A stretch of 64,000 nt of DNA from the NCBI GenBank assembly GCA_025056215.1, contig JANWWC010000001.1, forward strand, positions 372,001 to 436,000, read 5' to 3'. A program made the position numbers and the translations under genes. The first letter of the stretch is position 1. Each line of letters opens with the position of its first letter. The notes beneath the pieces are model-generated. The model saw only the letters and a program-made list of their open reading frames with translations, ran no database searches and had not been told where the DNA came from. Source of the DNA: Cytophagales bacterium (lineage in GTDB: Bacteria; Bacteroidota; Bacteroidia; Cytophagales; Flammeovirgaceae). Below are positions 1 to 64,000 of the stretch, piece after piece.

Positions 1-2238
1 GAGAATAACGGTCTGACAAGTTTAGTCAGAGGAGTGTTCGTACATAACAACGATATTTTTATTACCACAGCACGCCGAGGAAGCTATCACCTTCAAGGAC
101 AACAATTCAAATTACTCCGAAAAACAGCTGACGAAAATAATTTTGGACAAGCATGGAGAGTGATAAAATTTTCGCCTTCAGAGGGCGAAGAGCAGTTGTT
201 ATTAGGGACTTCGTACGGTGTGTTTCGCATTACTCCTGTAGCCAATCTTAAAAAATCTGCTACTAAAGTAGTATTCGATTCTACTGAAAAATATTGTTTA
301 GAAGAAATTGCTGCTAACCGAAGTACTTATCGCTTAGTAATAAGAAAGTCAGAACCTTTCCGCGTTTATTTAGGAATGTATAACGGATTATCTTCGCTGA
401 GGTGGGAAAAAAATCAATGGGTAAACGAAGGTATCATCACAGATGAATTAGGAAAAATCACTGAATTATTAGAGGATGCTCAAGGAAACTTATGGTTAGG
501 GACCTCTGCCAACGGAATTATGTGCCTTACAATCGATACTTCTAGAAAAATTCTTCAAAAAAAGATTTTTAATAAAGAAAACGGCTTTAAGTATGCTTAT
601 CCGAGATTTTACAACATCGATGGCGATTTTGTAGTAGGAACTTCCGATGGTTTGTTATTCTACAACTTCAACACCGAAAGTTTTGAGCCTTACACGAAAT
701 TCGGAAAAGAATTTGAAGCAAAAACCAACGGACGTGCAACTGAAATTATCTGTCCTGACGGAAAAGGAAATTATTGGATTTCAGGAACAGATATGATTTT
801 AGGGTCTCCTCTCTACTTACAAAAAAACGAAAAAGGATTTTCGGCAACTGCTCTTCCTTTTCATAGGTTGCCTCTTATGAAAATTGAACAAATTTTCCAA
901 CATCCAGAAGGTTCTATTTGGATTTGTGGGTCGAATGGTTTGTACATTTACAACACTTTAGATTCGATGTTTCAGCGATCTCCTCAAATCTCAATTCGTA
1001 AAATTGAAATAGGAAAAGACTCTACTCTCTACATGGGTGCTGGTATCAATTCCTCTTTAACACAACTCAGTTACAACTTTAATCGAATTGTTTTCGAATA
1101 TTCTTCGCCTTTTTTCATCGAAGAACATAAAAATCAGTATAGCTATCGCTTGCTCGGCGATAACGATGAATGGTCAGCCTGGACCACACAAACTCGCAAA
1201 GAATATACGAATCTTTTTGAAGGAAATTATACGTTTCAAGTAAAAGCTAAAAATATTTATGGAGTTGAAACTCCCATAGCAGAGTATCACTTCAGAATAC
1301 TTCCTCCTCCTTATCGTTCCTTGTGGGCTTATCTCTTTTACACAACGTTGGTAATTATTTCAATTGTTGGTATTGTGAAGGTTTATTCTTATAAACTCTT
1401 AAAGGATAAAGAACGCTTAGAAAAAATCATCGAACAAAGAACTTCAGAAATTGCGCGGCAAAAACAAATTATTGAAGAAAAAAATCAAGATATTACTGCG
1501 AGCATTCGTTATGCAGAAAGGATTCAGAAGGCTATTCTTCCACAACCAGATTTTTTGAGTAGCTTGTTTACAGAACATTTCGTTATCTACAAACCTCGCG
1601 ACATTGTGAGCGGAGATTTTTATTTCTGCGTGCAACACGAACAAAAAGTAATTCTTGCAGCAGCTGATTGTACAGGACACGGCGTGCCAGGAGCTCTTAT
1701 GAGTATGATTGGAGTTGGGCTACTCAATCAAATCATTTTTGAAAAAGATATTACAGATGCATCAGAAATTTTGCTGAGTCTTCATAAAGGCATTCTCAAT
1801 ACGCTACAACAAGCAAATACTCACAACCAAGATGGAATGGATATTGCCATTTGTGTTTGGGATAAAAATCATAATATTATTGAATATGCTGGAGCCAAGA
1901 ATCCACTTGTAATAATCGAAAATGAAACAATTTCTTTACTTAAGGGAGATCCTTTAGGAATTGGAGGGCTCAGTCAAAAAGAAAGAACTTTCACAAAACA
2001 CACCGTATCTATTTCTCTCGAAAAACGATTTTATATTTTTTCCGATGGATTTCAGGACCAATTCGGCGGAAAAGATAACAAAAAGCTTACTTCTAAAAAT
2101 TTTCGCAATCAACTTCTTGTATTGGCTAACCTTCCAATGAAGCAACAAAAGGAAAGCCTAGAAACGTTTTTAAGCGAATGGAAAGGTAAAAACGAGCAAA
2201 ATGACGATATATTAGTAATAGGATTTCGCATTGGATAG
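1..2238 (+). CDS. Membrane sensor with Reg_prop propeller, Y_Y_Y domain and SpoIIE/PP2C phosphatase (5' truncated)
   Basis: The reading frame is open from base 1, so the true start lies outside the window; 745 codons are visible. The N-terminal part shows beta-propeller repeats typical of Reg_prop sensors (WLGTS, YNGLSSL, WICGSNGLYIYN). A Y_Y_Y domain follows at about visible residues 360-440 (YSYRLLGDNDEWS), then one membrane helix (about 440-464), a short coiled coil, and a SpoIIE-type serine/threonine phosphatase from about 505. The phosphatase carries the expected acidic metal motifs SGDFYF, ADCTGHGVPGALMS, SDGFQDQFGG and a terminal NDDILV. Known relatives sense a periplasmic signal and dephosphorylate an anti-sigma-factor antagonist. 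The partner is not visible here. The gene ends 88 nt before the convergent transpeptidase gene. Domain calls are solid; the ligand is unknown. Confidence 0.85.
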   Translation, partial: ENNGLTSLVRGVFVHNNDIFITTARRGSYHLQGQQFKLLRKTADENNFGQAWRVIKFSPSEGEEQLLLGTSYGVFRITPVANLKKSATKVVFDSTEKYCLEEIAANRSTYRLVIRKSEPFRVYLGMYNGLSSLRWEKNQWVNEGIITDELGKITELLEDAQGNLWLGTSANGIMCLTIDTSRKILQKKIFNKENGFKYAYPRFYNIDGDFVVGTSDGLLFYNFNTESFEPYTKFGKEFEAKTNGRATEIICPDGKGNYWISGTDMILGSPLYLQKNEKGFSATALPFHRLPLMKIEQIFQHPEGSIWICGSNGLYIYNTLDSMFQRSPQISIRKIEIGKDSTLYMGAGINSSLTQLSYNFNRIVFEYSSPFFIEEHKNQYSYRLLGDNDEWSAWTTQTRKEYTNLFEGNYTFQVKAKNIYGVETPIAEYHFRILPPPYRSLWAYLFYTTLVIISIVGIVKVYSYKLLKDKERLEKIIEQRTSEIARQKQIIEEKNQDITASIRYAERIQKAILPQPDFLSSLFTEHFVIYKPRDIVSGDFYFCVQHEQKVILAAADCTGHGVPGALMSMIGVGLLNQIIFEKDITDASEILLSLHKGILNTLQQANTHNQDGMDIAICVWDKNHNIIEYAGAKNPLVIIENETISLLKGDPLGIGGLSQKERTFTKHTVSISLEKRFYIFSDGFQDQFGGKDNKKLTSKNFRNQLLVLANLPMKQQKESLETFLSEWKGKNEQNDDILVIGFRIG

Positions 2239-2326
2239 TTTTTCTTTACAACTTAGTTAATTGACTATAAAGTTTTGGAAAATAATTCCTTTAAATTGGA
2301 AAATCTTTTATTACCGATAATTAATT

Positions 2327-4453
2327 CTATCCTAAAACAACAACGATTTGCATTCCTCTTTTGACAGACCTTCCAGCAGGAATCGATTGCTTGAGAACGC
2401 GTCCTTTTCCAATAACGCGAACTTGCATTCCTTTGTTTTCTAGCAAGAAGAGAGCGTCGCGTAATGTCATTCCGCGCACATCTGGAACCACATCACCTGC
2501 ATTTGTGGGAGTATCTGATAAAACAACCGTGTCAGCAGCAGTACTAACTTTTACCCAATCTTGCTCATTTTTATTTTCATAATCTAAATCGAATTCATCG
2601 AGTACGTATTCTATATCTTCTGAATAGCCGGTGGCGGATTTAGGAGCGGAATGATGAGCAACAGAGTCTTTTTGGAGGGGCAAATGAACTCTTTTTATGT
2701 AAATTTTTTGAGCTACTTGTTTAAAAATAGGTGCTGCTACAGAACCCCCATACATACCTCCGATTTTAGGCTCGTCTACTACTACAATACCGCTAAATTT
2801 AGGATTATCTACCGGAAAATATCCACAAAAAGATGTATAATAGCTTTGAGTATAACGTCCGAATTTTAGTTTTTGGGTAGTACCAGTCTTGCCTGCAATG
2901 CTAAACATATTGTTCTGGATCGATTTAGCAGTACCTCTTAAAACAACGCCTTCCATCATCGTTCGTATTTTTTCAAGAGTCTTCTGTGAGCATATCTTTT
3001 CATTGAGTGTGCGTGCAAAAAATCGCTTAATCACTTGGTTCCCTCGCGTAATTTTATTGACAATAATAGGTTGAATCATCTTCCCATTGTTAGCAACAGC
3101 ATTGTAAAAAGTAAGCATTTGTAAAGGAGAAATTTTTACCTCGTATCCGATAGCCAACCAAGGCAAAGAGCAACCGGACCAGCCTTGCCCTTTAGGACGT
3201 GTCACAAAAGGCGTGCCTACTCCCTCCATTTGAAACGGCAAAGGCTGATGAAACTTCCATTTTTCGATGTATTCGATAAGTTTTTCAGGCTTATCTGCAA
3301 AAGTTTTAAAAACAATCTTGGAGACTCCAATATTGGAAGAGCGCTCAAAAACTTCTTGAACTGAAATCATTCCATATCCTACAGGTGTAGCATCTGTCAT
3401 AATGCAATCTTCGTAAAAAAGATACTTTCCATCCCCTGTCTGAACAGAGTCAGTAAGCTCTAAATCTGAGTCTTCTTCGAGAGCTGCCATCATGGTAACA
3501 AGCTTCCAAGTAGACCCTGGTTCTGTAACTCCTTGGCTACCTACAGCGTAGTTATAATCTTCTATATACGTCCCCTCAGACTCTCCTAAATTGACCATGC
3601 ATTTAATTTCACCTGTTTTGACTTCCATAAATATTATACAACCATAATTTGCTTGATGCTTTTCAAGAGCTTCTTTCAAGACTTGATGTGCAAATTCTTG
3701 TATTTCAATATCGAGTGTGGTATGAATATCCATGCCATTCTGAGGTTGTGTAAGAGCATTTCCGCCAACAGGTTTCCAAAACCCTCCTGCAATTTTTTGA
3801 AAAAGAGCTTTTCCATTGGTGCCTGATAGTTCTTTATGAAAACTATACTCGAGTCCTCGCCCTTTGAGAATGTCTGTCGTGTCGTCTTCTAAAATAAATC
3901 CAATGGTACGTCTTGCTAAATCTTCAAAGGGTCGAAATCGTTTTTCAGTTTTTTCCCAAACAATTCCTCCTGTAATTCTTCCTTCTTTTAGAAGAGGCCA
4001 CTGCTCAATCTGTTTTTTTTGTTTATAAGTGACATATTGCTTACTAAGCAACTTATACCTTTTACCTTCTGCACGCGCTTGGCGAAGCTCATTGCTCCAT
4101 TCTAAAGGACTTTTTTCTCTAAAAAAATTCGAAACTAACCAAGCTAACGTATCAACATAAGCATTAAAAAGGTCTTCGGGAGGCGCTACGGGGTCAAATC
4201 CGAGTCTGTAAAATGGGAGAGATGTAGCCAATAAAGTTCCATCGTCGCTAAAAATATTGCCTCGAGTAGCTTTTACATCCATATAACGAAGGGTAGTTTC
4301 CGATGCAATTTTGCGCCATTTGTCTCCTTCTATTAGTTGGATATGAAAAATTTTCACAAGGATGAGAGTTGCAAAAAGCACCATTAAAAGAAAAGCAATT
4401 CGAAGGCGTATTAAAATAGAGGCTCGAATATTCATATGAGACGTATTATTCAA
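2327..4453 (-). CDS. ftsI: Class B penicillin-binding protein (FtsI/PBP3-like transpeptidase) with PASTA domain
   Basis: A 708-residue bitopic peptidoglycan transpeptidase. It has a short cytoplasmic N-terminus, one membrane helix (about 16-38), a PBP dimerisation domain starting at TRGNIFSDDG, and a transpeptidase domain with all three catalytic motifs: S314-T-W-K317, S372-S-N374 and K522-T-G524. One PASTA domain (about 655-708) closes the protein. This architecture is that of the Bacteroidota FtsI, which cross-links septal peptidoglycan. An internal Met7 is an alternative start. Unlike the usual FtsI locus, no mraW, ftsL or murE lies beside it. Upstream on the same strand, 83 nt away, is kdsC, after a lytic transglycosylase gene, so the setting is still cell-envelope. 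It could be a second, sporulation-unrelated SpoVD/FtsI paralogue rather than the essential divisome enzyme. Confidence 0.85.
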   Translation of the reverse strand: MNNTSHMNIRASILIRLRIAFLLMVLFATLILVKIFHIQLIEGDKWRKIASETTLRYMDVKATRGNIFSDDGTLLATSLPFYRLGFDPVAPPEDLFNAYVDTLAWLVSNFFREKSPLEWSNELRQARAEGKRYKLLSKQYVTYKQKKQIEQWPLLKEGRITGGIVWEKTEKRFRPFEDLARRTIGFILEDDTTDILKGRGLEYSFHKELSGTNGKALFQKIAGGFWKPVGGNALTQPQNGMDIHTTLDIEIQEFAHQVLKEALEKHQANYGCIIFMEVKTGEIKCMVNLGESEGTYIEDYNYAVGSQGVTEPGSTWKLVTMMAALEEDSDLELTDSVQTGDGKYLFYEDCIMTDATPVGYGMISVQEVFERSSNIGVSKIVFKTFADKPEKLIEYIEKWKFHQPLPFQMEGVGTPFVTRPKGQGWSGCSLPWLAIGYEVKISPLQMLTFYNAVANNGKMIQPIIVNKITRGNQVIKRFFARTLNEKICSQKTLEKIRTMMEGVVLRGTAKSIQNNMFSIAGKTGTTQKLKFGRYTQSYYTSFCGYFPVDNPKFSGIVVVDEPKIGGMYGGSVAAPIFKQVAQKIYIKRVHLPLQKDSVAHHSAPKSATGYSEDIEYVLDEFDLDYENKNEQDWVKVSTAADTVVLSDTPTNAGDVVPDVRGMTLRDALFLLENKGMQVRVIGKGRVLKQSIPAGRSVKRGMQIVVVLG

Positions 4454-4536
4454 AAAAACCGCTCACTACTAAAATAAACTTTACAATCAACTTTGTTTGG
4501 CAAAAATATTACGCTTCCAATTTTAAATTAGAAACT

Positions 4537-5043
4537 TTAATAAAGTTCAAGAAAAGCTTCCCACAAGTTTTGCGCCTTGAGAATAAACTCACAGACTTCT
4601 CTGAGAACTCCCTTTCCTCCTTGAGCCGATGTAACATAATGCGCAAAAGGCTTAATAGCCTCTGATGCATCTGCGGGCACGACGGCTAATCCACAACGTA
4701 TTAAAATAGCTTTATCGGGGAAATCGTCTCCTATGTAACAAATTTGTTCATCAGAGAGACGATATTTTTTTTTAATTTCTTCGTAAAATTCTATTTTATG
4801 AACACTTCCATGAAAATGGAAATCAAATCCTAATTCCTGGCAACGAAATTGAACTGCTTTTGAATTTCTACCTGTAATTACACCTACTAAAAATCCTAAT
4901 CTCTGCATAGGCTTTACAATAAAGCCATCTTTTACATTAAAAATTTTTAATTCATTGCCTTGATTGTCATAAATAATTTCTCCGTTTGTAAGAACACCGT
5001 CCACATCTGTAATAATTGCTTTGATACAAGAAAGATTTTTCAT
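4537..5043 (-). CDS. kdsC: 3-deoxy-D-manno-octulosonate 8-phosphate phosphatase (KdsC)
   Basis: A 168-residue HAD-superfamily phosphatase with no cap domain, the usual size of KdsC. The nucleophile motif is D13-V-D15-G (TDVDGVLTNG), motif II is in VITGRNS, and motif IV is YIGDDFPD. The C-terminal stretch AQGGKGVLREVCEFIL is characteristic of the family. KdsC removes phosphate from Kdo-8-phosphate, giving Kdo for the lipopolysaccharide inner core. Its start overlaps the stop of the lytic transglycosylase gene by 4 nt (ATGA at 5040-5043 on the minus strand), which implies translational coupling. The cytosolic Kdo step fits the envelope theme of this operon. Confidence 0.92.
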   Translation of the reverse strand: MKNLSCIKAIITDVDGVLTNGEIIYDNQGNELKIFNVKDGFIVKPMQRLGFLVGVITGRNSKAVQFRCQELGFDFHFHGSVHKIEFYEEIKKKYRLSDEQICYIGDDFPDKAILIRCGLAVVPADASEAIKPFAHYVTSAQGGKGVLREVCEFILKAQNLWEAFLELY

Positions 5044-5978
5044 AATATTTCTTCGTCTTCTTCTGATGATTCGTACTGAGGAATTTCAAGAACATACTTT
5101 TGTTCTTCTTTAACAGTTAGCTTATCGCTTCGAAGCCAAGGGTTATGCAACTTAAGCAATTTTAGATTAGTGCCGTGCTCCTTTGCAAAAAGAGCTAAAT
5201 TCGGAATAGATTTGGTTACTTCGATATATCGAACAGGCTCAGGGTAGTATAAACTATTTTTCGAGAGATTGAATCTATATTTTTTAGGGTTTGTCATAAT
5301 TTCTTTATAAGCTAGAATGCGAAAAACATAGCGCGAAGTTTCAGGGTTAAGCGCTAAATCGTAGTAAGAGGTCACCTGTTGTTCTTTGATAGCATTTTCG
5401 ATCCCTTGCATGCCACGGTTATAAGCAGCTGCAGCAAGGGTCCAACTACCAAATTTTTTATACGCCTCTTTTAAGTATTTACAGGCTGCAATAGTAGATT
5501 TTTCTAAATGATACCTTTCATCAATCTCTTCATTAATTACTAGTCCATATCGTATAGCAGTTTCTTCTAAAAGTTGCCAAAAACCAGTGGCTCCTGCTGG
5601 CGAAACGGAATTTGTCAGTTGACTTTCGGCAACCACTAAATACTTAAAATCATCTGGTACCTTTTGTTCTTTGAGAGTCTTTTCAATACGCGGGAACCAT
5701 CTATTGGCTCGTTTAATCACCAAGTAAGTAGAGGAATACCAATAAACATTAATGTAAAGCTCACGGTCAAGTCTTTCACGGACATCACTTTCTTTTAATG
5801 GAACTTTTTCTCCACAAAAATCGAGGTTTTCTGGCAATTCGATATGAAATGTCTCGTATTCTAACCTTTCTTGGGCGGGTAAATTAGAGCGAAAAACAAA
5901 AAACTTATAAATCTCGTACACGATGATGCCTACCACAAGAAAAAGCAATCCAAAGTATTGCCACCGAAACTCCTTCAT
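5040..5978 (-). CDS. Membrane-anchored lytic transglycosylase (SLT domain)
   Basis: A 312-residue protein with an N-terminal membrane anchor (about 9-28) and a soluble goose-lysozyme-like SLT domain (about 105-215). The catalytic glutamate is E118 in VVAESQL, followed by the family motifs SPAGATGFWQL and AAAAYNRG. The C-terminal 60 residues, including HNPWL and YVLEIP, resemble a degenerate LysM-like segment. Enzymes of this family cleave the MurNAc-GlcNAc bond to form 1,6-anhydro-muropeptides, here at the periplasmic face. It overlaps the genes on both sides by 4 nt, so it is translated with the DUF4290 gene and kdsC. MltD-like is the nearest description; I do not assign a symbol. Confidence 0.88.
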   Translation of the reverse strand: MKEFRWQYFGLLFLVVGIIVYEIYKFFVFRSNLPAQERLEYETFHIELPENLDFCGEKVPLKESDVRERLDRELYINVYWYSSTYLVIKRANRWFPRIEKTLKEQKVPDDFKYLVVAESQLTNSVSPAGATGFWQLLEETAIRYGLVINEEIDERYHLEKSTIAACKYLKEAYKKFGSWTLAAAAYNRGMQGIENAIKEQQVTSYYDLALNPETSRYVFRILAYKEIMTNPKKYRFNLSKNSLYYPEPVRYIEVTKSIPNLALFAKEHGTNLKLLKLHNPWLRSDKLTVKEEQKYVLEIPQYESSEEDEEIL

Positions 5979-6700
5979 CGATTTCCATGATTTTTCTTTT
6001 TTTTCTTTTTCTTGTGGCGTTTATTATTAGAACCGTTTTCTTGACGAGGAGTGTGCACGCCTGCATGATTGTGGTTGCGCTCCTTGGCTTCTAAACGCGT
6101 CTCTTGGCTATCGGCTAGAAGATCGTCAGGTACTTCTACTCGCCCATTGACAAGTATTTTCAAATGATTGAGAATAGTAGCATCATCAGTGTGATCTTTA
6201 TTATTCCAAGTGGCATAAAACACCTTCATGGTGCGAGCAATATAAGCCAGTACAGCCTTTCTATTTTCTTCGTCTTCTATAGTAACAGCTTTGTCTATTA
6301 AATTTTCTATGTTTTTGCCATAGTAGCGCATTTTAATTTCCTGCTGTGGATATTCCATTTTCATAGGACGCTGGTTGATAATGCTCCTATCAGGCTTAGG
6401 ATAAGGTCCATCGATGTCTAACTCAAAATCGGACATAATATAAAGATGGTCCCAAATGCGCTGAGGATTATCATGATTTTCTTTTATTGCAGGATTAATA
6501 ATTTTCATCAAATGCAAAAGGGTATGAGCCAATTCCGTCCTCTTTTCTTTGTCTGGCAAAGACGCAATGTAACGCACCAAATTTTGTATATTTCTGCCAT
6601 ATTCCTTCAATGTAAGAGGGGGGCGCTGCGTATTTAATTCCATCTGATGAGACTCTTTCGGATTACCGTGATAAATTTCGGGTGATTCACTCTTTCGCAT
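5975..6700 (-). CDS. DUF4290 family protein
   Basis: A 241-residue protein of the Bacteroidota-specific DUF4290 family, recognised from LNTQRPPLTLKEYGRNIQNL and the repeated YGKNIENL segment. The C-terminal 25 residues are extremely basic (a run of nine lysines after RH), which suggests nucleic-acid or ribosome contact; that is inference. Relatives usually begin just before the NTQR motif, so Met20 (start at 6643) may be the true start rather than the first Met at 6700. No enzymatic motif is visible. It is the first gene of the minus-strand run and overlaps the transglycosylase gene by 4 nt. Function is unknown. Confidence 0.8.
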   Translation of the reverse strand: MRKSESPEIYHGNPKESHQMELNTQRPPLTLKEYGRNIQNLVRYIASLPDKEKRTELAHTLLHLMKIINPAIKENHDNPQRIWDHLYIMSDFELDIDGPYPKPDRSIINQRPMKMEYPQQEIKMRYYGKNIENLIDKAVTIEDEENRKAVLAYIARTMKVFYATWNNKDHTDDATILNHLKILVNGRVEVPDDLLADSQETRLEAKERNHNHAGVHTPRQENGSNNKRHKKKKKKKNHGNR

Positions 6701-6906
6701 ACAACATTTTTACTTTATCTAAGAATTTTTTGGAAAAATACTTCAAACATCCACAAAGAAATTCTTCCTATAAAAGTTTTTAAGGAAAAATGATAAATAT
6801 CACTTCGTTAGAACGAAAATATATCTTATATTGCTTTGCAAATATAGCTTACAAAAAATATTAAAACAATTTAAACGTTTTATATTCTTAAAATCCAACC
6901 TTTATT

Positions 6907-8322
6907 ATGAGAAACATCATTTTTTTTGAGTTGAACGAAGTTCCTTTTAGCATCATAGACTACTATGTTAAAAAATATCCTTCTTCTACTTTAGCGCGCT
7001 TGTTGCCAATCATGGCACAATACGAAACAATCAGTGAAGACGAAGGACACCTCTCTCCTTGGATTACATGGCCGACAGTACATCGAGGAGTTACGAATGC
7101 AAAGCATCGAATCAAAGATTTTGGAGAAGACTTATCAAAACCCGACGCAGAATTTCCTCCTATTTGGAAAATTCTGAAGAAAAATGGTATCTCCACAGGC
7201 GTATTTATGTCTATGCACAGCTATCCCATTCCAGATGATTATCAAGAGTATAGCTTTTATGTACCAGACCCTTTTGCGGGAGATAGCCGAAGTCACCCTG
7301 AAAACATCATTCCATTTCAAAAATTTAATCTAGCGATGTCGCGCAAATCAGGCAGAAATGTAGATACAAGCATCGATTTAAAAGCTGCTTCAGAATTAGC
7401 TTTTGCGCTCCCGAGCTTAGGTATTAAACTCGGAACACTTTCTCAAGTAGCAGCGCAACTGGTTCGGGAACGCACAAAACCTTGGATGAAAACAAGGCGC
7501 AGAACTTATCAGTCTGTTTTAGCATTTGATATCTATCTGAAATTACTTAAAGAAAAAAAACCTCAATTCTCTACTTTCTTTTCCAACCATTGCGCTTCCT
7601 CGATGCACAGGTATTGGGCAGCTGCTTTCCCAGAACAATATGAAAAATACAACCTTGACAAATCGTGGCAAACCACTTATGCAGGTGAAATAGACTTTGT
7701 TATGCATAAAGCAGACGATTTTCTTTCTGCTCTTGTCAATTTCGTAAATCAAAATCCGGAGTACATCTTAGTAGTAGCCAGTAGCATGGGACAAAAAGCT
7801 ACTGAAGCAGAAGAAGTAAAAAGTGAAACTCTCTGCAAAGATTTATCGAAGTGGACCTCTTTCTTAGGACTTTCACCCCATGAATGGGAGCCTCGCGCTG
7901 CTATGCATCCGCAATACAATTTTCAAGTCAAAGTTCGTGAAAAAGTGCAACTTGTCAAGGAAAATCTCAACCAATTGTACATTGCAGGAAAACCTTTGCA
8001 ATATCGAGAAAAAGATGGATTCTTTAGCTTAGATTTAGGACATAGAAATCTTCCCAACAACATCGCTATTTACAAAGGAAAAGAGGTCAAGTTAGAAGAT
8101 TTTGGAGTAACGAATGAAGCTATTGACGATGCCACAGGAAGCACAGCCTATCACGTGCCAGAAGGCTCTTTGCTCATTTATGACTCTCAAAACAAACAAC
8201 CTAAAAAAAGAATCCATGGCATTACTACATGTGCTATTGCTCCGAGCATATTAGAAAATTTCCATCTTCCGATTCCTCAATACATGATAACCCAAAGAAT
8301 TCCAGAAATTGCACACTCTTAA
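6907..8322 (+). CDS. Alkaline-phosphatase-superfamily protein, unusual metal site
   Basis: A 471-residue protein without a signal peptide. The N-terminal FFELNEVP and the TWPTVHRGVT segment match the first strand and the nucleophile loop (Thr in WPT) of the type I phosphodiesterase/alkaline-phosphatase fold. Near the end, YHVPEGSLLIYD and the IAPSILENFHLPIPQYM stretch match the third metal histidine region and the usual C-terminal closure of this superfamily. The position where active members carry S-D-H-G reads VVASSMGQKA, so the second-site Asp-His pair is missing. I recall similar uncharacterised proteins in polysaccharide loci, but this is memory, not a search. Substrate is unknown. A strong terminator follows at once, so it is transcribed alone or as the last gene. 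Confidence 0.6.
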   Translation: MRNIIFFELNEVPFSIIDYYVKKYPSSTLARLLPIMAQYETISEDEGHLSPWITWPTVHRGVTNAKHRIKDFGEDLSKPDAEFPPIWKILKKNGISTGVFMSMHSYPIPDDYQEYSFYVPDPFAGDSRSHPENIIPFQKFNLAMSRKSGRNVDTSIDLKAASELAFALPSLGIKLGTLSQVAAQLVRERTKPWMKTRRRTYQSVLAFDIYLKLLKEKKPQFSTFFSNHCASSMHRYWAAAFPEQYEKYNLDKSWQTTYAGEIDFVMHKADDFLSALVNFVNQNPEYILVVASSMGQKATEAEEVKSETLCKDLSKWTSFLGLSPHEWEPRAAMHPQYNFQVKVREKVQLVKENLNQLYIAGKPLQYREKDGFFSLDLGHRNLPNNIAIYKGKEVKLEDFGVTNEAIDDATGSTAYHVPEGSLLIYDSQNKQPKKRIHGITTCAIAPSILENFHLPIPQYMITQRIPEIAHS

Positions 8323-8328
8323 AATATG

Positions 8329-8361
8329 AAAGCCTCTGCATTCTTTGCAAAGGCTTTTTTT
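8329..8361 (+). terminator. Rho-independent terminator after the phosphatase-superfamily gene
   Basis: A 12-bp stem with one mismatch (8329-8340 pairs with 8346-8357, AAAGCCT at its base), a 5-nt loop and a T run. It begins 7 nt after the stop codon. Confidence 0.85.
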
Positions 8362-8423
8362 AACTTCAAACATTACATTATAACCTTTCTTTTGTGCTAC
8401 AAACAAAAATAAGTTTAAATTAT

Positions 8424-8561
8424 TTAATAAAAATCAGCTAATAAAAATCCGAACAACTTGCGCATATAAACCTGTTCGATGCTTTTAAATGTTCTGGTAG
8501 TACCCTTCTTAAGCAATTCGATTAAACCTTGCCGAATACCTACAGAATTATAATTGCGGGA
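8424..8561 (-). pseudogene. Possible gene remnant (45 codons, no start)
   Basis: On the minus strand an open frame of 45 codons runs between a TAG and a TAA. It reads like natural protein, ending in SIEQVYMRKLFGFLLADFY and preceded by GIRQGLIELLKKGTTR. There is no start codon at its head. It lies in the 337-nt gap before gyrA. I do not recognise the family. It may be the tail of a decayed gene or a chance open frame. Confidence 0.25.
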
Positions 8562-8599
8562 CTAGTTTTTTTTAAACTCGAGAGTTTACAAAATGTCTT

Positions 8600-8630
8600 T
8601 TTGGTGTAACATTTAATATGTGTAAATTGC
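8600..8630 (+). promoter_or_regulatory. Putative Bacteroidota-type promoter of gyrA
   Basis: TTTG at 8600-8603 is followed after 19 nt by TAAATTGC at 8623-8630, matching four of six fixed bases of the -7 element TAnnTTTG. It lies 30 nt upstream of the gyrA ATG. Confidence 0.4.
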
Positions 8631-8660
8631 AGCGCTATTTTGATTAGGAAAAAAAAGAGA

Positions 8661-11189
8661 ATGGACAACTTAGAAAGCACAGAAATTTCAGGAAATGCCG
8701 AACGCATCATTCCTATTTTTATCGAAGACGAAATGAAATCAGCATACATCGATTATTCGATGTCGGTGATTGTAAGCCGTGCTTTGCCTGATGTAAGAGA
8801 TGGTCTTAAACCTGTTCATCGTCGTGTCCTTTACGGAATGGACGAAGGCGGATTGCGTTACAACCGTCCTCATAAAAAATCGGCGCGCGTAGTAGGAGAC
8901 GTACTTGGTAAATATCACCCTCACGGTGATTCTTCTGTTTACGATACTATCGTACGAATGGCACAACCGTGGTCGCTCCGTTATCCGTTTATAGACGGAC
9001 AAGGAAACTTCGGCTCCATGGATGGCGATGCTCCTGCAGCTATGCGTTATACAGAAGTTCGCCTTACCCGGATTGCAGAAGAAATGCTTGCAGATATCGA
9101 TAAAAATACAGTCGATTTTCAGCCTAATTTTGATGATTCTACCCAAGAGCCCTCTGTGTTGCCTGCCAAGATTCCTAACTTGTTGCTCAACGGATCTTCA
9201 GGTATTGCAGTAGGCATGGCAACAAATATGGCGCCTCATAATATAGTAGAAGTATGTGATGGTATTATTGCTTACATACGCAATCGGAATATTTCGATTG
9301 CAGAACTTATGCAATACATCAAGGCTCCTGATTTCCCGACAGGAGGAATCATTTACGGATACGAAGGCGTGCGCAAAGCCTATGAAACTGGCAAAGGAAG
9401 GGTAGTAATAAGAGCAGTAGCTCACATCGAAAAAAATAAATCGGGAAGAGAACAGATTGTAGTAACAGAGGTACCTTATTTGTGCAATCCGGCAACTATG
9501 ATTGAAAAAACAGCAGAACTCGTAGCCGAAAAAAAAATTGAAGGAATCGCTGAAATCAGAGATGAAACAGACCGAAAAGGCATCCGTATTGTTTACGAAC
9601 TTAAAAAAGATGCTGATGCACAAATAGTGCTCAATACGCTATACAAGATGACAGAATTACAATCCTCTTTTAATATCAACAACATCGCCTTAGTGAAAGG
9701 GCGTCCTATGTTGTTGAATCTCAAAGAGATCATCATGTATTATGTAGAACATCGGCACGAGGTAGTGGTCAGACGCACTCAATTTGAATTAGAAAAAGCA
9801 TTAAAGCGCTCTCATATTCTCGAGGGATTCTTGAAAGCTCTTGACGTATTGGATGAAATCATTGCACTCATACGCGCTTCTGCCAACAAAGAGGAGGCTA
9901 AAGCAGAGCTCATTACACAATTCAGCTTTACAGACGTCCAAGCAGATGCTATTTTAGAAATGCGATTACAACAACTGACTGGATTAGAGCGTGAAAAAAT
10001 TCGCCAAGAATACGACGAACTTACTCAAAAAATTGAACGCCTAAAGGCTATCTTATCAAGTGAAGACTTGCGTTATCAAATTATTATTGATGAACTCAAT
10101 GAAATCAAAGAAAAATTTGGCGACAAGCGCTTAAGTAAAATTGAAATCAACGCAGAAGATTTGGACATCGAAGACATGATTCCAAACGATGAAATGGTAA
10201 TTACTATTACTCACGAGGGCTATATCAAACGAACCGCTCTCAGCGAATACCGCACTCAATCGCGCGGGGGCGTGGGAGCAAAAGGTGCGGGAGCAAAAGA
10301 AGATGACTACCCTACTCATTTGTTTGTCGCCAAAAATCATAACTATTTGCTCATTTTTACAGCAAAAGGCAAACTCTATTGGCTAAAAGCTTACAAAGTT
10401 CCTGAAGGCAATAAAACCTCGAAAGGAAGACCTATTCAAAACTTAATAGCCATTGAACCCGACGATGCTGTAAGAGCTGTAGTAAATGTCCCGACTCTTG
10501 AAGATAAAAAGTACATCACTTCGCATTATGTGATGATGTGCACTAAAAAAGGAATTGTCAAAAAAACAGAACTCTCTGAGTATGCTAACATTCGCCAAAG
10601 TGGCATCATAGCCATTCATATTGCTGAAAACGACGAACTCTACGATGCGCAACTCACAGACGGAAAATGCAATGTAATCATAGGTATAAGCAACGGCATG
10701 GCAATTCGTTTCGATGAAGAAAAAGTACGCCCTATGGGCCGCAATGCTACTGGAGTTATCGGAGTGGATTTCGACGTAGAGAAAGATCGAATCATTGGAA
10801 TGGTAACAACCTCTAATCCTCACGCTACCATTTTGGTAGTTTCTCAAAAAGGCTATGGGAAACGCACTGAATTAGAAGATTACCGCCTCACAAATCGAGG
10901 AGGAAAAGGAGTTACTACTCTAAAAGTTACTGAAAAAACAGGAGAGTTAGCCGGCATTCTCGTCGCGGACGATAGTTCCGATTTAATGATTATCACCAAA
11001 AATGGTATTGCCATTCGAATGCCTATGGCAAGCATTTCTGTAATTGGAAGGGCCACGCAAGGGGTTCGTCTCATTCGACTGAATGAAGGAGATGAAATTG
11101 CATCAGTAACGCGTATCGAGGCAGTAGAACAAGAAACTGAAACAGTTTCCCCTACCCTATTTGATGAATTTGATTCAGATGAAGCGTAA
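8661..11189 (+). CDS. gyrA: DNA gyrase subunit A
   Basis: An 842-residue type IIA topoisomerase A subunit. It makes the transient double-strand break through Tyr130 (in APAAMRYTE), working with GyrB to introduce negative supercoils. The quinolone-resistance region reads [20 protein letters not shown], with Ser91 and Asp95 at the positions of E. coli Ser83 and Asp87, so it looks wild type. The C-terminal beta-pinwheel (from about residue 505) includes [12 protein letters not shown] in the place of the GyrA box and a second glycine-rich turn, NRGGKGV. The ATG at 8661 is chosen over a TTG 21 nt upstream because MDNLE leads directly into the conserved region. The GyrA box is the main argument for gyrase over ParC; gyrB is not in the window. 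Confidence 0.95.
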
Positions 11190-11628
11190 AAGCAAGCCCC
11201 ATTTTTATTTAACACTTGGGGATTTCCCTCTTTTGCATACAACAAAAGAACCTACGTTTTTCTAAATTCTGAGGCACAAGATTGTTTCTTGCAGGAAAAA
11301 AATTCTATTCTGTGTGCGCCTCCCGATAGATTGCAATGGCATAACTTACAGAGTATTCTTTACACTAAGCAGAGAGAAGTTAAGCGTAGCTCGCCTAGTC
11401 AGATTAACTCCCTTCGCAATACCGAAAACCTGCTACCAAGCTCCCGAATAGATTTTTGTAAAGATGATATTTTCTTGCCAAAATCACGGCTGCTTCTAAG
11501 AAAGTTAAGTATTAATCTGTGATTACAAATTCTGCTCGATGATAGCATTTTAGCTCTATAACAAAGATCAGCAACAATTATGAGCATAAAAATTTTACTA
11601 CTATTCACAAAAGGTTAAACTCCTAAAT
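11190..11628. other. Non-coding gap between gyrA and the exported locus
   Basis: About 440 nt with no gene I can support. A weak inverted repeat (CCCCA ... TGGGG) just after gyrA may help end its transcript. Short open frames exist on both strands, none with recognisable protein content. Confidence 0.5.
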
Positions 11629-11659
11629 TTTGAATGCAAAGGATACTAATGTTACTTTG
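11629..11659 (+). promoter_or_regulatory. Putative promoter of the exported multidomain locus
   Basis: TTTG at 11629-11632, a 19-nt spacer, then TTACTTTG at 11652-11659, one base from the consensus TAnnTTTG. The ATG of the giant gene lies 26 nt downstream. Confidence 0.5.
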
Positions 11660-11685
11660 AATTCGAAATAAAATTGTAACGTCCG

Positions 11686-14600
11686 ATGTTTTTACGTATA
11701 TCTTTGATTGCTTTCGGAGTATGCCAATTTTTAGCGTTTGCTTTGTGGGCACAAATCAACCTTACAAGTTCTTCTAATACCTATAGTGAAAACTTTGACG
11801 CTTTATCTAACACAGGCACTTCAAATCCTTGGAGCAATAACAGCACGCTTTTAGGCTGGTATGCTCAATTTCAAACAGGAACTCTCACACAATATCGCGC
11901 AGACAATGGTTCGGGCACTACAGGTGCTTTATATAGCTTTGGAACATCTTCTTCTTCCGAACGCTCATTGGGTTCTATTGCTTCTAACACAATTAGCGGA
12001 ACTCCTCCTACTCCAGGAGTATATTATGGCATACGCATTAAAAACAATCAAACATCGTCGCCTATTACGTCCTTATCGATAAACTTTGTTTTAGAACAAT
12101 GGCGAAACGGAGGGTCTGACGTCAAAGATACAATATATTTTCAATACCTTTTAAATGCAGATTCTATAAAAGGACCTCTTACGAGTTGGTCAAGTATCGA
12201 TACACTCACTTCTCTTGTTTCCTCTTCATCGGCTTCAGCGTTAGACGGAAATTCACCGACTAATCGCATTACAAAAAGTTATACGCTTAATCTTACCATT
12301 CCTTCAGGGCAAGAAATTTGGATTCGTTGGGTAGATTTGAACAAAATAGGAAATGATGACGGTTTAGCAATTGACGACTTTTCTATTACAGCTACTTTCG
12401 GAAGTTCCTCCATCAAACCAGAGCCCTCCAATCACGTTACGGGGCTTTCTATCACAGATAGCACCACTACAAGCCTTACTCTTAGTTGGACAGCTTCTAT
12501 TCCTGGTTCCCAAGCGCCTGATGGCTATTTGGTAAAAGGCTCTACTTCTACTGTCGCAGATCCAACTGACGGAGTAGTGGAAACAAGCGGCATCTTTGCC
12601 TATACTACTAATACCACCGTTGTAATAAGCGGACTTACACCTAACACCCAATACAATTTTAAAGTATTCCCTTATACAAACTCAGGAACAAATATCGATT
12701 ACAAAATAGCGGGCGCACCAGGTGTCAGTGGAAAGACGAAATCTTCTGCGACACCTCAGTTTATGTTTACGCAATATTACGAAGGAAAAACAGGTGACAA
12801 TTCTAAGTGGTTGGAGATTAAAAATGTGGGCTCAACTTCTTTCGACGCTAATACAAATCCTTTATTTGTAGCTTACTTCGGCAATACCACTTCTTCCACC
12901 GATCTTACTACTGCAACTCCTACACCTGGCAGACAATACAAGTTCACAGGAATAATTCCTGCAGGAGGTATCATTTTGCTAAAAAATGGAACTGCTCCTC
13001 CTAATCCTTCTTATGCAAGTGCATTAGGTGATAGCACTCCTGCCTGCTTTTTTAATGGAGATGACATTTTAGTGCTTTCTACAGATACTATGCCTGGTAG
13101 TGTTTGGACAAATCGCATTGATGTACTAGGAAGCTTAGGAAATTGGGGAACAGATACATCATTCGTTAGAAAAGCTACCGTGACGAGCCCTAATATAAAC
13201 TTTACACTCTCAGAGTGGGATGGGCTTTCTAATACCGCAGTCCAAACTGCAGCGCCCAATACAAATCCTCGTTTAGGTTATCATGAATTCTCTTCTATTA
13301 AGCCAGAGCCCTCCAATCACGTTACGGGGCTTTCTATTACAGATAGCACCACTACAAGCCTTACTCTTAGTTGGACAGCTTCTATTCCTGGTTCCCAAGC
13401 GCCTGATGGCTATTTGGTAAAAGGCTCTACTTCTACTGTCGCAGATCCAACTGACGGAGTAGTGGAAACAAGCGGCATCTTTGCCTATACTACTAATACC
13501 ACCGTTGTAATAAGCGGACTTACACCTAACACCCAATACAATTTTAAAGTATTCCCTTATACAAACTCAGGAACAAATATCGATTACAAAATAGCGAGCG
13601 CACCAGGTGTCAGTGGAAAGACAAAGGTTTCTGCACCCTTGACGCCAGTCCCTATTTCGACCATACGACCCATCCAAGCGAATGGAGAACCCACTGAAAT
13701 GGGCAATACAGTTGTGTTGAGAGGAACCTTTCACGGAGCGAATACAGTAGCTTCCACTTCTACAGAAACCAATCGATTCCAGTATTATTTAATAGATGAA
13801 ACAGCAGGTGTTACAGTGCGAAATGCGTCTAATACAAATCCTCCTCACGTTTATAAAGACTTTGGAACGAAATTTCAGGAGGGAGATTCTGTACTTTTGC
13901 GCGGCAAAGTATCTGTATTTAGAGGACTTACTCAAATTCAAAGTATCGATACTGTAATTTTAATTGCTTCAGGGCGCCCTCGAAAAACTCCTCGCCTAGT
14001 ACTTGGATTAAGCTCTGATACGATAGGAGAACTTACTGAATCCGATTACATCGAACTTACAAATGTAACCATTCCAAACACATCTCAATGGATAGGAAAT
14101 TCTACGAATACTAGCGGATTCAATGTCAACATTACTTACGGACCTGCTAATAAGCCTCTTATTATGCGTATAGATGGATTTACAGAATTAGCTAAAAAAA
14201 CCTATACAGAAGTATTTGGAACAGTCACTTCTGGCATTACTATCCGAGGATTTGGAGGACAATTCGCTGGAACATCGACGCCTTACGTAGGTGGCTATCA
14301 GTTTTTACCTCACTACGCAGCAGATATTTTTGTTTCTCCACCTTTAAAATCTGAACCGAGTCACCATGTAACAGGACTCTCTATTACAGATAGCACTACT
14401 ACAAGCCTCACTCTGAGTTGGACACCTTCTGCTCCTGGCTCGCAAGCTCCCGATGGCTACTTAGTCAAAGGTTCCACATCAGCTGTTACTGACCCCACCA
14501 ATAATACCGTAGAAACTACTGGAATATTTTTATATGTCTCAGGGAATACTGCTACTATTTCGGGATTATCTCCTAATACTACTTATAACTTCAAAGTATA

Positions 14601-17600
14601 CCCATTCACTACCGTAGGCAACAATATTACTTATAAAACAACAGGTGCGCCTTCTATTTCAGGAAAAACAAAAGTAGGTTCTCTTCCTCTTGCAAATATC
14701 TCTGTTACTTCATCTTTGAGAACTTACACTCAAAACTTCAACACATTGCCTACTAGCGCAACAAACAATCAAAGTTTTACATGGCAAAACGACAATACAC
14801 TTGAAGGCTGGTTTGTAGGAAGTGCATCAGGCTCTTTTGTCGTACGCATCTCGGACGGAAGCGACCTTTCTTCTGGTAGCTATGGAGGAGGAATTTATAG
14901 TCTAGGACAACTTAATAGCACAGAAAGAGCTTTAGGCTCGGTATCTTCTGGAACACCTCGTTGGATGTTTTACGGCGTTAGGTTTATCAACAACGTAAGT
15001 GCCGACTCTACTATTAGCGCTATACAAATCAGCTATACAGGAGAACAATGGAGAAACACTAAAACTGACCCGGATTCTTTGATTTTTCAATATAAAATTA
15101 ATCCAACTCAAATTACGGATTCGATTACAGATTGGATTACAGTAGATAACTTGCGATTTGTTACTCCTACTAACGGAGGAACACCCGGTGGATTAGATGG
15201 CAATGCAACTCCTAATCGAGTTTTTATTTCTCACACTATTACAGGAATTAACGTGCCCTTCGGACAGCAAATTTGGATTCGCTGGGTAGATAGAGATAAC
15301 ATCGGTACAGACCACATGCTCGGCATTGACGACCTTACTGTAAACTTTACAATTTCGGCAGCTGTTGCACTAGAAACAGAACCATCTCATCATATTATCA
15401 ACCTTGCAGGAACTGCTAATTCACAAAATAGCATTACCCTGAACTGGCAGCTACCCACTGGTGGAAACCCCGCTGACGGTTATCTCATCAAAGCATCGAC
15501 TACCACACCTACTCCCCCAACAGACGGAATAGACGAGCCTACTTCTACATTAGTAATAAAAGCAGGAGCTTTGGCAACATCCGCCACTTTTAATGGCTTG
15601 TCGCCCGCTACTACTTATCGATTTAACGTTTACCCGTTTGCGGGCAGTGGAGCAAGCATCAACTACAAAACTGATGGCACGGTACCAAGTGTACAAATAA
15701 CTACCTTGGCTCCAACGCCTCCAGCTATTCCGATTACTACCATTGCTCAAGCAAGACAGAAAAAAGTTGGGGATAGTGTCGCTTTCCGCGCCATTGTTTC
15801 AGCCGGAAAAGTAGGTACGAGAAACGACATTTTTGGAAGTTATTTCCGAGCGCGTTACGTACAAGATACCACTGCTGGAATAGTAGTGGATGCAATTGCC
15901 AGTGGCGGAAATAGAACTAAACTCACTAGCTTACAGCGCGGCGATAGCGTGTTAATTCGCGGAAGGCTCAACAAATTCGACTCTTTGCTTCAAGTGCAGC
16001 CATTTACTGCAGAAGATCCGTTTTTTATTACAATTCTTTCTACTGGAAATCCAGAGCCTCAACCTTTAAAAGTAATTTCTTTTGATGAATTTAATCTCGC
16101 CAACGAAGGGCGATTAATTAGAATTGATAGCGTCCTGATTACAGATCCGCGCGCAGTGTTTGCAGGAGGAGGTTCTGCAGGAAATTTTGAGATTCAAAAA
16201 CCAAGTGTAGCAAGTAGTCTGCAAACTTCCGTGTTGCGCATTGGCGATGCAGTCCATGAATTAGTGGGAATGCCAGTGCCACGCGCCATGGTAAGCATTA
16301 CTGGCGTGTTGGGAAATTACAGAAACACCTTTCAATTGCAGCCACGCGTTCCCGAGGATATTCAAATCTTAACCAACACCATTACACAACCTACTATTTT
16401 TCTTTCTGTTCCAATTACAGGAATCATTTTCGAGAACGTGAACGCAGGAAATGCTAGCGTAGCTCAACAAATTGGAATTAGCGGATATAAACTTATAGAT
16501 AGCATACGAATAAGAGTACCCCTTCATTTCGAGGTAGATACAAGTTCATCGTTCACAAATCCGATTACAGGTAACAACGTTCTCGCTCTGCCAAGAAATG
16601 CAGATAGCACTATTTCAAGAAGCATTTTTGTTCGGTTTAAGCCCACAATGGCTAACGGTGCTGTCATTAGGGCTAATTTGATGTTTTCTTCTACTGGAGC
16701 AGAAACTATCAACCTTCCACTTCAAGGACAAGAAGGTCCTAAAATTATCCTCTCTACAACTTCTCTACCCAGTTTTGGGATTGTGCGCTCTGGCAATCAC
16801 TCCTCGTTTAGAGCCTATCATATTAGTGCACAGGCACTCTTGGATAGTGTAAGAATTACAGCAGGAACTCATTTCGAAATCTCGCAAGATTCGTTAGGAA
16901 CCTATTCTAAAAGAATTGTATTGCCACCTTCTGCTTTCAGCGCTTCTCAAAGAATTTATGTAAGGTTCAAGCCTGAAGCAATTATCAATTCAAACGGAAA
17001 TCCTGTAAGTTTATCTAGTGTAATTACTCATACATCGTTGAAAGCTCAAACTGCTATTCTCAACGTGATAGGCTCCGAGGGAATTTCTCCCACTATGCTT
17101 TTCTACGAGGATTTTGACACAACTTGTTTCCCAAATATTAATATGTTTTCTTTCAGCGTAAGAGGATCGGAAGCTTGGAGATGTCGCCTTGAAACAGGAA
17201 GAGGAGGTCTCGATGAAACAACAGGAGCTCAAATGAGCGGATACAACGGAGTAACAAATGTTCCTAACGAAGATTGGCTCATTACTCGAGGAATTGCTCT
17301 TCCGAACGCAGAAACTTTCCTTTCGTTTTATTTACGAAAAGAGTTTACAGGAAGAGACCTACGAGTTCTCATTTCAGATAATTACGTATTTGGAAACTCT
17401 CCTAAAACAGCTACGTGGGATACACTTCCTTCTAATATCGTATCGGGTCAGTCTGCTAATTGGCGCGAATATAGAAACATTAGCTTAGAAGCATATCGCA
17501 ACAAAACTATTAGCATTGCTTTCTACTACGTTTCTGATAGTTCAGAAGCTGCCCGCATTACTATCGATATTGTGCGCGTTACTACAACCCGCGTCACAGA

Positions 17601-18849
17601 TCCTACTGAAATTACAGCAGTTTTAACATCTTTAAGGCAATATAAATATGAAAATAGTACCAATGCAGAAGTATCAGTTCGAACATCAAGAGCTTTGCCA
17701 TTTGACCAGAAAGTATACGTGTCAGTAACCAAAAGTGCGAACGCAATTTATGGAACGGATTATACTACTATCCCTGCAGAACAAAATCATGAAATTATAT
17801 TTACCATTCCGTCTAATTCTACATCGGCAAGTTTAGTCGTAAATCTTCTTAATGATAACATAGAAGAAGATTTTGATACACTCTATTTTACAATCCGCGC
17901 TATAGAAGGAGGTGCCAAAATCAAACCCGATAGTGCTTTACATACTTTTATTATTGTAGACGATGAAGTTCGTACGAGTCTAAAAATCGCTGATTTGCGC
18001 CAAAATACATTAGAGGGAGTTTCTAAATATAATCTCTTTTTGGTAGCTAATATTACGGGAACAGTTCACGGCATTAATTATGCTACTGATGGAAAATTAG
18101 AGTTTAGAGTTATTGACATCTCAACAAGACAAGCTATTACAGTTCAAACAAGTTCGCCATTCTCAGGATATACAGTAAGAGAAGGCGATAACATCCGTGT
18201 TAGCGGAACAGTAAAAACTATAAATGGTCTAACAATTCTCGAACCTACGAGCATTGTTGTAGTTGGAAATACTCCGACTGTCTCCCCGCGCAGCATTTTA
18301 CTTTCCAAATTAGACGAAATGATGGAAAGTGATTTAATTAAATTAGAAAAAGTAACTATTCGAAGAATTTTAGAAGCCAATCAAGGCAAACTCATCACTC
18401 TCTGGGACGGAAAAAATGAATTGCTAATGTGGATTCCTAACCATTTGCCTTTAGCTTCTACTATTGCAGGATTTACAAACAAACTTATTAATGTCACTGG
18501 GTTTGTAACTCAGATAGATTCTACAAGCCCCTATGACGATGGTTATATGATTTTGCCTCGCACCTCTTCTGATATTCAAGTACTCACTGCAACTGAATCG
18601 ACAGAAGAACGACAAGAAGATTCTCAACCAAAAGCATATTTAAATATTTATCCTAATCCGGCACTTAATACAGTGTTTGTAGAAACGTCCGAAAACCAAC
18701 ACTTGCAAGTATACGACGTTGCAGGTAGCTTACTGCTAAATATCGAGCTTTATGAAGGTATCAACTTCATAGATGTGAGCCATTTGCCGAATGGCGTATA
18801 CATTTTCAAAACTTATCGTCAACACTCTAAAGTTACTATTTCCCGATAA
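11686..18849 (+). CDS. Giant exported multidomain protein with fibronectin III repeats and T9SS sorting domain
   Basis: A 2387-residue protein with a signal peptide ending near ALWAQ. Visible modules in order: an ENFDAL-type jelly-roll domain (about 28-235); an Fn3 domain (about 244-352); an LTD-like segment with FMFTQYYEGKTGDNSKWLEI (about 355-535); a near-identical Fn3 copy (about 539-647); an OB-fold-like domain (about 650-885); Fn3 copy three (about 889-999); a second jelly-roll similar to the first (about 1005-1225); Fn3 copy four (about 1232-1342); another OB-like domain; two Ig-like segments; a choice-of-anchor J-type domain (about 1806-1969); a Calx-beta-like repeat (about 1979-2092); an OB-like domain; and a T9SS type A sorting domain (about 2319-2387, with IYPNPA and LPNGVYIFKT). 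It probably sits on the cell surface or is released. Adhesion or substrate binding is inferred; no catalytic centre was recognised. The PLD-fold gene follows 38 nt later. Confidence 0.85.
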   Translation: MFLRISLIAFGVCQFLAFALWAQINLTSSSNTYSENFDALSNTGTSNPWSNNSTLLGWYAQFQTGTLTQYRADNGSGTTGALYSFGTSSSSERSLGSIASNTISGTPPTPGVYYGIRIKNNQTSSPITSLSINFVLEQWRNGGSDVKDTIYFQYLLNADSIKGPLTSWSSIDTLTSLVSSSSASALDGNSPTNRITKSYTLNLTIPSGQEIWIRWVDLNKIGNDDGLAIDDFSITATFGSSSIKPEPSNHVTGLSITDSTTTSLTLSWTASIPGSQAPDGYLVKGSTSTVADPTDGVVETSGIFAYTTNTTVVISGLTPNTQYNFKVFPYTNSGTNIDYKIAGAPGVSGKTKSSATPQFMFTQYYEGKTGDNSKWLEIKNVGSTSFDANTNPLFVAYFGNTTSSTDLTTATPTPGRQYKFTGIIPAGGIILLKNGTAPPNPSYASALGDSTPACFFNGDDILVLSTDTMPGSVWTNRIDVLGSLGNWGTDTSFVRKATVTSPNINFTLSEWDGLSNTAVQTAAPNTNPRLGYHEFSSIKPEPSNHVTGLSITDSTTTSLTLSWTASIPGSQAPDGYLVKGSTSTVADPTDGVVETSGIFAYTTNTTVVISGLTPNTQYNFKVFPYTNSGTNIDYKIASAPGVSGKTKVSAPLTPVPISTIRPIQANGEPTEMGNTVVLRGTFHGANTVASTSTETNRFQYYLIDETAGVTVRNASNTNPPHVYKDFGTKFQEGDSVLLRGKVSVFRGLTQIQSIDTVILIASGRPRKTPRLVLGLSSDTIGELTESDYIELTNVTIPNTSQWIGNSTNTSGFNVNITYGPANKPLIMRIDGFTELAKKTYTEVFGTVTSGITIRGFGGQFAGTSTPYVGGYQFLPHYAADIFVSPPLKSEPSHHVTGLSITDSTTTSLTLSWTPSAPGSQAPDGYLVKGSTSAVTDPTNNTVETTGIFLYVSGNTATISGLSPNTTYNFKVYPFTTVGNNITYKTTGAPSISGKTKVGSLPLANISVTSSLRTYTQNFNTLPTSATNNQSFTWQNDNTLEGWFVGSASGSFVVRISDGSDLSSGSYGGGIYSLGQLNSTERALGSVSSGTPRWMFYGVRFINNVSADSTISAIQISYTGEQWRNTKTDPDSLIFQYKINPTQITDSITDWITVDNLRFVTPTNGGTPGGLDGNATPNRVFISHTITGINVPFGQQIWIRWVDRDNIGTDHMLGIDDLTVNFTISAAVALETEPSHHIINLAGTANSQNSITLNWQLPTGGNPADGYLIKASTTTPTPPTDGIDEPTSTLVIKAGALATSATFNGLSPATTYRFNVYPFAGSGASINYKTDGTVPSVQITTLAPTPPAIPITTIAQARQKKVGDSVAFRAIVSAGKVGTRNDIFGSYFRARYVQDTTAGIVVDAIASGGNRTKLTSLQRGDSVLIRGRLNKFDSLLQVQPFTAEDPFFITILSTGNPEPQPLKVISFDEFNLANEGRLIRIDSVLITDPRAVFAGGGSAGNFEIQKPSVASSLQTSVLRIGDAVHELVGMPVPRAMVSITGVLGNYRNTFQLQPRVPEDIQILTNTITQPTIFLSVPITGIIFENVNAGNASVAQQIGISGYKLIDSIRIRVPLHFEVDTSSSFTNPITGNNVLALPRNADSTISRSIFVRFKPTMANGAVIRANLMFSSTGAETINLPLQGQEGPKIILSTTSLPSFGIVRSGNHSSFRAYHISAQALLDSVRITAGTHFEISQDSLGTYSKRIVLPPSAFSASQRIYVRFKPEAIINSNGNPVSLSSVITHTSLKAQTAILNVIGSEGISPTMLFYEDFDTTCFPNINMFSFSVRGSEAWRCRLETGRGGLDETTGAQMSGYNGVTNVPNEDWLITRGIALPNAETFLSFYLRKEFTGRDLRVLISDNYVFGNSPKTATWDTLPSNIVSGQSANWREYRNISLEAYRNKTISIAFYYVSDSSEAARITIDIVRVTTTRVTDPTEITAVLTSLRQYKYENSTNAEVSVRTSRALPFDQKVYVSVTKSANAIYGTDYTTIPAEQNHEIIFTIPSNSTSASLVVNLLNDNIEEDFDTLYFTIRAIEGGAKIKPDSALHTFIIVDDEVRTSLKIADLRQNTLEGVSKYNLFLVANITGTVHGINYATDGKLEFRVIDISTRQAITVQTSSPFSGYTVREGDNIRVSGTVKTINGLTILEPTSIVVVGNTPTVSPRSILLSKLDEMMESDLIKLEKVTIRRILEANQGKLITLWDGKNELLMWIPNHLPLASTIAGFTNKLINVTGFVTQIDSTSPYDDGYMILPRTSSDIQVLTATESTEERQEDSQPKAYLNIYPNPALNTVFVETSENQHLQVYDVAGSLLLNIELYEGINFIDVSHLPNGVYIFKTYRQHSKVTISR
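12415..12740 (+). repeat. Fn3-encoding direct repeat, copy A
   Basis: This segment recurs 885 nt downstream (13300-13625). I count two differences over the central 310 bases (C/T near 12459, G/A near 12712), plus a few at the edges. The spacing is a multiple of three, so recombination between copies would keep the reading frame. Confidence 0.95.
13300..13625 (+). repeat. Fn3-encoding direct repeat, copy B
   Basis: Second copy of the repeat at 12415-12740, in the same frame. The proteins differ by one residue (IAGAPG in copy A, IASAPG here). The third and fourth Fn3 domains of the gene are clearly more diverged. Confidence 0.95.
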
Positions 18850-18887
18850 AACTTCATTTTGACATGATCATTAAGGATTTTATTCAC

Positions 18888-21512
18888 ATGAAGCATTTAC
18901 TAATCCTTTTGAGTCTGCTTTTCTCAACTTTTTTAGCATCGGCGCAAGAGTTGATAACAGTAGCGCAGGCCCGCACTGTTCCTTTGAACACAGTGGTTCG
19001 CTTGCGAGGGATTGCTTTAAACGGTACTTTTTTCGATAGAATTGACCGTTCTTATAATGCTTTTCGCTCTAGAGGCTTTTCAGACGGAACAGGAGCTATT
19101 CTGATAGACGATGATTTTACTATCAACAAAACTATTGTTCAAGAAGGAGAGTTTAAAGGATTTACTACAAGGCGCATAGTCCAATCTATTCATCGAGGAG
19201 ATAGTTTAGAAGTGATTGGAAAAATCACTGTGTTCCGAGGAATGTTGCAAGTTCAACCCGTAGCAGGTCGAGAAGCAGAATTTATTCGACCTATTCGCGA
19301 TGCTTCGGGCGCTAAAATCAATGTTTTGAAATCCTTAGTAGATGAACTTACAGCTAAATATCCTACTTGGAGAACTAGTACAAAAGCGTTCAATGACATG
19401 ATGAAAGAGTTCAACGAACGCAACCCTCGCAAACCGCCCAAATTGCGAAATTTAGATTTAGCTCCTGAGTTTGAGGCCTATGTCGTAGAAATAGATAGTG
19501 CTTTTTTCACAGCTACTTACGGCAGAAAACGCTTCATTGCTCCCGTAGGAACTCCGTCTGATTTGGACTCTACAGGAGATTATCGGATTGGACGCTCTAC
19601 AGGCTCTTGCACTCAATCGAATTGCGTACAAATGCGACTTCGAGATCAATCCCATGATCTTATACGCACCCCCACGCAAATCCCAAGTGGGCGCGTAGCT
19701 ATTCGCGGAATCATTCGCCGCGTAGATAATTTTTATTACATTTGTCCTATGTTTAAAGAAGATTTAGAAATTTCTCTTACATTCTTTCAAACAACTGTTA
19801 CCAACATTTCGCCCTACCGCATGGAAATCAACTGGGAAACATCCCAGCCTGCCGACGTAGTGGTTTCTTATAATCAATTAGGAAAAACTAATATTGTTAC
19901 TTTGCCTGTCATTAAAAACAACGACATTGTAGGAAAAGCTAATATCGAACACTTAGAAGCTGGTGCTCTATACGAATTTAATTTGATGGCTGTCAAAGAT
20001 CAAGACACTGCTTATACCACAGCGGTTTTTGCAACTGAATCCAATTCGAGCGGTCAAATAAAAGTAATGTTCAACCGTCCTGTAGAAGCAGCGCGCGCCT
20101 TCCCAGGAAATACAGCCATCTTTACTAATGCTATTGCTGATACTATCGCTGCCTACATTGATAGAGCCAATTTTACCGTAGATGTAGCTATCTACAACCT
20201 AAATACGTCTGATGCTGCTTGTACAGATGAAACATCACCTTGTGCCAATGGAATTCCACAAGCTGGTACCAGAACCACTCGCAACGGACTAGGCGCAACC
20301 GCTATAATAAATGCTCTAATGCGCGCTCACGATCGAGGCGTGAGAGTGAGGTATATCACTAATTTCGAGGCAAATACAGGAGCCTTTAATCAGATTGTCA
20401 ATGCCAATAAGTTTAAAGCGATAAGGCGACCTCAAGATGCTGAAAATGATGGAATTATGCATCATAAATTCATTGTAATTGATGCGGAATCTCGCCTAAA
20501 TTCGTGGGTAATCGGAGGATCTGGAAATTTTACACAATGCAATTTGAACGTAGATGCTAATAATTTTGTATTCATTCAAGACCAAGCTCTGGCACGCGCT
20601 TATACTGTAGAGTTTGAAGAAATGTGGGGAAGTCAGACCGAAATCCCTAATATTACTAATGCAAGATTTGGAGCAAGAAAATTGGCTAATACCCCTACTC
20701 AATACATTGTTGGAGGAAGAAAGGTAGAACTTTATTTTTCTCCCTCTGATGGAACACAAGACGCTATTATCAATAAAATTTATACTGTAAAAAATGACAT
20801 ACGCTTTATTGCTAATGTATTCACGCAATCTGTTTACTCAAATGCTCTGATTAGTGTAGCCCGTTCAGGTGGAAAAGGGTCTTATATCGTTAAAGGACTT
20901 ATTAACAACGATGCAGATGTAGATATAGGTGGCACTAACCAATTCACTTATTTGCGAGATACCTCGGACAAAGATCATGATGGATTTAAAAATTTGCTCG
21001 TTTTTCAGTCGAATAAAGCCTATGACTTGCATCATAAATATGTGATTATAGACGCTGATGTTCCTTCTGCTAATACTGCTGTCATCACAGGCTCTCATAA
21101 TTGGACAAATAGGGCTAACACTTTCAATGATGAAAATACGCTTATCATTTATGATGCAATGATAGCTAACCAATTTGCACAAGAGTTTGCCCGACGTTAT
21201 TATGAAACGTCTTGCCAGCAAGATGTTCCTCTGTTAAAACTTGAAAAAACTGAAGAACAAGATTCCACAAAAACTATGCGAGTTTTTCCAAATCCTGCTC
21301 AATATTATATTTATGTCGATTTCGATTTTGCTCCGTCTTTTGTTCAAATTTCTCTGATTGATATTTATGGGCATCCAATAAATGCAAACATAAAGCAACT
21401 CTCTGCCCAACAATACGCTATCTCGGTTGAAGAACTCCCTTATGGGACTTATCTGCTGCGTGCCGTTGCCGATAAAGAAGTATTTAACAATCGCATATTA
21501 GTAGTAAAATAA
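18888..21512 (+). CDS. Exported phospholipase-D-fold phosphodiesterase with OB-like and Fn3 domains and T9SS sorting domain
   Basis: An 874-residue protein. The ATG at 18888 is chosen because it begins a good signal peptide (MKHLLILLSLL ... ASA); an in-frame ATG 24 nt upstream would bury it. An OB-fold-like domain follows (about 20-280, ITVAQARTVPLNTVVRLRG), as in secreted nucleases of the YhcR type, then an Fn3-like domain (about 300-390). Two complete PLD catalytic motifs are present: H525-x-K527-x4-D532 and H715-x-K717-x4-D722, each followed by GSGN or GSHNW. A T9SS type A sorting domain ends it (VFPNPAQ ... LPYGTYLLR). The fold cleaves phosphodiesters through a covalent histidine intermediate. 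DNA or RNA is the likeliest substrate given the OB domain, but phospholipid cannot be excluded. It shares OB-like modules with the giant gene upstream. Confidence 0.85.
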   Translation: MKHLLILLSLLFSTFLASAQELITVAQARTVPLNTVVRLRGIALNGTFFDRIDRSYNAFRSRGFSDGTGAILIDDDFTINKTIVQEGEFKGFTTRRIVQSIHRGDSLEVIGKITVFRGMLQVQPVAGREAEFIRPIRDASGAKINVLKSLVDELTAKYPTWRTSTKAFNDMMKEFNERNPRKPPKLRNLDLAPEFEAYVVEIDSAFFTATYGRKRFIAPVGTPSDLDSTGDYRIGRSTGSCTQSNCVQMRLRDQSHDLIRTPTQIPSGRVAIRGIIRRVDNFYYICPMFKEDLEISLTFFQTTVTNISPYRMEINWETSQPADVVVSYNQLGKTNIVTLPVIKNNDIVGKANIEHLEAGALYEFNLMAVKDQDTAYTTAVFATESNSSGQIKVMFNRPVEAARAFPGNTAIFTNAIADTIAAYIDRANFTVDVAIYNLNTSDAACTDETSPCANGIPQAGTRTTRNGLGATAIINALMRAHDRGVRVRYITNFEANTGAFNQIVNANKFKAIRRPQDAENDGIMHHKFIVIDAESRLNSWVIGGSGNFTQCNLNVDANNFVFIQDQALARAYTVEFEEMWGSQTEIPNITNARFGARKLANTPTQYIVGGRKVELYFSPSDGTQDAIINKIYTVKNDIRFIANVFTQSVYSNALISVARSGGKGSYIVKGLINNDADVDIGGTNQFTYLRDTSDKDHDGFKNLLVFQSNKAYDLHHKYVIIDADVPSANTAVITGSHNWTNRANTFNDENTLIIYDAMIANQFAQEFARRYYETSCQQDVPLLKLEKTEEQDSTKTMRVFPNPAQYYIYVDFDFAPSFVQISLIDIYGHPINANIKQLSAQQYAISVEELPYGTYLLRAVADKEVFNNRILVVK

Positions 21513-21533
21513 TATTTAATCTTTGAAAGTCAG

Positions 21534-22049
21534 ATGAAGTACTTAAATCTAATTTTAACGGGAATTTTTATATCCGTCTTATGGAGCTGTGGTGGAAAGA
21601 ACGATGTACGCGTTCCTGCTCCGACAGCTACCCGGAAGCTTACTAATAATAGCTCTAAAACATGGGTGCTGAAAACAGATGAAAGCGGAAATGTAGACGT
21701 AACTAAGTCCAGCGTGATTATTAATGGTACAAAAGTAGACGATAGTGTTCGCGTTCTGAAAGATATGGCAATTACTTTTGCAGTTTCTCGTGAAGACGCA
21801 CCAGAAGGCACTTATAACATTCGAGCCTCTCAAGGTGTTTTTCGAACAAGTGCAGGAATTTGGCGTTTTGACGACCAAGCTAAGAGCATTATTTTGTTAG
21901 TAGATGAAAATATTCGCTTAGTAACTTCCCAATTTGACAATAACAACCTAAGATTTTCGTTTTCTACGCAAGGCTGCGTGCTAGGAATTAATTGCAGAGA
22001 AAACGTAGTTACTGCTAAAACCTATACTTTTGACATGAGACCTCTATAA
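21534..22049 (+). CDS. Small lipoprotein, possibly lipocalin-like
   Basis: A 171-residue predicted lipoprotein: the signal sequence ends in the lipobox LWSC with Cys19 as the lipidation site. The mature part is beta-rich with the pattern KTWVLKT ... GIWRFDDQAKSIIL, which resembles the lipocalin-like families common in Bacteroidota lipoproteins. No catalytic residues are evident. It starts 21 nt after the PLD-fold gene and is followed by a terminator, so it is probably the last gene of a three-gene exported-protein operon. Function is unknown. Confidence 0.75.
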   Translation: MKYLNLILTGIFISVLWSCGGKNDVRVPAPTATRKLTNNSSKTWVLKTDESGNVDVTKSSVIINGTKVDDSVRVLKDMAITFAVSREDAPEGTYNIRASQGVFRTSAGIWRFDDQAKSIILLVDENIRLVTSQFDNNNLRFSFSTQGCVLGINCRENVVTAKTYTFDMRPL

Positions 22050-22079
22050 CTGAATCTTGCTTAAATCAAAAAAATTATG

Positions 22080-22108
22080 AAAAGCATTGCTAACGGCGAT
22101 GCTTTTTT
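22080..22108. terminator. Terminator hairpin between convergent genes
   Basis: AAAAGCATTGC (22080-22090) pairs with GCGATGCTTTT (22096-22106), with one G-T pair and a 5-nt loop, followed by T residues. It ends at the stop codon of murI on the other strand and probably closes the 11.7-22 kb transcript. Confidence 0.75.
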
Positions 22109-22920
22109 CACTCCCATAAGCGATAAAAATTTAAATGAACTTTTCTTCCAAAGAAAATTTTAGTAGATGCTTCAAACGACTCTGTAAAGTCAGAAACGTA
22201 GAACTTTTTTCGGCTTCCGAGTGTGGTTTTTAATAGTCTATTTTCTGTCAAGTAATTTTTAAGAGCTTCTGCTACCTTATAGCTCCCATCGATTACTTCT
22301 ACTTTTCCTTTGTAAAATGCTTCAATTTCTTTTTTGATAAGTGGATAATGTGTGCAACCTAAGATAAGCGCTTCTATGCCTTTCAAAACAGGATTTGATA
22401 AATAAGCTTCTAACGCTGCCTTACTTACTGAATTGTTAAAAAAACCTTCTTCAATCATAGAAGCTAACAGTGGAGTAGCTAACGATTGAAGCGTTATAGT
22501 AGGATTAAGAAGCGATAACTTTTGTGGATACGCTCTCGAATTCACAGTAGCGCGAGTGCCTATCAAGCCAACTCGTTTGTAAGAATATTTTTGTGAAACG
22601 TATTCTACTACTGGATCAATTACATTAAGCACTTTAGCACGACTGGCTACATACTCTTTGGCTAACTCAAATCCTGCTGCTGATGCTGAATTACACGCTA
22701 TCAGAATCACCTTGCACTTTTTGCTCAATAGAAAATCACAAATCTTTACTGTATAGGCTTGAATAGCAGCTATTGACTTTTCACCATAAGGCAAATGAGC
22801 TGTATCGCCAAAATAAATCATGTTTTCATTAGGTAAAAGTTCGCTTACAGCATGAGCCACTGTAAGCCCTCCAATTCCACTATCAAAAATGCCTATTGGG
22901 TTCTTCGGAAGGTGATTCAT
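22108..22920 (-). CDS. murI: Glutamate racemase
   Basis: A 270-residue cofactor-independent racemase that makes D-glutamate for peptidoglycan. Motifs are complete: GIFDSGIGGLT with Asp13-Ser14, the first catalytic Cys76 in ACNSASA, and the second catalytic Cys189 with His191 in ILGCTHYPLI. The length is normal for the family. The gene is divergent from the glycosyltransferase gene (65 nt apart) and convergent with the lipoprotein gene, so it seems to be transcribed alone. Confidence 0.95.
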   Translation of the reverse strand: MNHLPKNPIGIFDSGIGGLTVAHAVSELLPNENMIYFGDTAHLPYGEKSIAAIQAYTVKICDFLLSKKCKVILIACNSASAAGFELAKEYVASRAKVLNVIDPVVEYVSQKYSYKRVGLIGTRATVNSRAYPQKLSLLNPTITLQSLATPLLASMIEEGFFNNSVSKAALEAYLSNPVLKGIEALILGCTHYPLIKKEIEAFYKGKVEVIDGSYKVAEALKNYLTENRLLKTTLGSRKKFYVSDFTESFEASTKIFFGRKVHLNFYRLWE

Positions 22921-22985
22921 TTGCTTTTCTAAAGAATGCGTTGATAATTTAGGCGCTAAGCACGTAAAATCTTTTTTACTTTCCT

Positions 22986-24434
22986 ATGATTTCACTTAAC
23001 TATTTCCAAAAATGCTTACTAATAGAAATAGTAGTATTTTTGGGGGCTTGCGGTTTGCGATTGTGGAAATTAGAAAATATAGGCCTTCCTGATTACGACG
23101 CTTGTAAAAATTGGATGATTCTCAAAGAAATGACAAATGCAAACTTTGAGCATATTTTTCACCATGCAAGTCCAAGCTTTTATTTTTTTTTCTTTCCTTT
23201 TGCACTTATAAGCACTAATTATTTATGGTTAGAGTATGTCAACATCTTTTTTCAAGTACTTGGTTTACGCCTGCTTCAGAATGTCGTATTGCCCTATTCT
23301 AGTTATCGCAACAACATTGTTTTTTTACTAGCAGGCTCTTCTTGCTTTTTAGTATACTCTTCAAGAAGTATCGCGATTGAAAGTTTGAGCTTATTAATTT
23401 TTGCTCTTTGGTTAGATGCGTTTTTAAAAAACAAAAATCTTCGAATAATTTTTTATTTCGGATTACTATTTACAATTAACTATAAAACATTACTTCTTAT
23501 TCCGATTATTGCTTTTTTTCGTCATAATCGACAAGATTTAAAATTTTGGTTTTGGCTGTTTACAGCACTTTTTGCGGTGATTGTGGGATATTCTTTACTA
23601 GGTTGGATACTGAAAGTTTCTCCTTTAAATTATTTAAAAGCATTGTACATCACGGTAATTGTAAAAAATGTGAATCCTTATCAGCATATCTACCACTTTC
23701 AAACTGATATACTGTACTATTTAAAATATTTGTATCATTTTGAGCCGCTTTTGTTGTCAGTATTTTTGTTGTATTCGCTTAAAAAATTAATAGGCAGATT
23801 TTCAATCAATCTCGATAGTTTTCAAGAGCGAGATTCTCAGCTCTTCACTATATGTGCACTGCTTTTTATAGGAATGTCAGTATTACAAAAAGCTCCGCGT
23901 GGCTTATTATGGTTTTATCCTATTGCAGGTTTTCTCGGATTTGACTATTTGTGTAAGCTCATCGCTTCTATATCTAAATGGATTTTAATTGTTTGTGTGT
24001 TTGTTCTCGGAACTATTCAAACCAAAATGATTCATCGCCACATTTGGCAATACGCGAATAAGACTCATTACTCTGAGATCGCTAAGCACCTTCCTACTAC
24101 TCATCCTGTGCGATTAGCCACTACATCAAGTTTGCAAATAGCTCCTTTTCTATCTCAAAACGTAACAATTATTCCATGCCACAGCCTTACTTGTATAGAC
24201 TCGTCAAAAGCGGATTATATCTTACAAGATGAGTTTTACAAAGTTTTAAGGTATAATTTTTACGATAGTCTTGCGGCTTTTTCTAATCAAAATCCTATTA
24301 TTTGTGTACCTGAAAAGACGCTAGAGCAACCTCTTTTGTATTTAGAACACAGCGAATTTAGCGGAATGAATTACTCACAAACCTTGGCCTTATTTCCTAA
24401 AGCAACTCCAAAAGTTTGCCTTTATAAAAAATAG
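22986..24434 (+). CDS. GT-C family membrane glycosyltransferase
   Basis: A 482-residue polytopic membrane protein with roughly ten hydrophobic helices. The first periplasmic loop holds an acidic motif (GLPDYDACKNW) of the kind that carries the catalytic Asp in GT-C enzymes such as ArnT and PMT-like transferases. The loop after it (HHASPSFYFFFFPF) also fits the family. These enzymes move a sugar from a polyprenyl-phosphate donor to an acceptor outside the membrane. Acceptor and donor cannot be read from the sequence. It stands alone between murI and a convergent lipoprotein gene. Confidence 0.65.
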   Translation: MISLNYFQKCLLIEIVVFLGACGLRLWKLENIGLPDYDACKNWMILKEMTNANFEHIFHHASPSFYFFFFPFALISTNYLWLEYVNIFFQVLGLRLLQNVVLPYSSYRNNIVFLLAGSSCFLVYSSRSIAIESLSLLIFALWLDAFLKNKNLRIIFYFGLLFTINYKTLLLIPIIAFFRHNRQDLKFWFWLFTALFAVIVGYSLLGWILKVSPLNYLKALYITVIVKNVNPYQHIYHFQTDILYYLKYLYHFEPLLLSVFLLYSLKKLIGRFSINLDSFQERDSQLFTICALLFIGMSVLQKAPRGLLWFYPIAGFLGFDYLCKLIASISKWILIVCVFVLGTIQTKMIHRHIWQYANKTHYSEIAKHLPTTHPVRLATTSSLQIAPFLSQNVTIIPCHSLTCIDSSKADYILQDEFYKVLRYNFYDSLAAFSNQNPIICVPEKTLEQPLLYLEHSEFSGMNYSQTLALFPKATPKVCLYKK

Positions 24435-24472
24435 TTCAAATCTCGACCCCGCTTTTAATGAAAAAGAAAAAA

Positions 24473-24502
24473 CCTATAAAGCCTTTTAGAAGACTTTATA
24501 GG
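24473..24502. terminator. Bidirectional terminator
   Basis: A perfect 9-bp stem, CCTATAAAG (24473-24481) with CTTTATAGG (24494-24502), flanked by an A run on the left and a T run on the right. It can end transcripts from both convergent genes. Confidence 0.85.
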
Positions 24503-24510
24503 CAAATTTT

Positions 24511-25434
24511 TTATTGATTGTTGTTAATCACCAATTCATAAGCTGCCACCGTATTTTTAAAGAATGTAGGAACAAGCAATAATTTGTTGGTCGTAATATA
24601 TTCTATATCTGCAGCATTAATTTTTGCTTCTTTAGTATCCAAAAGCTTTGTTAAACTTCCCTTTTCGAAGAAGTATACTTCTCCATTCCACCCAGAAACT
24701 AAATAAACATCTCTTTCTATATCTGCTATACCATCTCCTGTTTCAATGCCATCCGCCAAGATACTTACCTTTTTAGTAGATAAATCCACTGCTTTGAGTT
24801 TAGCATCCCCAAACGTAGCAAACACAATCCTGTCTACTTCAAAATGCAAGCCATTCACTTTTCCTAAAGTAGTATCTGAAAGAAACTCCTCTACTTTTCC
24901 ATTCTTAAAAGTATGAATTTTGTTGTTTTCCATATCAGAGAAATAGACTACTTTTCCGTTTGCATCTACTGTAATATCGTTGAGAAACTTCGCTCCTTTT
25001 ACAGGATATTTTTTTAAAACTTTAGCTTTTTGAATATCAATTTCTACTAGCTCATCGATGTCAGTTACGTAGAGTTTTCCATCGAGAATTCCCATTCCTT
25101 TGGGAGCGTTCAAACCTTTTACCCAATAAAGGTTTTCAATAGAGCCATCTGTTTTCAAACGTGAAATAAATCCTTTTTTGTTTTTTTCGAGAGGCGCTCC
25201 ATTGATATTAGAAACATACAACAAAGCAGATGCTTCATCGTATAATACAGATTCGCACGTAGTAAGTACTGTATCTGTTTCCCACTTTTTGATAAGCTCA
25301 GCGCGCGGCTTAGAAGGTGTTATCTTTGCAGAATCAGTTGCGGTGGTTGTAGTGTTCTCTTGTTGCTGAGAAGAAGAGCATGCGTATAATAATAAAGTTC
25401 CTAATAAAAGTGCAGCAACATTTTGTAGTTTCAT
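24511..25434 (-). CDS. SMP-30/gluconolactonase-like beta-propeller lipoprotein
   Basis: A 307-residue lipoprotein: the signal sequence ends at LYAC with Cys19, followed by a Ser/Gln/Thr-rich linker. The remainder is a six-bladed propeller of the SMP-30/NHL type, with blade patterns such as LYVSNINGAP, GKLYVTDIDELVEID and VVYFSDMENNKIHTF. SMP-30 members are metal-dependent lactonases; many bacterial lipoprotein versions have no known substrate. The gene is divergent from uvrB with an 82-nt shared upstream region. Confidence 0.7.
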   Translation of the reverse strand: MKLQNVAALLLGTLLLYACSSSQQQENTTTTATDSAKITPSKPRAELIKKWETDTVLTTCESVLYDEASALLYVSNINGAPLEKNKKGFISRLKTDGSIENLYWVKGLNAPKGMGILDGKLYVTDIDELVEIDIQKAKVLKKYPVKGAKFLNDITVDANGKVVYFSDMENNKIHTFKNGKVEEFLSDTTLGKVNGLHFEVDRIVFATFGDAKLKAVDLSTKKVSILADGIETGDGIADIERDVYLVSGWNGEVYFFEKGSLTKLLDTKEAKINAADIEYITTNKLLLVPTFFKNTVAAYELVINNNQ

Positions 25435-25516
25435 AGGTCATAAATGTTTTAATGTGAATGTGCGAAATTAATTGAAGAAAAATTATCTTATCTTTACAAA
25501 AATAAAAATTCTTTTT

Positions 25517-27544
25517 ATGCCATTCAAACTTGTATCTCCTTACCAGCCTACTGGAGACCAACCACAAGCCATCGAAAAACTTGTACAAGGCATCGAACAG
25601 GGAGAACGCGCCCAAGTGTTATTAGGAGCAACGGGCTCAGGAAAAACTTTTACAATAGCAAACGTCATTGAACGATTGCAACGCCCTACTTTAGTATTAA
25701 GCCATAATAAAACGCTTGCCGCACAATTATTTGGAGAATTCCGCCAGTTTTTTCCAGAAAATGCTGTAGAATACTTTATAAGTTATTATGACTATTATCA
25801 GCCTGAAGCTTATATTCCCACTTCTAACACTTACATTGAAAAGGATTTATCGATTAATGAGGAAATTGAAAAACTTCGACTTTCTGCTACATCAGCTTTG
25901 CTCTCGGGAAGGCGCGATGTGATTGTAGTCGCTTCGGTTTCTTGCATTTATGGAATTGGGAATCCAGAAGAATTTAATAAAAATGTAATACGCATCAAAA
26001 AAGGACAACGCATTTCTCGCAACGCTTTACTATATTCTTTTGTAGAAATTCTTTACAACCGCACAACTGCTGACTTTAAGCGCGGCAATTTTAGAGTAAA
26101 AGGAGATACAGTCGATATATTTCCTGCTTATGCCGATTTTGCTTATCGCATCATCTTTTGGGGCGATGATATAGAAAACATTCAGCGCATAGACCCAGAA
26201 ACAGGCAAAAAAATTTGCGAAGAAGAAGCTATTTCGATTTTTCCAGCAAACTTATTTGTTACAGGGAAAGACGTTTTGCAACAAGCTATTTGCGAAATTC
26301 AAGATGAACTCATGGAGCGCGTCAAATTTTTCGAGCGCGAACAACGATTCTTAGAAGCCAAAAGAATCTTAGAAAGAACAGAATTTGATTTAGAAATGAT
26401 ACGAGAAATTGGGTATTGCTCAGGAATTGAAAACTATTCTCGATTTTTTGACAGGCGCCAACCCGGACAACGTCCCTTTTGTTTGTTAGATTATTTTCCG
26501 AAAGATTATTTAATGGTAATAGATGAAAGTCATGTAACTGTTCCGCAAATACGCGCTATGTGGGGAGGTGACCGCGCACGAAAAGTAACCTTAGTAGATT
26601 ACGGCTTCCGACTGCCTTCTGCATTAGACAATCGACCCCTTACTTTCAACGAATTCGAACAACTTCAAGGACAAACTATTTACGTTTCCGCTACACCTGG
26701 CGATTATGAACTTATCGCTTCAGGAGGAGTAGTAGTAGAGCAAATCATTCGTCCTACAGGGCTCTTAGACCCCGAAATTTTTGTACGTCCTTCTAAAAAT
26801 CAAATCGATGATTTACTCGATGAAATCGATAATACAGTCAGAAATGGAGACCGAGTGTTAGTCACTACCCTTACAAAGCGAATGGCAGAAGAACTTTCAG
26901 AGTATTTAGAAAAAGTGGGCGTCCGCACGCGGTATATTCATTCTGAAATCAAAGCATTAGAGCGCGTAGAAATCTTAAGAGAACTTCGTTTAGGAATGTT
27001 TGACGTTTTAGTGGGTGTCAACCTTCTTCGAGAAGGATTAGACTTGCCAGAAGTTTCCTTAGTAGCGATTATGGATGCTGACAAAGAAGGATTTTTACGC
27101 AATCAACGTTCTCTAATTCAAACTATAGGGCGCGCAGCGCGCAACAATCGCGGTAAAGTAATTCTTTACGCTGACACAATTACCGAATCTATGCGACAAG
27201 CTATCGATGAAACTCGCCGACGTCGAAAAATCCAAGAAGAATACAACCGAAAACATAACATTGTTCCGCAAACTGTCAGAAAATCCAAACAGGCCATTCT
27301 ACAACAAACAGAAGTAGCTGATAAGCTTCATTCTTCCAAATCTTATTATATAGAACCAGAAGAGATTAACATAAAAGCAGACCCTGTCATTGCTAAAATG
27401 AATAACACTGATTTAGAAAAACAGATTCAAAAAACTCTCAAACTCATGGAGAAAGCTGCAAGAGACATGAATTTTAAAGAAGCAGCTCGTTTACGCGACG
27501 AAATGTTAGCTCTTCAAAAACTCAAGGAAGAAAAAACCGCTTAG
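25517..27544 (+). CDS. uvrB: Excinuclease ABC subunit B
   Basis: A 675-residue UvrB, the damage-verification helicase of nucleotide-excision repair, which is loaded by UvrA and recruits UvrC. It shows LGATGSGKT (Walker A, Lys43), the damage-probing hairpin SYYDYYQPEAYIP, helicase motifs VDYGFRLPSALDNRPL and QTIGRAARN, and a C-terminal UVR domain (MNFKEAARLRDEM) that binds UvrC. The ATG at 25517 is chosen because MPFKLVSPYQPTGDQ is the usual UvrB beginning; an upstream in-frame TTG would add 15 residues without family support. A small exported-protein gene starts 1 nt after the stop. Confidence 0.96.
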   Translation: MPFKLVSPYQPTGDQPQAIEKLVQGIEQGERAQVLLGATGSGKTFTIANVIERLQRPTLVLSHNKTLAAQLFGEFRQFFPENAVEYFISYYDYYQPEAYIPTSNTYIEKDLSINEEIEKLRLSATSALLSGRRDVIVVASVSCIYGIGNPEEFNKNVIRIKKGQRISRNALLYSFVEILYNRTTADFKRGNFRVKGDTVDIFPAYADFAYRIIFWGDDIENIQRIDPETGKKICEEEAISIFPANLFVTGKDVLQQAICEIQDELMERVKFFEREQRFLEAKRILERTEFDLEMIREIGYCSGIENYSRFFDRRQPGQRPFCLLDYFPKDYLMVIDESHVTVPQIRAMWGGDRARKVTLVDYGFRLPSALDNRPLTFNEFEQLQGQTIYVSATPGDYELIASGGVVVEQIIRPTGLLDPEIFVRPSKNQIDDLLDEIDNTVRNGDRVLVTTLTKRMAEELSEYLEKVGVRTRYIHSEIKALERVEILRELRLGMFDVLVGVNLLREGLDLPEVSLVAIMDADKEGFLRNQRSLIQTIGRAARNNRGKVILYADTITESMRQAIDETRRRRKIQEEYNRKHNIVPQTVRKSKQAILQQTEVADKLHSSKSYYIEPEEINIKADPVIAKMNNTDLEKQIQKTLKLMEKAARDMNFKEAARLRDEMLALQKLKEEKTA

Positions 27545-27545
27545 T

Positions 27546-28175
27546 ATGAATATGAAAAGAACCATTTTACAACAATCTTTCTTAGTAATAAGTTTTTTTT
27601 CGTTATATGCTCAAGAATTTTCCATGACAAAATGGCATTCCGAAGGTATTATAGATTTAATTTCAGGAGAAACACTTTATGGAACTTTAAAATACGACTT
27701 AGAAAACAACCAACTGTTTTTAGTAAATGACAGTTTAAACAAAACTTTTAGTCCTCGAAATGCTACTGCTTTTCAGTTTAGAGACGCTATTACAGGCAAA
27801 ACAAGGTTCTTTTTTTCATTAGAGTTCAAAAATTCTAACGGACAAATAGAAAAAATGTTTTTTGAATTGCTCTTTGATGGAAAAGCACTTTCTCTTCTTT
27901 CCCGAGAACGTATTTTAGAGCGCATAGAAGTGATTAATAATCCTTTTTTTCCTGCAACAAGAAGCTACCGAGTTTACTTTTTGCAGTACGATTTTTATGT
28001 TATGAATCAATATGCTGAAATTTTTTATTGTGGAAATTTACTAAACGACCTTTTAAAGGTTCTCCCTAAGCAAAAACAAGAAATCAAAAACTATATCAAA
28101 CATTATAAACTTAACACTACCGTTCCCGAGGATATGATAAAAATAGTACAATATTACAATCAATTAGAACACTGA
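27546..28175 (+). CDS. Exported protein of unknown function
   Basis: A 209-residue protein with a signal peptide (cleavage near SLYAQ). The mature part is beta-rich (GIIDLISGETLYGTLKYDLENN), suggesting a small beta-sandwich or barrel, and then becomes lysine-rich and helical. I recognise no family. It begins 1 nt after the uvrB stop, so it must be co-transcribed with uvrB, though a role in repair is unlikely for an exported protein. Either of two Met codons (27546 or 27552) could start it. Confidence 0.65.
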   Translation: MNMKRTILQQSFLVISFFSLYAQEFSMTKWHSEGIIDLISGETLYGTLKYDLENNQLFLVNDSLNKTFSPRNATAFQFRDAITGKTRFFFSLEFKNSNGQIEKMFFELLFDGKALSLLSRERILERIEVINNPFFPATRSYRVYFLQYDFYVMNQYAEIFYCGNLLNDLLKVLPKQKQEIKNYIKHYKLNTTVPEDMIKIVQYYNQLEH

Positions 28176-28254
28176 AATGTTAAACTTTTTTATTTTTTTG
28201 AAGTTTTTCTATTAGGAAGTAATTATTTTTGAAACGCTATAGGTTATCAATGTT

Positions 28255-29094
28255 ATGAATGAAAAAGAATTAGCAGCGTTGATATCATTATTGGACGACG
28301 ACGATAAAGAAGTAGTAGGTCTGGTCGAAAAAAAGATTTTGTCTTTAGGAAAGGAAGCTATTCCTTTCTTAGAAGAAGCTTGGCATAAAACTTCAATGCC
28401 CAATGTACAAAAAAAAATAGAAGATCTCATTCATGCTATGCAATTTCAAACGTTTCGCGAACGTTTGTTTAATTGGGTAAGCCGCGGCGGAAAAGACCTA
28501 CTTGAAGGAATGTGGATTATTGCTACTTATTCTTATCCCGACTTGACCTATCATGAAATTCGCTATCAAATGGAACAACTTTTTTACGATATTTGGATAG
28601 ACTTTAAAGAAGAAATGCATCCTGCTGATAAAGTTAAAATGTTCAATAATATTTTTTTTGGAAAATTTAATTTTAAAGCTAACACTAAAAACTTTTATAG
28701 CGTTTCCAATTCGATGCTCAATCAAGTGCTAGAAACACGCACAGGTAATCCTATTTCTTTGTGCGTTGTGTATATGTTGTTAGCGCAACGCCTTAAAATG
28801 CCTATTTATGGTGTTAATTTGCCTAACTTGTTTATTCTCACTTATAAAGATAAAAATATTCAGTTTTACATCAATACTTTTAATCGTGGACTTATTTTTA
28901 CAAGGCAAGATGTAGAAAGCTACATTAAACATCTCAACCTTGCTCACGACGAATCCTATTATGAACCTTGCTCACACATCGATATTATAAGAAGAACTCT
29001 TAAAAATCTTATTCTTTCTTATGAAAAAATAGGAGATTTGATGCGTATGGAAGAAATTCAAAGCGTTTTAGACGAAATGGAGGTAATTAGCTAA
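28255..29094 (+). CDS. SirB1-like transglutaminase-fold protein
   Basis: A 279-residue cytosolic protein. The central stretch TRTGNPISLCVVYMLLAQRL ... IYGVNLPNLFILTY aligns by eye with the SirB1/Transglut_core2 motif (G-x-PISL-x-x-x-Y ... LPGHF). The first 60 residues look like a HEAT-like helical repeat (KEVVGLVEKKILSLG), and the C-terminal 60 are helical. The histidine of the GHF motif is replaced (PNLF), so enzymatic activity is doubtful. The molecular role of this family is not established. The next gene follows 13 nt later. Confidence 0.65.
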   Translation: MNEKELAALISLLDDDDKEVVGLVEKKILSLGKEAIPFLEEAWHKTSMPNVQKKIEDLIHAMQFQTFRERLFNWVSRGGKDLLEGMWIIATYSYPDLTYHEIRYQMEQLFYDIWIDFKEEMHPADKVKMFNNIFFGKFNFKANTKNFYSVSNSMLNQVLETRTGNPISLCVVYMLLAQRLKMPIYGVNLPNLFILTYKDKNIQFYINTFNRGLIFTRQDVESYIKHLNLAHDESYYEPCSHIDIIRRTLKNLILSYEKIGDLMRMEEIQSVLDEMEVIS

Positions 29095-29107
29095 AATTTA
29101 TTTTCCA

Positions 29108-29902
29108 ATGCTGTATCATAAAACTTACGTATTGAGTGAAAAACACGATTGGGTAGTATTGATACACGGAGCAGGAGGAAGTTCTTCTATTTGGTTTAAG
29201 CAACTTCGCGCTTACCAAGAGCATTTCAACGTCTTGTTAGTAGACCTGCGCGGGCATGGAAAATCAAAAGAAACTGCTAAAGAATATTCAAACAGAAACT
29301 ACTCTTTTCGCGATGTTAGCTACGATGTAATAGAAGTTTTAGATTATCTCAATATCCAAAAAGCTCATTTTGTGGGGATATCGTTAGGCTGCATTGTCAT
29401 TCGCACTATAGGAGAAATTGCTCCCGAACGCATCAAAAGTATGGTGTTAGGAGGCGCTGTTACACGTTTAAATACGCGCTCAAAAATCTTGATGTTTATT
29501 GCCGATACTTTCAAAAGAGTGGTTCCTTTCATTTGGTTGTATCAGTTCTTTGCTTATATTCTCATGCCTCGCAAAAGGCACGAAGAATCTAGAAATTTAT
29601 TTGTAAAGGAAGCTAAAAGACTTGCCAACAAAGAATTTCTGCGATGGCTCAAACTCACAGCAGAAGTAAACCCGTTATTGCGTTATTTTACAGAAGTAGA
29701 AATTCCCGTGCCTACGCTCTACCTAATGGGAGAAGAAGATTATATGTTTCTACCTCAAGTAAAAAATCTCATTAAAAAACACAAACATGCTGTTTTAGAG
29801 ATATTTAAAGAGTGTGGACACGTTGTAAACGTTGAAAAACCAGAACTTTTTAATAAATTTTCAATCGAATTTATGAAACAAATCTCATTAGCATCTGCAT
29901 GA
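29108..29902 (+). CDS. Alpha/beta hydrolase
   Basis: A 264-residue alpha/beta-hydrolase-fold enzyme without a signal peptide. The oxyanion motif is LIHGAGGSS, the nucleophile elbow is GISLG, the acid is probably the Asp in GEEDYMF, and the catalytic His is in CGHVVNVEKPE. The lid region (about 125-190) is basic and aromatic. The fold covers esterases, thioesterases and C-C hydrolases, and the substrate cannot be read here. Its stop overlaps the next start by 4 nt (ATGA), which implies coupled translation with the small exported protein. Confidence 0.85.
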   Translation: MLYHKTYVLSEKHDWVVLIHGAGGSSSIWFKQLRAYQEHFNVLLVDLRGHGKSKETAKEYSNRNYSFRDVSYDVIEVLDYLNIQKAHFVGISLGCIVIRTIGEIAPERIKSMVLGGAVTRLNTRSKILMFIADTFKRVVPFIWLYQFFAYILMPRKRHEESRNLFVKEAKRLANKEFLRWLKLTAEVNPLLRYFTEVEIPVPTLYLMGEEDYMFLPQVKNLIKKHKHAVLEIFKECGHVVNVEKPELFNKFSIEFMKQISLASA

Positions 29903-30270
29903 TAAAAAAGGTTTTGTTTATAGCGAATTTTTTCATAGCTTCTTCGCATCTTTTGAATGCTCAAACAGAGGAGTGGAAAATGCTTGCTTCTCAAGAAGGA
30001 GTCGAGTTTTATGTAGCTCATTACATTTCCAAAATTTCGCCAACAGTCAATTCTATTATTAAAATTCAAAATACAACGGAGCAGCAAGTAGCCATAACTT
30101 TTACTCCTTTATACGCTTGCAAAGTAGGAGGACCTTTCATGGCTTTCAAAACAGAAATTGTCTATTTAAATACTGAACATAGGAGCTCTACCCATAATTA
30201 TACATTTTGCGAAAATCGAAACATTCCACAAATACAAATTCAAAACATTCAAATCCAGATAAAGCCATGA
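29899..30270 (+). CDS. Small exported protein of unknown function
   Basis: A 123-residue protein with a signal peptide (cleavage near LLNAQ). The mature part has two Cys residues (ACKVGG and TFCENR) and ends in an odd alternating tail, QIQIQNIQIQIKP. No family is recognised. It overlaps the hydrolase gene and the STAS-like gene by 4 nt each, so its coding status is well supported by position. Confidence 0.6.
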   Translation: MIKKVLFIANFFIASSHLLNAQTEEWKMLASQEGVEFYVAHYISKISPTVNSIIKIQNTTEQQVAITFTPLYACKVGGPFMAFKTEIVYLNTEHRSSTHNYTFCENRNIPQIQIQNIQIQIKP

Positions 30271-30668
30271 CAACTTTAGAAGAAGATTACATGATTTACT
30301 TCAATGAAAAGTATTGCAAAATCAGAATGTACGAGAAGGAACCGCTATTGCTTCATTGTGAATGGCTCTCTGATACTGATGAAAGTCGCTATCTGAAAGC
30401 GATGAAAAAGATTTTAGACCTTATTAAGGCTAAACAGCTCAAACTCTTGATGATTGATAGACGACATTTAAAACATGTTACTCCTGAAAATTTAACATGG
30501 ACTTATACTGAATGGCAAGATAAGCTAATTGCAAACGGTTGTCAGAAACTAGCGATTATCGATGAGAGCATTGCGCATTTAGAGGAATCTTCTAAATGGA
30601 AACAGCCTCTGCAAGTAGAATATTTTCATCATATAGAAAAAGCCGCTGAGTGGTGTAGAAATAGCTAA
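30267..30668 (+). CDS. STAS/SpoIIAA-like domain protein
   Basis: A 133-residue protein starting at the ATG that overlaps the previous stop (ATGA at 30267-30270); an upstream in-frame start would add 20 low-complexity residues inside the preceding gene. The pattern LKLLMIDRRHLKHVTPENLTWTYTEW ... CQKLAIIDESIAHL resembles small Bacteroidota proteins with a SpoIIAA/STAS-like fold. Such proteins often act in signalling or lipid binding; no specific role is shown. Confidence 0.55.
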   Translation: MTTLEEDYMIYFNEKYCKIRMYEKEPLLLHCEWLSDTDESRYLKAMKKILDLIKAKQLKLLMIDRRHLKHVTPENLTWTYTEWQDKLIANGCQKLAIIDESIAHLEESSKWKQPLQVEYFHHIEKAAEWCRNS

Positions 30669-30729
30669 ATTTATTTGCAAACTTCAAACTAAATAGTTCA
30701 AAAAAAGTTATACAAACAAAAAGTCAAGT

Positions 30730-31338
30730 ATGACGAACGTTACTTTTGAGTCTGTTTCTAAAAAAATTGCCAAAACTCAATATCCCGTTTTGGAGCTGCT
30801 GAGAAGTCGCTGGAGCGCGAGAGCTTTTGCAGAAACTCCTATCAGTCACGAAAATCTTATGACGCTCTTTGAAGCAGCAGTTTGGGCTCCGAGCAGTATG
30901 AACGAACAACCATGGCATTTTGTATACGCTCATCACCATGACGATGTATTTGCCAAATTTGTGGATTGCTTGGTAGAAGGCAATCAGGCATGGGCTAAAA
31001 ATGCTGCAGTATTGGTGCTCATTTTAGCAAAAACTCATCACGAAAAAGGGAACGTACCCAATAAATACGCTTGGTATGATGTGGGAGCAGCTACTACCCA
31101 AATGCTCATTCAAGCTGCTTCCATGAATATTTATGGGCACATTATGGGCGGTTTTGAGCCTAAAAAAGTATACGAGCATTTTAAAATCCCGCAAGGGTAT
31201 GAACCTGTATGTTTTACTGCTTTAGGTTACTTAGCAGATCCTGCTACTCTTTCGGAACCGTTTTATACGCGCGAGATTACGCCTAGAACAAGAAAACCTC
31301 TCACAGAGGTAGTTTCCCATAAAGAAGCTACAATATGA
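30730..31338 (+). CDS. Nitroreductase family protein
   Basis: A 202-residue FMN-dependent oxidoreductase. The FMN-binding opening RSRWSARAFAETPIS, the loop AVWAPSSMNEQPWHFVYA and the end of the fold (FTALGYLADP) are typical. Nitroreductases use NAD(P)H to reduce nitro compounds, quinones or flavins. The natural substrate is unknown. It ends 2 nt from the convergent WD40-caspase gene and is preceded by a 61-nt gap, so it may have its own promoter. Confidence 0.85.
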   Translation: MTNVTFESVSKKIAKTQYPVLELLRSRWSARAFAETPISHENLMTLFEAAVWAPSSMNEQPWHFVYAHHHDDVFAKFVDCLVEGNQAWAKNAAVLVLILAKTHHEKGNVPNKYAWYDVGAATTQMLIQAASMNIYGHIMGGFEPKKVYEHFKIPQGYEPVCFTALGYLADPATLSEPFYTREITPRTRKPLTEVVSHKEATI

Positions 31339-31340
31339 AT

Positions 31341-34300
31341 TTACGGCTGTGCAATGCCTATAGGAAAATCTTGACCTGACATAAAAACAGTGAGGTATTG
31401 CGGCGTGCCTTTGTATTTCAAGGAAAGCTCTGGTACGAGGTCTGAAGCAAAGTTTTTGATTTCTCCAACGGTAATTTTACCGTCTTTAACGCCTCCGTCT
31501 GCAGCACCCTTCAGACCTTCTAATACGCTGTACGTAAAAATACCGTGGCCAAGAGATTGTACTTCTGATGCATATTGCGCTTGCCCACTAGCGGCAATAA
31601 TCGCCAAACCAGTAGCTCTGGCGAGTTGAACAATTGCTTTTTCTTCTGCTACGCTCCGTTTAGAAAAAGCTTGCATCATACCACCAGACTGGCAAGCGTC
31701 AATCAAAAAGAGTTGTTTTTGCGCTTTGAGACGCGTGCTAAATCTCTGTAATTCTACAGCTGAAATCGAATATTTTTCTAATTCTTGTGGTGCACCATAC
31801 AGTTGAGTCGTTTCATACATACACAAATAAAACACTCCATTTTCATCTTCCGAGCTCATTACGCCGTGTCCCGCAAAATACAATACAAAAACATCTTCTA
31901 ATTTAGCTTGTAAAATAAGTCTTTCAAAATACTTTCGAATATTTTCAGCAGTAGCTTCTTGATTGTAATATTCTTGAATGTAAATTTGTTTAAATATACC
32001 GCGAGCGGATGTGCTAAATGCCCGAGCGATTGCTTGCCCATCTTTTTGAGCAAAATTCAGATTATATCTCGGATTTTTGTATTCATTTACGCCAACAACT
32101 AAAAGATACAAATCTGCTTGCGGAACAGTCGAAGCGCTTTCGTATTGAACATGCAAAAGAGTAGGTAAAGACTCTGTGCGTTGGCTATTCAGAGCCGTTG
32201 CAGATAAAACATTAATGCCATTGGCAAGCGTAACTTCAAACTCTACTTGGTACACATTATCCTGAATTGTTTTATGAAAGCAATTTCTAGGCATTGAAAC
32301 TACCAACTTTCCATTTTGAAACAGTCGCATTTCATCTATTCCTCCTCCTTTGTCTACCACTTGAAGAACTCCTACGAACCTTTCTGATGAAACCTTAAGG
32401 AGAGGCGTACTCGGTTTAAACCCACGCGTTTGCATGTCTGGCAATAAGAATCGCACTTCAGGTGCTGGAAGCATACCAGAAGCGTAAGGATGTACAAAAA
32501 GCTTTTCATTGCGAAAAATTCTTTGCCAAAGTCCTGGAAAGTAATATTTTTCATATAAAGAACTAAGAGGAATTACTGTGTTATTATCTGTAAAATGCAA
32601 AGCGTGCTGAATGCCAGCTTGTGTTCCGTCAAAAATTCCTTCTGGTGTAGTAATGACATAATCAATATTATTATTAAGTAAAATAAAGCTTAATTTTTCT
32701 TTCCAAGTAGAAGTTTCCCACACTTTTAATTTGGTATCAGTAGAAGAAGAAACCAAGTATTTGCCATCAGGAGAAAACGCAAGTGCCCAAATCCAACCTT
32801 CGTTGCCTTGAAGAGTAGCCAACAGTTTTTGAGAAGGAATATCCCAAATGCGAATAGTTTTGTCAAAGCTACCAGTAGCAAGAATTTGCCCTCCAGGGTG
32901 AAATGCTAAACAATAAACTGCCTCTGTATGCCCTATGAATTGGCGAATAAGTTTGCCTGTAGCTGTTTCCCATATTTTTGCAGTCTTATCGTAAGAAGCA
33001 GTTGCTACATACATTCCGGAAGGGCTAAACTGAATTTGGTTGATAATTCCTTTGTGAGCAATAATAGTTTGGGCTATTTCCCCCTTTTCGGTGAGCAAAA
33101 CAAGGTTATGTATTCCTGCTTCTGTTCGGAGTTCTCCACTGGCTAAAGCCCAACGTCGCGCTTCAGAATGGGCTTGTAATGCTCTCAAATATCCATTTCT
33201 TCCTTCTATTTGGCGAATTAATTGTCCTTTTTCATTCCATAAAAAAAGTTTGTTTTGAGAAGTCGCCCCTATTTTTCCAGAAAGCCAGGCTAATCCATTA
33301 ATCTCTTTAGAAGTAGTAGCAAGTGTAAAAAGAGGTTCTCCGCTGAGTTGCCGAACAATTACGCTCCCATCTGTACTTCCTGTTATCCAACCATTCTTAC
33401 TTTGAACAAGAGTAGTAACACTATTTTGGTGCCCTCCCCATGTATTAATAATTCTACCGCTTTCAAAATGAAGCACTTGCACAACTCTGCTTCTATTTCC
33501 AATAACCAATTTTTCGCCTTGTTCATCAAACTGAATTGCTAGAGCAAAGTTTCGATTCAATCCTACTACTCCTACGAGTTCCCCAGTAGAATTTTCCCAT
33601 ATTTTCGCAGTATTATCTTCGCTTCCACTCACTACAAAACGACCATCAGGCGAAAAAGCAACACAAGTAACAGCAAAAGTATGAGCTTCTGTTACGCGAA
33701 TCAGAGTCTTTGTAGGAATATCCCAAAGTCGGAAAGTTTTATCTTCCGAGGCAGAGGCGAGTTTTTGTCCGTCTTCACTAATGGCTAAGTCAGTAATGGC
33801 AGATTTGCTCCCCTGAAAATCGTCTAATGGCTCCCCGTTTTTATCCCACATTCTTATTCTTTTATCTTTTCCTGCCGTAATAATCTGATTTTCAGGAGTA
33901 ATCAAAACATCTTGGATAGCGCCGATATGCGCTTCTATCTCGCGGCGTTTTTTTCCATCGTGCCAATTGCGAAATGCAAAAGTACCATTTTCTGCTCCTG
34001 TAACAATTATTTTATTGTCTTTTGAAACAGCTATACAAAGAGGCTGATAAGTTTCAGTTACTTGCCAAATGATGGTATTCTTTTCTGTATCTAATGCAAT
34101 GATTTCTTTTTCATCGGTAATCACTAATAAAACATTCGTTTGCGGTACGAAGTACAACTGAATGATTTCTTCTTCCCCTATATCGACTTGCTTGAGTTTT
34201 AATCCATCATTTAAATTCCAAAAAATAATCTCCCCGCGCGCATCTGCTGAAATAATCGTCTCTTCATCAGCATTCAGGGCTATAGTGTTGATTTTAGCTC

Positions 34301-34520
34301 GATGCCCTTCTAAAGTTCTCAATAATCTCCATTGATTCGTTTCCCAAATTTTGAGAGTTTTATCATCAGAAGCAGTAATCAAAAAATTTCCATCAGAACT
34401 AAAAGCTACATCAGAAATCCAATCGCTATGGCCGAGTTGAACGCGCAAAGTAGGAGTTTGTCCTGAAGATAGTAAAAAGGTTCCTGAAAAGCACAAATAA
34501 AAACAAAGAATTCGCTTCAT
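31341..34520 (-). CDS. Exported WD40-repeat protein with C-terminal caspase (peptidase C14) domain
   Basis: A 1059-residue protein. The Met at 34520 is preferred because it begins a signal peptide (MKRILCFYLCF ... LSSGQ); an upstream start at 34568 would hide it. About residues 25-640 hold a dozen or so WD40 repeats, enough for two propellers (VAFSSDGNFLITASDDKTLKIW, VAFSPDGRFVVSGSEDNTAKIW). An Ig-like segment follows, then a caspase-like domain from about 830 with the dyad His885 (YFAGHG) and Cys943 (DACQSGG). WD40-caspase fusions are known in Bacteroidota and cyanobacteria. Here the signal peptide places it in the periplasm or outside. Substrates and any role in cell death are unknown. It is convergent with the nitroreductase gene. 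Confidence 0.85.
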   Translation of the reverse strand: MKRILCFYLCFSGTFLLSSGQTPTLRVQLGHSDWISDVAFSSDGNFLITASDDKTLKIWETNQWRLLRTLEGHRAKINTIALNADEETIISADARGEIIFWNLNDGLKLKQVDIGEEEIIQLYFVPQTNVLLVITDEKEIIALDTEKNTIIWQVTETYQPLCIAVSKDNKIIVTGAENGTFAFRNWHDGKKRREIEAHIGAIQDVLITPENQIITAGKDKRIRMWDKNGEPLDDFQGSKSAITDLAISEDGQKLASASEDKTFRLWDIPTKTLIRVTEAHTFAVTCVAFSPDGRFVVSGSEDNTAKIWENSTGELVGVVGLNRNFALAIQFDEQGEKLVIGNRSRVVQVLHFESGRIINTWGGHQNSVTTLVQSKNGWITGSTDGSVIVRQLSGEPLFTLATTSKEINGLAWLSGKIGATSQNKLFLWNEKGQLIRQIEGRNGYLRALQAHSEARRWALASGELRTEAGIHNLVLLTEKGEIAQTIIAHKGIINQIQFSPSGMYVATASYDKTAKIWETATGKLIRQFIGHTEAVYCLAFHPGGQILATGSFDKTIRIWDIPSQKLLATLQGNEGWIWALAFSPDGKYLVSSSTDTKLKVWETSTWKEKLSFILLNNNIDYVITTPEGIFDGTQAGIQHALHFTDNNTVIPLSSLYEKYYFPGLWQRIFRNEKLFVHPYASGMLPAPEVRFLLPDMQTRGFKPSTPLLKVSSERFVGVLQVVDKGGGIDEMRLFQNGKLVVSMPRNCFHKTIQDNVYQVEFEVTLANGINVLSATALNSQRTESLPTLLHVQYESASTVPQADLYLLVVGVNEYKNPRYNLNFAQKDGQAIARAFSTSARGIFKQIYIQEYYNQEATAENIRKYFERLILQAKLEDVFVLYFAGHGVMSSEDENGVFYLCMYETTQLYGAPQELEKYSISAVELQRFSTRLKAQKQLFLIDACQSGGMMQAFSKRSVAEEKAIVQLARATGLAIIAASGQAQYASEVQSLGHGIFTYSVLEGLKGAADGGVKDGKITVGEIKNFASDLVPELSLKYKGTPQYLTVFMSGQDFPIGIAQP

Positions 34521-34653
34521 ACTCGAGATCTGTTTGTATGTAAGATGCAAAATATTCCTAAAATTCATATTTTAGAGCGCACAAAATTTCAAGTCACATT
34601 CAAGAAATCAACAGAAATCGTTTAAACTTGTAAAACCAACTATTTATTTAAAA

Positions 34654-36141
34654 ATGTATTTGTTAGGATACGACATCGGAAGTTCTTCAGTAAAAGCAAC
34701 ACTTTTGCAAGCTGAAAACGGTACGGCAATAGCTTCGGCCACTTCTCCGACCGTGGAAATGAAAATAGATGCTCCCCAGCCAGGGTGGGCAGAACAACAT
34801 CCCGACTTATGGTGGGAAAATCTCAAAATCGCTACGCACCAAATTTTAGCTACTTCGAAAGTAGACGTAAGTCAAATCAGAGCAATAGGTATTTCTTATC
34901 AAATGCATGGATTGGTAGCAGTAGATAAAAATTTGCAAGTCTTACGTCCGGCTATTATATGGTGCGACGGACGCGCCGCTTCTATCGGCGAAAAAGCCTT
35001 TCGAGCTTTAGGAGAACAAAGGTGCTTAGAAAAACTTCTTAATAGTCCTGGCAATTTTACAGCATCTAAACTGCGGTGGGTAAAAGAAAATGAGCCCCAT
35101 ATTTTCGATAAAATTTACAAAATTATGCTCCCTGGAGATTATATTGCTGCGCGCATGTCAGGAACTATCAACACAACAGTTTCAGGACTTTCAGAAGGAA
35201 TCTTTTGGAACATTCAAGAAGACCGCTTAGCTGATTTTCTCTTAGACTATTACCAAATTCCACATTCTTATATTCCTGATATTGTTCCCACTTTTAGCAT
35301 ACAAAGCGAGCTTTCTGTTTCTGCAGCAAAAGAACTAGGCTTAACAAAAGGAATTCCAATTAGTTATCGTGCAGGCGATCAGCCTAATAATGCTTTTTCG
35401 TTGAACGCGCTCCGAGCGGGTGAAGTAGCTGCTACTGCAGGAACTTCAGGCGTAGTGTATGGAGTAAATGACCGCCCTAACTACGATCGATTTTCAAGAG
35501 TAAACACTTTTATACATGTCAATCACACAGCTCAAACTCCTTCTTACGGTGTATTGCTTTGTATTAACGGAACCGGAATTATGAACAGTTGGATGAAAGC
35601 CCAAATAGGAGGTGGCTATTTGGATTATTCTCAAATGAACGAAATAGCCTCTCACGCACCTATCGGATCTTCAGGTCTTTGCATTTTACCTTTCGGAAAC
35701 GGAGCAGAGCGAATTTTATCCAACAAAGAAACAGGTGCTATGATTTATAACTTACAACTTAACATACACAACCGTTCGCACCTGTTTAGAGCAGCGCAAG
35801 AAGGTATCGTTTTTGCACTTAACTACGGGTTTGAGGTAATGCAAACCATGGGAATTCGCCCGCAAACTGTCCGAGCAGGAAATGCCAATATGTTTTTAAG
35901 TCCGCTTTTTGCTTCAGCTTTCTCTACACTTACTCAAACACAAGTAGAACTCTATAATACGGATGGCTCACAAGGAGCAGCACGCGGCGCAGGATTAGGA
36001 GCAGGCATCTACTCTTCTCTCGAAGAAACATTTGCTTCTTTAAGGGTAATTAAAAGAATAGAGCCTATCAATGCTGAAAAAAATGCCTATTTAGAAGCGT
36101 ATCAACGCTGGAAATCGGTGCTTCACAAATTTTTAGAGTAA
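34654..36141 (+). CDS. xylB: FGGY-family sugar kinase, probably xylulokinase
   Basis: A 495-residue carbohydrate kinase. The N-terminal ATP-phosphate loop is GYDIGSSSVKATLL, the substrate region reads ISYQMHGLVAVD and IIWCDGRA, and the C-terminal ATPase lobe has VRAGNANMFLSPLF. The QMHG motif and overall length favour xylulokinase (D-xylulose to D-xylulose 5-phosphate). No xylose isomerase is beside it, so another ketose is possible. It is convergent with kduI and divergent from the WD40-caspase gene, with 133 nt upstream. Confidence 0.8.
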   Translation: MYLLGYDIGSSSVKATLLQAENGTAIASATSPTVEMKIDAPQPGWAEQHPDLWWENLKIATHQILATSKVDVSQIRAIGISYQMHGLVAVDKNLQVLRPAIIWCDGRAASIGEKAFRALGEQRCLEKLLNSPGNFTASKLRWVKENEPHIFDKIYKIMLPGDYIAARMSGTINTTVSGLSEGIFWNIQEDRLADFLLDYYQIPHSYIPDIVPTFSIQSELSVSAAKELGLTKGIPISYRAGDQPNNAFSLNALRAGEVAATAGTSGVVYGVNDRPNYDRFSRVNTFIHVNHTAQTPSYGVLLCINGTGIMNSWMKAQIGGGYLDYSQMNEIASHAPIGSSGLCILPFGNGAERILSNKETGAMIYNLQLNIHNRSHLFRAAQEGIVFALNYGFEVMQTMGIRPQTVRAGNANMFLSPLFASAFSTLTQTQVELYNTDGSQGAARGAGLGAGIYSSLEETFASLRVIKRIEPINAEKNAYLEAYQRWKSVLHKFLE

Positions 36142-36169
36142 AAAACTTTCGGGAAAAACCCTGAAAGTT
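36139..36169 (-). terminator. Terminator of the minus-strand uronate genes
   Basis: AACTTTC-GGG (36144-36153) pairs with CCC-T-GAAAGTT (36159-36169) with one bulged base. On the minus strand the hairpin is followed by five T residues (36143-36139), so it ends the kduI transcript. It abuts the xylB stop and may slow that transcript too. Confidence 0.7.
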
Positions 36170-36178
36170 CTCATAAAC

Positions 36179-37012
36179 TTACATCAAAATATTTGTGCCC
36201 GCTGGGTCCATATCGGTGTAAGTTTTGTTTTCGCCACACATTCCCCAAATAAAAGTATAATTGGATGTTCCTGCTCCGCAATGAATCGACCACTCGGGCG
36301 ATATAACAGCTTGTTTATTTCTTACCACAATATTGCGAGTTTCGGTAGGCTCTCCCATAAAGTGCATGACTATCTGATTTTCAGGAATCTCAAAATAAAA
36401 ATATACCTCCATTCTACGCATGTGCGTATGAGGTGGAAATGTATTCCAAACGTTACCCGGATGAAGCTCTGTAAAGCCCATTACAAGCTGGCAACTTTGA
36501 ATGCCGTTCTCATGAATGTACTGAAAAATGGAGCGCTTATTAGCAGTAGCTTGATCGCCAAGATTGATATTAGTTGCTTCTGCTTTTGTCATTTTCACAG
36601 TAGGATAAGACTTATGTGCAGGGCAAGAATTCATATAAAATTCCGCAGGTCGGTTTTTGTCTTTACTTGCAAATGTGATGACTTTATTTCCTTGCCCAAT
36701 ATATAAACAGTCCTTGTAAGCTAATTCATACGATGTTCCGTCTACTGTTACTACTCCTTGTCCACCAATATTAAAAATGCCAAGTTCTCGGCGCTCTAAG
36801 AAATACTCAGCGCGCGTAAGACTCTCGAAAGCGGGAAGCGTAAGCGTTTTGTTCACAGGCATTGCACCTATTACGATAATTCTATCATAAAGAGAATATA
36901 CACTCGTAAATTCATCAGGAACGAAAATATTTTCGATTAAAAAATCTTTGCGCAAACGTTCTGTTGTGTAATGTTTGGCATCAATAGGATTTGCTGCATA
37001 ACGTACTTCCAT
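36179..37012 (-). CDS. kduI: 5-dehydro-4-deoxy-D-glucuronate isomerase (KduI)
   Basis: A 277-residue cupin isomerase that converts 5-keto-4-deoxyuronate, formed from unsaturated uronates released by polysaccharide lyases, to 2,5-diketo-3-deoxygluconate. The metal ligands are visible: H-T-H and the Glu five residues later in PPHTHMRRMEVYF, and the last His in SIHCGAGT. Length and motifs match KduI closely. It follows uxaA by 38 nt on the same strand and ends at the terminator. KduD, the next enzyme of its branch, is not in the window. Confidence 0.95.
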   Translation of the reverse strand: MEVRYAANPIDAKHYTTERLRKDFLIENIFVPDEFTSVYSLYDRIIVIGAMPVNKTLTLPAFESLTRAEYFLERRELGIFNIGGQGVVTVDGTSYELAYKDCLYIGQGNKVITFASKDKNRPAEFYMNSCPAHKSYPTVKMTKAEATNINLGDQATANKRSIFQYIHENGIQSCQLVMGFTELHPGNVWNTFPPHTHMRRMEVYFYFEIPENQIVMHFMGEPTETRNIVVRNKQAVISPEWSIHCGAGTSNYTFIWGMCGENKTYTDMDPAGTNILM

Positions 37013-37051
37013 AGTTGTTGAATTTGAAGTGAAAGAAATTAAATCAAAAGT

Positions 37052-38713
37052 TTAGAGTGAAACACCTCTTTTCCAAGGAATAAAATCATCTTGTCCGAGT
37101 TGTTGAGCCTTTGTAAGCACTTCGCCATTAGCTACTCTAATACAGAATTCTAAAATTTCTTCTCCTACTTGCTCAATTGTCTTGTCTCCGCTAATGATTC
37201 CACCGCAATCAAGATCGATGATATCGGGCATTCTTTGGGCTAATTGAGAATTAGAAGAAATCTTAATAGTAGCAGCTACAGGATTGCCTGTAGGAGTTCC
37301 TAAACCTGTAGAAAAAATAATAATTTGAGCTCCTGAAGCGGCTAACCCTGTAGTAGATTCTACATCATTACCAGGCGTACAAAGTAAATTTAATCCTGGC
37401 TTAGTCAGTTTTTCTGTATAATCTAACACATCAGTTACAGGAGAAGTACCTCCTTTTTTGGCTGCGCCCGCCGATTTAATGGCGTCGGTAATCAGGCCAT
37501 CTTTGATGTTGCCAGGAGAAGGATTCATATCAAAACCAGCTCCTACTGCTTTAGCTGCTCGTTCATAAGCACGCTGAATGCGAATAAACTTTTCTGCTAC
37601 TTCATCAGATACGGCTCGGTTGATTAAATCCTGCTCTACTCCGCACAACTCAGGAAATTCTGACAGCATTACAGCACCGCCAAGTGCTACTAACAAATCC
37701 GCTGCATAACCCATTGCTGGATTTGCTGAAATTCCTGAAAAACCATCGGACGCACCGCACTCTAAGCCAAATACTAACTTAGATAAAGGAGCCGGACGGC
37801 GAACTGATTTTTCATTCACCTCAATCAACTGTGCAAAAGTTTTTTTCATCGCATCAGAAAGCAACTTTTCTTCTGATGAATACGACTGTTGCTCAAACAC
37901 GAGCAGAGGCTTGTTAAAAGAAGCATCTCTTTTTTTGATTTCCTTCTCCAAAATTTCTACTTGAGCGTGTTGGCAACCTAAACTTAAAACTGTTGCACCT
38001 GCTACGTTAGGATGCGTAATATATCCAGCCAACAAAGCACACAATGTATTAGAGTCTTCTCGTGTTCCACCACAACCGCCTTGATGAATTAAAAACTTAA
38101 TGCCATCAATATTAGGAAACAATCTTTCTGTTTTGTCTTGTACTTCTGTAATGTCAAATTCTGCTTCTAAGACCGCTGTAGCTGAGCCTTTTTGCTTATA
38201 AAGCGAAGAAAGTTTCTTACTTAATAAATAATATTTATCTGATTTTGCATAACCAAGCTCTTTTTCAAAAGCATTTTTGATTACCATCAGGTTTCGGTTT
38301 TCACAAAATACCATTGGAACAAAAATCCAATAATTATGCGTACCGACACTTCCGTCTGCCCGATGATAACCGTTAAAAGTTCTCCCTACAAAACGCGAAA
38401 CATCAGGTTTTTGCCAAGTGTAATTGCCTGCTCTTCCGTGAAATTCTTCAGCAGCATGAACCAAATTTTTTACTGTAATAATTCCTCCTCTTCGAATAGG
38501 TTCTTGAGCGCGCCCTACTAACACGCCATACATGATAACAGGGTCGTTTGGAGCAAAATCTTTTGCTGCAAACTTATGTTTTTGAGGGACATCATCTATT
38601 AGGGTGTAAGATTGTCCTTCTAACTCTAGTGTCTCGCCTTTTTTAAGGTCTGTAAGTGCTACGATAATGTTATCAGCAGGGTGAACTTTTAACACTTTTC
38701 TTTTCATCTTCAT
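37052..38713 (-). CDS. uxaA: Altronate dehydratase (UxaA)
   Basis: A 553-residue enzyme with an N-terminal SAF domain (about 1-95) and a C-terminal altronate/galactarate dehydratase domain. Motifs include GCGGTREDSN, SLGCQHAQVE and LECGASDGFSGISANPAMGY, with Cys residues for the metal. It dehydrates D-altronate to 2-keto-3-deoxygluconate in galacturonate breakdown. The upstream MoxR gene ends 3 nt before it, so they share a transcript. Tagaturonate reductase and uronate isomerase, which act before UxaA, are not nearby. Confidence 0.93.
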   Translation of the reverse strand: MKMKRKVLKVHPADNIIVALTDLKKGETLELEGQSYTLIDDVPQKHKFAAKDFAPNDPVIMYGVLVGRAQEPIRRGGIITVKNLVHAAEEFHGRAGNYTWQKPDVSRFVGRTFNGYHRADGSVGTHNYWIFVPMVFCENRNLMVIKNAFEKELGYAKSDKYYLLSKKLSSLYKQKGSATAVLEAEFDITEVQDKTERLFPNIDGIKFLIHQGGCGGTREDSNTLCALLAGYITHPNVAGATVLSLGCQHAQVEILEKEIKKRDASFNKPLLVFEQQSYSSEEKLLSDAMKKTFAQLIEVNEKSVRRPAPLSKLVFGLECGASDGFSGISANPAMGYAADLLVALGGAVMLSEFPELCGVEQDLINRAVSDEVAEKFIRIQRAYERAAKAVGAGFDMNPSPGNIKDGLITDAIKSAGAAKKGGTSPVTDVLDYTEKLTKPGLNLLCTPGNDVESTTGLAASGAQIIIFSTGLGTPTGNPVAATIKISSNSQLAQRMPDIIDLDCGGIISGDKTIEQVGEEILEFCIRVANGEVLTKAQQLGQDDFIPWKRGVSL

Positions 38714-38716
38714 ATA

Positions 38717-39691
38717 TTATTTATTGATGCGAACTTTTTGTAGAATGCTTTCAACAATTTGCTTAGAGGTGACACCATCAGCTTCTGCTTCATAATTTAA
38801 AATAATGCGATGATTGAGAACATCATAAGCAACTTCTTTAATGTCTTCTGGAATTACATAATTTCTGCCATGCAAGTACGCAATTGCTTTGGCTGCACGA
38901 TGCATGTTAATGCTGGCACGAGGAGAAGCTCCAAAACGCAGATACTCCGCTTCTTTTTTTAATCCATACTCTAAAGGGCGGCGTGTTGCAAAGATAATTT
39001 CAATAATGTACTCTTCCAACGAAGGTGCTATATTTACTGCATTGATTTCATCGCGTATAGTAAAAATGTCTGCTTTAGACAGAATAGGGTTTAATTGCGC
39101 TTTAAAGGAAACGTTCGACATGCGACGCATCACTTCTAACTCTGACTTTTTATCGGGATAGTCTACGAAAATTTTTAACATAAATCTATCTACCTGCGCT
39201 TCAGGGAGAGGATAAGTTCCTTCTTGATCCACAGGGTTTTGAGTAGCCATCACCAAAAAAGGCGCATCGAGTTTATAAGTAGTTTCGCCAATGGTTACCT
39301 GTTTTTCTTGCATAGCTTCCAACAAAGCAGCTTGCACTTTAGCAGGTGAGCGGTTAATTTCGTCTGCCAAAATCAGGTTTGCAAAAATAGGTCCTTTTTT
39401 TACTTCAAATTTGCTTTCTCGTTGGTTATAAATCATGGTTCCAATCAAATCAGCAGGAAGTAAGTCGGGCGTAAATTGGATACGCTTAAAATCAAGTTGT
39501 AGGACATTGGCTAATGTGCTAACAGTGAGCGTTTTAGCTAATCCAGGGACTCCTTCAAACAATAAGTGCCCGTTGGTAAATAGCCCGATAAGCAAGCGAT
39601 TAATCATGTACTCCTGCCCTACTACTACTTTAGAAATTTCGGCAGTAACCTGACTAATTTTTTCTTGTAGTTCGGTTGTATGCGCCATCAT
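38717..39691 (-). CDS. MoxR-family AAA+ ATPase
   Basis: A 324-residue MoxR ATPase: GVPGLAKT (Walker A), LADEINRSPAKVQAALLEAMQ (Walker B and sensor region), MATQNPVDQEGTYPLPEAQVDRF and a C-terminal lid. MoxR proteins act as chaperones that mature other proteins, often with VWA-domain partners encoded downstream. No such partner follows here; the next genes are uxaA and kduI. It starts at either of two adjacent ATG codons. The upstream gene is radA, 61 nt away. Confidence 0.92.
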   Translation of the reverse strand: MMAHTTELQEKISQVTAEISKVVVGQEYMINRLLIGLFTNGHLLFEGVPGLAKTLTVSTLANVLQLDFKRIQFTPDLLPADLIGTMIYNQRESKFEVKKGPIFANLILADEINRSPAKVQAALLEAMQEKQVTIGETTYKLDAPFLVMATQNPVDQEGTYPLPEAQVDRFMLKIFVDYPDKKSELEVMRRMSNVSFKAQLNPILSKADIFTIRDEINAVNIAPSLEEYIIEIIFATRRPLEYGLKKEAEYLRFGASPRASINMHRAAKAIAYLHGRNYVIPEDIKEVAYDVLNHRIILNYEAEADGVTSKQIVESILQKVRINK

Positions 39692-39752
39692 ATTCTATTT
39701 AAGTCAAACATTGTTGCAATATTACGCTTTTTCCTTTGCAAGTAAGCAATCC

Positions 39753-41147
39753 TTATAAAGTATTAAAAAGTTTGCGAACGATATCTTCTAAAGTTCCTAC
39801 TAAATGCAAGGTAATCGAGAGATTAGAAAGCGCATTTTTAAGATTATATTTAGAAATATACATATCAGTAAATCCAAGTTTTTGAGCTTCTGCAATGCGT
39901 TGCTCAATGCGGCTCACAGCGCGTATTTCTCCACCTAATCCCACTTCTCCTGCAAAACAAAAACGATTAGGGATTACTATATCTTCATAAGAAGAAATTA
40001 TCGAAACTGCTACTGCTAAATCGATGGCAGGGTCTTCAACCTTAATACCTCCTGTAATATTCAAAAATACGTCATTTGCATAAAGCTTATAGCCTCCTCT
40101 TTTTTCCAAAACAGCCAAAAGCATGTTTAAGCGCTTAGCATCAAAACCATTAGGGGTGCGTTGTGGAGTTCCATAAACAGAAGCACTTACAAGTGATTGT
40201 ACTTCTATTAAAAGAGGGCGATTACCTTCCAAGGTTGCCCCAACCGTAATACCACTAAGCGCTTCATCTCGCTGCGAAAGTAAAATCTCTGAGGGATTTT
40301 TTACTTGTTTTAATCCATTTCCGCACATTTCATAAATTCCAAGTTCGGATGTCGAACCAAATCGATTTTTCACGGTGCGCAATACGCGATAACTCAAATG
40401 TCTATCTCCTTCAAAATGAAGAACTGTATCAACCATGTGCTCTAATACTTTCGGACCTGCAAGTGAGCCTTCTTTTGTAATATGACCAATCATAAAAATA
40501 GATGTATGAGTCTGCTTACCAAAGCTGATGAGCTCAGCAGCACACTCTCGCACTTGCGAAACACTGCCTGCCGCTGATTCAAGATAGGAGGATGTAAGAG
40601 TCTGAATAGAATCTACAATCAGAAGATGAGGTTGAACAATTTCAGCTTGTGCGAAAATATTTTGGGTATTGGTCTCTGTAAGAATAAAGCAATTATCTGA
40701 CGTAATCCCTAACCTTTCAGCGCGCATTTTGATTTGTTGTTCGCTTTCTTCCCCTGATACATATAAAACTCTCTGAGAAGAGAGCATCAAAGCAATTTGA
40801 AGCATAAGAGTAGATTTTCCAATACCAGGCTCTCCTCCAATTAATACAATGCTGCCTGGCATAATTCCACCTCCTAACACGCGATTAAGTTCTTCGTCGG
40901 GCGTATAAATGCGATGTTGGTCTGCATAATCGATTTCTGAGAGACGATGAGGTTTTGCGCTTAACTTAGAATTTCCTTCCGCGTAGTTGCTGCGTGGCTT
41001 CCAACTACCTCTATGAGAAGAGTCGGAATTTAGCTTTTCTTCTACAAAAGAGTTCCAACTTCCACAGGAAGGGCATTTCCCCAACCATTTTATCGACTCA
41101 TAGCCGCATTCTTGGCAAAAAAATGAAGTCTTGATTTTTTTCAACAT
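39753..41147 (-). CDS. radA: DNA repair protein RadA (Sms)
   Basis: A 464-residue RadA. It has an N-terminal zinc finger (C11, C14, C25, C28), Walker A in GGEPGIGKST (Lys111), the RadA-specific KNRFGST motif, and a C-terminal Lon-like domain (FAGEVGLGGEIRAV). RadA is a hexameric branch-migration helicase acting with RecA in recombination. The gene starts 2 nt after the stop of the LamG-OmpA gene, so they are one transcript, although the functions look unrelated. Confidence 0.96.
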   Translation of the reverse strand: MLKKIKTSFFCQECGYESIKWLGKCPSCGSWNSFVEEKLNSDSSHRGSWKPRSNYAEGNSKLSAKPHRLSEIDYADQHRIYTPDEELNRVLGGGIMPGSIVLIGGEPGIGKSTLMLQIALMLSSQRVLYVSGEESEQQIKMRAERLGITSDNCFILTETNTQNIFAQAEIVQPHLLIVDSIQTLTSSYLESAAGSVSQVRECAAELISFGKQTHTSIFMIGHITKEGSLAGPKVLEHMVDTVLHFEGDRHLSYRVLRTVKNRFGSTSELGIYEMCGNGLKQVKNPSEILLSQRDEALSGITVGATLEGNRPLLIEVQSLVSASVYGTPQRTPNGFDAKRLNMLLAVLEKRGGYKLYANDVFLNITGGIKVEDPAIDLAVAVSIISSYEDIVIPNRFCFAGEVGLGGEIRAVSRIEQRIAEAQKLGFTDMYISKYNLKNALSNLSITLHLVGTLEDIVRKLFNTL

Positions 41148-41149
41148 CG

Positions 41150-42517
41150 CTATTTTTCCAGTATGACAATTTCAACACGGCGATTAAGTTGCCTTCCTTC
41201 TTCTGTATCGTTAGTAGCTACTGGTTGTGCCTCTCCATATCCCTTTGCAACCACTTTAGAAGAAGAAATTTTTTTGTTTACTAAATAAGCTTTTACAGCA
41301 TCAGCGCGTTGTTGAGAAAGACGCTTGTTGTAATCATCAGAGCCTTTGCTATCTGTATGACCTGCTACTTCTATTTTTAATTTCGGATAACGTTCAAATA
41401 ACTTTACTAGTCTATTTAGCTCGTATTGCGAGCGAGGTCGCAAGGTAGCTTTGTCGAAATCAAAAAAGATATTGTTGAGTCGCAATTTTTCTCCTACTTC
41501 CAAAGGTACTAAGTAAAGGTTGCGACGAACTACGCTAAAAGGCTGCAAGTTTTCAGTTTGAATATTTTCGTTCAGAGACAAGTAATTTTCTTTAACAGCG
41601 TACAAAGCGTATTCACCACCTACAGATAATTTCAGCTTAAATTGATTGCTTTCTTGGGTGTTCATTCTTGCAACCTCTTCTCCTGTGTCCAAATTTTCAG
41701 CTACTACATCAGCTCCGTTCACGGGAGTGTTTCCCTTAGTACTAAGAACATGTCCTTCTAAAATTATTTGGTTACAAATATCAAATTCCATTTTATAAAG
41801 CTGTGAAACTTCTTCAGCATTCAGGGCACGACTATACAAACGAATATCATCTAAAAATCCTTTAAAAGGACGATTTCTTCCTATTACCTGCCTTCCCACT
41901 TTAAAAGTAACGTCACTGATTCGATTAAATCCTTTTCCATGCTGTTTGGCTGTATTGTCTAATTTTCCATTGATATAAAGATTGAGTGTTCCGTCAGGAG
42001 TCCACGTTCCTACTACGTGTGTCCACTCGTTCAAAATCAAGTTTGTACGGCTAAAAATTCCTTCTTCATCAGTTCCTTGTGAAGCAACTACAAAAACTGC
42101 CTTTCCTTCTGCATTGATAAACAAAGCAAACTGGTCTTTTTTATTGTCAAACGCCCAACGCCCTGCTATCATGGCAAGCCCTACGAAAGAAAGTGATTTA
42201 GGATGTATCCACGCTGAAATGGTCAATCCATTGTAAAGATTTTGAAAAATAGGAGAAGAAGGTGTTTCGATGTAATCGTCTTCACCATCGAATGCAAAAG
42301 AAGCAAACCCACATCTTCCTTCTTGAACAGCTGCCCCTTGCAACAAATTGCCATGAAGTGCCGACGATGATACATCTTTTGCTTGATTATCAGCGTTGTA
42401 ATAAAGTATAAGTCCACGCCTCAAATCTGGTTTAGTAGAAGGCAATGTCTTTTTTTGGGCAGACAATTTTCCTAAAAAACATATTAAACAATAAGTTATT
42501 AACGCGAGAAATTTCAT
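41150..42517 (-). CDS. LamG and OmpA-domain exported protein
   Basis: A 455-residue protein with a signal peptide (cleavage near KLSAQ). A LamG/concanavalin-like domain covers about 30-245 (GEDDYIETPSSP, GLTISAWIHP, GFLDDIRLYSRALNAEEV). A carboxypeptidase-regulatory-like beta domain follows (about 250-330), then an OmpA C-terminal domain (about 340-455) with the peptidoglycan-binding pattern GHTDSKGSDDYNKRLSQQRA. It should be anchored to peptidoglycan in the periplasm or outer membrane and bind a glycan or protein through LamG. The partner is unknown. radA follows 2 nt later. Confidence 0.85.
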   Translation of the reverse strand: MKFLALITYCLICFLGKLSAQKKTLPSTKPDLRRGLILYYNADNQAKDVSSSALHGNLLQGAAVQEGRCGFASFAFDGEDDYIETPSSPIFQNLYNGLTISAWIHPKSLSFVGLAMIAGRWAFDNKKDQFALFINAEGKAVFVVASQGTDEEGIFSRTNLILNEWTHVVGTWTPDGTLNLYINGKLDNTAKQHGKGFNRISDVTFKVGRQVIGRNRPFKGFLDDIRLYSRALNAEEVSQLYKMEFDICNQIILEGHVLSTKGNTPVNGADVVAENLDTGEEVARMNTQESNQFKLKLSVGGEYALYAVKENYLSLNENIQTENLQPFSVVRRNLYLVPLEVGEKLRLNNIFFDFDKATLRPRSQYELNRLVKLFERYPKLKIEVAGHTDSKGSDDYNKRLSQQRADAVKAYLVNKKISSSKVVAKGYGEAQPVATNDTEEGRQLNRRVEIVILEK

Positions 42518-42610
42518 AGTTTTGATTGTTTACGCTGACAAGTTTAAAAATTATTTTTGGTTTTCCTATTCCCTTGAAATATTTATCTTAGGGTTTATAA
42601 AATCAACAAA

Positions 42611-44323
42611 ATGAAATTCATATTATTGATTGGATTTACCATACTGTTCCAAAAAGCGAACGCACAACCAGGAAATTTCATTACAAAATGGTATTTCGAT
42701 AGTTCAGCATCAACTCTCAGATTCTATGCTCTTACTACGGGTCCAGTAAATTATACGTGGTTCACTTCTTCAGGGAACAGCGGCAATGGAACTTTCTCCC
42801 AAACCACAATAGGAATGGTTACACTTGCAGGAATTACTACTACCTCTCATGATACTCTCACGCTCAGCATCTCGCCAACTCATCTTAAAAGATTTGCTAA
42901 TATGCATTTTCATTCTTCTATTGTTTTGCAAAATCCCGATGCTTCCAAACTAATTGATGTCACGCAATGGGGAAATGTGTTATGGAGCAGCATGGCAAAT
43001 GCTTTTGCTGGATGTATTAATCTGAAAATTTCTGCTACCGATGCTCCTAATCTCACAAACGTTTCGAGCATGAGCTATATGTTTGCAGGTGCCACCTCCC
43101 TAAACCAGCCTATAAATCATTGGAATGTTAGCAACGTAGCCGATATGAGTGGAACATTTGCTTATGCTACTTCTTTTAATCAACCTTTGAATAATTGGAA
43201 CACGAGTAACGTAACCGAAATGAACCGAATGTTTGCCCATGCTATTTCTTTTAACCAACCATTAAATAACTGGAATGTGAGTAATGTAATCGATATGAGT
43301 AATATGTTCGACAGCGCTGTTTCTTTCAATCAATCGTTAGGCAATTGGAAATTACATTCAAATGTAAATTTAACACACCTACTCAATAAAAGCGGTATGG
43401 ATTGCTTCCATTACTCTGCTACTCTTTCAGGGTGGGCAAATTCTCCAAGTACTCCTTCTAACCGAACGTTAGGAGCAAGTGGCCTAAAGTATAGCCCAAG
43501 CGCTACTGCTTGGCGAAACGCACTTATTGCAAAAAATTGGACAATTTATGGGGATGAAATGGCTTCTGATGTTTGTTATCCTATCACTATATGGAATGGC
43601 TTTGCTTGGAGCAATGGAGTTCCTAACCATAACCTAAAAGCTATCATCGACGGAAATTTTTATACACAATTTCATGGAAATATTACAGCAGCGCGCATTG
43701 TGATAAACGCTGACGATACCCTCCTCATACATACAAGCGGAAGCGTTGCAGCTACTGATAGCATCGAAAATAACGGAACTATTCTTTCTTGTGAAGGTTC
43801 TATTAACGGAATTATAAAAGGAAATCATCCTATCGTTGCTTCACTTCCTTTAATTACTGTCCATCCTACTCATCAAATTGTTGCACCAAATTCAACTGCT
43901 ACTTTCAGCGTAGTAGCACTAGGAAATTTTTTGAAATACGAATGGAAACAAGCAGGCAATACAGTAGGAGAAAACTCAGCTTACTATACCACACCGCCTA
44001 CCACTCTTGCAGATAACGGGAAAAAGTACTCCGTAATAGTTTCTAATTTCTGCGGAAATACTGTTTCTGACACCGCTATTCTCAATGTCGAAATTCCTGC
44101 AAAAATTTTAAAAGAAGATCATCACTTCACATCAGCATTGAGCTACTTTGTGAATAAAACAATTTATACAGAGTGTAACTCACCTTGCGAAATATTTGTA
44201 TACAACTCAAGTGGACATTTTATAGGCAAAGGAGCTACCGTATCAGTAAATAATCCAGGGATTTACATAATAAAAATTCTTACAGAAAAATATCAAGTAC
44301 AGAACAAGATACTAATAGAATAG
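42611..44323 (+). CDS. Exported DUF285 (BspA-like) repeat protein
   Basis: A 570-residue protein with a signal peptide (cleavage near ANAQ). Residues about 130-260 carry four DUF285 repeats with the motif WN(V/T)SNVxxMxxMF and FNQPLNNW, as in the surface repeats of Mycoplasma and Bacteroidota proteins. An Ig-like domain follows (about 410-495, HPTHQIVAPNSTATFSVVA). The last 70 residues look like a diverged T9SS sorting domain (EIFVYNSSGHFIGKG, PGIYIIKI) without the usual PNP motif. A surface location and binding role are inferred. The gene is divergent from the LamG-OmpA gene with 93 nt between them. Confidence 0.75.
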   Translation: MKFILLIGFTILFQKANAQPGNFITKWYFDSSASTLRFYALTTGPVNYTWFTSSGNSGNGTFSQTTIGMVTLAGITTTSHDTLTLSISPTHLKRFANMHFHSSIVLQNPDASKLIDVTQWGNVLWSSMANAFAGCINLKISATDAPNLTNVSSMSYMFAGATSLNQPINHWNVSNVADMSGTFAYATSFNQPLNNWNTSNVTEMNRMFAHAISFNQPLNNWNVSNVIDMSNMFDSAVSFNQSLGNWKLHSNVNLTHLLNKSGMDCFHYSATLSGWANSPSTPSNRTLGASGLKYSPSATAWRNALIAKNWTIYGDEMASDVCYPITIWNGFAWSNGVPNHNLKAIIDGNFYTQFHGNITAARIVINADDTLLIHTSGSVAATDSIENNGTILSCEGSINGIIKGNHPIVASLPLITVHPTHQIVAPNSTATFSVVALGNFLKYEWKQAGNTVGENSAYYTTPPTTLADNGKKYSVIVSNFCGNTVSDTAILNVEIPAKILKEDHHFTSALSYFVNKTIYTECNSPCEIFVYNSSGHFIGKGATVSVNNPGIYIIKILTEKYQVQNKILIE

Positions 44324-44595
44324 AACTAAGCGCAGCTATTGTTTTAACAATAAAAGCCACATTACTGCTCAAACAAAAATAAGCTACTTTCCAAAATTGA
44401 TTGCAAATTCAGTATAACTTTTAAAAGAAAGTATAATTGCTTCAAGAATTCTCGCTGATACTTTTTAAAATCAACTACTAATATATTCTAGAAAAGTTGT
44501 AAGAAAAACTGTAAGCTAATAACTTCGTAAGGCGATATAAAAACTTTCGCTTTTCAGTATTAAAAAAGTAGTTTTTTCGCTAATTTTTTAGAACA

Positions 44596-46014
44596 ATGAT
44601 GATGGATTTTATCCGAATGCTCTTTGTATTACTTTACTTTTTACCTTATGCCTATTCACAAAAATACATTTCTACCCGAACTTTAGTAGCAGAAAAATCA
44701 GGAGGAATTCAAAATCTTAGGTTTAGTCCTGACGGCAAATGGATTGCAGGGGCAGGCAGAAACGGAGATGTTTATGTGTGGGAGGTAGAATCTGGGAATT
44801 TGAAATATCGCTTAAAAGGTCATGTCGATGGACTCACTGAGGTTACATTTAGTAAAAGCGGAAGATTATTAGGTTCTTCTTCTGCTGATGGGAGTGTACG
44901 CGTATGGAACATGAAAGATGGTAGCTTAGAAGGAGTTTATCTCAACGAGCCTTTCATGGTATTTGATCCTAAAAAACCCAAGGATACCATTACTCTCATT
45001 TCTGTTTCTTTTGTCGTATTTTCTCCAGATGAACAATACGTTTTATTTGGAGGAGATAATGGCTATGTCATGAAGGCACAACTCGGCAAAAACGAAAATG
45101 GGAAGCCACAAAAAGCTAAAAGATTAGCCAGCACAAACCCTAAAGAAGGTTGGTATACAACCATTACAGGAGGATGTATCACCCCCGATGAAAAACATTT
45201 GATTGTTTCAGTAGGAAATTATTTGCCTACTATCAACATTGAAACAGGACAAATTACTTCCGCATTTTTGTATCCACATCAGGCACTTAACGATGTGGCC
45301 GAAGGACCTGATAAAAATTCTGTTGCAAGTTGGAGCTATGACGGGAAAGTAACCATTTGGAGTTATCCCAAAGGAGATATCATCAAACAAATCCAGGCTT
45401 CTAAACCTGAAAACTACAGCGGCGCTGCTTTTTCATCAGATGGAAAATATCTTATTACAGGAGTCTGGGACAACCATGCAAGAGTATGGGACTGGAAAAA
45501 AGACAGCGTAGTAGCTATTTTAGAAGGACATACAGCCATCGTAAGGATTTGCAGAGCCAATCCCAAGAATCCACAAATGTTTGCTACAGCAAGCTACGAC
45601 GGCACAATACGCATTTGGGAACCTGAAACTGTTATCTCTCAAATCAAATTTCAAAGTGAAGTTGCAACGCCAGGTAAAGCATTTGAACTTAAAAAAATTC
45701 AGTTTCAACAAAGCAGCTATGAACTATTAGCAGATTACTACGATGAACTAGATGAAATTGTAAAAATTCTTCAAAAGAACCCTTATCTAAAAATCAGAAT
45801 CCATGGACATACAGATAATGTAGGCAACCCAATGCTCAATAAGACGCTTTCCGAAAGACGCGCTATTACTGTAAAAAATTATCTCACTGAAAGAGGTATC
45901 GATAAAGATAGAATTGAAACGATAGGATACGGGGGTGAACGCCCTCGTTATGACAATAGCACAGAAAGTGGAAGAAGTAAAAACAGAAGAATTGAAATCG
46001 AGTTTTTGTATTAA
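44596..46014 (+). CDS. Exported WD40-OmpA fusion protein
   Basis: A 472-residue protein with a signal peptide (cleavage near AYSQ). About residues 30-350 form a seven-blade WD40-type propeller (LRFSPDGKWIAGAGRNGDVYVWE, FATASYDGTIRIWEPE). The C-terminal OmpA domain (about 360-472) has the peptidoglycan-binding pattern HGHTDNVGNPMLNKTLSERRA and ends NRRIEIEF. It should be held to peptidoglycan and present a protein-binding propeller in the periplasm. The exonuclease gene starts 17 nt later. The 272-nt gap upstream contains nothing I can name. Confidence 0.8.
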   Translation: MMMDFIRMLFVLLYFLPYAYSQKYISTRTLVAEKSGGIQNLRFSPDGKWIAGAGRNGDVYVWEVESGNLKYRLKGHVDGLTEVTFSKSGRLLGSSSADGSVRVWNMKDGSLEGVYLNEPFMVFDPKKPKDTITLISVSFVVFSPDEQYVLFGGDNGYVMKAQLGKNENGKPQKAKRLASTNPKEGWYTTITGGCITPDEKHLIVSVGNYLPTINIETGQITSAFLYPHQALNDVAEGPDKNSVASWSYDGKVTIWSYPKGDIIKQIQASKPENYSGAAFSSDGKYLITGVWDNHARVWDWKKDSVVAILEGHTAIVRICRANPKNPQMFATASYDGTIRIWEPETVISQIKFQSEVATPGKAFELKKIQFQQSSYELLADYYDELDEIVKILQKNPYLKIRIHGHTDNVGNPMLNKTLSERRAITVKNYLTERGIDKDRIETIGYGGERPRYDNSTESGRSKNRRIEIEFLY

Positions 46015-46031
46015 ACAGAAACTTGAAAAGT

Positions 46032-47057
46032 ATGCCCCTTTTAGAATTTACTGACAAAGGAATTTTTTGTCCACAAGGAAACTTTTACATAGACCCTTGG
46101 GAAAACGTAGATTACGCTGTTATTACTCATGCTCATGCCGACCATGCCCGCAAAGGAATGAAATACTACTTGGCTCATCATTGGAGCATTCCTATTTTAT
46201 ACCTTCGATTGGGCAAAATAAATGCTCAAGGAGTAGAATACGGAGAAACGATTTATCGAAATGGAGTAAGAGTTACTTTATTTCCTGCTGGACACATTCC
46301 AGGTTCATCGCAAGTATTAGTAGAATACAAAGGAGAGCGCTGGGTAGTTTCAGGAGACTACAAACTCGAAAACGATGAAATTTGTATTCCGTTTGAACCT
46401 GTCAAATGTCATGTGTTCGTCACAGAATCTACTTTTGGTTTGCCCATTTATCAATGGAAACCCCAACAAGTGATATTCGAGGAAATTAATCGATGGTGGC
46501 AATACAACCGAGCCAATGGGAAAACCTCTATTTTGTTAGGGTATGCTCTGGGGAAAGCTCAACGATTGCTCAAAAATTTAAATCCTGCTTTCGGACGCAT
46601 CGGCGTACACGGAAGTGTATGGAATGTCATAGAAAACTCTCCATTTATAAAGTACGAATATCCTATTGAAAAAGTGAGCCCTTCTCAACCCAAAGGCTAC
46701 TGGGACGGCGCCATGATAGTTGCTCCTCCCTCTGCTGATGGCTCTCGATGGTTAAAAAAATTTCAGCCTTACCAAACTGCTTTTGTTTCTGGATGGATGA
46801 GCATTAGAGGAATCAGAAGGCGAAAAGCCACTGACGCCGGTTTTGCACTTTCTGACCACGCCGATTGGAATGGACTTCTTCGCGCTATTCGAGCTACAGA
46901 GGCACAAGAAATATACGTAACTCACGGCTATGCGCACGTACTTGGTAGATATTTGCAAAGTTTAGGATTAAAAGCTTCTGCTGTTAAGACAGAATTCGAA
47001 GGAGAAAGTCTTCATATTCTGCCAAATGAAGAAACAGAAAACGTCGAGATGTCATAA
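46032..47057 (+). CDS. Ligase-associated DNA exonuclease (metallo-beta-lactamase/beta-CASP-like)
   Basis: A 341-residue enzyme of the mRNA 3'-end-processing/SNM1-like group. The metal motif is THAHADHAR, followed by FPAGHIPGSSQV, SGDYKLEND, and late SDHADWNGL and THGYAHVLGRY. In many Bacteroidota and Proteobacteria this gene sits next to an ATP-dependent ligase, an Lhr-like helicase and a phosphoesterase in a DNA-damage set. Here the ligase lies 5.3 kb downstream on the same strand. The ATG at 46032 is used; a TTG three codons earlier is less likely. It overlaps the convergent SDR gene by 6 nt. Confidence 0.88.
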   Translation: MPLLEFTDKGIFCPQGNFYIDPWENVDYAVITHAHADHARKGMKYYLAHHWSIPILYLRLGKINAQGVEYGETIYRNGVRVTLFPAGHIPGSSQVLVEYKGERWVVSGDYKLENDEICIPFEPVKCHVFVTESTFGLPIYQWKPQQVIFEEINRWWQYNRANGKTSILLGYALGKAQRLLKNLNPAFGRIGVHGSVWNVIENSPFIKYEYPIEKVSPSQPKGYWDGAMIVAPPSADGSRWLKKFQPYQTAFVSGWMSIRGIRRRKATDAGFALSDHADWNGLLRAIRATEAQEIYVTHGYAHVLGRYLQSLGLKASAVKTEFEGESLHILPNEETENVEMS

Positions 47058-47837
47058 ACAAGGAGTTAATCCTCCATCTACTGGAAGGTTAATTCCTGTA
47101 ATGTAACTTGCTAAAGGAGAAGCTAAAAATGCTACCGCCGCTGCTGTTTCTGAAGGCAAAGCAAATCGCTTAGCAGGAATGGTTTGTTTTAAAAGTGATG
47201 ATTGCTCTTCAAAAGAAATCTTTGCTTCATTAGCACGCTTTTCAATCAATGTTTGCAAGCGATTAGTTTGAGTAAGACCTGGCAAGACATTATTAACCGT
47301 AATGTTATAAACAGCTAATTCGCCCGCCAAAGTTTTTGCCCAAGAAGCTACTGCTCCGCGAATAGTATTTGAGACCCCTAAACCTGGAATCGGAGTCTTG
47401 ACAGAAGTAGAAATGATATTGATAATTCTGCCATAATTCTCTTGTTTCATGAGTGGAACAAACCTTTGCACTAAAATTTGGAAATTAATAAGATGCATCT
47501 CAAAAGCCTTTAAAAATTCTGATATAGTAGCTTCTAAAATCTTGCCGGGTGCAGGCCCTCCTGTATTGTTTACTAAGATATGTATTTTATTTTGTGCAAT
47601 CTGCTGTGCAGCGCGCTCTACTTGAGTAGGTTTTTCAAAGTCAGCAACTTGATATGTATGAATTTGACCAACTGAATTAGGAAGAATTCTAACGACTTGT
47701 TTGATTTTTTGTTCATCGCGAGCAAGTAAAACAATTTCTGCTCCCGCTTGAGCAAGCAGTTGTGCACAAGCCAAACCAATTCCTTGCGTAGCACCACATA
47801 CAACGGCGCGCTTTCCTTTCAAATCTATTGCCAACAT
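47052..47837 (-). CDS. SDR-family oxidoreductase with a non-standard active site
   Basis: A 261-residue short-chain dehydrogenase/reductase. The Rossmann motif GATQGIG and NNTGG (in place of NNAG) are intact and the C-terminus has the usual GINLPVDGG. The catalytic Tyr-x3-Lys is absent: where YSASK should be, the sequence reads GVSNTIRGAVASW. I know an SDR subgroup with this S-N-x-x-R pattern, so it is a subgroup trait rather than damage. Substrate unknown. The methyltransferase gene ends 5 nt upstream, so the two are co-transcribed. Confidence 0.8.
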   Translation of the reverse strand: MLAIDLKGKRAVVCGATQGIGLACAQLLAQAGAEIVLLARDEQKIKQVVRILPNSVGQIHTYQVADFEKPTQVERAAQQIAQNKIHILVNNTGGPAPGKILEATISEFLKAFEMHLINFQILVQRFVPLMKQENYGRIINIISTSVKTPIPGLGVSNTIRGAVASWAKTLAGELAVYNITVNNVLPGLTQTNRLQTLIEKRANEAKISFEEQSSLLKQTIPAKRFALPSETAAAVAFLASPLASYITGINLPVDGGLTPCL

Positions 47838-47842
47838 AAAAA

Positions 47843-48604
47843 CTACCTTTTTTTTGCAACTACAAAAATAGAAGTAGACTTTAATGGATTTTTGGTCGTT
47901 TCTGTATTGAAAAAGTGATTTACAACAAAACTTTTAAATCTACCAGGCTTCAAAACATCCATAGGAGCAGTAATATATTCCATTTTTAAAACCTGAAATC
48001 CATGACTTTCTAATAAATTTTTAATTCTTTTTTGAGTATAGATGCGCGCATTGGCAAAAGTTTCATGGATGGGCGTAGGGAGCCATGAAAAAAAGGGTAC
48101 CCTATTCCAAGGCAATAGAGGTAATTTAGCTCCATGTTGTTCGAATATCCACCATTTATTAGGCACAGAAATAGCGGCAAGGCCTCCAGTTCTAAGCAAA
48201 TCAGCAAATCTTGCCACACTCTCTTCACTTTCTAAGTGTTCAATCACCTCAAAACTTATAAGCCTATCAAATTTTTGAGGAAAATCTTCCTGCTCTATGT
48301 TAAGAATATGAAATGTACAATTTGAAGGAGTGCCTAACTCTTGAAATAGTTTCTCATACTTTTCTCGATGTTTTGCAAAAAGTTCAATACCTGTACAAGT
48401 CTTAAAGTCGTTTGCCATTAAAAGCATCGTAGCACCTGAGCCACATCCTACTTCTACCATGTCGTATTGTTTGCCACAAAAATCGGGAAATGAACGAACT
48501 AATCCGATTCTGCGGTGAACGATTTTATCGGTGATTTCAGCAGGTTTTCCAAGGTAATGAGTTCCTATGAAAAGAGAAGGGTCGATTCGTTTTTGGTCAT
48601 TCAT
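47843..48604 (-). CDS. Class I SAM-dependent methyltransferase
   Basis: A 253-residue methyltransferase. Motif I is VEVGCGSGAT, the acidic residue after strand 2 is in CTGIELF, and FEVIEHL with GGLAAISVPNKWW matches the post-I region of UbiG-like enzymes. The second Met (48604) is preferred; starting at 48655 adds an unconserved tail. The acceptor is unknown, and small-molecule, quinone or sugar substrates are all possible. It forms a two-gene unit with the SDR gene downstream. Confidence 0.78.
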   Translation of the reverse strand: MNDQKRIDPSLFIGTHYLGKPAEITDKIVHRRIGLVRSFPDFCGKQYDMVEVGCGSGATMLLMANDFKTCTGIELFAKHREKYEKLFQELGTPSNCTFHILNIEQEDFPQKFDRLISFEVIEHLESEESVARFADLLRTGGLAAISVPNKWWIFEQHGAKLPLLPWNRVPFFSWLPTPIHETFANARIYTQKRIKNLLESHGFQVLKMEYITAPMDVLKPGRFKSFVVNHFFNTETTKNPLKSTSIFVVAKKR

Positions 48605-48702
48605 TTTGCAGAATTTGAGTATCGCAAAAGAATAATTTAATCGATGAATATTCAACTCTGATTAAGATTTTTAATAAAAAACCTCTTGAAAGCTACATGT
48701 GC

Positions 48703-49083
48703 TTAGGTTTCTACTACCCAAGAAACTAATGCAATTTTTGAGCTATCTTCTTTCTTTTCTAAAAGTAGCACTACTAAAATTTTTATTTTACCAAATCGAA
48801 GCAGTCGAACGTTATTAAAATTTTCTCGAATGTACTCTAAAAGTTCAGCATATTTTACGCCTTGTTCTTGCATAAATTCGTCCCACCAATCTTGAGGAGA
48901 AGCAAGGCGCTCTAAAAATTCCCACGGATTGCGCTCTTCTACGCACGCAAAATCAATATTTTCTTCTGGAAAGGAATTTTTTAAGGTTTTTATTAAATCA
49001 TCGCCAACAGGAATTACACTCCAGCCCGCATCTGTTTCACTCATGAGCACTAAATCAGTAGTGAGTCTTTTTAATTCTTTCAT
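48703..49083 (-). CDS. NuiA-like nuclease A inhibitor family protein
   Basis: A 126-residue acidic protein from the ATG at 49083; a TTG at 49149 would give 148 residues. The early motif LVLMSETDAGW, the SPQDWWDEFMQEQ segment, LLRFGKIKILVVLL and the terminal WVVET match my memory of NuiA, the Anabaena inhibitor of the non-specific nuclease NucA. In that complex a Glu of the first motif and the C-terminal Thr reach the nuclease active site; both are present here (Glu16 and Thr126). No NucA-type nuclease (DRGH motif) is visible in the window. The gene stands alone, divergent from the second SDR gene. Confidence 0.7.
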   Translation of the reverse strand: MKELKRLTTDLVLMSETDAGWSVIPVGDDLIKTLKNSFPEENIDFACVEERNPWEFLERLASPQDWWDEFMQEQGVKYAELLEYIRENFNNVRLLRFGKIKILVVLLLEKKEDSSKIALVSWVVET

Positions 49084-49261
49084 AACTTCGAGGCTTTTAA
49101 GTTCTAAAAAAGAACATCCTAATTTTTGCAAGGTAACACGTTGTAACAAAAGTTTTTTAATATCAAATTCAGGTTGCTTTTTCGTGAGTTTTTTCCAAAA
49201 ATTTGAATTTTAAAGTAAATCTCTGCAAAAATTATATGAATTCTTTATAAATTTAATAACC

Positions 49262-49975
49262 ATGAAAAGAAATTTATTAGCAGTGGTTTCAGGCGCTTCT
49301 CGTGGAATAGGAAAAGCGCTTGTTCGAAAGTTTGCCTCAGAGGGATTTGACATAGCAGCCTGCGCACGCAACTGGGAAGACTTAGCTATTTTAAAAACAG
49401 AAATAGAACAAGAATTTCCAGAAAGTAAGATATACACTTATACTGCAGATGTCTCTTCTAAAACTGAAGTAAAAGTATTTGCTGATTTTATCAAAAGCTT
49501 AAAAATTCCTTTAGAAGTACTCGTAAATAATGCTGGGAAGTTTATACCTGGTGCTATTTATGAAGAAAAAGAAGATGTACTAGAAAAACTCATGCAAACC
49601 AATTTATACAGTGCTTATTTTTTGACAAAATCGTTGATTAGCGAGTTTATGCAACAAAAATCCGGACATATTTTTAATATTTGTTCAGTAGCAAGCTTCA
49701 TGGCATATCCGAATGGAGGTTCTTATGCTATCTCAAAACATGCGCTTCTAGGCTTTTCGCGCTGCTTGCGAGAGGAAATGAAACCATACAATGTACGTGT
49801 AACTTCCGTAATGCCAGGTGCTACTCTTACAGATAGTTGGGAAGGAATCAATCTTCCGAGTTCTCGATTTGCAACACCAGAGGATATTGCAGAAATTGTT
49901 TACGCTTCTTATGCACTTTCTAAAAATTCTGTCGTAGAAGAAATTGTCATTCGACCTCAACTTGGAGATATTTAA
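49262..49975 (+). CDS. SDR-family oxidoreductase
   Basis: A 237-residue classical SDR: GASRGIG for the cofactor, NNAGKF, and the catalytic Ser in NICSVAS with Tyr-Lys in YAISKHALLGFSR. The C-terminus is short, without an obvious substrate lid. 3-ketoacyl reductase-like activity is the general expectation, but the substrate cannot be read. The histidine kinase gene starts 2 nt after its stop, so both are translated from one message. Confidence 0.85.
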   Translation: MKRNLLAVVSGASRGIGKALVRKFASEGFDIAACARNWEDLAILKTEIEQEFPESKIYTYTADVSSKTEVKVFADFIKSLKIPLEVLVNNAGKFIPGAIYEEKEDVLEKLMQTNLYSAYFLTKSLISEFMQQKSGHIFNICSVASFMAYPNGGSYAISKHALLGFSRCLREEMKPYNVRVTSVMPGATLTDSWEGINLPSSRFATPEDIAEIVYASYALSKNSVVEEIVIRPQLGDI

Positions 49976-49977
49976 CG

Positions 49978-52314
49978 ATGAAAATTGTCGCACAATCGTT
50001 TTATGATATTGAAAACATCGTCAATTTTTCTGAGGCTATAGAATGGGCTACGCAATATTTGAGTTCTTTCTATGAATGGGTAAGTTTTTTTAAGATATCA
50101 GACAACCAAGTCGAAATCCTCTCTGCCTTCGAAAACGGAAAAGAATTTCAACCCAAAGGAGCGATTTTTTCTGCTATTGCTTCTCAAAAAATTATAGAAA
50201 ATACTTTTCAACAGTTTTGGGGCAAAGAAGTAGAGTGTTTTTTACTTAAAATCGATAGTGAACAATTCGGATTGGCGATAGAAAAAAAACTTCACGAAAA
50301 AGAAATTTTTCATATCGTTCGCTTTTTAGAAAAGCATCTTGAGTGCATTTTACTCAAGCAAAAAATCCTTCACCAAGAAAAAAATAATATCATTTTCGAA
50401 CAAATCACTTCATCGTTAGAAAAGGAAGAGTTTTCATTAGATAAATTAGCTGATTTATTGGAAGTTTCTGGTATTCTTTTAAACACTTCTTTCAAGTCTT
50501 TCATTTGGGGAAATATTCCTTCAGAAGAGCAAATTTATGCCTTAAGAAATAAATTAGAAAATGAAGTTTTTTTGCATTCGAATTGTTGGTATTCACATGC
50601 TGTGGCAAAACATTTCCCTTTTTGGAGTCGATGTAAAAACATAGCAGCAGGCGTATTATGGTTTTTTTTAAAAGATGTAGAACTTATTTGCTTTCGCACT
50701 GAAAAAATACGCACTGTAAAAGAACTTATTTTTCATCCAAGCACTTCTTCTACTGCTATTTGGACAAAAACCGTCACTCAAGAAGCCGACAAATGGAAAC
50801 CCTTTCAAATCGAAATAGCTCAAAAGTTTGTGCACAAAGCTGTAGAAATAATTCAAAAAAAGAACGATTATCAAAATCTTTTATGGAAAAACTACCGTAA
50901 ATTAGTTAAAAAATCCAGAGACATTATTTTACTGATTTCTCAAGACTATAAAATTATTTTTGCATCTGAATCTTTCTTAAAAGTAATAGGAGTTCAAAAT
51001 AGTGCTCAACTCTCTGAAAAATTGCTCGAATACCTCCATACCGATGATTGGACAACCCTTCTTGAATTGACAAGCTCTCAAAAACAACTCACTACTATCG
51101 AGTTAAGAGCCATCGACCTAAGTGGTAAAATTCACTTTTTAAGTGGTATCTTACAAAAAACAAATCTCTATGCAGCAGACTTTTGGTTATTAAACCTCAT
51201 AGAAATTACACCTACTTTAAATATTGTTCAAAAACTTCAATACTTCAAAAAAGTAGTAGATGCCACTACTCATAACGTGGTAATTCTTAAAAAAAATCAA
51301 AAAGAATGGAAAATTGAATATGCAAACTTTGCGTATGCGAGATTAGTCGGCAAACAACCTAAAGAAATTTTTGGAAAACCCTTTGACTTTTTAGATGAAC
51401 CAAACAGTTGGGAAGCCCAAAAGCTAAAAAGCAATCTTGAACAAGAACAAAATTACGCGAATTTTATTTCTTACATCGACAGCACGGGAAGAAAAATCTG
51501 GCTACAATGTCAGTTATACTTTTTAAAAACCAACACTGATGCTCCCACCTGCATTTTGCTTATGAACGATATCACTCAGTTTCGCCAAACAGAAGAAAAA
51601 ATGCGAGAATACAGTGAAAAATTGCGAATCAGCAACGAAGAACTTCAAACTTTTGCCTATGTAGCATCTCACGACTTACAAGAACCCTTGCGAACCATTT
51701 CAGGATTTAGCGAACTTATTGCAGAGAATCTCAGCGGAAAAATAGACAACGAAACCCAAGAATACTTAAATTTTATTTTAGAAGCCACTACACGAATGAG
51801 AAATCTCATTCAAGATTTATTAAAATTTTCGCGTGTCAGTACCGAAAAGGAATATTTAGCTGAAGTAAACATGGCTATTCCATTAGAAAACGCTATTAAA
51901 AACTTACACAATACAATTGAATCTTCGCAAGCAATTATCACCTACGATAAAATGCCAACCTTATGGGTCAATGAAACGCTTATGCTCCAAGTTTTTCAAA
52001 ATCTTCTTAGTAATGCGATTAAGTATCGCAAGTCTAACGAACTGCCGCGCATTCATGTAGGCGTCTACGAAGAAGAAAAAGAATGGGTCTTTTTTGTAAA
52101 AGACAACGGTATTGGAATAGAAGAAAAATTTTTTGAACGGATTTTTATAATCTTTCAGCGACTACACACCAAAGAAGAATACTCAGGTACGGGAATTGGC
52201 TTAGCAATTTGTCGTAAAATCGTAGAAAAATACGGCGGTCGAATATGGGTTACCTCAAAAGTGGGAGAAGGCTCTATTTTTTATTTTTCTTTGCCCAAAT
52301 TTCAAGCTGTATAA
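49978..52314 (+). CDS. Soluble sensor histidine kinase with PAS domains
   Basis: A 778-residue kinase with no membrane helix or signal peptide, so it probably senses a cytosolic signal. The first 300 residues are an uncharacterised, possibly GAF-like region. Two PAS domains follow (about 305-410 and 420-535, the second with YANFAYARLVGKQPKEIFG). The HisKA region carries the phospho-acceptor His565 in VASHDLQEPLRT. The HATPase_c domain (about 660-775) shows NLLSNAIKYRK, KDNGIGI and GTGIGLAI. No response regulator is adjacent. Co-translation with the SDR gene suggests a metabolic link, but that is inference. Confidence 0.88.
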   Translation: MKIVAQSFYDIENIVNFSEAIEWATQYLSSFYEWVSFFKISDNQVEILSAFENGKEFQPKGAIFSAIASQKIIENTFQQFWGKEVECFLLKIDSEQFGLAIEKKLHEKEIFHIVRFLEKHLECILLKQKILHQEKNNIIFEQITSSLEKEEFSLDKLADLLEVSGILLNTSFKSFIWGNIPSEEQIYALRNKLENEVFLHSNCWYSHAVAKHFPFWSRCKNIAAGVLWFFLKDVELICFRTEKIRTVKELIFHPSTSSTAIWTKTVTQEADKWKPFQIEIAQKFVHKAVEIIQKKNDYQNLLWKNYRKLVKKSRDIILLISQDYKIIFASESFLKVIGVQNSAQLSEKLLEYLHTDDWTTLLELTSSQKQLTTIELRAIDLSGKIHFLSGILQKTNLYAADFWLLNLIEITPTLNIVQKLQYFKKVVDATTHNVVILKKNQKEWKIEYANFAYARLVGKQPKEIFGKPFDFLDEPNSWEAQKLKSNLEQEQNYANFISYIDSTGRKIWLQCQLYFLKTNTDAPTCILLMNDITQFRQTEEKMREYSEKLRISNEELQTFAYVASHDLQEPLRTISGFSELIAENLSGKIDNETQEYLNFILEATTRMRNLIQDLLKFSRVSTEKEYLAEVNMAIPLENAIKNLHNTIESSQAIITYDKMPTLWVNETLMLQVFQNLLSNAIKYRKSNELPRIHVGVYEEEKEWVFFVKDNGIGIEEKFFERIFIIFQRLHTKEEYSGTGIGLAICRKIVEKYGGRIWVTSKVGEGSIFYFSLPKFQAV

Positions 52315-52372
52315 ACTTTTCTTTTTTGAGTTTGGTTAAAAACAAAGATTTTATTCTTTAACGCACCCTTAT

Positions 52373-53956
52373 ATGCGAAACTTAGCAAATCTTTGTTATC
52401 AACTCGATCAAACTAACAAAACCAACGAAAAAATTGCTTTAGCAAAAACTTTTTTTGAAACCGCTCCAGACGATGACAAGTGCTGGTTCTTGGCTTTAGT
52501 TTTTGACAAGCGCCCCAAACGTCCGTTTTCTATTTCATTTTTAAAAGAATGGGCAGCGGAATTTGCTCAAATAGAATCTTGGTTGTTTGAAGAATGTTAT
52601 CACACTGTTGGCGATTTAGCAGAAACCATTGCTCTTCTTTTACCAGAACCTGACGAAGAAATAGAAAAAAGTGCCTCTGAATGGATAAAATTGATTATTT
52701 CCTTAGAAAAAATGTCGGAGTTAGAGCGAAAACAAGCTATTCAATATGCTTGGAGTAGCTTAAGCAAAACATCGAGGTTTCTTTTTAACAAACTCTTAAC
52801 AGGAGGGCTCCGCATTGGAATTTCTCAACAACTTGCCGTAAGAGCATTAGCAGAAGCTACTCAAACAGATATTAATCAAATTGTGCATCAACTCACAGGA
52901 AATTGGTCACCATTTAACGTCTCTTTTCAAGAACTCATAAACACATCTTTAAAAGCTGATATCTCGAAACCTTATCCATTTTGCTTAGCTTATCCAGTAG
53001 AAAATCAAATAGAAAATTTAGGAGATGCCAAAAATTGGGCAATAGAATGGAAATGGGATGGAATAAGAGGACAAATCATTTTTCGAAACCGTCAACTTTT
53101 TATTTGGTCTCGCGGTGAAGAACTTATCACAGAAAAATTTCCAGAACTCCATTTGTTTACGCCTTGCCTTCCAGAAAATACAGTATTAGACGGCGAAATT
53201 CTCTGTTTTCGGAATGGAAAACCTCTTTCTTTTCAGTCTCTTCAAACTAGAATCACTCGAAAAAATCTTACCAAAAAAATGATTGCAGAGATGCCCGCTG
53301 TTTTTATGGCTTACGACGTTCTCGAATATAAAGGCGAAGACATCAGAAACATGCCATATTCCCAAAGAAGAAAAATATTAGAAAATATTGCACTTAGAAT
53401 GCAATCTGTTCCTAGTTGGAAACTCTCCGAGAGTTATATATTTGAAAACTGGAATCAAGTATACGATTTGCGTTCTCAAACTAGGCAACAAGGCGCTGAA
53501 GGTTTTATGATAAAACTTTTAAATTCTCCTTATCATCAAGGCAGGAAAAAAGGAGGATGGTGGAAGTGGAAGTTAGAACCTTATTCTATTGATGCCATCT
53601 TGTTATATGCTCAAAAAGGTCATGGTAGGCGGGCAGGTTTATATACAGATTTTACATTTGGAGTTTGGAACGGTGACGAAATTGTAACATTTGCGAAAGC
53701 CTATTCTGGTTTAACTGACGAAGAGTTCGAAGAAGTCAATCGATTTATTCGACAAAATACCCTTGAACAATTCGGACCTGTCCGAACTGTGAAACCTGAG
53801 TTAGTCTTTGAAATTGGTTTTGAAGGAATTGCCCCTTCTACTCGTCATAAATCGGGAGTAGCAGTTCGCTTTCCTCGCATTTTAAGGTGGCGCAAAGACA
53901 AACTTCCTTCCCAAGCTGATACGTTAGAGACCTTAAAAAATCTTTTAAACATTTGA
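52373..53956 (+). CDS. ATP-dependent DNA ligase (ligase-associated set)
   Basis: A 527-residue ligase. The N-terminal DNA-binding domain (about 1-190) precedes the adenylation domain, with the nucleophile Lys227 in EWKWDGIRGQ, then VLDGEILC, EGFMIKL and WWKWKLEP. An OB-fold domain closes it (RHKSGVAVRFPRIL). It joins nicks using ATP. Bacteria already have NAD-dependent LigA for replication, so this type serves repair. It is the usual partner of the exonuclease at 46032, here separated by five genes. It is convergent with glgX, 3 nt away. Confidence 0.93.
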   Translation: MRNLANLCYQLDQTNKTNEKIALAKTFFETAPDDDKCWFLALVFDKRPKRPFSISFLKEWAAEFAQIESWLFEECYHTVGDLAETIALLLPEPDEEIEKSASEWIKLIISLEKMSELERKQAIQYAWSSLSKTSRFLFNKLLTGGLRIGISQQLAVRALAEATQTDINQIVHQLTGNWSPFNVSFQELINTSLKADISKPYPFCLAYPVENQIENLGDAKNWAIEWKWDGIRGQIIFRNRQLFIWSRGEELITEKFPELHLFTPCLPENTVLDGEILCFRNGKPLSFQSLQTRITRKNLTKKMIAEMPAVFMAYDVLEYKGEDIRNMPYSQRRKILENIALRMQSVPSWKLSESYIFENWNQVYDLRSQTRQQGAEGFMIKLLNSPYHQGRKKGGWWKWKLEPYSIDAILLYAQKGHGRRAGLYTDFTFGVWNGDEIVTFAKAYSGLTDEEFEEVNRFIRQNTLEQFGPVRTVKPELVFEIGFEGIAPSTRHKSGVAVRFPRILRWRKDKLPSQADTLETLKNLLNI

Positions 53957-53959
53957 TTG

Positions 53960-56017
53960 CTATTTGGCGACAAGTACTACAATGCTGCGAGGCTGAACGG
54001 TATATTTTCCATCAGTAACCAAGGGAGCCTCGTCAGTAGCTTTAAAATCATCAGGAGAATCTTGAAATGTATCAATCACTTTTCTCCACACTTTTTCTTC
54101 TGAAACAGGAAGTGCTGGAATCTCAAATGTCAAAGGATTCCACCAAGCATTTACCATGATATGCATATGTCCTTCACTATCAGGATGTTTTAATTCGTAT
54201 GCAAGCGAATGAGAGTGTTCTCCCCAATCGGGCTGACCCAACTTGACACCGTGCCATACGACATGAGCATCCGTTTTAGAGCCATATTTTTTCCAAAACC
54301 TTTTTTCCTGAAAAACTTCGTGGCTATCAGCGAACTTGATAAGCTTTTTGACGAAATTGAGAAAGTCTCGATTCTTTTCTACATCATCCCAATTGAAATA
54401 GCTAATCTCGTTGTCTTGACAATAAGCATTGTTATTGCCGTATTGCGTCCTTCTCACTTCGTCGCCCATCAACATCATAGGAGTTCCTTGGGAAAGAAAG
54501 AGTAAACAGAAAAAGTTTTTCATCTGCCTAATTCTAAGCCTTTCAATTTCAGGGTCGTCAGTAGGTCCTTCTACTCCACAGTTCCAGCTATAGTTTTCAT
54601 TACAACCATCTCGGTTCCCCTCTCCATTCGCTTCATTATGCTTATAATTATAAGAAACCAAATCGTTGAGAGTAAAGCCATCGTGGCACGTAACAAAATT
54701 AATACTCCGATTAGGGTCTCTTACTTTTGAAATAAAAACGTCAGCACTGCCACTGATGCGCTCGGCTAATGCCCAAGTAGTGTTTGTGTCGCCCCTTACA
54801 AAACGCCTTACGTCATCGCGAAATTTGCCATTCCACTCAGCCCATTTATCTCCTACAAATGAACCCACTTGATATAAACCTCCTGCATCCCACGCCTCTG
54901 CTATAATTTTGGTGCCTGCCAACACAGGGTCAGACTCAATTTCCCATAAAATTGGAGGGTTTTCTAAAGGAACACCCTTAGAATCTCTCGCCATTACAGA
55001 AGCTAAATCAAAACGGAAGCCATCTATATGGTATTCAATCACCCAACTGCGCAAACAATCCATAATCATACGTCTCACTACTGAGTGATTGGCATTGATA
55101 GTATTGCCACAACCACTGAAGTTTTTATAGTACATTTTATTGCTTTCTAACATATAATAGGCGCGGTTTTCAATTCCTTTAAAACAAAAAGTAGGTCCAG
55201 TATGGTCCCCTTCAGCAGTATGGTTAAATACTACATCAAGAATAATTTCAATGCCTGCTCTATGAAATGCCTTTACCATGTCTTTAAACTCTTTGACCAC
55301 ATCTAACGGATTTTTTTGAGAAGCATAGCCGTCATGAGGAGCAAAAAATCCTACAGGACTATAACCCCAAAAGTTTGTCTTTCCAACAGGTGCATCATAA
55401 GGATCAAATTGTTGGACAGGTAATAACTCAACTGCAGTAACGCCCAATTCTTTTAAGTAAGGAATTTTTTCTATTAAACCAGTATAAGTTCCGCGCATGT
55501 GAGGCGCTACACCTGAACTAGGGTGTTTTGTAAACGCTCCTACATGAAGTTCATAAATCACTGTATGGGAGTACTCGTGACGAAGCATCACATCTCCCTC
55601 CCAATTATACTCAAAAGGATCAACTACTACACTGCGCATCGAACTGGTTACATTATCGCCAGGCTGCTTACACGCTTCTCGATTGTAGAGATGTGTAGAA
55701 ATGGCTCTTGAATAAGGATCAATAAGAACTTTACTACCATCAAAGCGGTGTCCCTCAGCAATCTCAGAAGGACCATACACGCGATAAGCGTATATTTGTC
55801 CACTTTTTAGACCTTTTACAAAGATATGCCAATAATAAAAAGTTTTATTTTTTTGAGGATCTAGTGTAATAATGGTAGAAGGATACAAAGAATCAGGAGT
55901 ATCGAATAAAAGCAGTTCTACTGCCGTAGCATTTTTAGACCACAAACAAAAATTGACACCATCTGGGTACACAGTGGCTCCTATTGGAAAGCTAAGACCA
56001 TTATAAAGCTGATACAT
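53960..56017 (-). CDS. glgX: Glycogen debranching enzyme GlgX
   Basis: A 685-residue isoamylase-type enzyme. The start at 56017 is chosen because MYQLYNGLSFPIGATV is the usual beginning; a start 48 nt upstream adds an unrelated tail. An N-terminal CBM48 domain (about 1-140) leads to the GH13 barrel, with nucleophile Asp337 (GFRFDLASVMA), acid/base Glu374 (IIAEAWDAGG) and Asp446 (FVTCHDGFTLND). It hydrolyses alpha-1,6 branches of limit dextrins during glycogen breakdown, in the cytosol. No other glg genes are in the window. Confidence 0.92.
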   Translation of the reverse strand: MYQLYNGLSFPIGATVYPDGVNFCLWSKNATAVELLLFDTPDSLYPSTIITLDPQKNKTFYYWHIFVKGLKSGQIYAYRVYGPSEIAEGHRFDGSKVLIDPYSRAISTHLYNREACKQPGDNVTSSMRSVVVDPFEYNWEGDVMLRHEYSHTVIYELHVGAFTKHPSSGVAPHMRGTYTGLIEKIPYLKELGVTAVELLPVQQFDPYDAPVGKTNFWGYSPVGFFAPHDGYASQKNPLDVVKEFKDMVKAFHRAGIEIILDVVFNHTAEGDHTGPTFCFKGIENRAYYMLESNKMYYKNFSGCGNTINANHSVVRRMIMDCLRSWVIEYHIDGFRFDLASVMARDSKGVPLENPPILWEIESDPVLAGTKIIAEAWDAGGLYQVGSFVGDKWAEWNGKFRDDVRRFVRGDTNTTWALAERISGSADVFISKVRDPNRSINFVTCHDGFTLNDLVSYNYKHNEANGEGNRDGCNENYSWNCGVEGPTDDPEIERLRIRQMKNFFCLLFLSQGTPMMLMGDEVRRTQYGNNNAYCQDNEISYFNWDDVEKNRDFLNFVKKLIKFADSHEVFQEKRFWKKYGSKTDAHVVWHGVKLGQPDWGEHSHSLAYELKHPDSEGHMHIMVNAWWNPLTFEIPALPVSEEKVWRKVIDTFQDSPDDFKATDEAPLVTDGKYTVQPRSIVVLVAK

Positions 56018-56129
56018 AGTTAGTTGCAGTGAAATCTTGAAGCAAAGATAAAGAAAATGCTTCATCTTGAAAGTGGAAGCGCGACCTGCTTTTACGATTT
56101 TTTGAACAATAAAAAATACAATGAGTGGT

Positions 56130-56855
56130 TCAGCTTATGTATTGAAGAAACTCATTTTTATAAGATTCCTCTTGAAACTTTCCACTATAATAAGCTGTAA
56201 CTGTAGAGCTGTTGATATCTTCTACCCCTCTCATTGAAACGCAAAGATGTTTGGCGTCAATCACTACTGCTACATCTTCTGTTTGAAGAGTTTTTTTAAG
56301 ATCTTGTGCAATTTGAACTGTAAGTCGCTCTTGTACTTGTGGACGTTTTGCATAATACTGCACAATGCGATTGATTTTAGAAAGCCCTATCACTTTCCCA
56401 TTTGAAATGTAAGCTACATGAGCTTTCCCAATAATAGGAACAAAATGATGCTCACAATTAGAGTAGAAAGTAATATCTTTCTCTACTAGCATCTGATTAT
56501 ATTTGTATTTGTTCTGAAACAGCTTGATGTCAGGTCTGTTTTTAGGGTTCAAGCCACTAAAAATTTCTTTGACATACATTTTTGCGACGCGGTAAGGAGT
56601 TCCGCGCAAACTATCATCTGTAAGGTCCAACCCTAAAATTTCCATTATGGCACGAAAATGTTCCGCTATTTTTTCAATTTTTGTTTCATCGCTCATCACA
56701 AAAGCATCAGGGAGCAATGGAGTTTCAGCAGATGTACTAATATGCTCGTCTCCTATTTCGTCATCTTGAAAAACTAAATAAGAAACGTCTTCTTTTTTGA
56801 TACCGTTCTCTTTCTGCTTAGGCAGGGTATTCCACAAAATTTCGTTCGGTTTCAT
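56130..56855 (-). CDS. folE: GTP cyclohydrolase I
   Basis: A 241-residue enzyme that converts GTP to 7,8-dihydroneopterin triphosphate. The catalytic domain (about 60-235) has the zinc ligands in YSNCEHHFVPIIG and the second Cys in KHLCVSMRG, with the conserved GLSKINR. The first 55 residues are an acidic extension without conserved motifs. Its start lies 38 nt inside the end of the PTPS gene upstream, an unusually long overlap, so the two are coupled. Together they make 6-pyruvoyl-tetrahydropterin. Confidence 0.95.
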   Translation of the reverse strand: MKPNEILWNTLPKQKENGIKKEDVSYLVFQDDEIGDEHISTSAETPLLPDAFVMSDETKIEKIAEHFRAIMEILGLDLTDDSLRGTPYRVAKMYVKEIFSGLNPKNRPDIKLFQNKYKYNQMLVEKDITFYSNCEHHFVPIIGKAHVAYISNGKVIGLSKINRIVQYYAKRPQVQERLTVQIAQDLKKTLQTEDVAVVIDAKHLCVSMRGVEDINSSTVTAYYSGKFQEESYKNEFLQYIS

Positions 56856-57225
56856 AAAGAATAATTTTTAATTCGTGTTCTGGTTTTAAATGCTTGCGGA
56901 TTTTATTCCAAATTACTACTGCAATATTTTCAGCTGTAGGATTAAGATTTTTAAATTCTTCTGTATCTAAGTTTAAATTTTTATGATCAAACTTGTCTAT
57001 CACCTCCTCTTTAATGATGTCACTTAACAATTTGAGATCTATTACGTACCCTGTCACAGGGTCTATTTCGCCAGTTACTTTTACTACTAACTCATAATTA
57101 TGCCCATGATAATAAAAATTATTGCATTTCCCGAATATTTTTTGATTTTCTTCATCAGAAAGATGAGGGTTATGAAGTCGATGTGCAGCATTAAAATGTT
57201 CTTTTCGGCAAACTGTTAAGCGCAT
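56818..57225 (-). CDS. 6-pyruvoyl-tetrahydropterin synthase family protein (PTPS-type)
   Basis: A 135-residue COG0720 protein. The zinc ligands are His in FNAAHRLH and two in HGHNY. The catalytic Cys lies six residues before HGH (GKCNNFYYHGH), a Cys-x5-HGH spacing as in eukaryotic PTPS, while queuosine enzymes (QueD) have Cys-x3-HGH. DHKNLN and the Glu in LYETERN complete the active site. PTPS acts on dihydroneopterin triphosphate made by FolE, the overlapping downstream gene. I therefore favour a tetrahydrobiopterin-like route over queuosine, though some members do both. Confidence 0.85.
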   Translation of the reverse strand: MRLTVCRKEHFNAAHRLHNPHLSDEENQKIFGKCNNFYYHGHNYELVVKVTGEIDPVTGYVIDLKLLSDIIKEEVIDKFDHKNLNLDTEEFKNLNPTAENIAVVIWNKIRKHLKPEHELKIILYETERNFVEYPA

Positions 57226-57308
57226 AAATCAGTCTGTTTGTACTCTTAACTTTGCGCTCAATCTTATTGTTTCGAATCTGACTTAAGAATGTATAAGAAA
57301 TAGTGATA

Positions 57309-58619
57309 CTATTTTAGTTTTAAATTCCTTATTTGACCTACTCCAGAGAGAGTAATTTCAATTTGTCGAAGTCTACCCAGTGGTTTTTTGTAAGAAGTTT
57401 GATATATCGGAACATTATCTTCCAAAACTGTAAACTGATTTTTCTGAGTAGAAATAGTCATCTTCTTCCAATCCTGAAAACTCTGCATGAAAACAGATTT
57501 TTCTGCCACATCGTTAGTAATATCCTTTTCAGAAACTCTGTTATAACCTCTGTTGTAATAACTTTTGAATTGTAAAAAAATAGACTCAACATCTCCTTGT
57601 AAACGAATTTGAAGAAAATATCTAGGAGTTTCTATTTTTTCTAAAATGAAAGACTTAAAATCTGCCTCGAACACCAAATTATCTAAATCGTACTCAGATA
57701 AACTCTCAATAGCTAATTTATAGTGCGTAATCAACTTCTCAGTTTCGTTCTTATATTTTTCTACAGAAAAACCAAGCAAAGTATCTTTTACAGGCTGCCT
57801 TTTAATTTCTACTGGATTTCCTCTATCGGTAACGAGTTGCAAATACCACTGTTTAGTAGAAATAGTTAAGGGAATAAAAGCTTTGATTTCTTCATTGATG
57901 TAAAGCCTTACGGGATAATATCCTTCTCGATAAAACTGATGAATCATTTCAGTATCATTAAGTTTTATAACGTAAGAAGAGCCATCTCCAAAAGCAATTA
58001 CCTTTTTAGGAAGATTCATTAAATGTCGAATATCAAACTGAAATAAAATAGAAACAGGTAGTGAATCTGGTGAAGTTAGATATTTGTGCCTGAAAAAAAC
58101 AGGTGCAGTCTCATAATCTCTTCTGAAAAATACAAAAACAATAGTTGCAATTCCTATGACACATAAAGCAATAAATCCATATAACCAAATTAGTCGCTTA
58201 GAACCAATAAAAGTTCCTTTTTTTTTAGATTTATTTTCTAGAATCTCATCTCTTTCTTTTTCAAGGGTAACATCGTTGTTACATTCAATAACTGGACTCG
58301 ACGAGTGAGATGAATGATTCGAGACGCGAGTATCTACCGAAACCAAATGTTTTTTCTTTTCTTTGTAATCAGACCAATTAGTATATCCTAAGTACATAGC
58401 TAATGCATCGAGCGTAGTAGTATGATGAGGACGGTCTAAGGGTTTGATTTTTCCCCATATTCTTTTTAAAGTAGAAGTGCTTAATTGAATACCTGTTTTC
58501 TGGTATATTTTTTCAGAAAGATCTACAAAATTGCGATGAGTCCACGCCTCGCTACTTCCATAACCAAAAATTTCTTCTATTTCCTTCTTGCATAAAGCTA
58601 AATATGCATCTTGCAACAT
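57309..58619 (-). CDS. Membrane protein with DNA-binding-like N-terminal domain
   Basis: A 436-residue protein. The N-terminal 90 residues (LSEKIYQKTGIQLSTSTLKRIWG ... TLDALAMYLGYTNWSDYK) form a helical, HTH-like domain common in Bacteroidota proteins of unknown role. A charged linker (about 95-140) and one membrane helix (about 142-165) follow. The outer part holds a PKD-like beta segment (FQFDIRHLMNLPKKVIAFGDGSS) and a jelly-roll-like C-terminus. The layout suggests a cytoplasmic DNA- or RNA-contacting head coupled to an external sensor, a one-component membrane regulator; this is inference. It stands alone, with an 860-nt gap upstream. Confidence 0.6.
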   Translation of the reverse strand: MLQDAYLALCKKEIEEIFGYGSSEAWTHRNFVDLSEKIYQKTGIQLSTSTLKRIWGKIKPLDRPHHTTTLDALAMYLGYTNWSDYKEKKKHLVSVDTRVSNHSSHSSSPVIECNNDVTLEKERDEILENKSKKKGTFIGSKRLIWLYGFIALCVIGIATIVFVFFRRDYETAPVFFRHKYLTSPDSLPVSILFQFDIRHLMNLPKKVIAFGDGSSYVIKLNDTEMIHQFYREGYYPVRLYINEEIKAFIPLTISTKQWYLQLVTDRGNPVEIKRQPVKDTLLGFSVEKYKNETEKLITHYKLAIESLSEYDLDNLVFEADFKSFILEKIETPRYFLQIRLQGDVESIFLQFKSYYNRGYNRVSEKDITNDVAEKSVFMQSFQDWKKMTISTQKNQFTVLEDNVPIYQTSYKKPLGRLRQIEITLSGVGQIRNLKLK

Positions 58620-59458
58620 AAAAACATGACTCTGATTGCTTCAACGAAATTAAAAAAACAAAAGACGTTATGTAAATCTTTTCTAAATTATAAAACGCAA
58701 AACTAAATAAGAGCGCTATCCTTGCAAGAGATTTTTCTAAATGAATGAAAATAATGATACTTAGTTAGTTATTTATACTCTGTAATTTCGCGTATGCGAA
58801 GCCTACTAAAAATAATTATAGGGACCACGTATTAGGAATTGGATGTACAATTTACTCTTACAAGTGGGCAACTACTTTTAATAAGCATTTTTTAAGAATA
58901 CAACAGATGAGTTAGTTTCTATAGAACCACCAACCGATGCAGTTCATAAAAAACAGTGGAGGTTTTTTAGTGAATGGTGCAAGAATCATAGGAAAGACTG
59001 TCAATTCGAATGTTGGACCGCCGAGCCAATCCTACCACTTACTTAGAGATATTAGCAACATCCATATTGAGAAAAATAGCGTATTTTCACAAGTAGAAGC
59101 TGATATGAGCGATGATCTATTTTTTTTAAAAAAAACAACAGCGGAAACTAAAATTTAAGAGTAAGAGAAGATGTAGGAGACACAATACAGTATTGAAATA
59201 ATTAAAGTTCAAGGCGGCTCAAATTGGTTGTTATGTTAAAACCATATCAACTCGATACAAAATATGAAACTTGATGCAATTACTCATCGAACACCGTAAA
59301 TAGCTTTCAAACCGTTACTGAGTCATTGCTATAGACACGCGAGAATTACCTTTCGGAATTGGTAGCAATCCGCAACGCTCTCATTTAAAAACTTATCAAG
59401 CATAGAAATAAATTGATGCCAGAGCAAGTTAATTTTTTACGCTTTGATTTATTTTCTC
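58620..59458. other. Long intergenic gap with broken open frames
   Basis: About 840 nt without a supportable gene. Short open frames occur, for example 73 codons at 58937-59158 and an overlapping frame with SEWCKNHRKDCQFECW, but none has a recognised family or clear start signal. No tRNA, hairpin array or terminal repeats of an insertion sequence were seen. A decayed gene or an unrecognised RNA cannot be excluded. Confidence 0.4.
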
Positions 59459-59466
59459 TAAATTTG
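59459..59466 (+). promoter_or_regulatory. Putative -7 element before cysH
   Basis: TAAATTTG at 59459-59466 is a perfect match to TAnnTTTG. The -33 position is only T-rich. Transcription would begin near 59473, which leaves almost no leader for the ATG at 59479 and a 15-nt leader for the one at 59488. Confidence 0.4.
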
Positions 59467-59478
59467 CCGTAAACTTCC

Positions 59479-60213
59479 ATGAAAGCAATGAATATTGTAG
59501 CGAACGCTTCTAACAAAAACTTACTTCAACGCGCTGAAAGCGCTGTGATAGAGGATGATATTATTTCTTCTATGCAAAATCTTGCTAATGAGTTCAAAGA
59601 TAAAATTGTATTTTCTACAAGTTTGGGAGCAGAAGACCAAGTAATTACTCACATCATTCGGAGCTACCAAATTCCTATTAGAATTTTTACTTTGGACACT
59701 GGAAGATTATATGAAGAAACTTATAAAACTCTTCAGCGCACAAATGAGTACTACGGAATGAACATCGAAGTATTTTTCCCCGATACTCACAAAGTGCAAG
59801 AATTAGTAACTAAAAAGGGAGCGTTCAGTTTTTATGAATCGATAGAAAACCGAAAAGAATGCTGTTATATTCGCAAAGTAGAACCTCTCAAGCGAGCAAT
59901 AGCAGAGATGGAATGCTGGATAACAGGCATTCGCGCAGAACAATCGGAGAATCGCCTAGAAATGACTACTTTAGAATGGGACGAAAGCAATCAAATTGTA
60001 AAATATCATCCTTTGCTTAAATGGACCGAAGCAGAGGTGTGGAACTTTATTCGAAAAAACCATATTCCTTATAATGTGTTGCATGACAAAGGATTCCCTA
60101 GTATCGGATGCGCGCCCTGTACAAGAGCTATAAAACCAGGAGAAGATTTTCGAGCAGGACGCTGGTGGTGGGAAGATAAATCCAAAAAAGAATGTGGCTT
60201 GCACGAAAGATAA
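59479..60213 (+). CDS. cysH: Adenylylsulfate/phosphoadenylylsulfate reductase (CysH)
   Basis: A 244-residue sulfonucleotide reductase: FSTSLGAEDQVITH is the PP-loop, TLDTGRLYEETY follows, and WITGIRAEQS is conserved. Four Cys residues for a [4Fe-4S] cluster are present (C128-C129, C211 and C214), and the catalytic Cys239 lies in ECGLH. The cluster pattern points to adenylylsulfate (APS) rather than PAPS as substrate. It reduces activated sulfate to sulfite with thioredoxin. The start may be Met4 (59488), given the promoter position. No other sulfate-assimilation gene is near. Confidence 0.93.
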   Translation: MKAMNIVANASNKNLLQRAESAVIEDDIISSMQNLANEFKDKIVFSTSLGAEDQVITHIIRSYQIPIRIFTLDTGRLYEETYKTLQRTNEYYGMNIEVFFPDTHKVQELVTKKGAFSFYESIENRKECCYIRKVEPLKRAIAEMECWITGIRAEQSENRLEMTTLEWDESNQIVKYHPLLKWTEAEVWNFIRKNHIPYNVLHDKGFPSIGCAPCTRAIKPGEDFRAGRWWWEDKSKKECGLHER

Positions 60214-60278
60214 TTTTTTAAACTTTTGTCTTTCATAACATGTTTCAACATTAAATTTCGGTGTAGTTTCAGAAAAAA

Positions 60279-60890
60279 ATGAAGTTTTCATCTCGTTTAA
60301 TAGAAGAGGCAGTAGAAGAATTCGCAAAATTTCCAGGAATCGGTAGAAAGTCTGCCTTAAGGCATGTGTTATTTTTATTAAAACAGGAAATTCATGTAAC
60401 TCATCGCTTTACACAAGCTCTCAATAATCTTCGAGAGCACATTCAATATTGTAAAAGATGTCATAACGTTTCTGACGAGCCTATTTGCGAAATTTGTAAA
60501 AATCCACTCCGCGACACTTCTACTATCTGTGTAGTAGAACAAATTACCGACTTGATAGCAATCGAAAACACACATCAATACAACGGATTATTTCATGTAT
60601 TAGGAGGAGTTATTTCTCCTATAGACGGCATATCTCCTGAAAAACTGCACATCAATACCCTCATCGAACGCATCAAGACAGAACCCATTCGAGAAGTGAT
60701 TTTGGCACTCAATTCTAAAATGGAATCTGAAACAACTGCTTTTTATATCACTAAGAAACTAAAAGATTTATCCATTCCAAATCTTAAAATCACAACTATT
60801 GCGCGAGGAGTTCCTATCGGGAGCGAGCTCGAATATACTGATGAGGTTACTTTAGGGAGAAGTATCCTTGCAAGAACAATTTATGAATAA
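60279..60890 (+). CDS. recR: Recombination protein RecR
   Basis: A 203-residue RecR. The N-terminal helix-hairpin-helix is FPGIGRKSALRH, the zinc finger is C58-C61-C70-C73, and a Toprim domain follows (CVVEQITDLIAIE, LHVLGGVISPIDG-like). RecR forms a ring with RecO that loads RecA at gaps. The length is standard. It lies 65 nt after cysH on the same strand and 62 nt before the TPR gene. Confidence 0.96.
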   Translation: MKFSSRLIEEAVEEFAKFPGIGRKSALRHVLFLLKQEIHVTHRFTQALNNLREHIQYCKRCHNVSDEPICEICKNPLRDTSTICVVEQITDLIAIENTHQYNGLFHVLGGVISPIDGISPEKLHINTLIERIKTEPIREVILALNSKMESETTAFYITKKLKDLSIPNLKITTIARGVPIGSELEYTDEVTLGRSILARTIYE

Positions 60891-60952
60891 AAATTTTTGT
60901 TTTTTTCCTTAACTTGATAATTTCGAAACAGCAATGTTATTCTTCGTCTGCT

Positions 60953-62074
60953 ATGCGATTCTTTTTAATAATTTCAAGCTTCTTTATTTGGAACTGCGCT
61001 TATAGTCAAAAAAATATCGAAATTATCGACCCAGAAACAGCAAAAGTAGACGGCAAAATTGTAAAAATTGAGTCGCTAGATAAAATCATGAAAGAAGCGG
61101 TCATCTTTAAAAAAATTCAAGTTTCAGAAGAATGGTACAACAAAGGCGTAGAACTTGCAGATAAAAAACAATATCAGGAAGCTTTGGAAGCTTTTGGACA
61201 AGCAGTGCGATTTAATCCAGAATTTGCCAAAGCATATTCCAACAGAGGAGCAGTGTATCTAGAAATAGAAAAATACGAGGAAGCCATTAAAGATTTTGAT
61301 TTAGCCATTTCGACAGATAACAACCTTTCCACCGCTTATTACGGAAAAGGTAGAGCTCTGTTTTTACAAGAACGCTACAATATGGCAATTGAAGCTTTTG
61401 ATGAAGCTATCAAACGCAATCTTCAAACTCCCCAAGTCTATTACTTTCGAGGAGTTGCTAAGTTTATGATTGAAAAATATCAAGACGCAATAGCGGATTT
61501 TAACAAAACTATTCAGTTAGATAATAAGTTTGCATATGCCTATAACGACAGAGCTAGTGCCAAACGCATGATAGAAGATTATAAAGGAGCAGAAGAAGAC
61601 TATACAAAAGCAATCGGACTAGATGCCACTCTTTCAATTGCTTATGCTAATCGTGCATCTGTTCGCCTAAAACTTAAAAAACTTAACGACGCTATCGCCG
61701 ATTATACCAAAGCGATTCAAATTGACAATCGCAACTATATTGCTTATAACAATCGAGGGCTCGCCAAGCTCGAAAACAAAGATTACTTAGGGGCCATTGC
61801 AGATTTTACTGAGTGCCTAAAGATACAGCCTAACTACTTTTATGCCTTCAACAATCGAGCAGTTGCCTATTATAAGCTTCAAAAATACAAAGAATCTGTT
61901 TTGGATTGTGACGATGCTATTAAACTTAATCCGAATTATGCGGATGCCTATTTAAATCGAGGAATTGCTAAAGAAATGATTCGAGATAATGAAGGAGCCT
62001 GCTCCGACTGGAAAAAAGCCGGAAATCTCGGAATTAAAGCAGGTGATGTATATTATAGTGAAAACTGCTATTAG
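60953..62074 (+). CDS. Exported tetratricopeptide-repeat protein
   Basis: A 373-residue protein; the ATG at 60953 begins a signal peptide (MRFFLIISS ... CAYSQ), while a TTG 39 nt earlier does not fit. From about residue 60 to the end there are nine or so TPR units with the consensus AYxNRGxxxxxxxxYxxAIxDFxxAI. TPR arrays bind other proteins. Location in the periplasm is expected. The partner is unknown. Confidence 0.85.
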   Translation: MRFFLIISSFFIWNCAYSQKNIEIIDPETAKVDGKIVKIESLDKIMKEAVIFKKIQVSEEWYNKGVELADKKQYQEALEAFGQAVRFNPEFAKAYSNRGAVYLEIEKYEEAIKDFDLAISTDNNLSTAYYGKGRALFLQERYNMAIEAFDEAIKRNLQTPQVYYFRGVAKFMIEKYQDAIADFNKTIQLDNKFAYAYNDRASAKRMIEDYKGAEEDYTKAIGLDATLSIAYANRASVRLKLKKLNDAIADYTKAIQIDNRNYIAYNNRGLAKLENKDYLGAIADFTECLKIQPNYFYAFNNRAVAYYKLQKYKESVLDCDDAIKLNPNYADAYLNRGIAKEMIRDNEGACSDWKKAGNLGIKAGDVYYSENCY

Positions 62075-62104
62075 TCTACAGTTTCTTGGTGCTATCCAAA
62101 TAAG

Positions 62105-62136
62105 TTTGGCTATAAAAAGATTCGCTACTATATTTG
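62105..62136 (+). promoter_or_regulatory. Strong Bacteroidota-type promoter of the SbtA-family gene
   Basis: TTTG at 62105-62108, a 20-nt spacer and TATATTTG at 62129-62136 match both consensus elements exactly. Transcription would begin near 62143, about 13 nt before the ATG. Confidence 0.65.
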
Positions 62137-62147
62137 TTGGCCAACAA
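62134..62147. promoter_or_regulatory. Perfect palindrome over the promoter (candidate operator)
   Basis: TTGTTGGCCAACAA is a 14-bp perfect inverted repeat that overlaps the last three bases of the -7 element and the likely transcription start. A dimeric repressor bound here would block the polymerase. No regulator gene is adjacent. Confidence 0.5.
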
Positions 62148-62155
62148 TATATAGC

Positions 62156-63148
62156 ATGAATACAGAACTCATTATCAACAACATCCTACAGCCTCCTATT
62201 TTGTTTTTTTTTCTCGGCCTTTTAGCAGTATACTTCAAATCTACTTTTGAAATGCCTCCTCCTCTCCCTCGCTTTTTTTCTTACTATCTTCTTTTCTCAA
62301 TAGGATTTAAAGGAGGCGAAGAATTACGACACAGCGGATTCAACTTAGAGGTAATGTATGCTCTTTTGGCTGCCATTTTTATTGCTACTCTTATTCCATT
62401 TTACACTTTTTTCATTCTCAAAAAAAAAGTAGGATTGTACAATGCAGGAGCTATCGCTGCTACTTATGGCTCAGTAAGTGCTGTCACTTTCATTACTACT
62501 GCGTCTTTTTTGAGCTCTATTAAACTACATTTTGGCGGACACATGGTGGCTGCAATGGCGATGATGGAGTCGCCTGCTATTATTATTGGTGTGTATCTTA
62601 CGCGAAAGTATCTACAAAAAGAAGGAGGACATGCAGGACAAATTGTTCCTAAATTTTCGCGTTGGCAAACGACCAAAGAAGCGCTTCTTGATGGCTCAGT
62701 ATTCCTTCTATTAGGAAGCCTACTAATTGGAATGATTTCATCTGAAAAACAAGCACATACGATCACACCTTTCACAGAAAGCATTTTTAAAGGTATGTTG
62801 TGCTTTTTTTTACTTGAGATGGGCTTACAAGCCGGAAAAAGAATGAAAGAAATCTTTCAATCAGGTTTTTTATTGGTAGGATTTGCGATTATTGCTCCGG
62901 TAATCAATGCATTTATAGGGATATCTTTTGCTTACCTTATCGGATTAAGCGTAGGAAATGCTTTAATTTTATCAGTTTTGGCAGCAAGTGCCTCTTACAT
63001 TGCGGTACCTGCTGCGATGCGCATCGCTATTCCAGAAGCAAGTCCTGGAATCTATATCCCAATGGCGTTGGCAATCACTTTCCCTTTTAACATCGTAGTA
63101 GGAATTCCGTTATACTATCAAATTATCGTGAAAGTATGGGAAATGTAA
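62156..63148 (+). CDS. SbtA-family sodium-dependent bicarbonate transporter
   Basis: A 330-residue membrane protein with about ten helices in two similar halves. The motifs FKGGEELRHSGF, ATYGSVSAVTFITT and the second-half VLAASASYIAVPAAMRIAIPEASPGIY match the SbtA family (formerly DUF897). SbtA imports bicarbonate with sodium in cyanobacteria; in heterotrophs it may feed carboxylases. The family call is firm; bicarbonate as substrate is by homology. A well-formed promoter with a palindrome lies just upstream. SbtB, the usual PII-like partner, is not visible. Confidence 0.85.
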   Translation: MNTELIINNILQPPILFFFLGLLAVYFKSTFEMPPPLPRFFSYYLLFSIGFKGGEELRHSGFNLEVMYALLAAIFIATLIPFYTFFILKKKVGLYNAGAIAATYGSVSAVTFITTASFLSSIKLHFGGHMVAAMAMMESPAIIIGVYLTRKYLQKEGGHAGQIVPKFSRWQTTKEALLDGSVFLLLGSLLIGMISSEKQAHTITPFTESIFKGMLCFFLLEMGLQAGKRMKEIFQSGFLLVGFAIIAPVINAFIGISFAYLIGLSVGNALILSVLAASASYIAVPAAMRIAIPEASPGIYIPMALAITFPFNIVVGIPLYYQIIVKVWEM

Positions 63149-63163
63149 TCCATAAGAAAAACT

Positions 63164-63196
63164 TTTGATGAGCTCACTTTAAATTTATTAACTTTG
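63164..63196 (+). promoter_or_regulatory. Putative nuoB promoter
   Basis: TTTG at 63164-63167, a 21-nt spacer and TAACTTTG at 63189-63196, both exact consensus elements. The nuoB ATG is 17 nt downstream. Confidence 0.6.
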
Positions 63197-63213
63197 AAGT
63201 TGTTTTAATCGCT

Positions 63214-63741
63214 ATGACGTCAGTTCCAGAGAAAAATTTTGCAATAGGAGGCATTATTCTTACCACAATAGAAGACCTATTCAATTGGGCACGATTGTCT
63301 TCGTTGTGGCCTATGGGATTTGGACTGGCATGTTGTGCTATCGAAATGATGTCAACTTACGCTTCTAACTACGATTTAGACCGCTTTGGCATCATTCCAC
63401 GTGCCTCTCCGCGGCAATCCGATGTGATGATTGTAGCAGGAACGGTCACCTTTAAAATGGCTGACCGCGTTAGACGTTTGTATGAACAAATGCCAGAACC
63501 GCGATATGTAATTTCTATGGGTAGTTGCTCTAACTGCGGCGGACCCTATTGGGAGCACGGTTATCACGTCGTAAAAGGAGTAGATAGAATTATTCCTGTT
63601 GATGTATATGTGCCAGGATGCCCTCCGCGCCCCGAAGCTCTTATAGACGGATTTTTAAAACTTCAACAAAAAATTAGAAGAGAATCTTTAAAAGCTCCTT
63701 CTTTAGTAACGAAGTTGCTCAATTCAGGAAACAATTCATAA
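63214..63741 (+). CDS. nuoB: NADH-quinone oxidoreductase subunit B
   Basis: A 175-residue complex I subunit that holds cluster N2, the last iron-sulfur centre before quinone. The four Cys ligands are visible: the tandem pair in [10 protein letters not shown], one in [10 protein letters not shown] and one in [11 protein letters not shown]. Length and motifs are typical. Neither nuoA before it nor nuoC after it is present, and it has its own promoter and terminator-like hairpins, so it is a single-gene unit. It is convergent with the peroxiredoxin gene. Confidence 0.95.
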
Positions 63742-63772
63742 AGAATTGTTCAAAAAAACAGATGTTTTTTTT
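63731..63772. terminator. Tandem weak hairpins between nuoB and the peroxiredoxin gene
   Basis: ACAATTC-ataaa-GAATTGT (63731-63749) spans the nuoB stop, and AAAAAAAC-agat-GTTTTTTT (63752-63771) follows. Both are AT-rich, but the T run and position between convergent genes suggest bidirectional termination. Confidence 0.5.
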
Positions 63773-64000
63773 ATAATTTATGTTGATATATCTCTATCGT
63801 ATGTTTAACATGTGCTTTAGCATCAAACATGCTCTCGTAAACTCCCACAATCTTATGATCTTTATCCAATACATAACTGATTCTTTTGACAATTCCTAAA
63901 ATAGGAAATAAAAAAGCGTCGTATTGTTTTATAACATTTCCTTTAAGATCTGATAGCAAATCGAAAGGCAACTGGTATGCTTTCTTAAATTTTTCGTGAG
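63771..64000 (-). CDS. Peroxiredoxin (Bcp/PrxQ-like), 3' part
   Basis: The frame is open to the end of the window, so the N-terminal half with the peroxidatic Cys lies outside. The visible 75 residues (HEKFKKAYQLPFDLLSD, RISYVLDKDHKIVGVY, then a helix to the end) match the C-terminal half of thioredoxin-dependent thiol peroxidases of the Bcp type. It would reduce hydroperoxides in the cytosol. The call rests on the LPFDLLSD and YVLDK patterns only. Confidence 0.65.
   Translation of the reverse strand, partial: HEKFKKAYQLPFDLLSDLKGNVIKQYDAFLFPILGIVKRISYVLDKDHKIVGVYESMFDAKAHVKHTIEIYQHKL

Follow-up and report, generated by a model that had tools for sequence, protein, structure and literature searches.

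We ask here what a NuiA-like nuclease inhibitor does when no nuclease gene stands near it. The gene in question lies at 48703-49083 of the window, by which we mean the whole 64,000-nucleotide stretch of bacterial DNA analysed in this work. An earlier note on this DNA, which gave no strand, had likened the encoded protein to NuiA, had found no nuclease in the window, and had proposed as target a nuclease encoded elsewhere, an incoming one or something new. NuiA blocks an enzyme that cuts both DNA and RNA. Its Glu24 enters the nuclease active site and Thr135, as the C-terminal residue, has a role there; in the structural study by Ghosh and colleagues, both residues are reported to reach the magnesium of NucA.

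NuiA has been described as a competitive inhibitor overlapping the DNA site (PMC5758888), and the pKd of its pairing with NucA is stated as 11.49 (PMC5374557). PMC5374557 also assigns the D121A change carried by the crystallised complex to NuiA, whereas it is the nuclease chain of 2o3b that has YARGH where the enzymes of the window organism have DRGH. According to PMC4890671, Anabaena NucA has a signal peptide for periplasmic export, and in an engineered kill switch NuiA has been used to shield the cells from leakage of NucA. Among open-licence PubMed Central papers, searched by titles and abstract openings, no paper on NuiA in the bacterial group of the window organism was found.

Methods

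The survey sample comprised 242 genomes of the window organism's order, each at least 90% complete and drawn evenly from a larger group. A nuclease was called NucA-type when its match to the NucA-type domain of the window organism was better than 1e-50; this line was set after the values had been seen, and no genome fell between 7e-39 and 3e-54, which makes the split a sharp one. Fisher tests took genomes or genera as independent, although these are related, and kinship inflates the p-values.

An alignment of 28 rows, in which the window protein is joined by 27 NuiA-family proteins of its own order, was the input for AlphaFold2. The same alignment and the window protein were used as queries in a search for diverged NuiA in the eight genomes with a NucA-type nuclease only, together with G095 and the window organism's own genome (G000), the last of which was matched as expected. 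For the survey of neighbourhoods, up to 6 kb per side were fetched around 89 NuiA loci, eight of the stretches clearly ending at contig ends, and distances were taken to stop-to-stop frames.

Results

The gene and its surroundings

The gene is located on the minus strand, where its open reading frame is intact (Table 1), and the plus strand at the same positions contains many stops. The protein begins with MKELKRLTTDLVLMSETD and ends with SWVVET, Thr126 being its last residue; the MSETD motif occupies residues 14-18, and no signal-like stretch is visible by eye at the N-terminus counted from the ATG. A longer frame of 148 aa opens at an upstream TTG, but similarity to the family profile starts with residue 2 of the ATG form. 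On the same strand a methyltransferase gene comes next, between 47 and about 95 bases away according to which of its start codons is used, and is followed by a gene for a short-chain dehydrogenase, while upstream another short-chain dehydrogenase gene lies in the opposite orientation; none of these three neighbours points to a nuclease. A simple scan, confined to one promoter type, detected no terminator-like site and a single promoter-like site, which lies within the methyltransferase frame and therefore does not serve the NuiA-family gene.

Table 1. Coordinates of the NuiA-family gene and of its conserved codons within the window
Feature	Position	Strand	Details and basis
NuiA-family nuclease inhibitor gene, 126 aa	48703..49083	-	ATG at 49083, TAA at 48703-48705; open reading frame, Pfam, AlphaFold2 model, structure matches
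Glu16 codon (motif MSETD), counterpart of NuiA Glu24	49036..49038	-	28-row and 90-row alignments
Pro63-Gln-Asp-Trp66 codons, identical to Anabaena NuiA Pro73-Gln-Asp-Trp76	48886..48897	-	90-row alignment
Terminal Thr126 codon (motif VVET), counterpart of NuiA Thr135	48706..48708	-	28-row and 90-row alignments

Family, fold and anchor residues

In the profile search that the earlier note had suggested, Pfam PF07924 (NuiA) matched the window protein with an E value of 1e-12 (48.9 bits, cut-off 22.1) over its full length, residues 2-126 being aligned with positions 5-130 of the 130 in the profile. With phmmer, two NuiA sequences were retrieved from among PDB sequences, 2o3b_B (E 7.4e-6) and 1j57 (E 8.7e-6), the matches covering residues 55-110 only, and NCBIfam yielded no match for the protein. 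A pattern scan of genome contigs, able to reach close relatives only, gave 57 matches to it, none of which was confirmed. The AlphaFold2 model has a mean pLDDT of 94.4, and its best match among solved structures is 2o3b_B, the Anabaena NuiA from its complex with NucA (Foldseek E 8.4e-10, TM 0.80), on which it superimposes with Z 15.1 and rmsd 2.9 for 123 aligned residues; residues 1-126 of the model correspond to 9-135 of the chain. Against 1j57, a separate NuiA entry, Z was 6.3. Maf1 and other folds were rejected as structural relatives, having Z below 6; Maf1, the best chain of another family, reached 5.7.

Only four columns of the 28-row alignment are invariant, those of window Leu11, Ser15, Glu16 and Thr126. 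In an alignment of 90 rows, window Ser15, Glu16, Thr17 and Asp18 fall into the columns of NuiA Ser23-Glu24-Ser25-Glu26, and Thr126 into that of Thr135, so the likeness to NuiA seen earlier in MSETD and the terminal VVET holds at both anchors. The glutamate column has E in 85 of the 90 rows, D in four and G in one, and the terminal column T in 83 and S in three. The PQDW stretch is not family-wide, its Q being present in 24 rows and its W in 44.

With NuiA of Anabaena sp. PCC 7120 (2o3b chain B, 1j57, 1ktu; PF07924) the window protein shares the fold over the whole length, the equivalents of Glu24 and Thr135, and PQDW, at 73-76 in the former. It differs in an N-terminus shorter by about eight residues, in the spacing between the first motif and PQDW, and in the first motif region itself (SETDAGW against SESEYPF); 30 of 120 aligned residues are identical (25%). 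It also lacks residues common in the family, among them the Pro that follows SESD and the GL.T before the C-terminal end. The NuiA proteins of its own order (L040-L128 except L126, the window's own) have in common with it the profile match, the near-invariant Ser-Glu, the terminal Thr and the tie to NucA-type nucleases, but none of those in the tree is more than 30% identical to it. Its branch, 2.81 changes per site, is the second longest among 67 rows, which makes its placement in the tree unsure. The window gene thus encodes a strongly diverged yet structurally typical member of the NuiA family, and this assignment, the predicted fold and the two conserved anchor residues are established by the present analysis.

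Nucleases of the window and of the genome

The absence of a DRGH nuclease from the window was confirmed, as none of the 555 window open frames of at least 40 residues has a [DN]RGH motif or is matched in phmmer by either of the genome's own two nucleases. The genome, an assembly of 2.83 Mb in 17 contigs with a completeness of 99.5%, contains a single NuiA gene, that of the window, which lies on contig 9. The search of the whole genome for NucA and EndoG relatives proposed in the earlier note, made with PF01223, returned two Endonuclease_NS proteins, one on contig 10 and the other on contig 13, with no match on any other contig. That no nuclease was visible is accordingly a matter of window size.

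The contig 10 protein (locus L002, 449 aa, domain at G000:C10:293293-294045) matches solved NucA (1zm8) with E 3.7e-73 over residues 196-445, has the DRGH motif, and is a DNA/RNA non-specific endonuclease of NucA type; its N-terminus, read by eye, is lipoprotein-like (...AILTSC). It is 50-71% identical to its relatives among the matches listed. Beside these figures, the identity of at most 30% found for the window protein gives the impression that the inhibitor evolves much faster than its presumed partner. The contig 13 protein (locus L001, 300 aa) has a hydrophobic stretch at the N-terminus and a DRGH motif, and is EndoG-like; it matches NucA (E 1.1e-25), EndoG and EXOG about equally, between 1e-25 and 1e-24. 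Since the NuiA gene and the NucA-type gene are on different contigs, there is no operon link between them in this organism. PF13930, tried as a second nuclease family that could partner NuiA, had no match in any of three genomes (G000, G121 and G173).

Distribution across the order

NuiA was found in 87 of the 242 genomes and Endonuclease_NS in 160, both being present in 85. A NucA-type nuclease is present in 92 genomes, 84 of which have NuiA, as compared with three of the 150 genomes that are devoid of it; counted by genus, the figures are 26 of 32 with and two of 71 without a NucA-type protein. Where Endonuclease_NS is present and the NucA-type is absent, NuiA occurs in one genome of 68. Within the window organism's family (f1, 16 genomes) the window genome is the only one with NuiA and the only one with a NucA-type nuclease, and 12 of the others carry Endonuclease_NS proteins, none of them together with NuiA. 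In this order, NuiA goes with the NucA-like nuclease subtype and not with Endonuclease_NS in general. The picture was the same in an earlier sample of 58 genomes, with NuiA in 13 and Endonuclease_NS in 36, all 13 having both; this sample shares genomes with the 242 and does not count as independent of them.

Neighbourhoods of NuiA genes

A nuclease was present within the fetched stretch, at most 6 kb away, at 33 of the 89 NuiA loci. At eight of these it lies directly beside NuiA, at 54-151 bp; all eight nucleases are NucA-type, 56-61% identical to the enzyme of the window organism, and none of the eight NuiA genes has a HIT fusion. At the remaining 25, NuiA is fused to HIT and the nuclease stands 0.6-5.4 kb away; these fusions all belong to two genera of a single family and represent few independent events. 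No nuclease in the fetched stretch is the commoner state (56 loci, six of whose stretches end at contig ends). The lack of a nuclease near the window gene, which had been taken as remarkable, is therefore ordinary in the order, quite apart from the two enzymes encoded on other contigs.

A HIT (histidine triad) domain, that of a nucleotide hydrolase and absent from the window protein, is fused N-terminally to NuiA in 31 of the 89 loci, which belong to two genera of family f13. An example is L011:1045-1869 (+), with E values of 5.2e-18 for HIT and 5e-30 for NuiA.

Exceptions to the pairing

Three genomes, G093, G121 and G173, have NuiA without a NucA-type nuclease. G093, an assembly of 690 contigs, does have Endonuclease_NS, beyond the 1e-50 line, and in G121 and G173 no Endonuclease_NS protein was detected; G173 is 92% complete, and its nuclease may for this reason be missing from the assembly. 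The single NuiA of G121 (L124) has Asp in place of Glu and has lost the terminal Thr, and that of G173 (L078) keeps Glu but, ending in VVETT, runs on for one residue more than usual. Two further genomes contain second NuiA copies, L115 (G163) and L121 (G147), both without the terminal Thr, the former also without Glu. Judging by these residues, the altered copies (L115, L121, L124 and L078) may have been freed from acting as inhibitors.

Eight genomes, G072, G106, G126 and five more, have a NucA-type nuclease and no NuiA. The search for diverged NuiA in these eight gave nothing credible, the best E values of 0.73 and 0.057 belonging to short partial matches that we took as chance, and inspection by eye of one stretch beside the nuclease per genome, four of them at a contig end or on a short contig, revealed no obvious replacement inhibitor. 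Among the matches listed, the NucA-type protein of the window organism has its closest relatives, with 67-71% identity, in G126 (L138), G106 (L139) and G072 (L140). No NuiA is detectable in these three genomes with the 28-row alignment and the window protein as queries, so a NucA-type nuclease can be carried without a NuiA inhibitor; the three may have another way of staying safe from it.

Discussion

We consider it very likely that the window gene encodes a cytoplasmic NuiA-family inhibitor, the partner of which is most likely the organism's own, presumably exported, NucA-type nuclease (L002), and that it serves self-protection. Of the targets proposed in the earlier note, a nuclease that the genome encodes outside the window is strongly favoured, by L002 itself and by the pairing in 84 of 92 genomes, and the incoming nuclease and the new target gained no ground. 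What speaks against this reading is that the two genes are on different contigs, that the inhibitor is strongly diverged beside a better conserved presumed target, and that eight genomes have a NucA-type nuclease but no NuiA and three the reverse. From these data we infer binding, inhibition, the location of the inhibitor in the cytoplasm, export of the nuclease and the protective role. The nuclease would be made in the cytoplasm and then exported, and the inhibitor would bind those copies that fold too early or leak back, with Glu16 and the C-terminal Thr126 plugging the active site as Glu24 and Thr135 of NuiA are said to do at the NucA magnesium. The layout is the same as in Anabaena, in that the N-terminus looks fit for export in the nuclease but not in the inhibitor: Anabaena NuiA is called 'intracellular' in the title of 2o3b, and the window protein likewise has no signal-like N-terminus and is accompanied by a NucA-type nuclease in the genome. 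With good confidence, the partner nuclease of the window inhibitor can be named.

An immunity protein without an effector of its own, guarding against nucleases of the same fold from other cells, would fit a NuiA gene that stands alone in the window, as well as the two genomes (G121 and G173) that have NuiA and no detected Endonuclease_NS. This is, in our opinion, very unlikely, as 84 of the 87 genomes with NuiA also encode a NucA-type nuclease, and the copies in G121 and G173 are altered at the C-terminus, as may befall inhibitors that have lost their partner. The searches of mobile elements also speak against it: the window protein has no match in plasmid records, of nine pattern matches in viral contigs none was confirmed, and a near-consensus relative, P0002, has no match in phage records. 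The chance is slimmer still that the target, instead of or besides the NucA-type enzyme, is the EndoG-like L001 with its N-terminal hydrophobic anchor. That protein is encoded in the same genome, contains DRGH and resembles NucA (E 1.1e-25), but NuiA is missing from 67 of the 68 genomes that have Endonuclease_NS and no NucA-type protein, and from all 12 such genomes of f1.

The long branch of the window protein, set against a well-conserved presumed target, and the loss of common family residues (for example Pro after SESD and GL.T before the end) could also be explained by a move to a new target that is not a nuclease. We regard this as the least probable reading of all, because the protein retains its two anchor residues, PQDW and the predicted fold, and because this genome alone, among 16 of its family, has the NucA-type nuclease. 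It is likewise improbable, though less so, that we are dealing with a fast-evolved, re-tuned inhibitor which has kept the NuiA fold and the two-residue plug, has largely rebuilt the rest of the interface, and has His-Me finger nuclease targets that differ from, or extend beyond, those of ordinary NuiA, whether the organism's own EndoG-like enzyme or nucleases of competitors. The divergence may reflect either a high tolerance of change in the interface beyond the Glu/Thr plug or a re-tuning of the window protein.

Coming back to the organism's own NucA-type nuclease as the partner, the tie of NuiA to the NucA-like subtype suggests a partner for dozens of NuiA genes that are not linked to a nuclease gene, and the diverged pair of the window organism would show how far the NuiA-NucA interface can change with the Glu/Thr plug kept.

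Genes of this family are also present on cyanobacterial plasmids. P0002 matched 24 plasmid records, all from cyanobacterial genera according to the record names, and such genes are annotated in cyanobacterial plasmid records as 'nuclease A inhibitor family protein'; on a plasmid of Gloeothece verrucosa, the NuiA and nuclease genes overlap.
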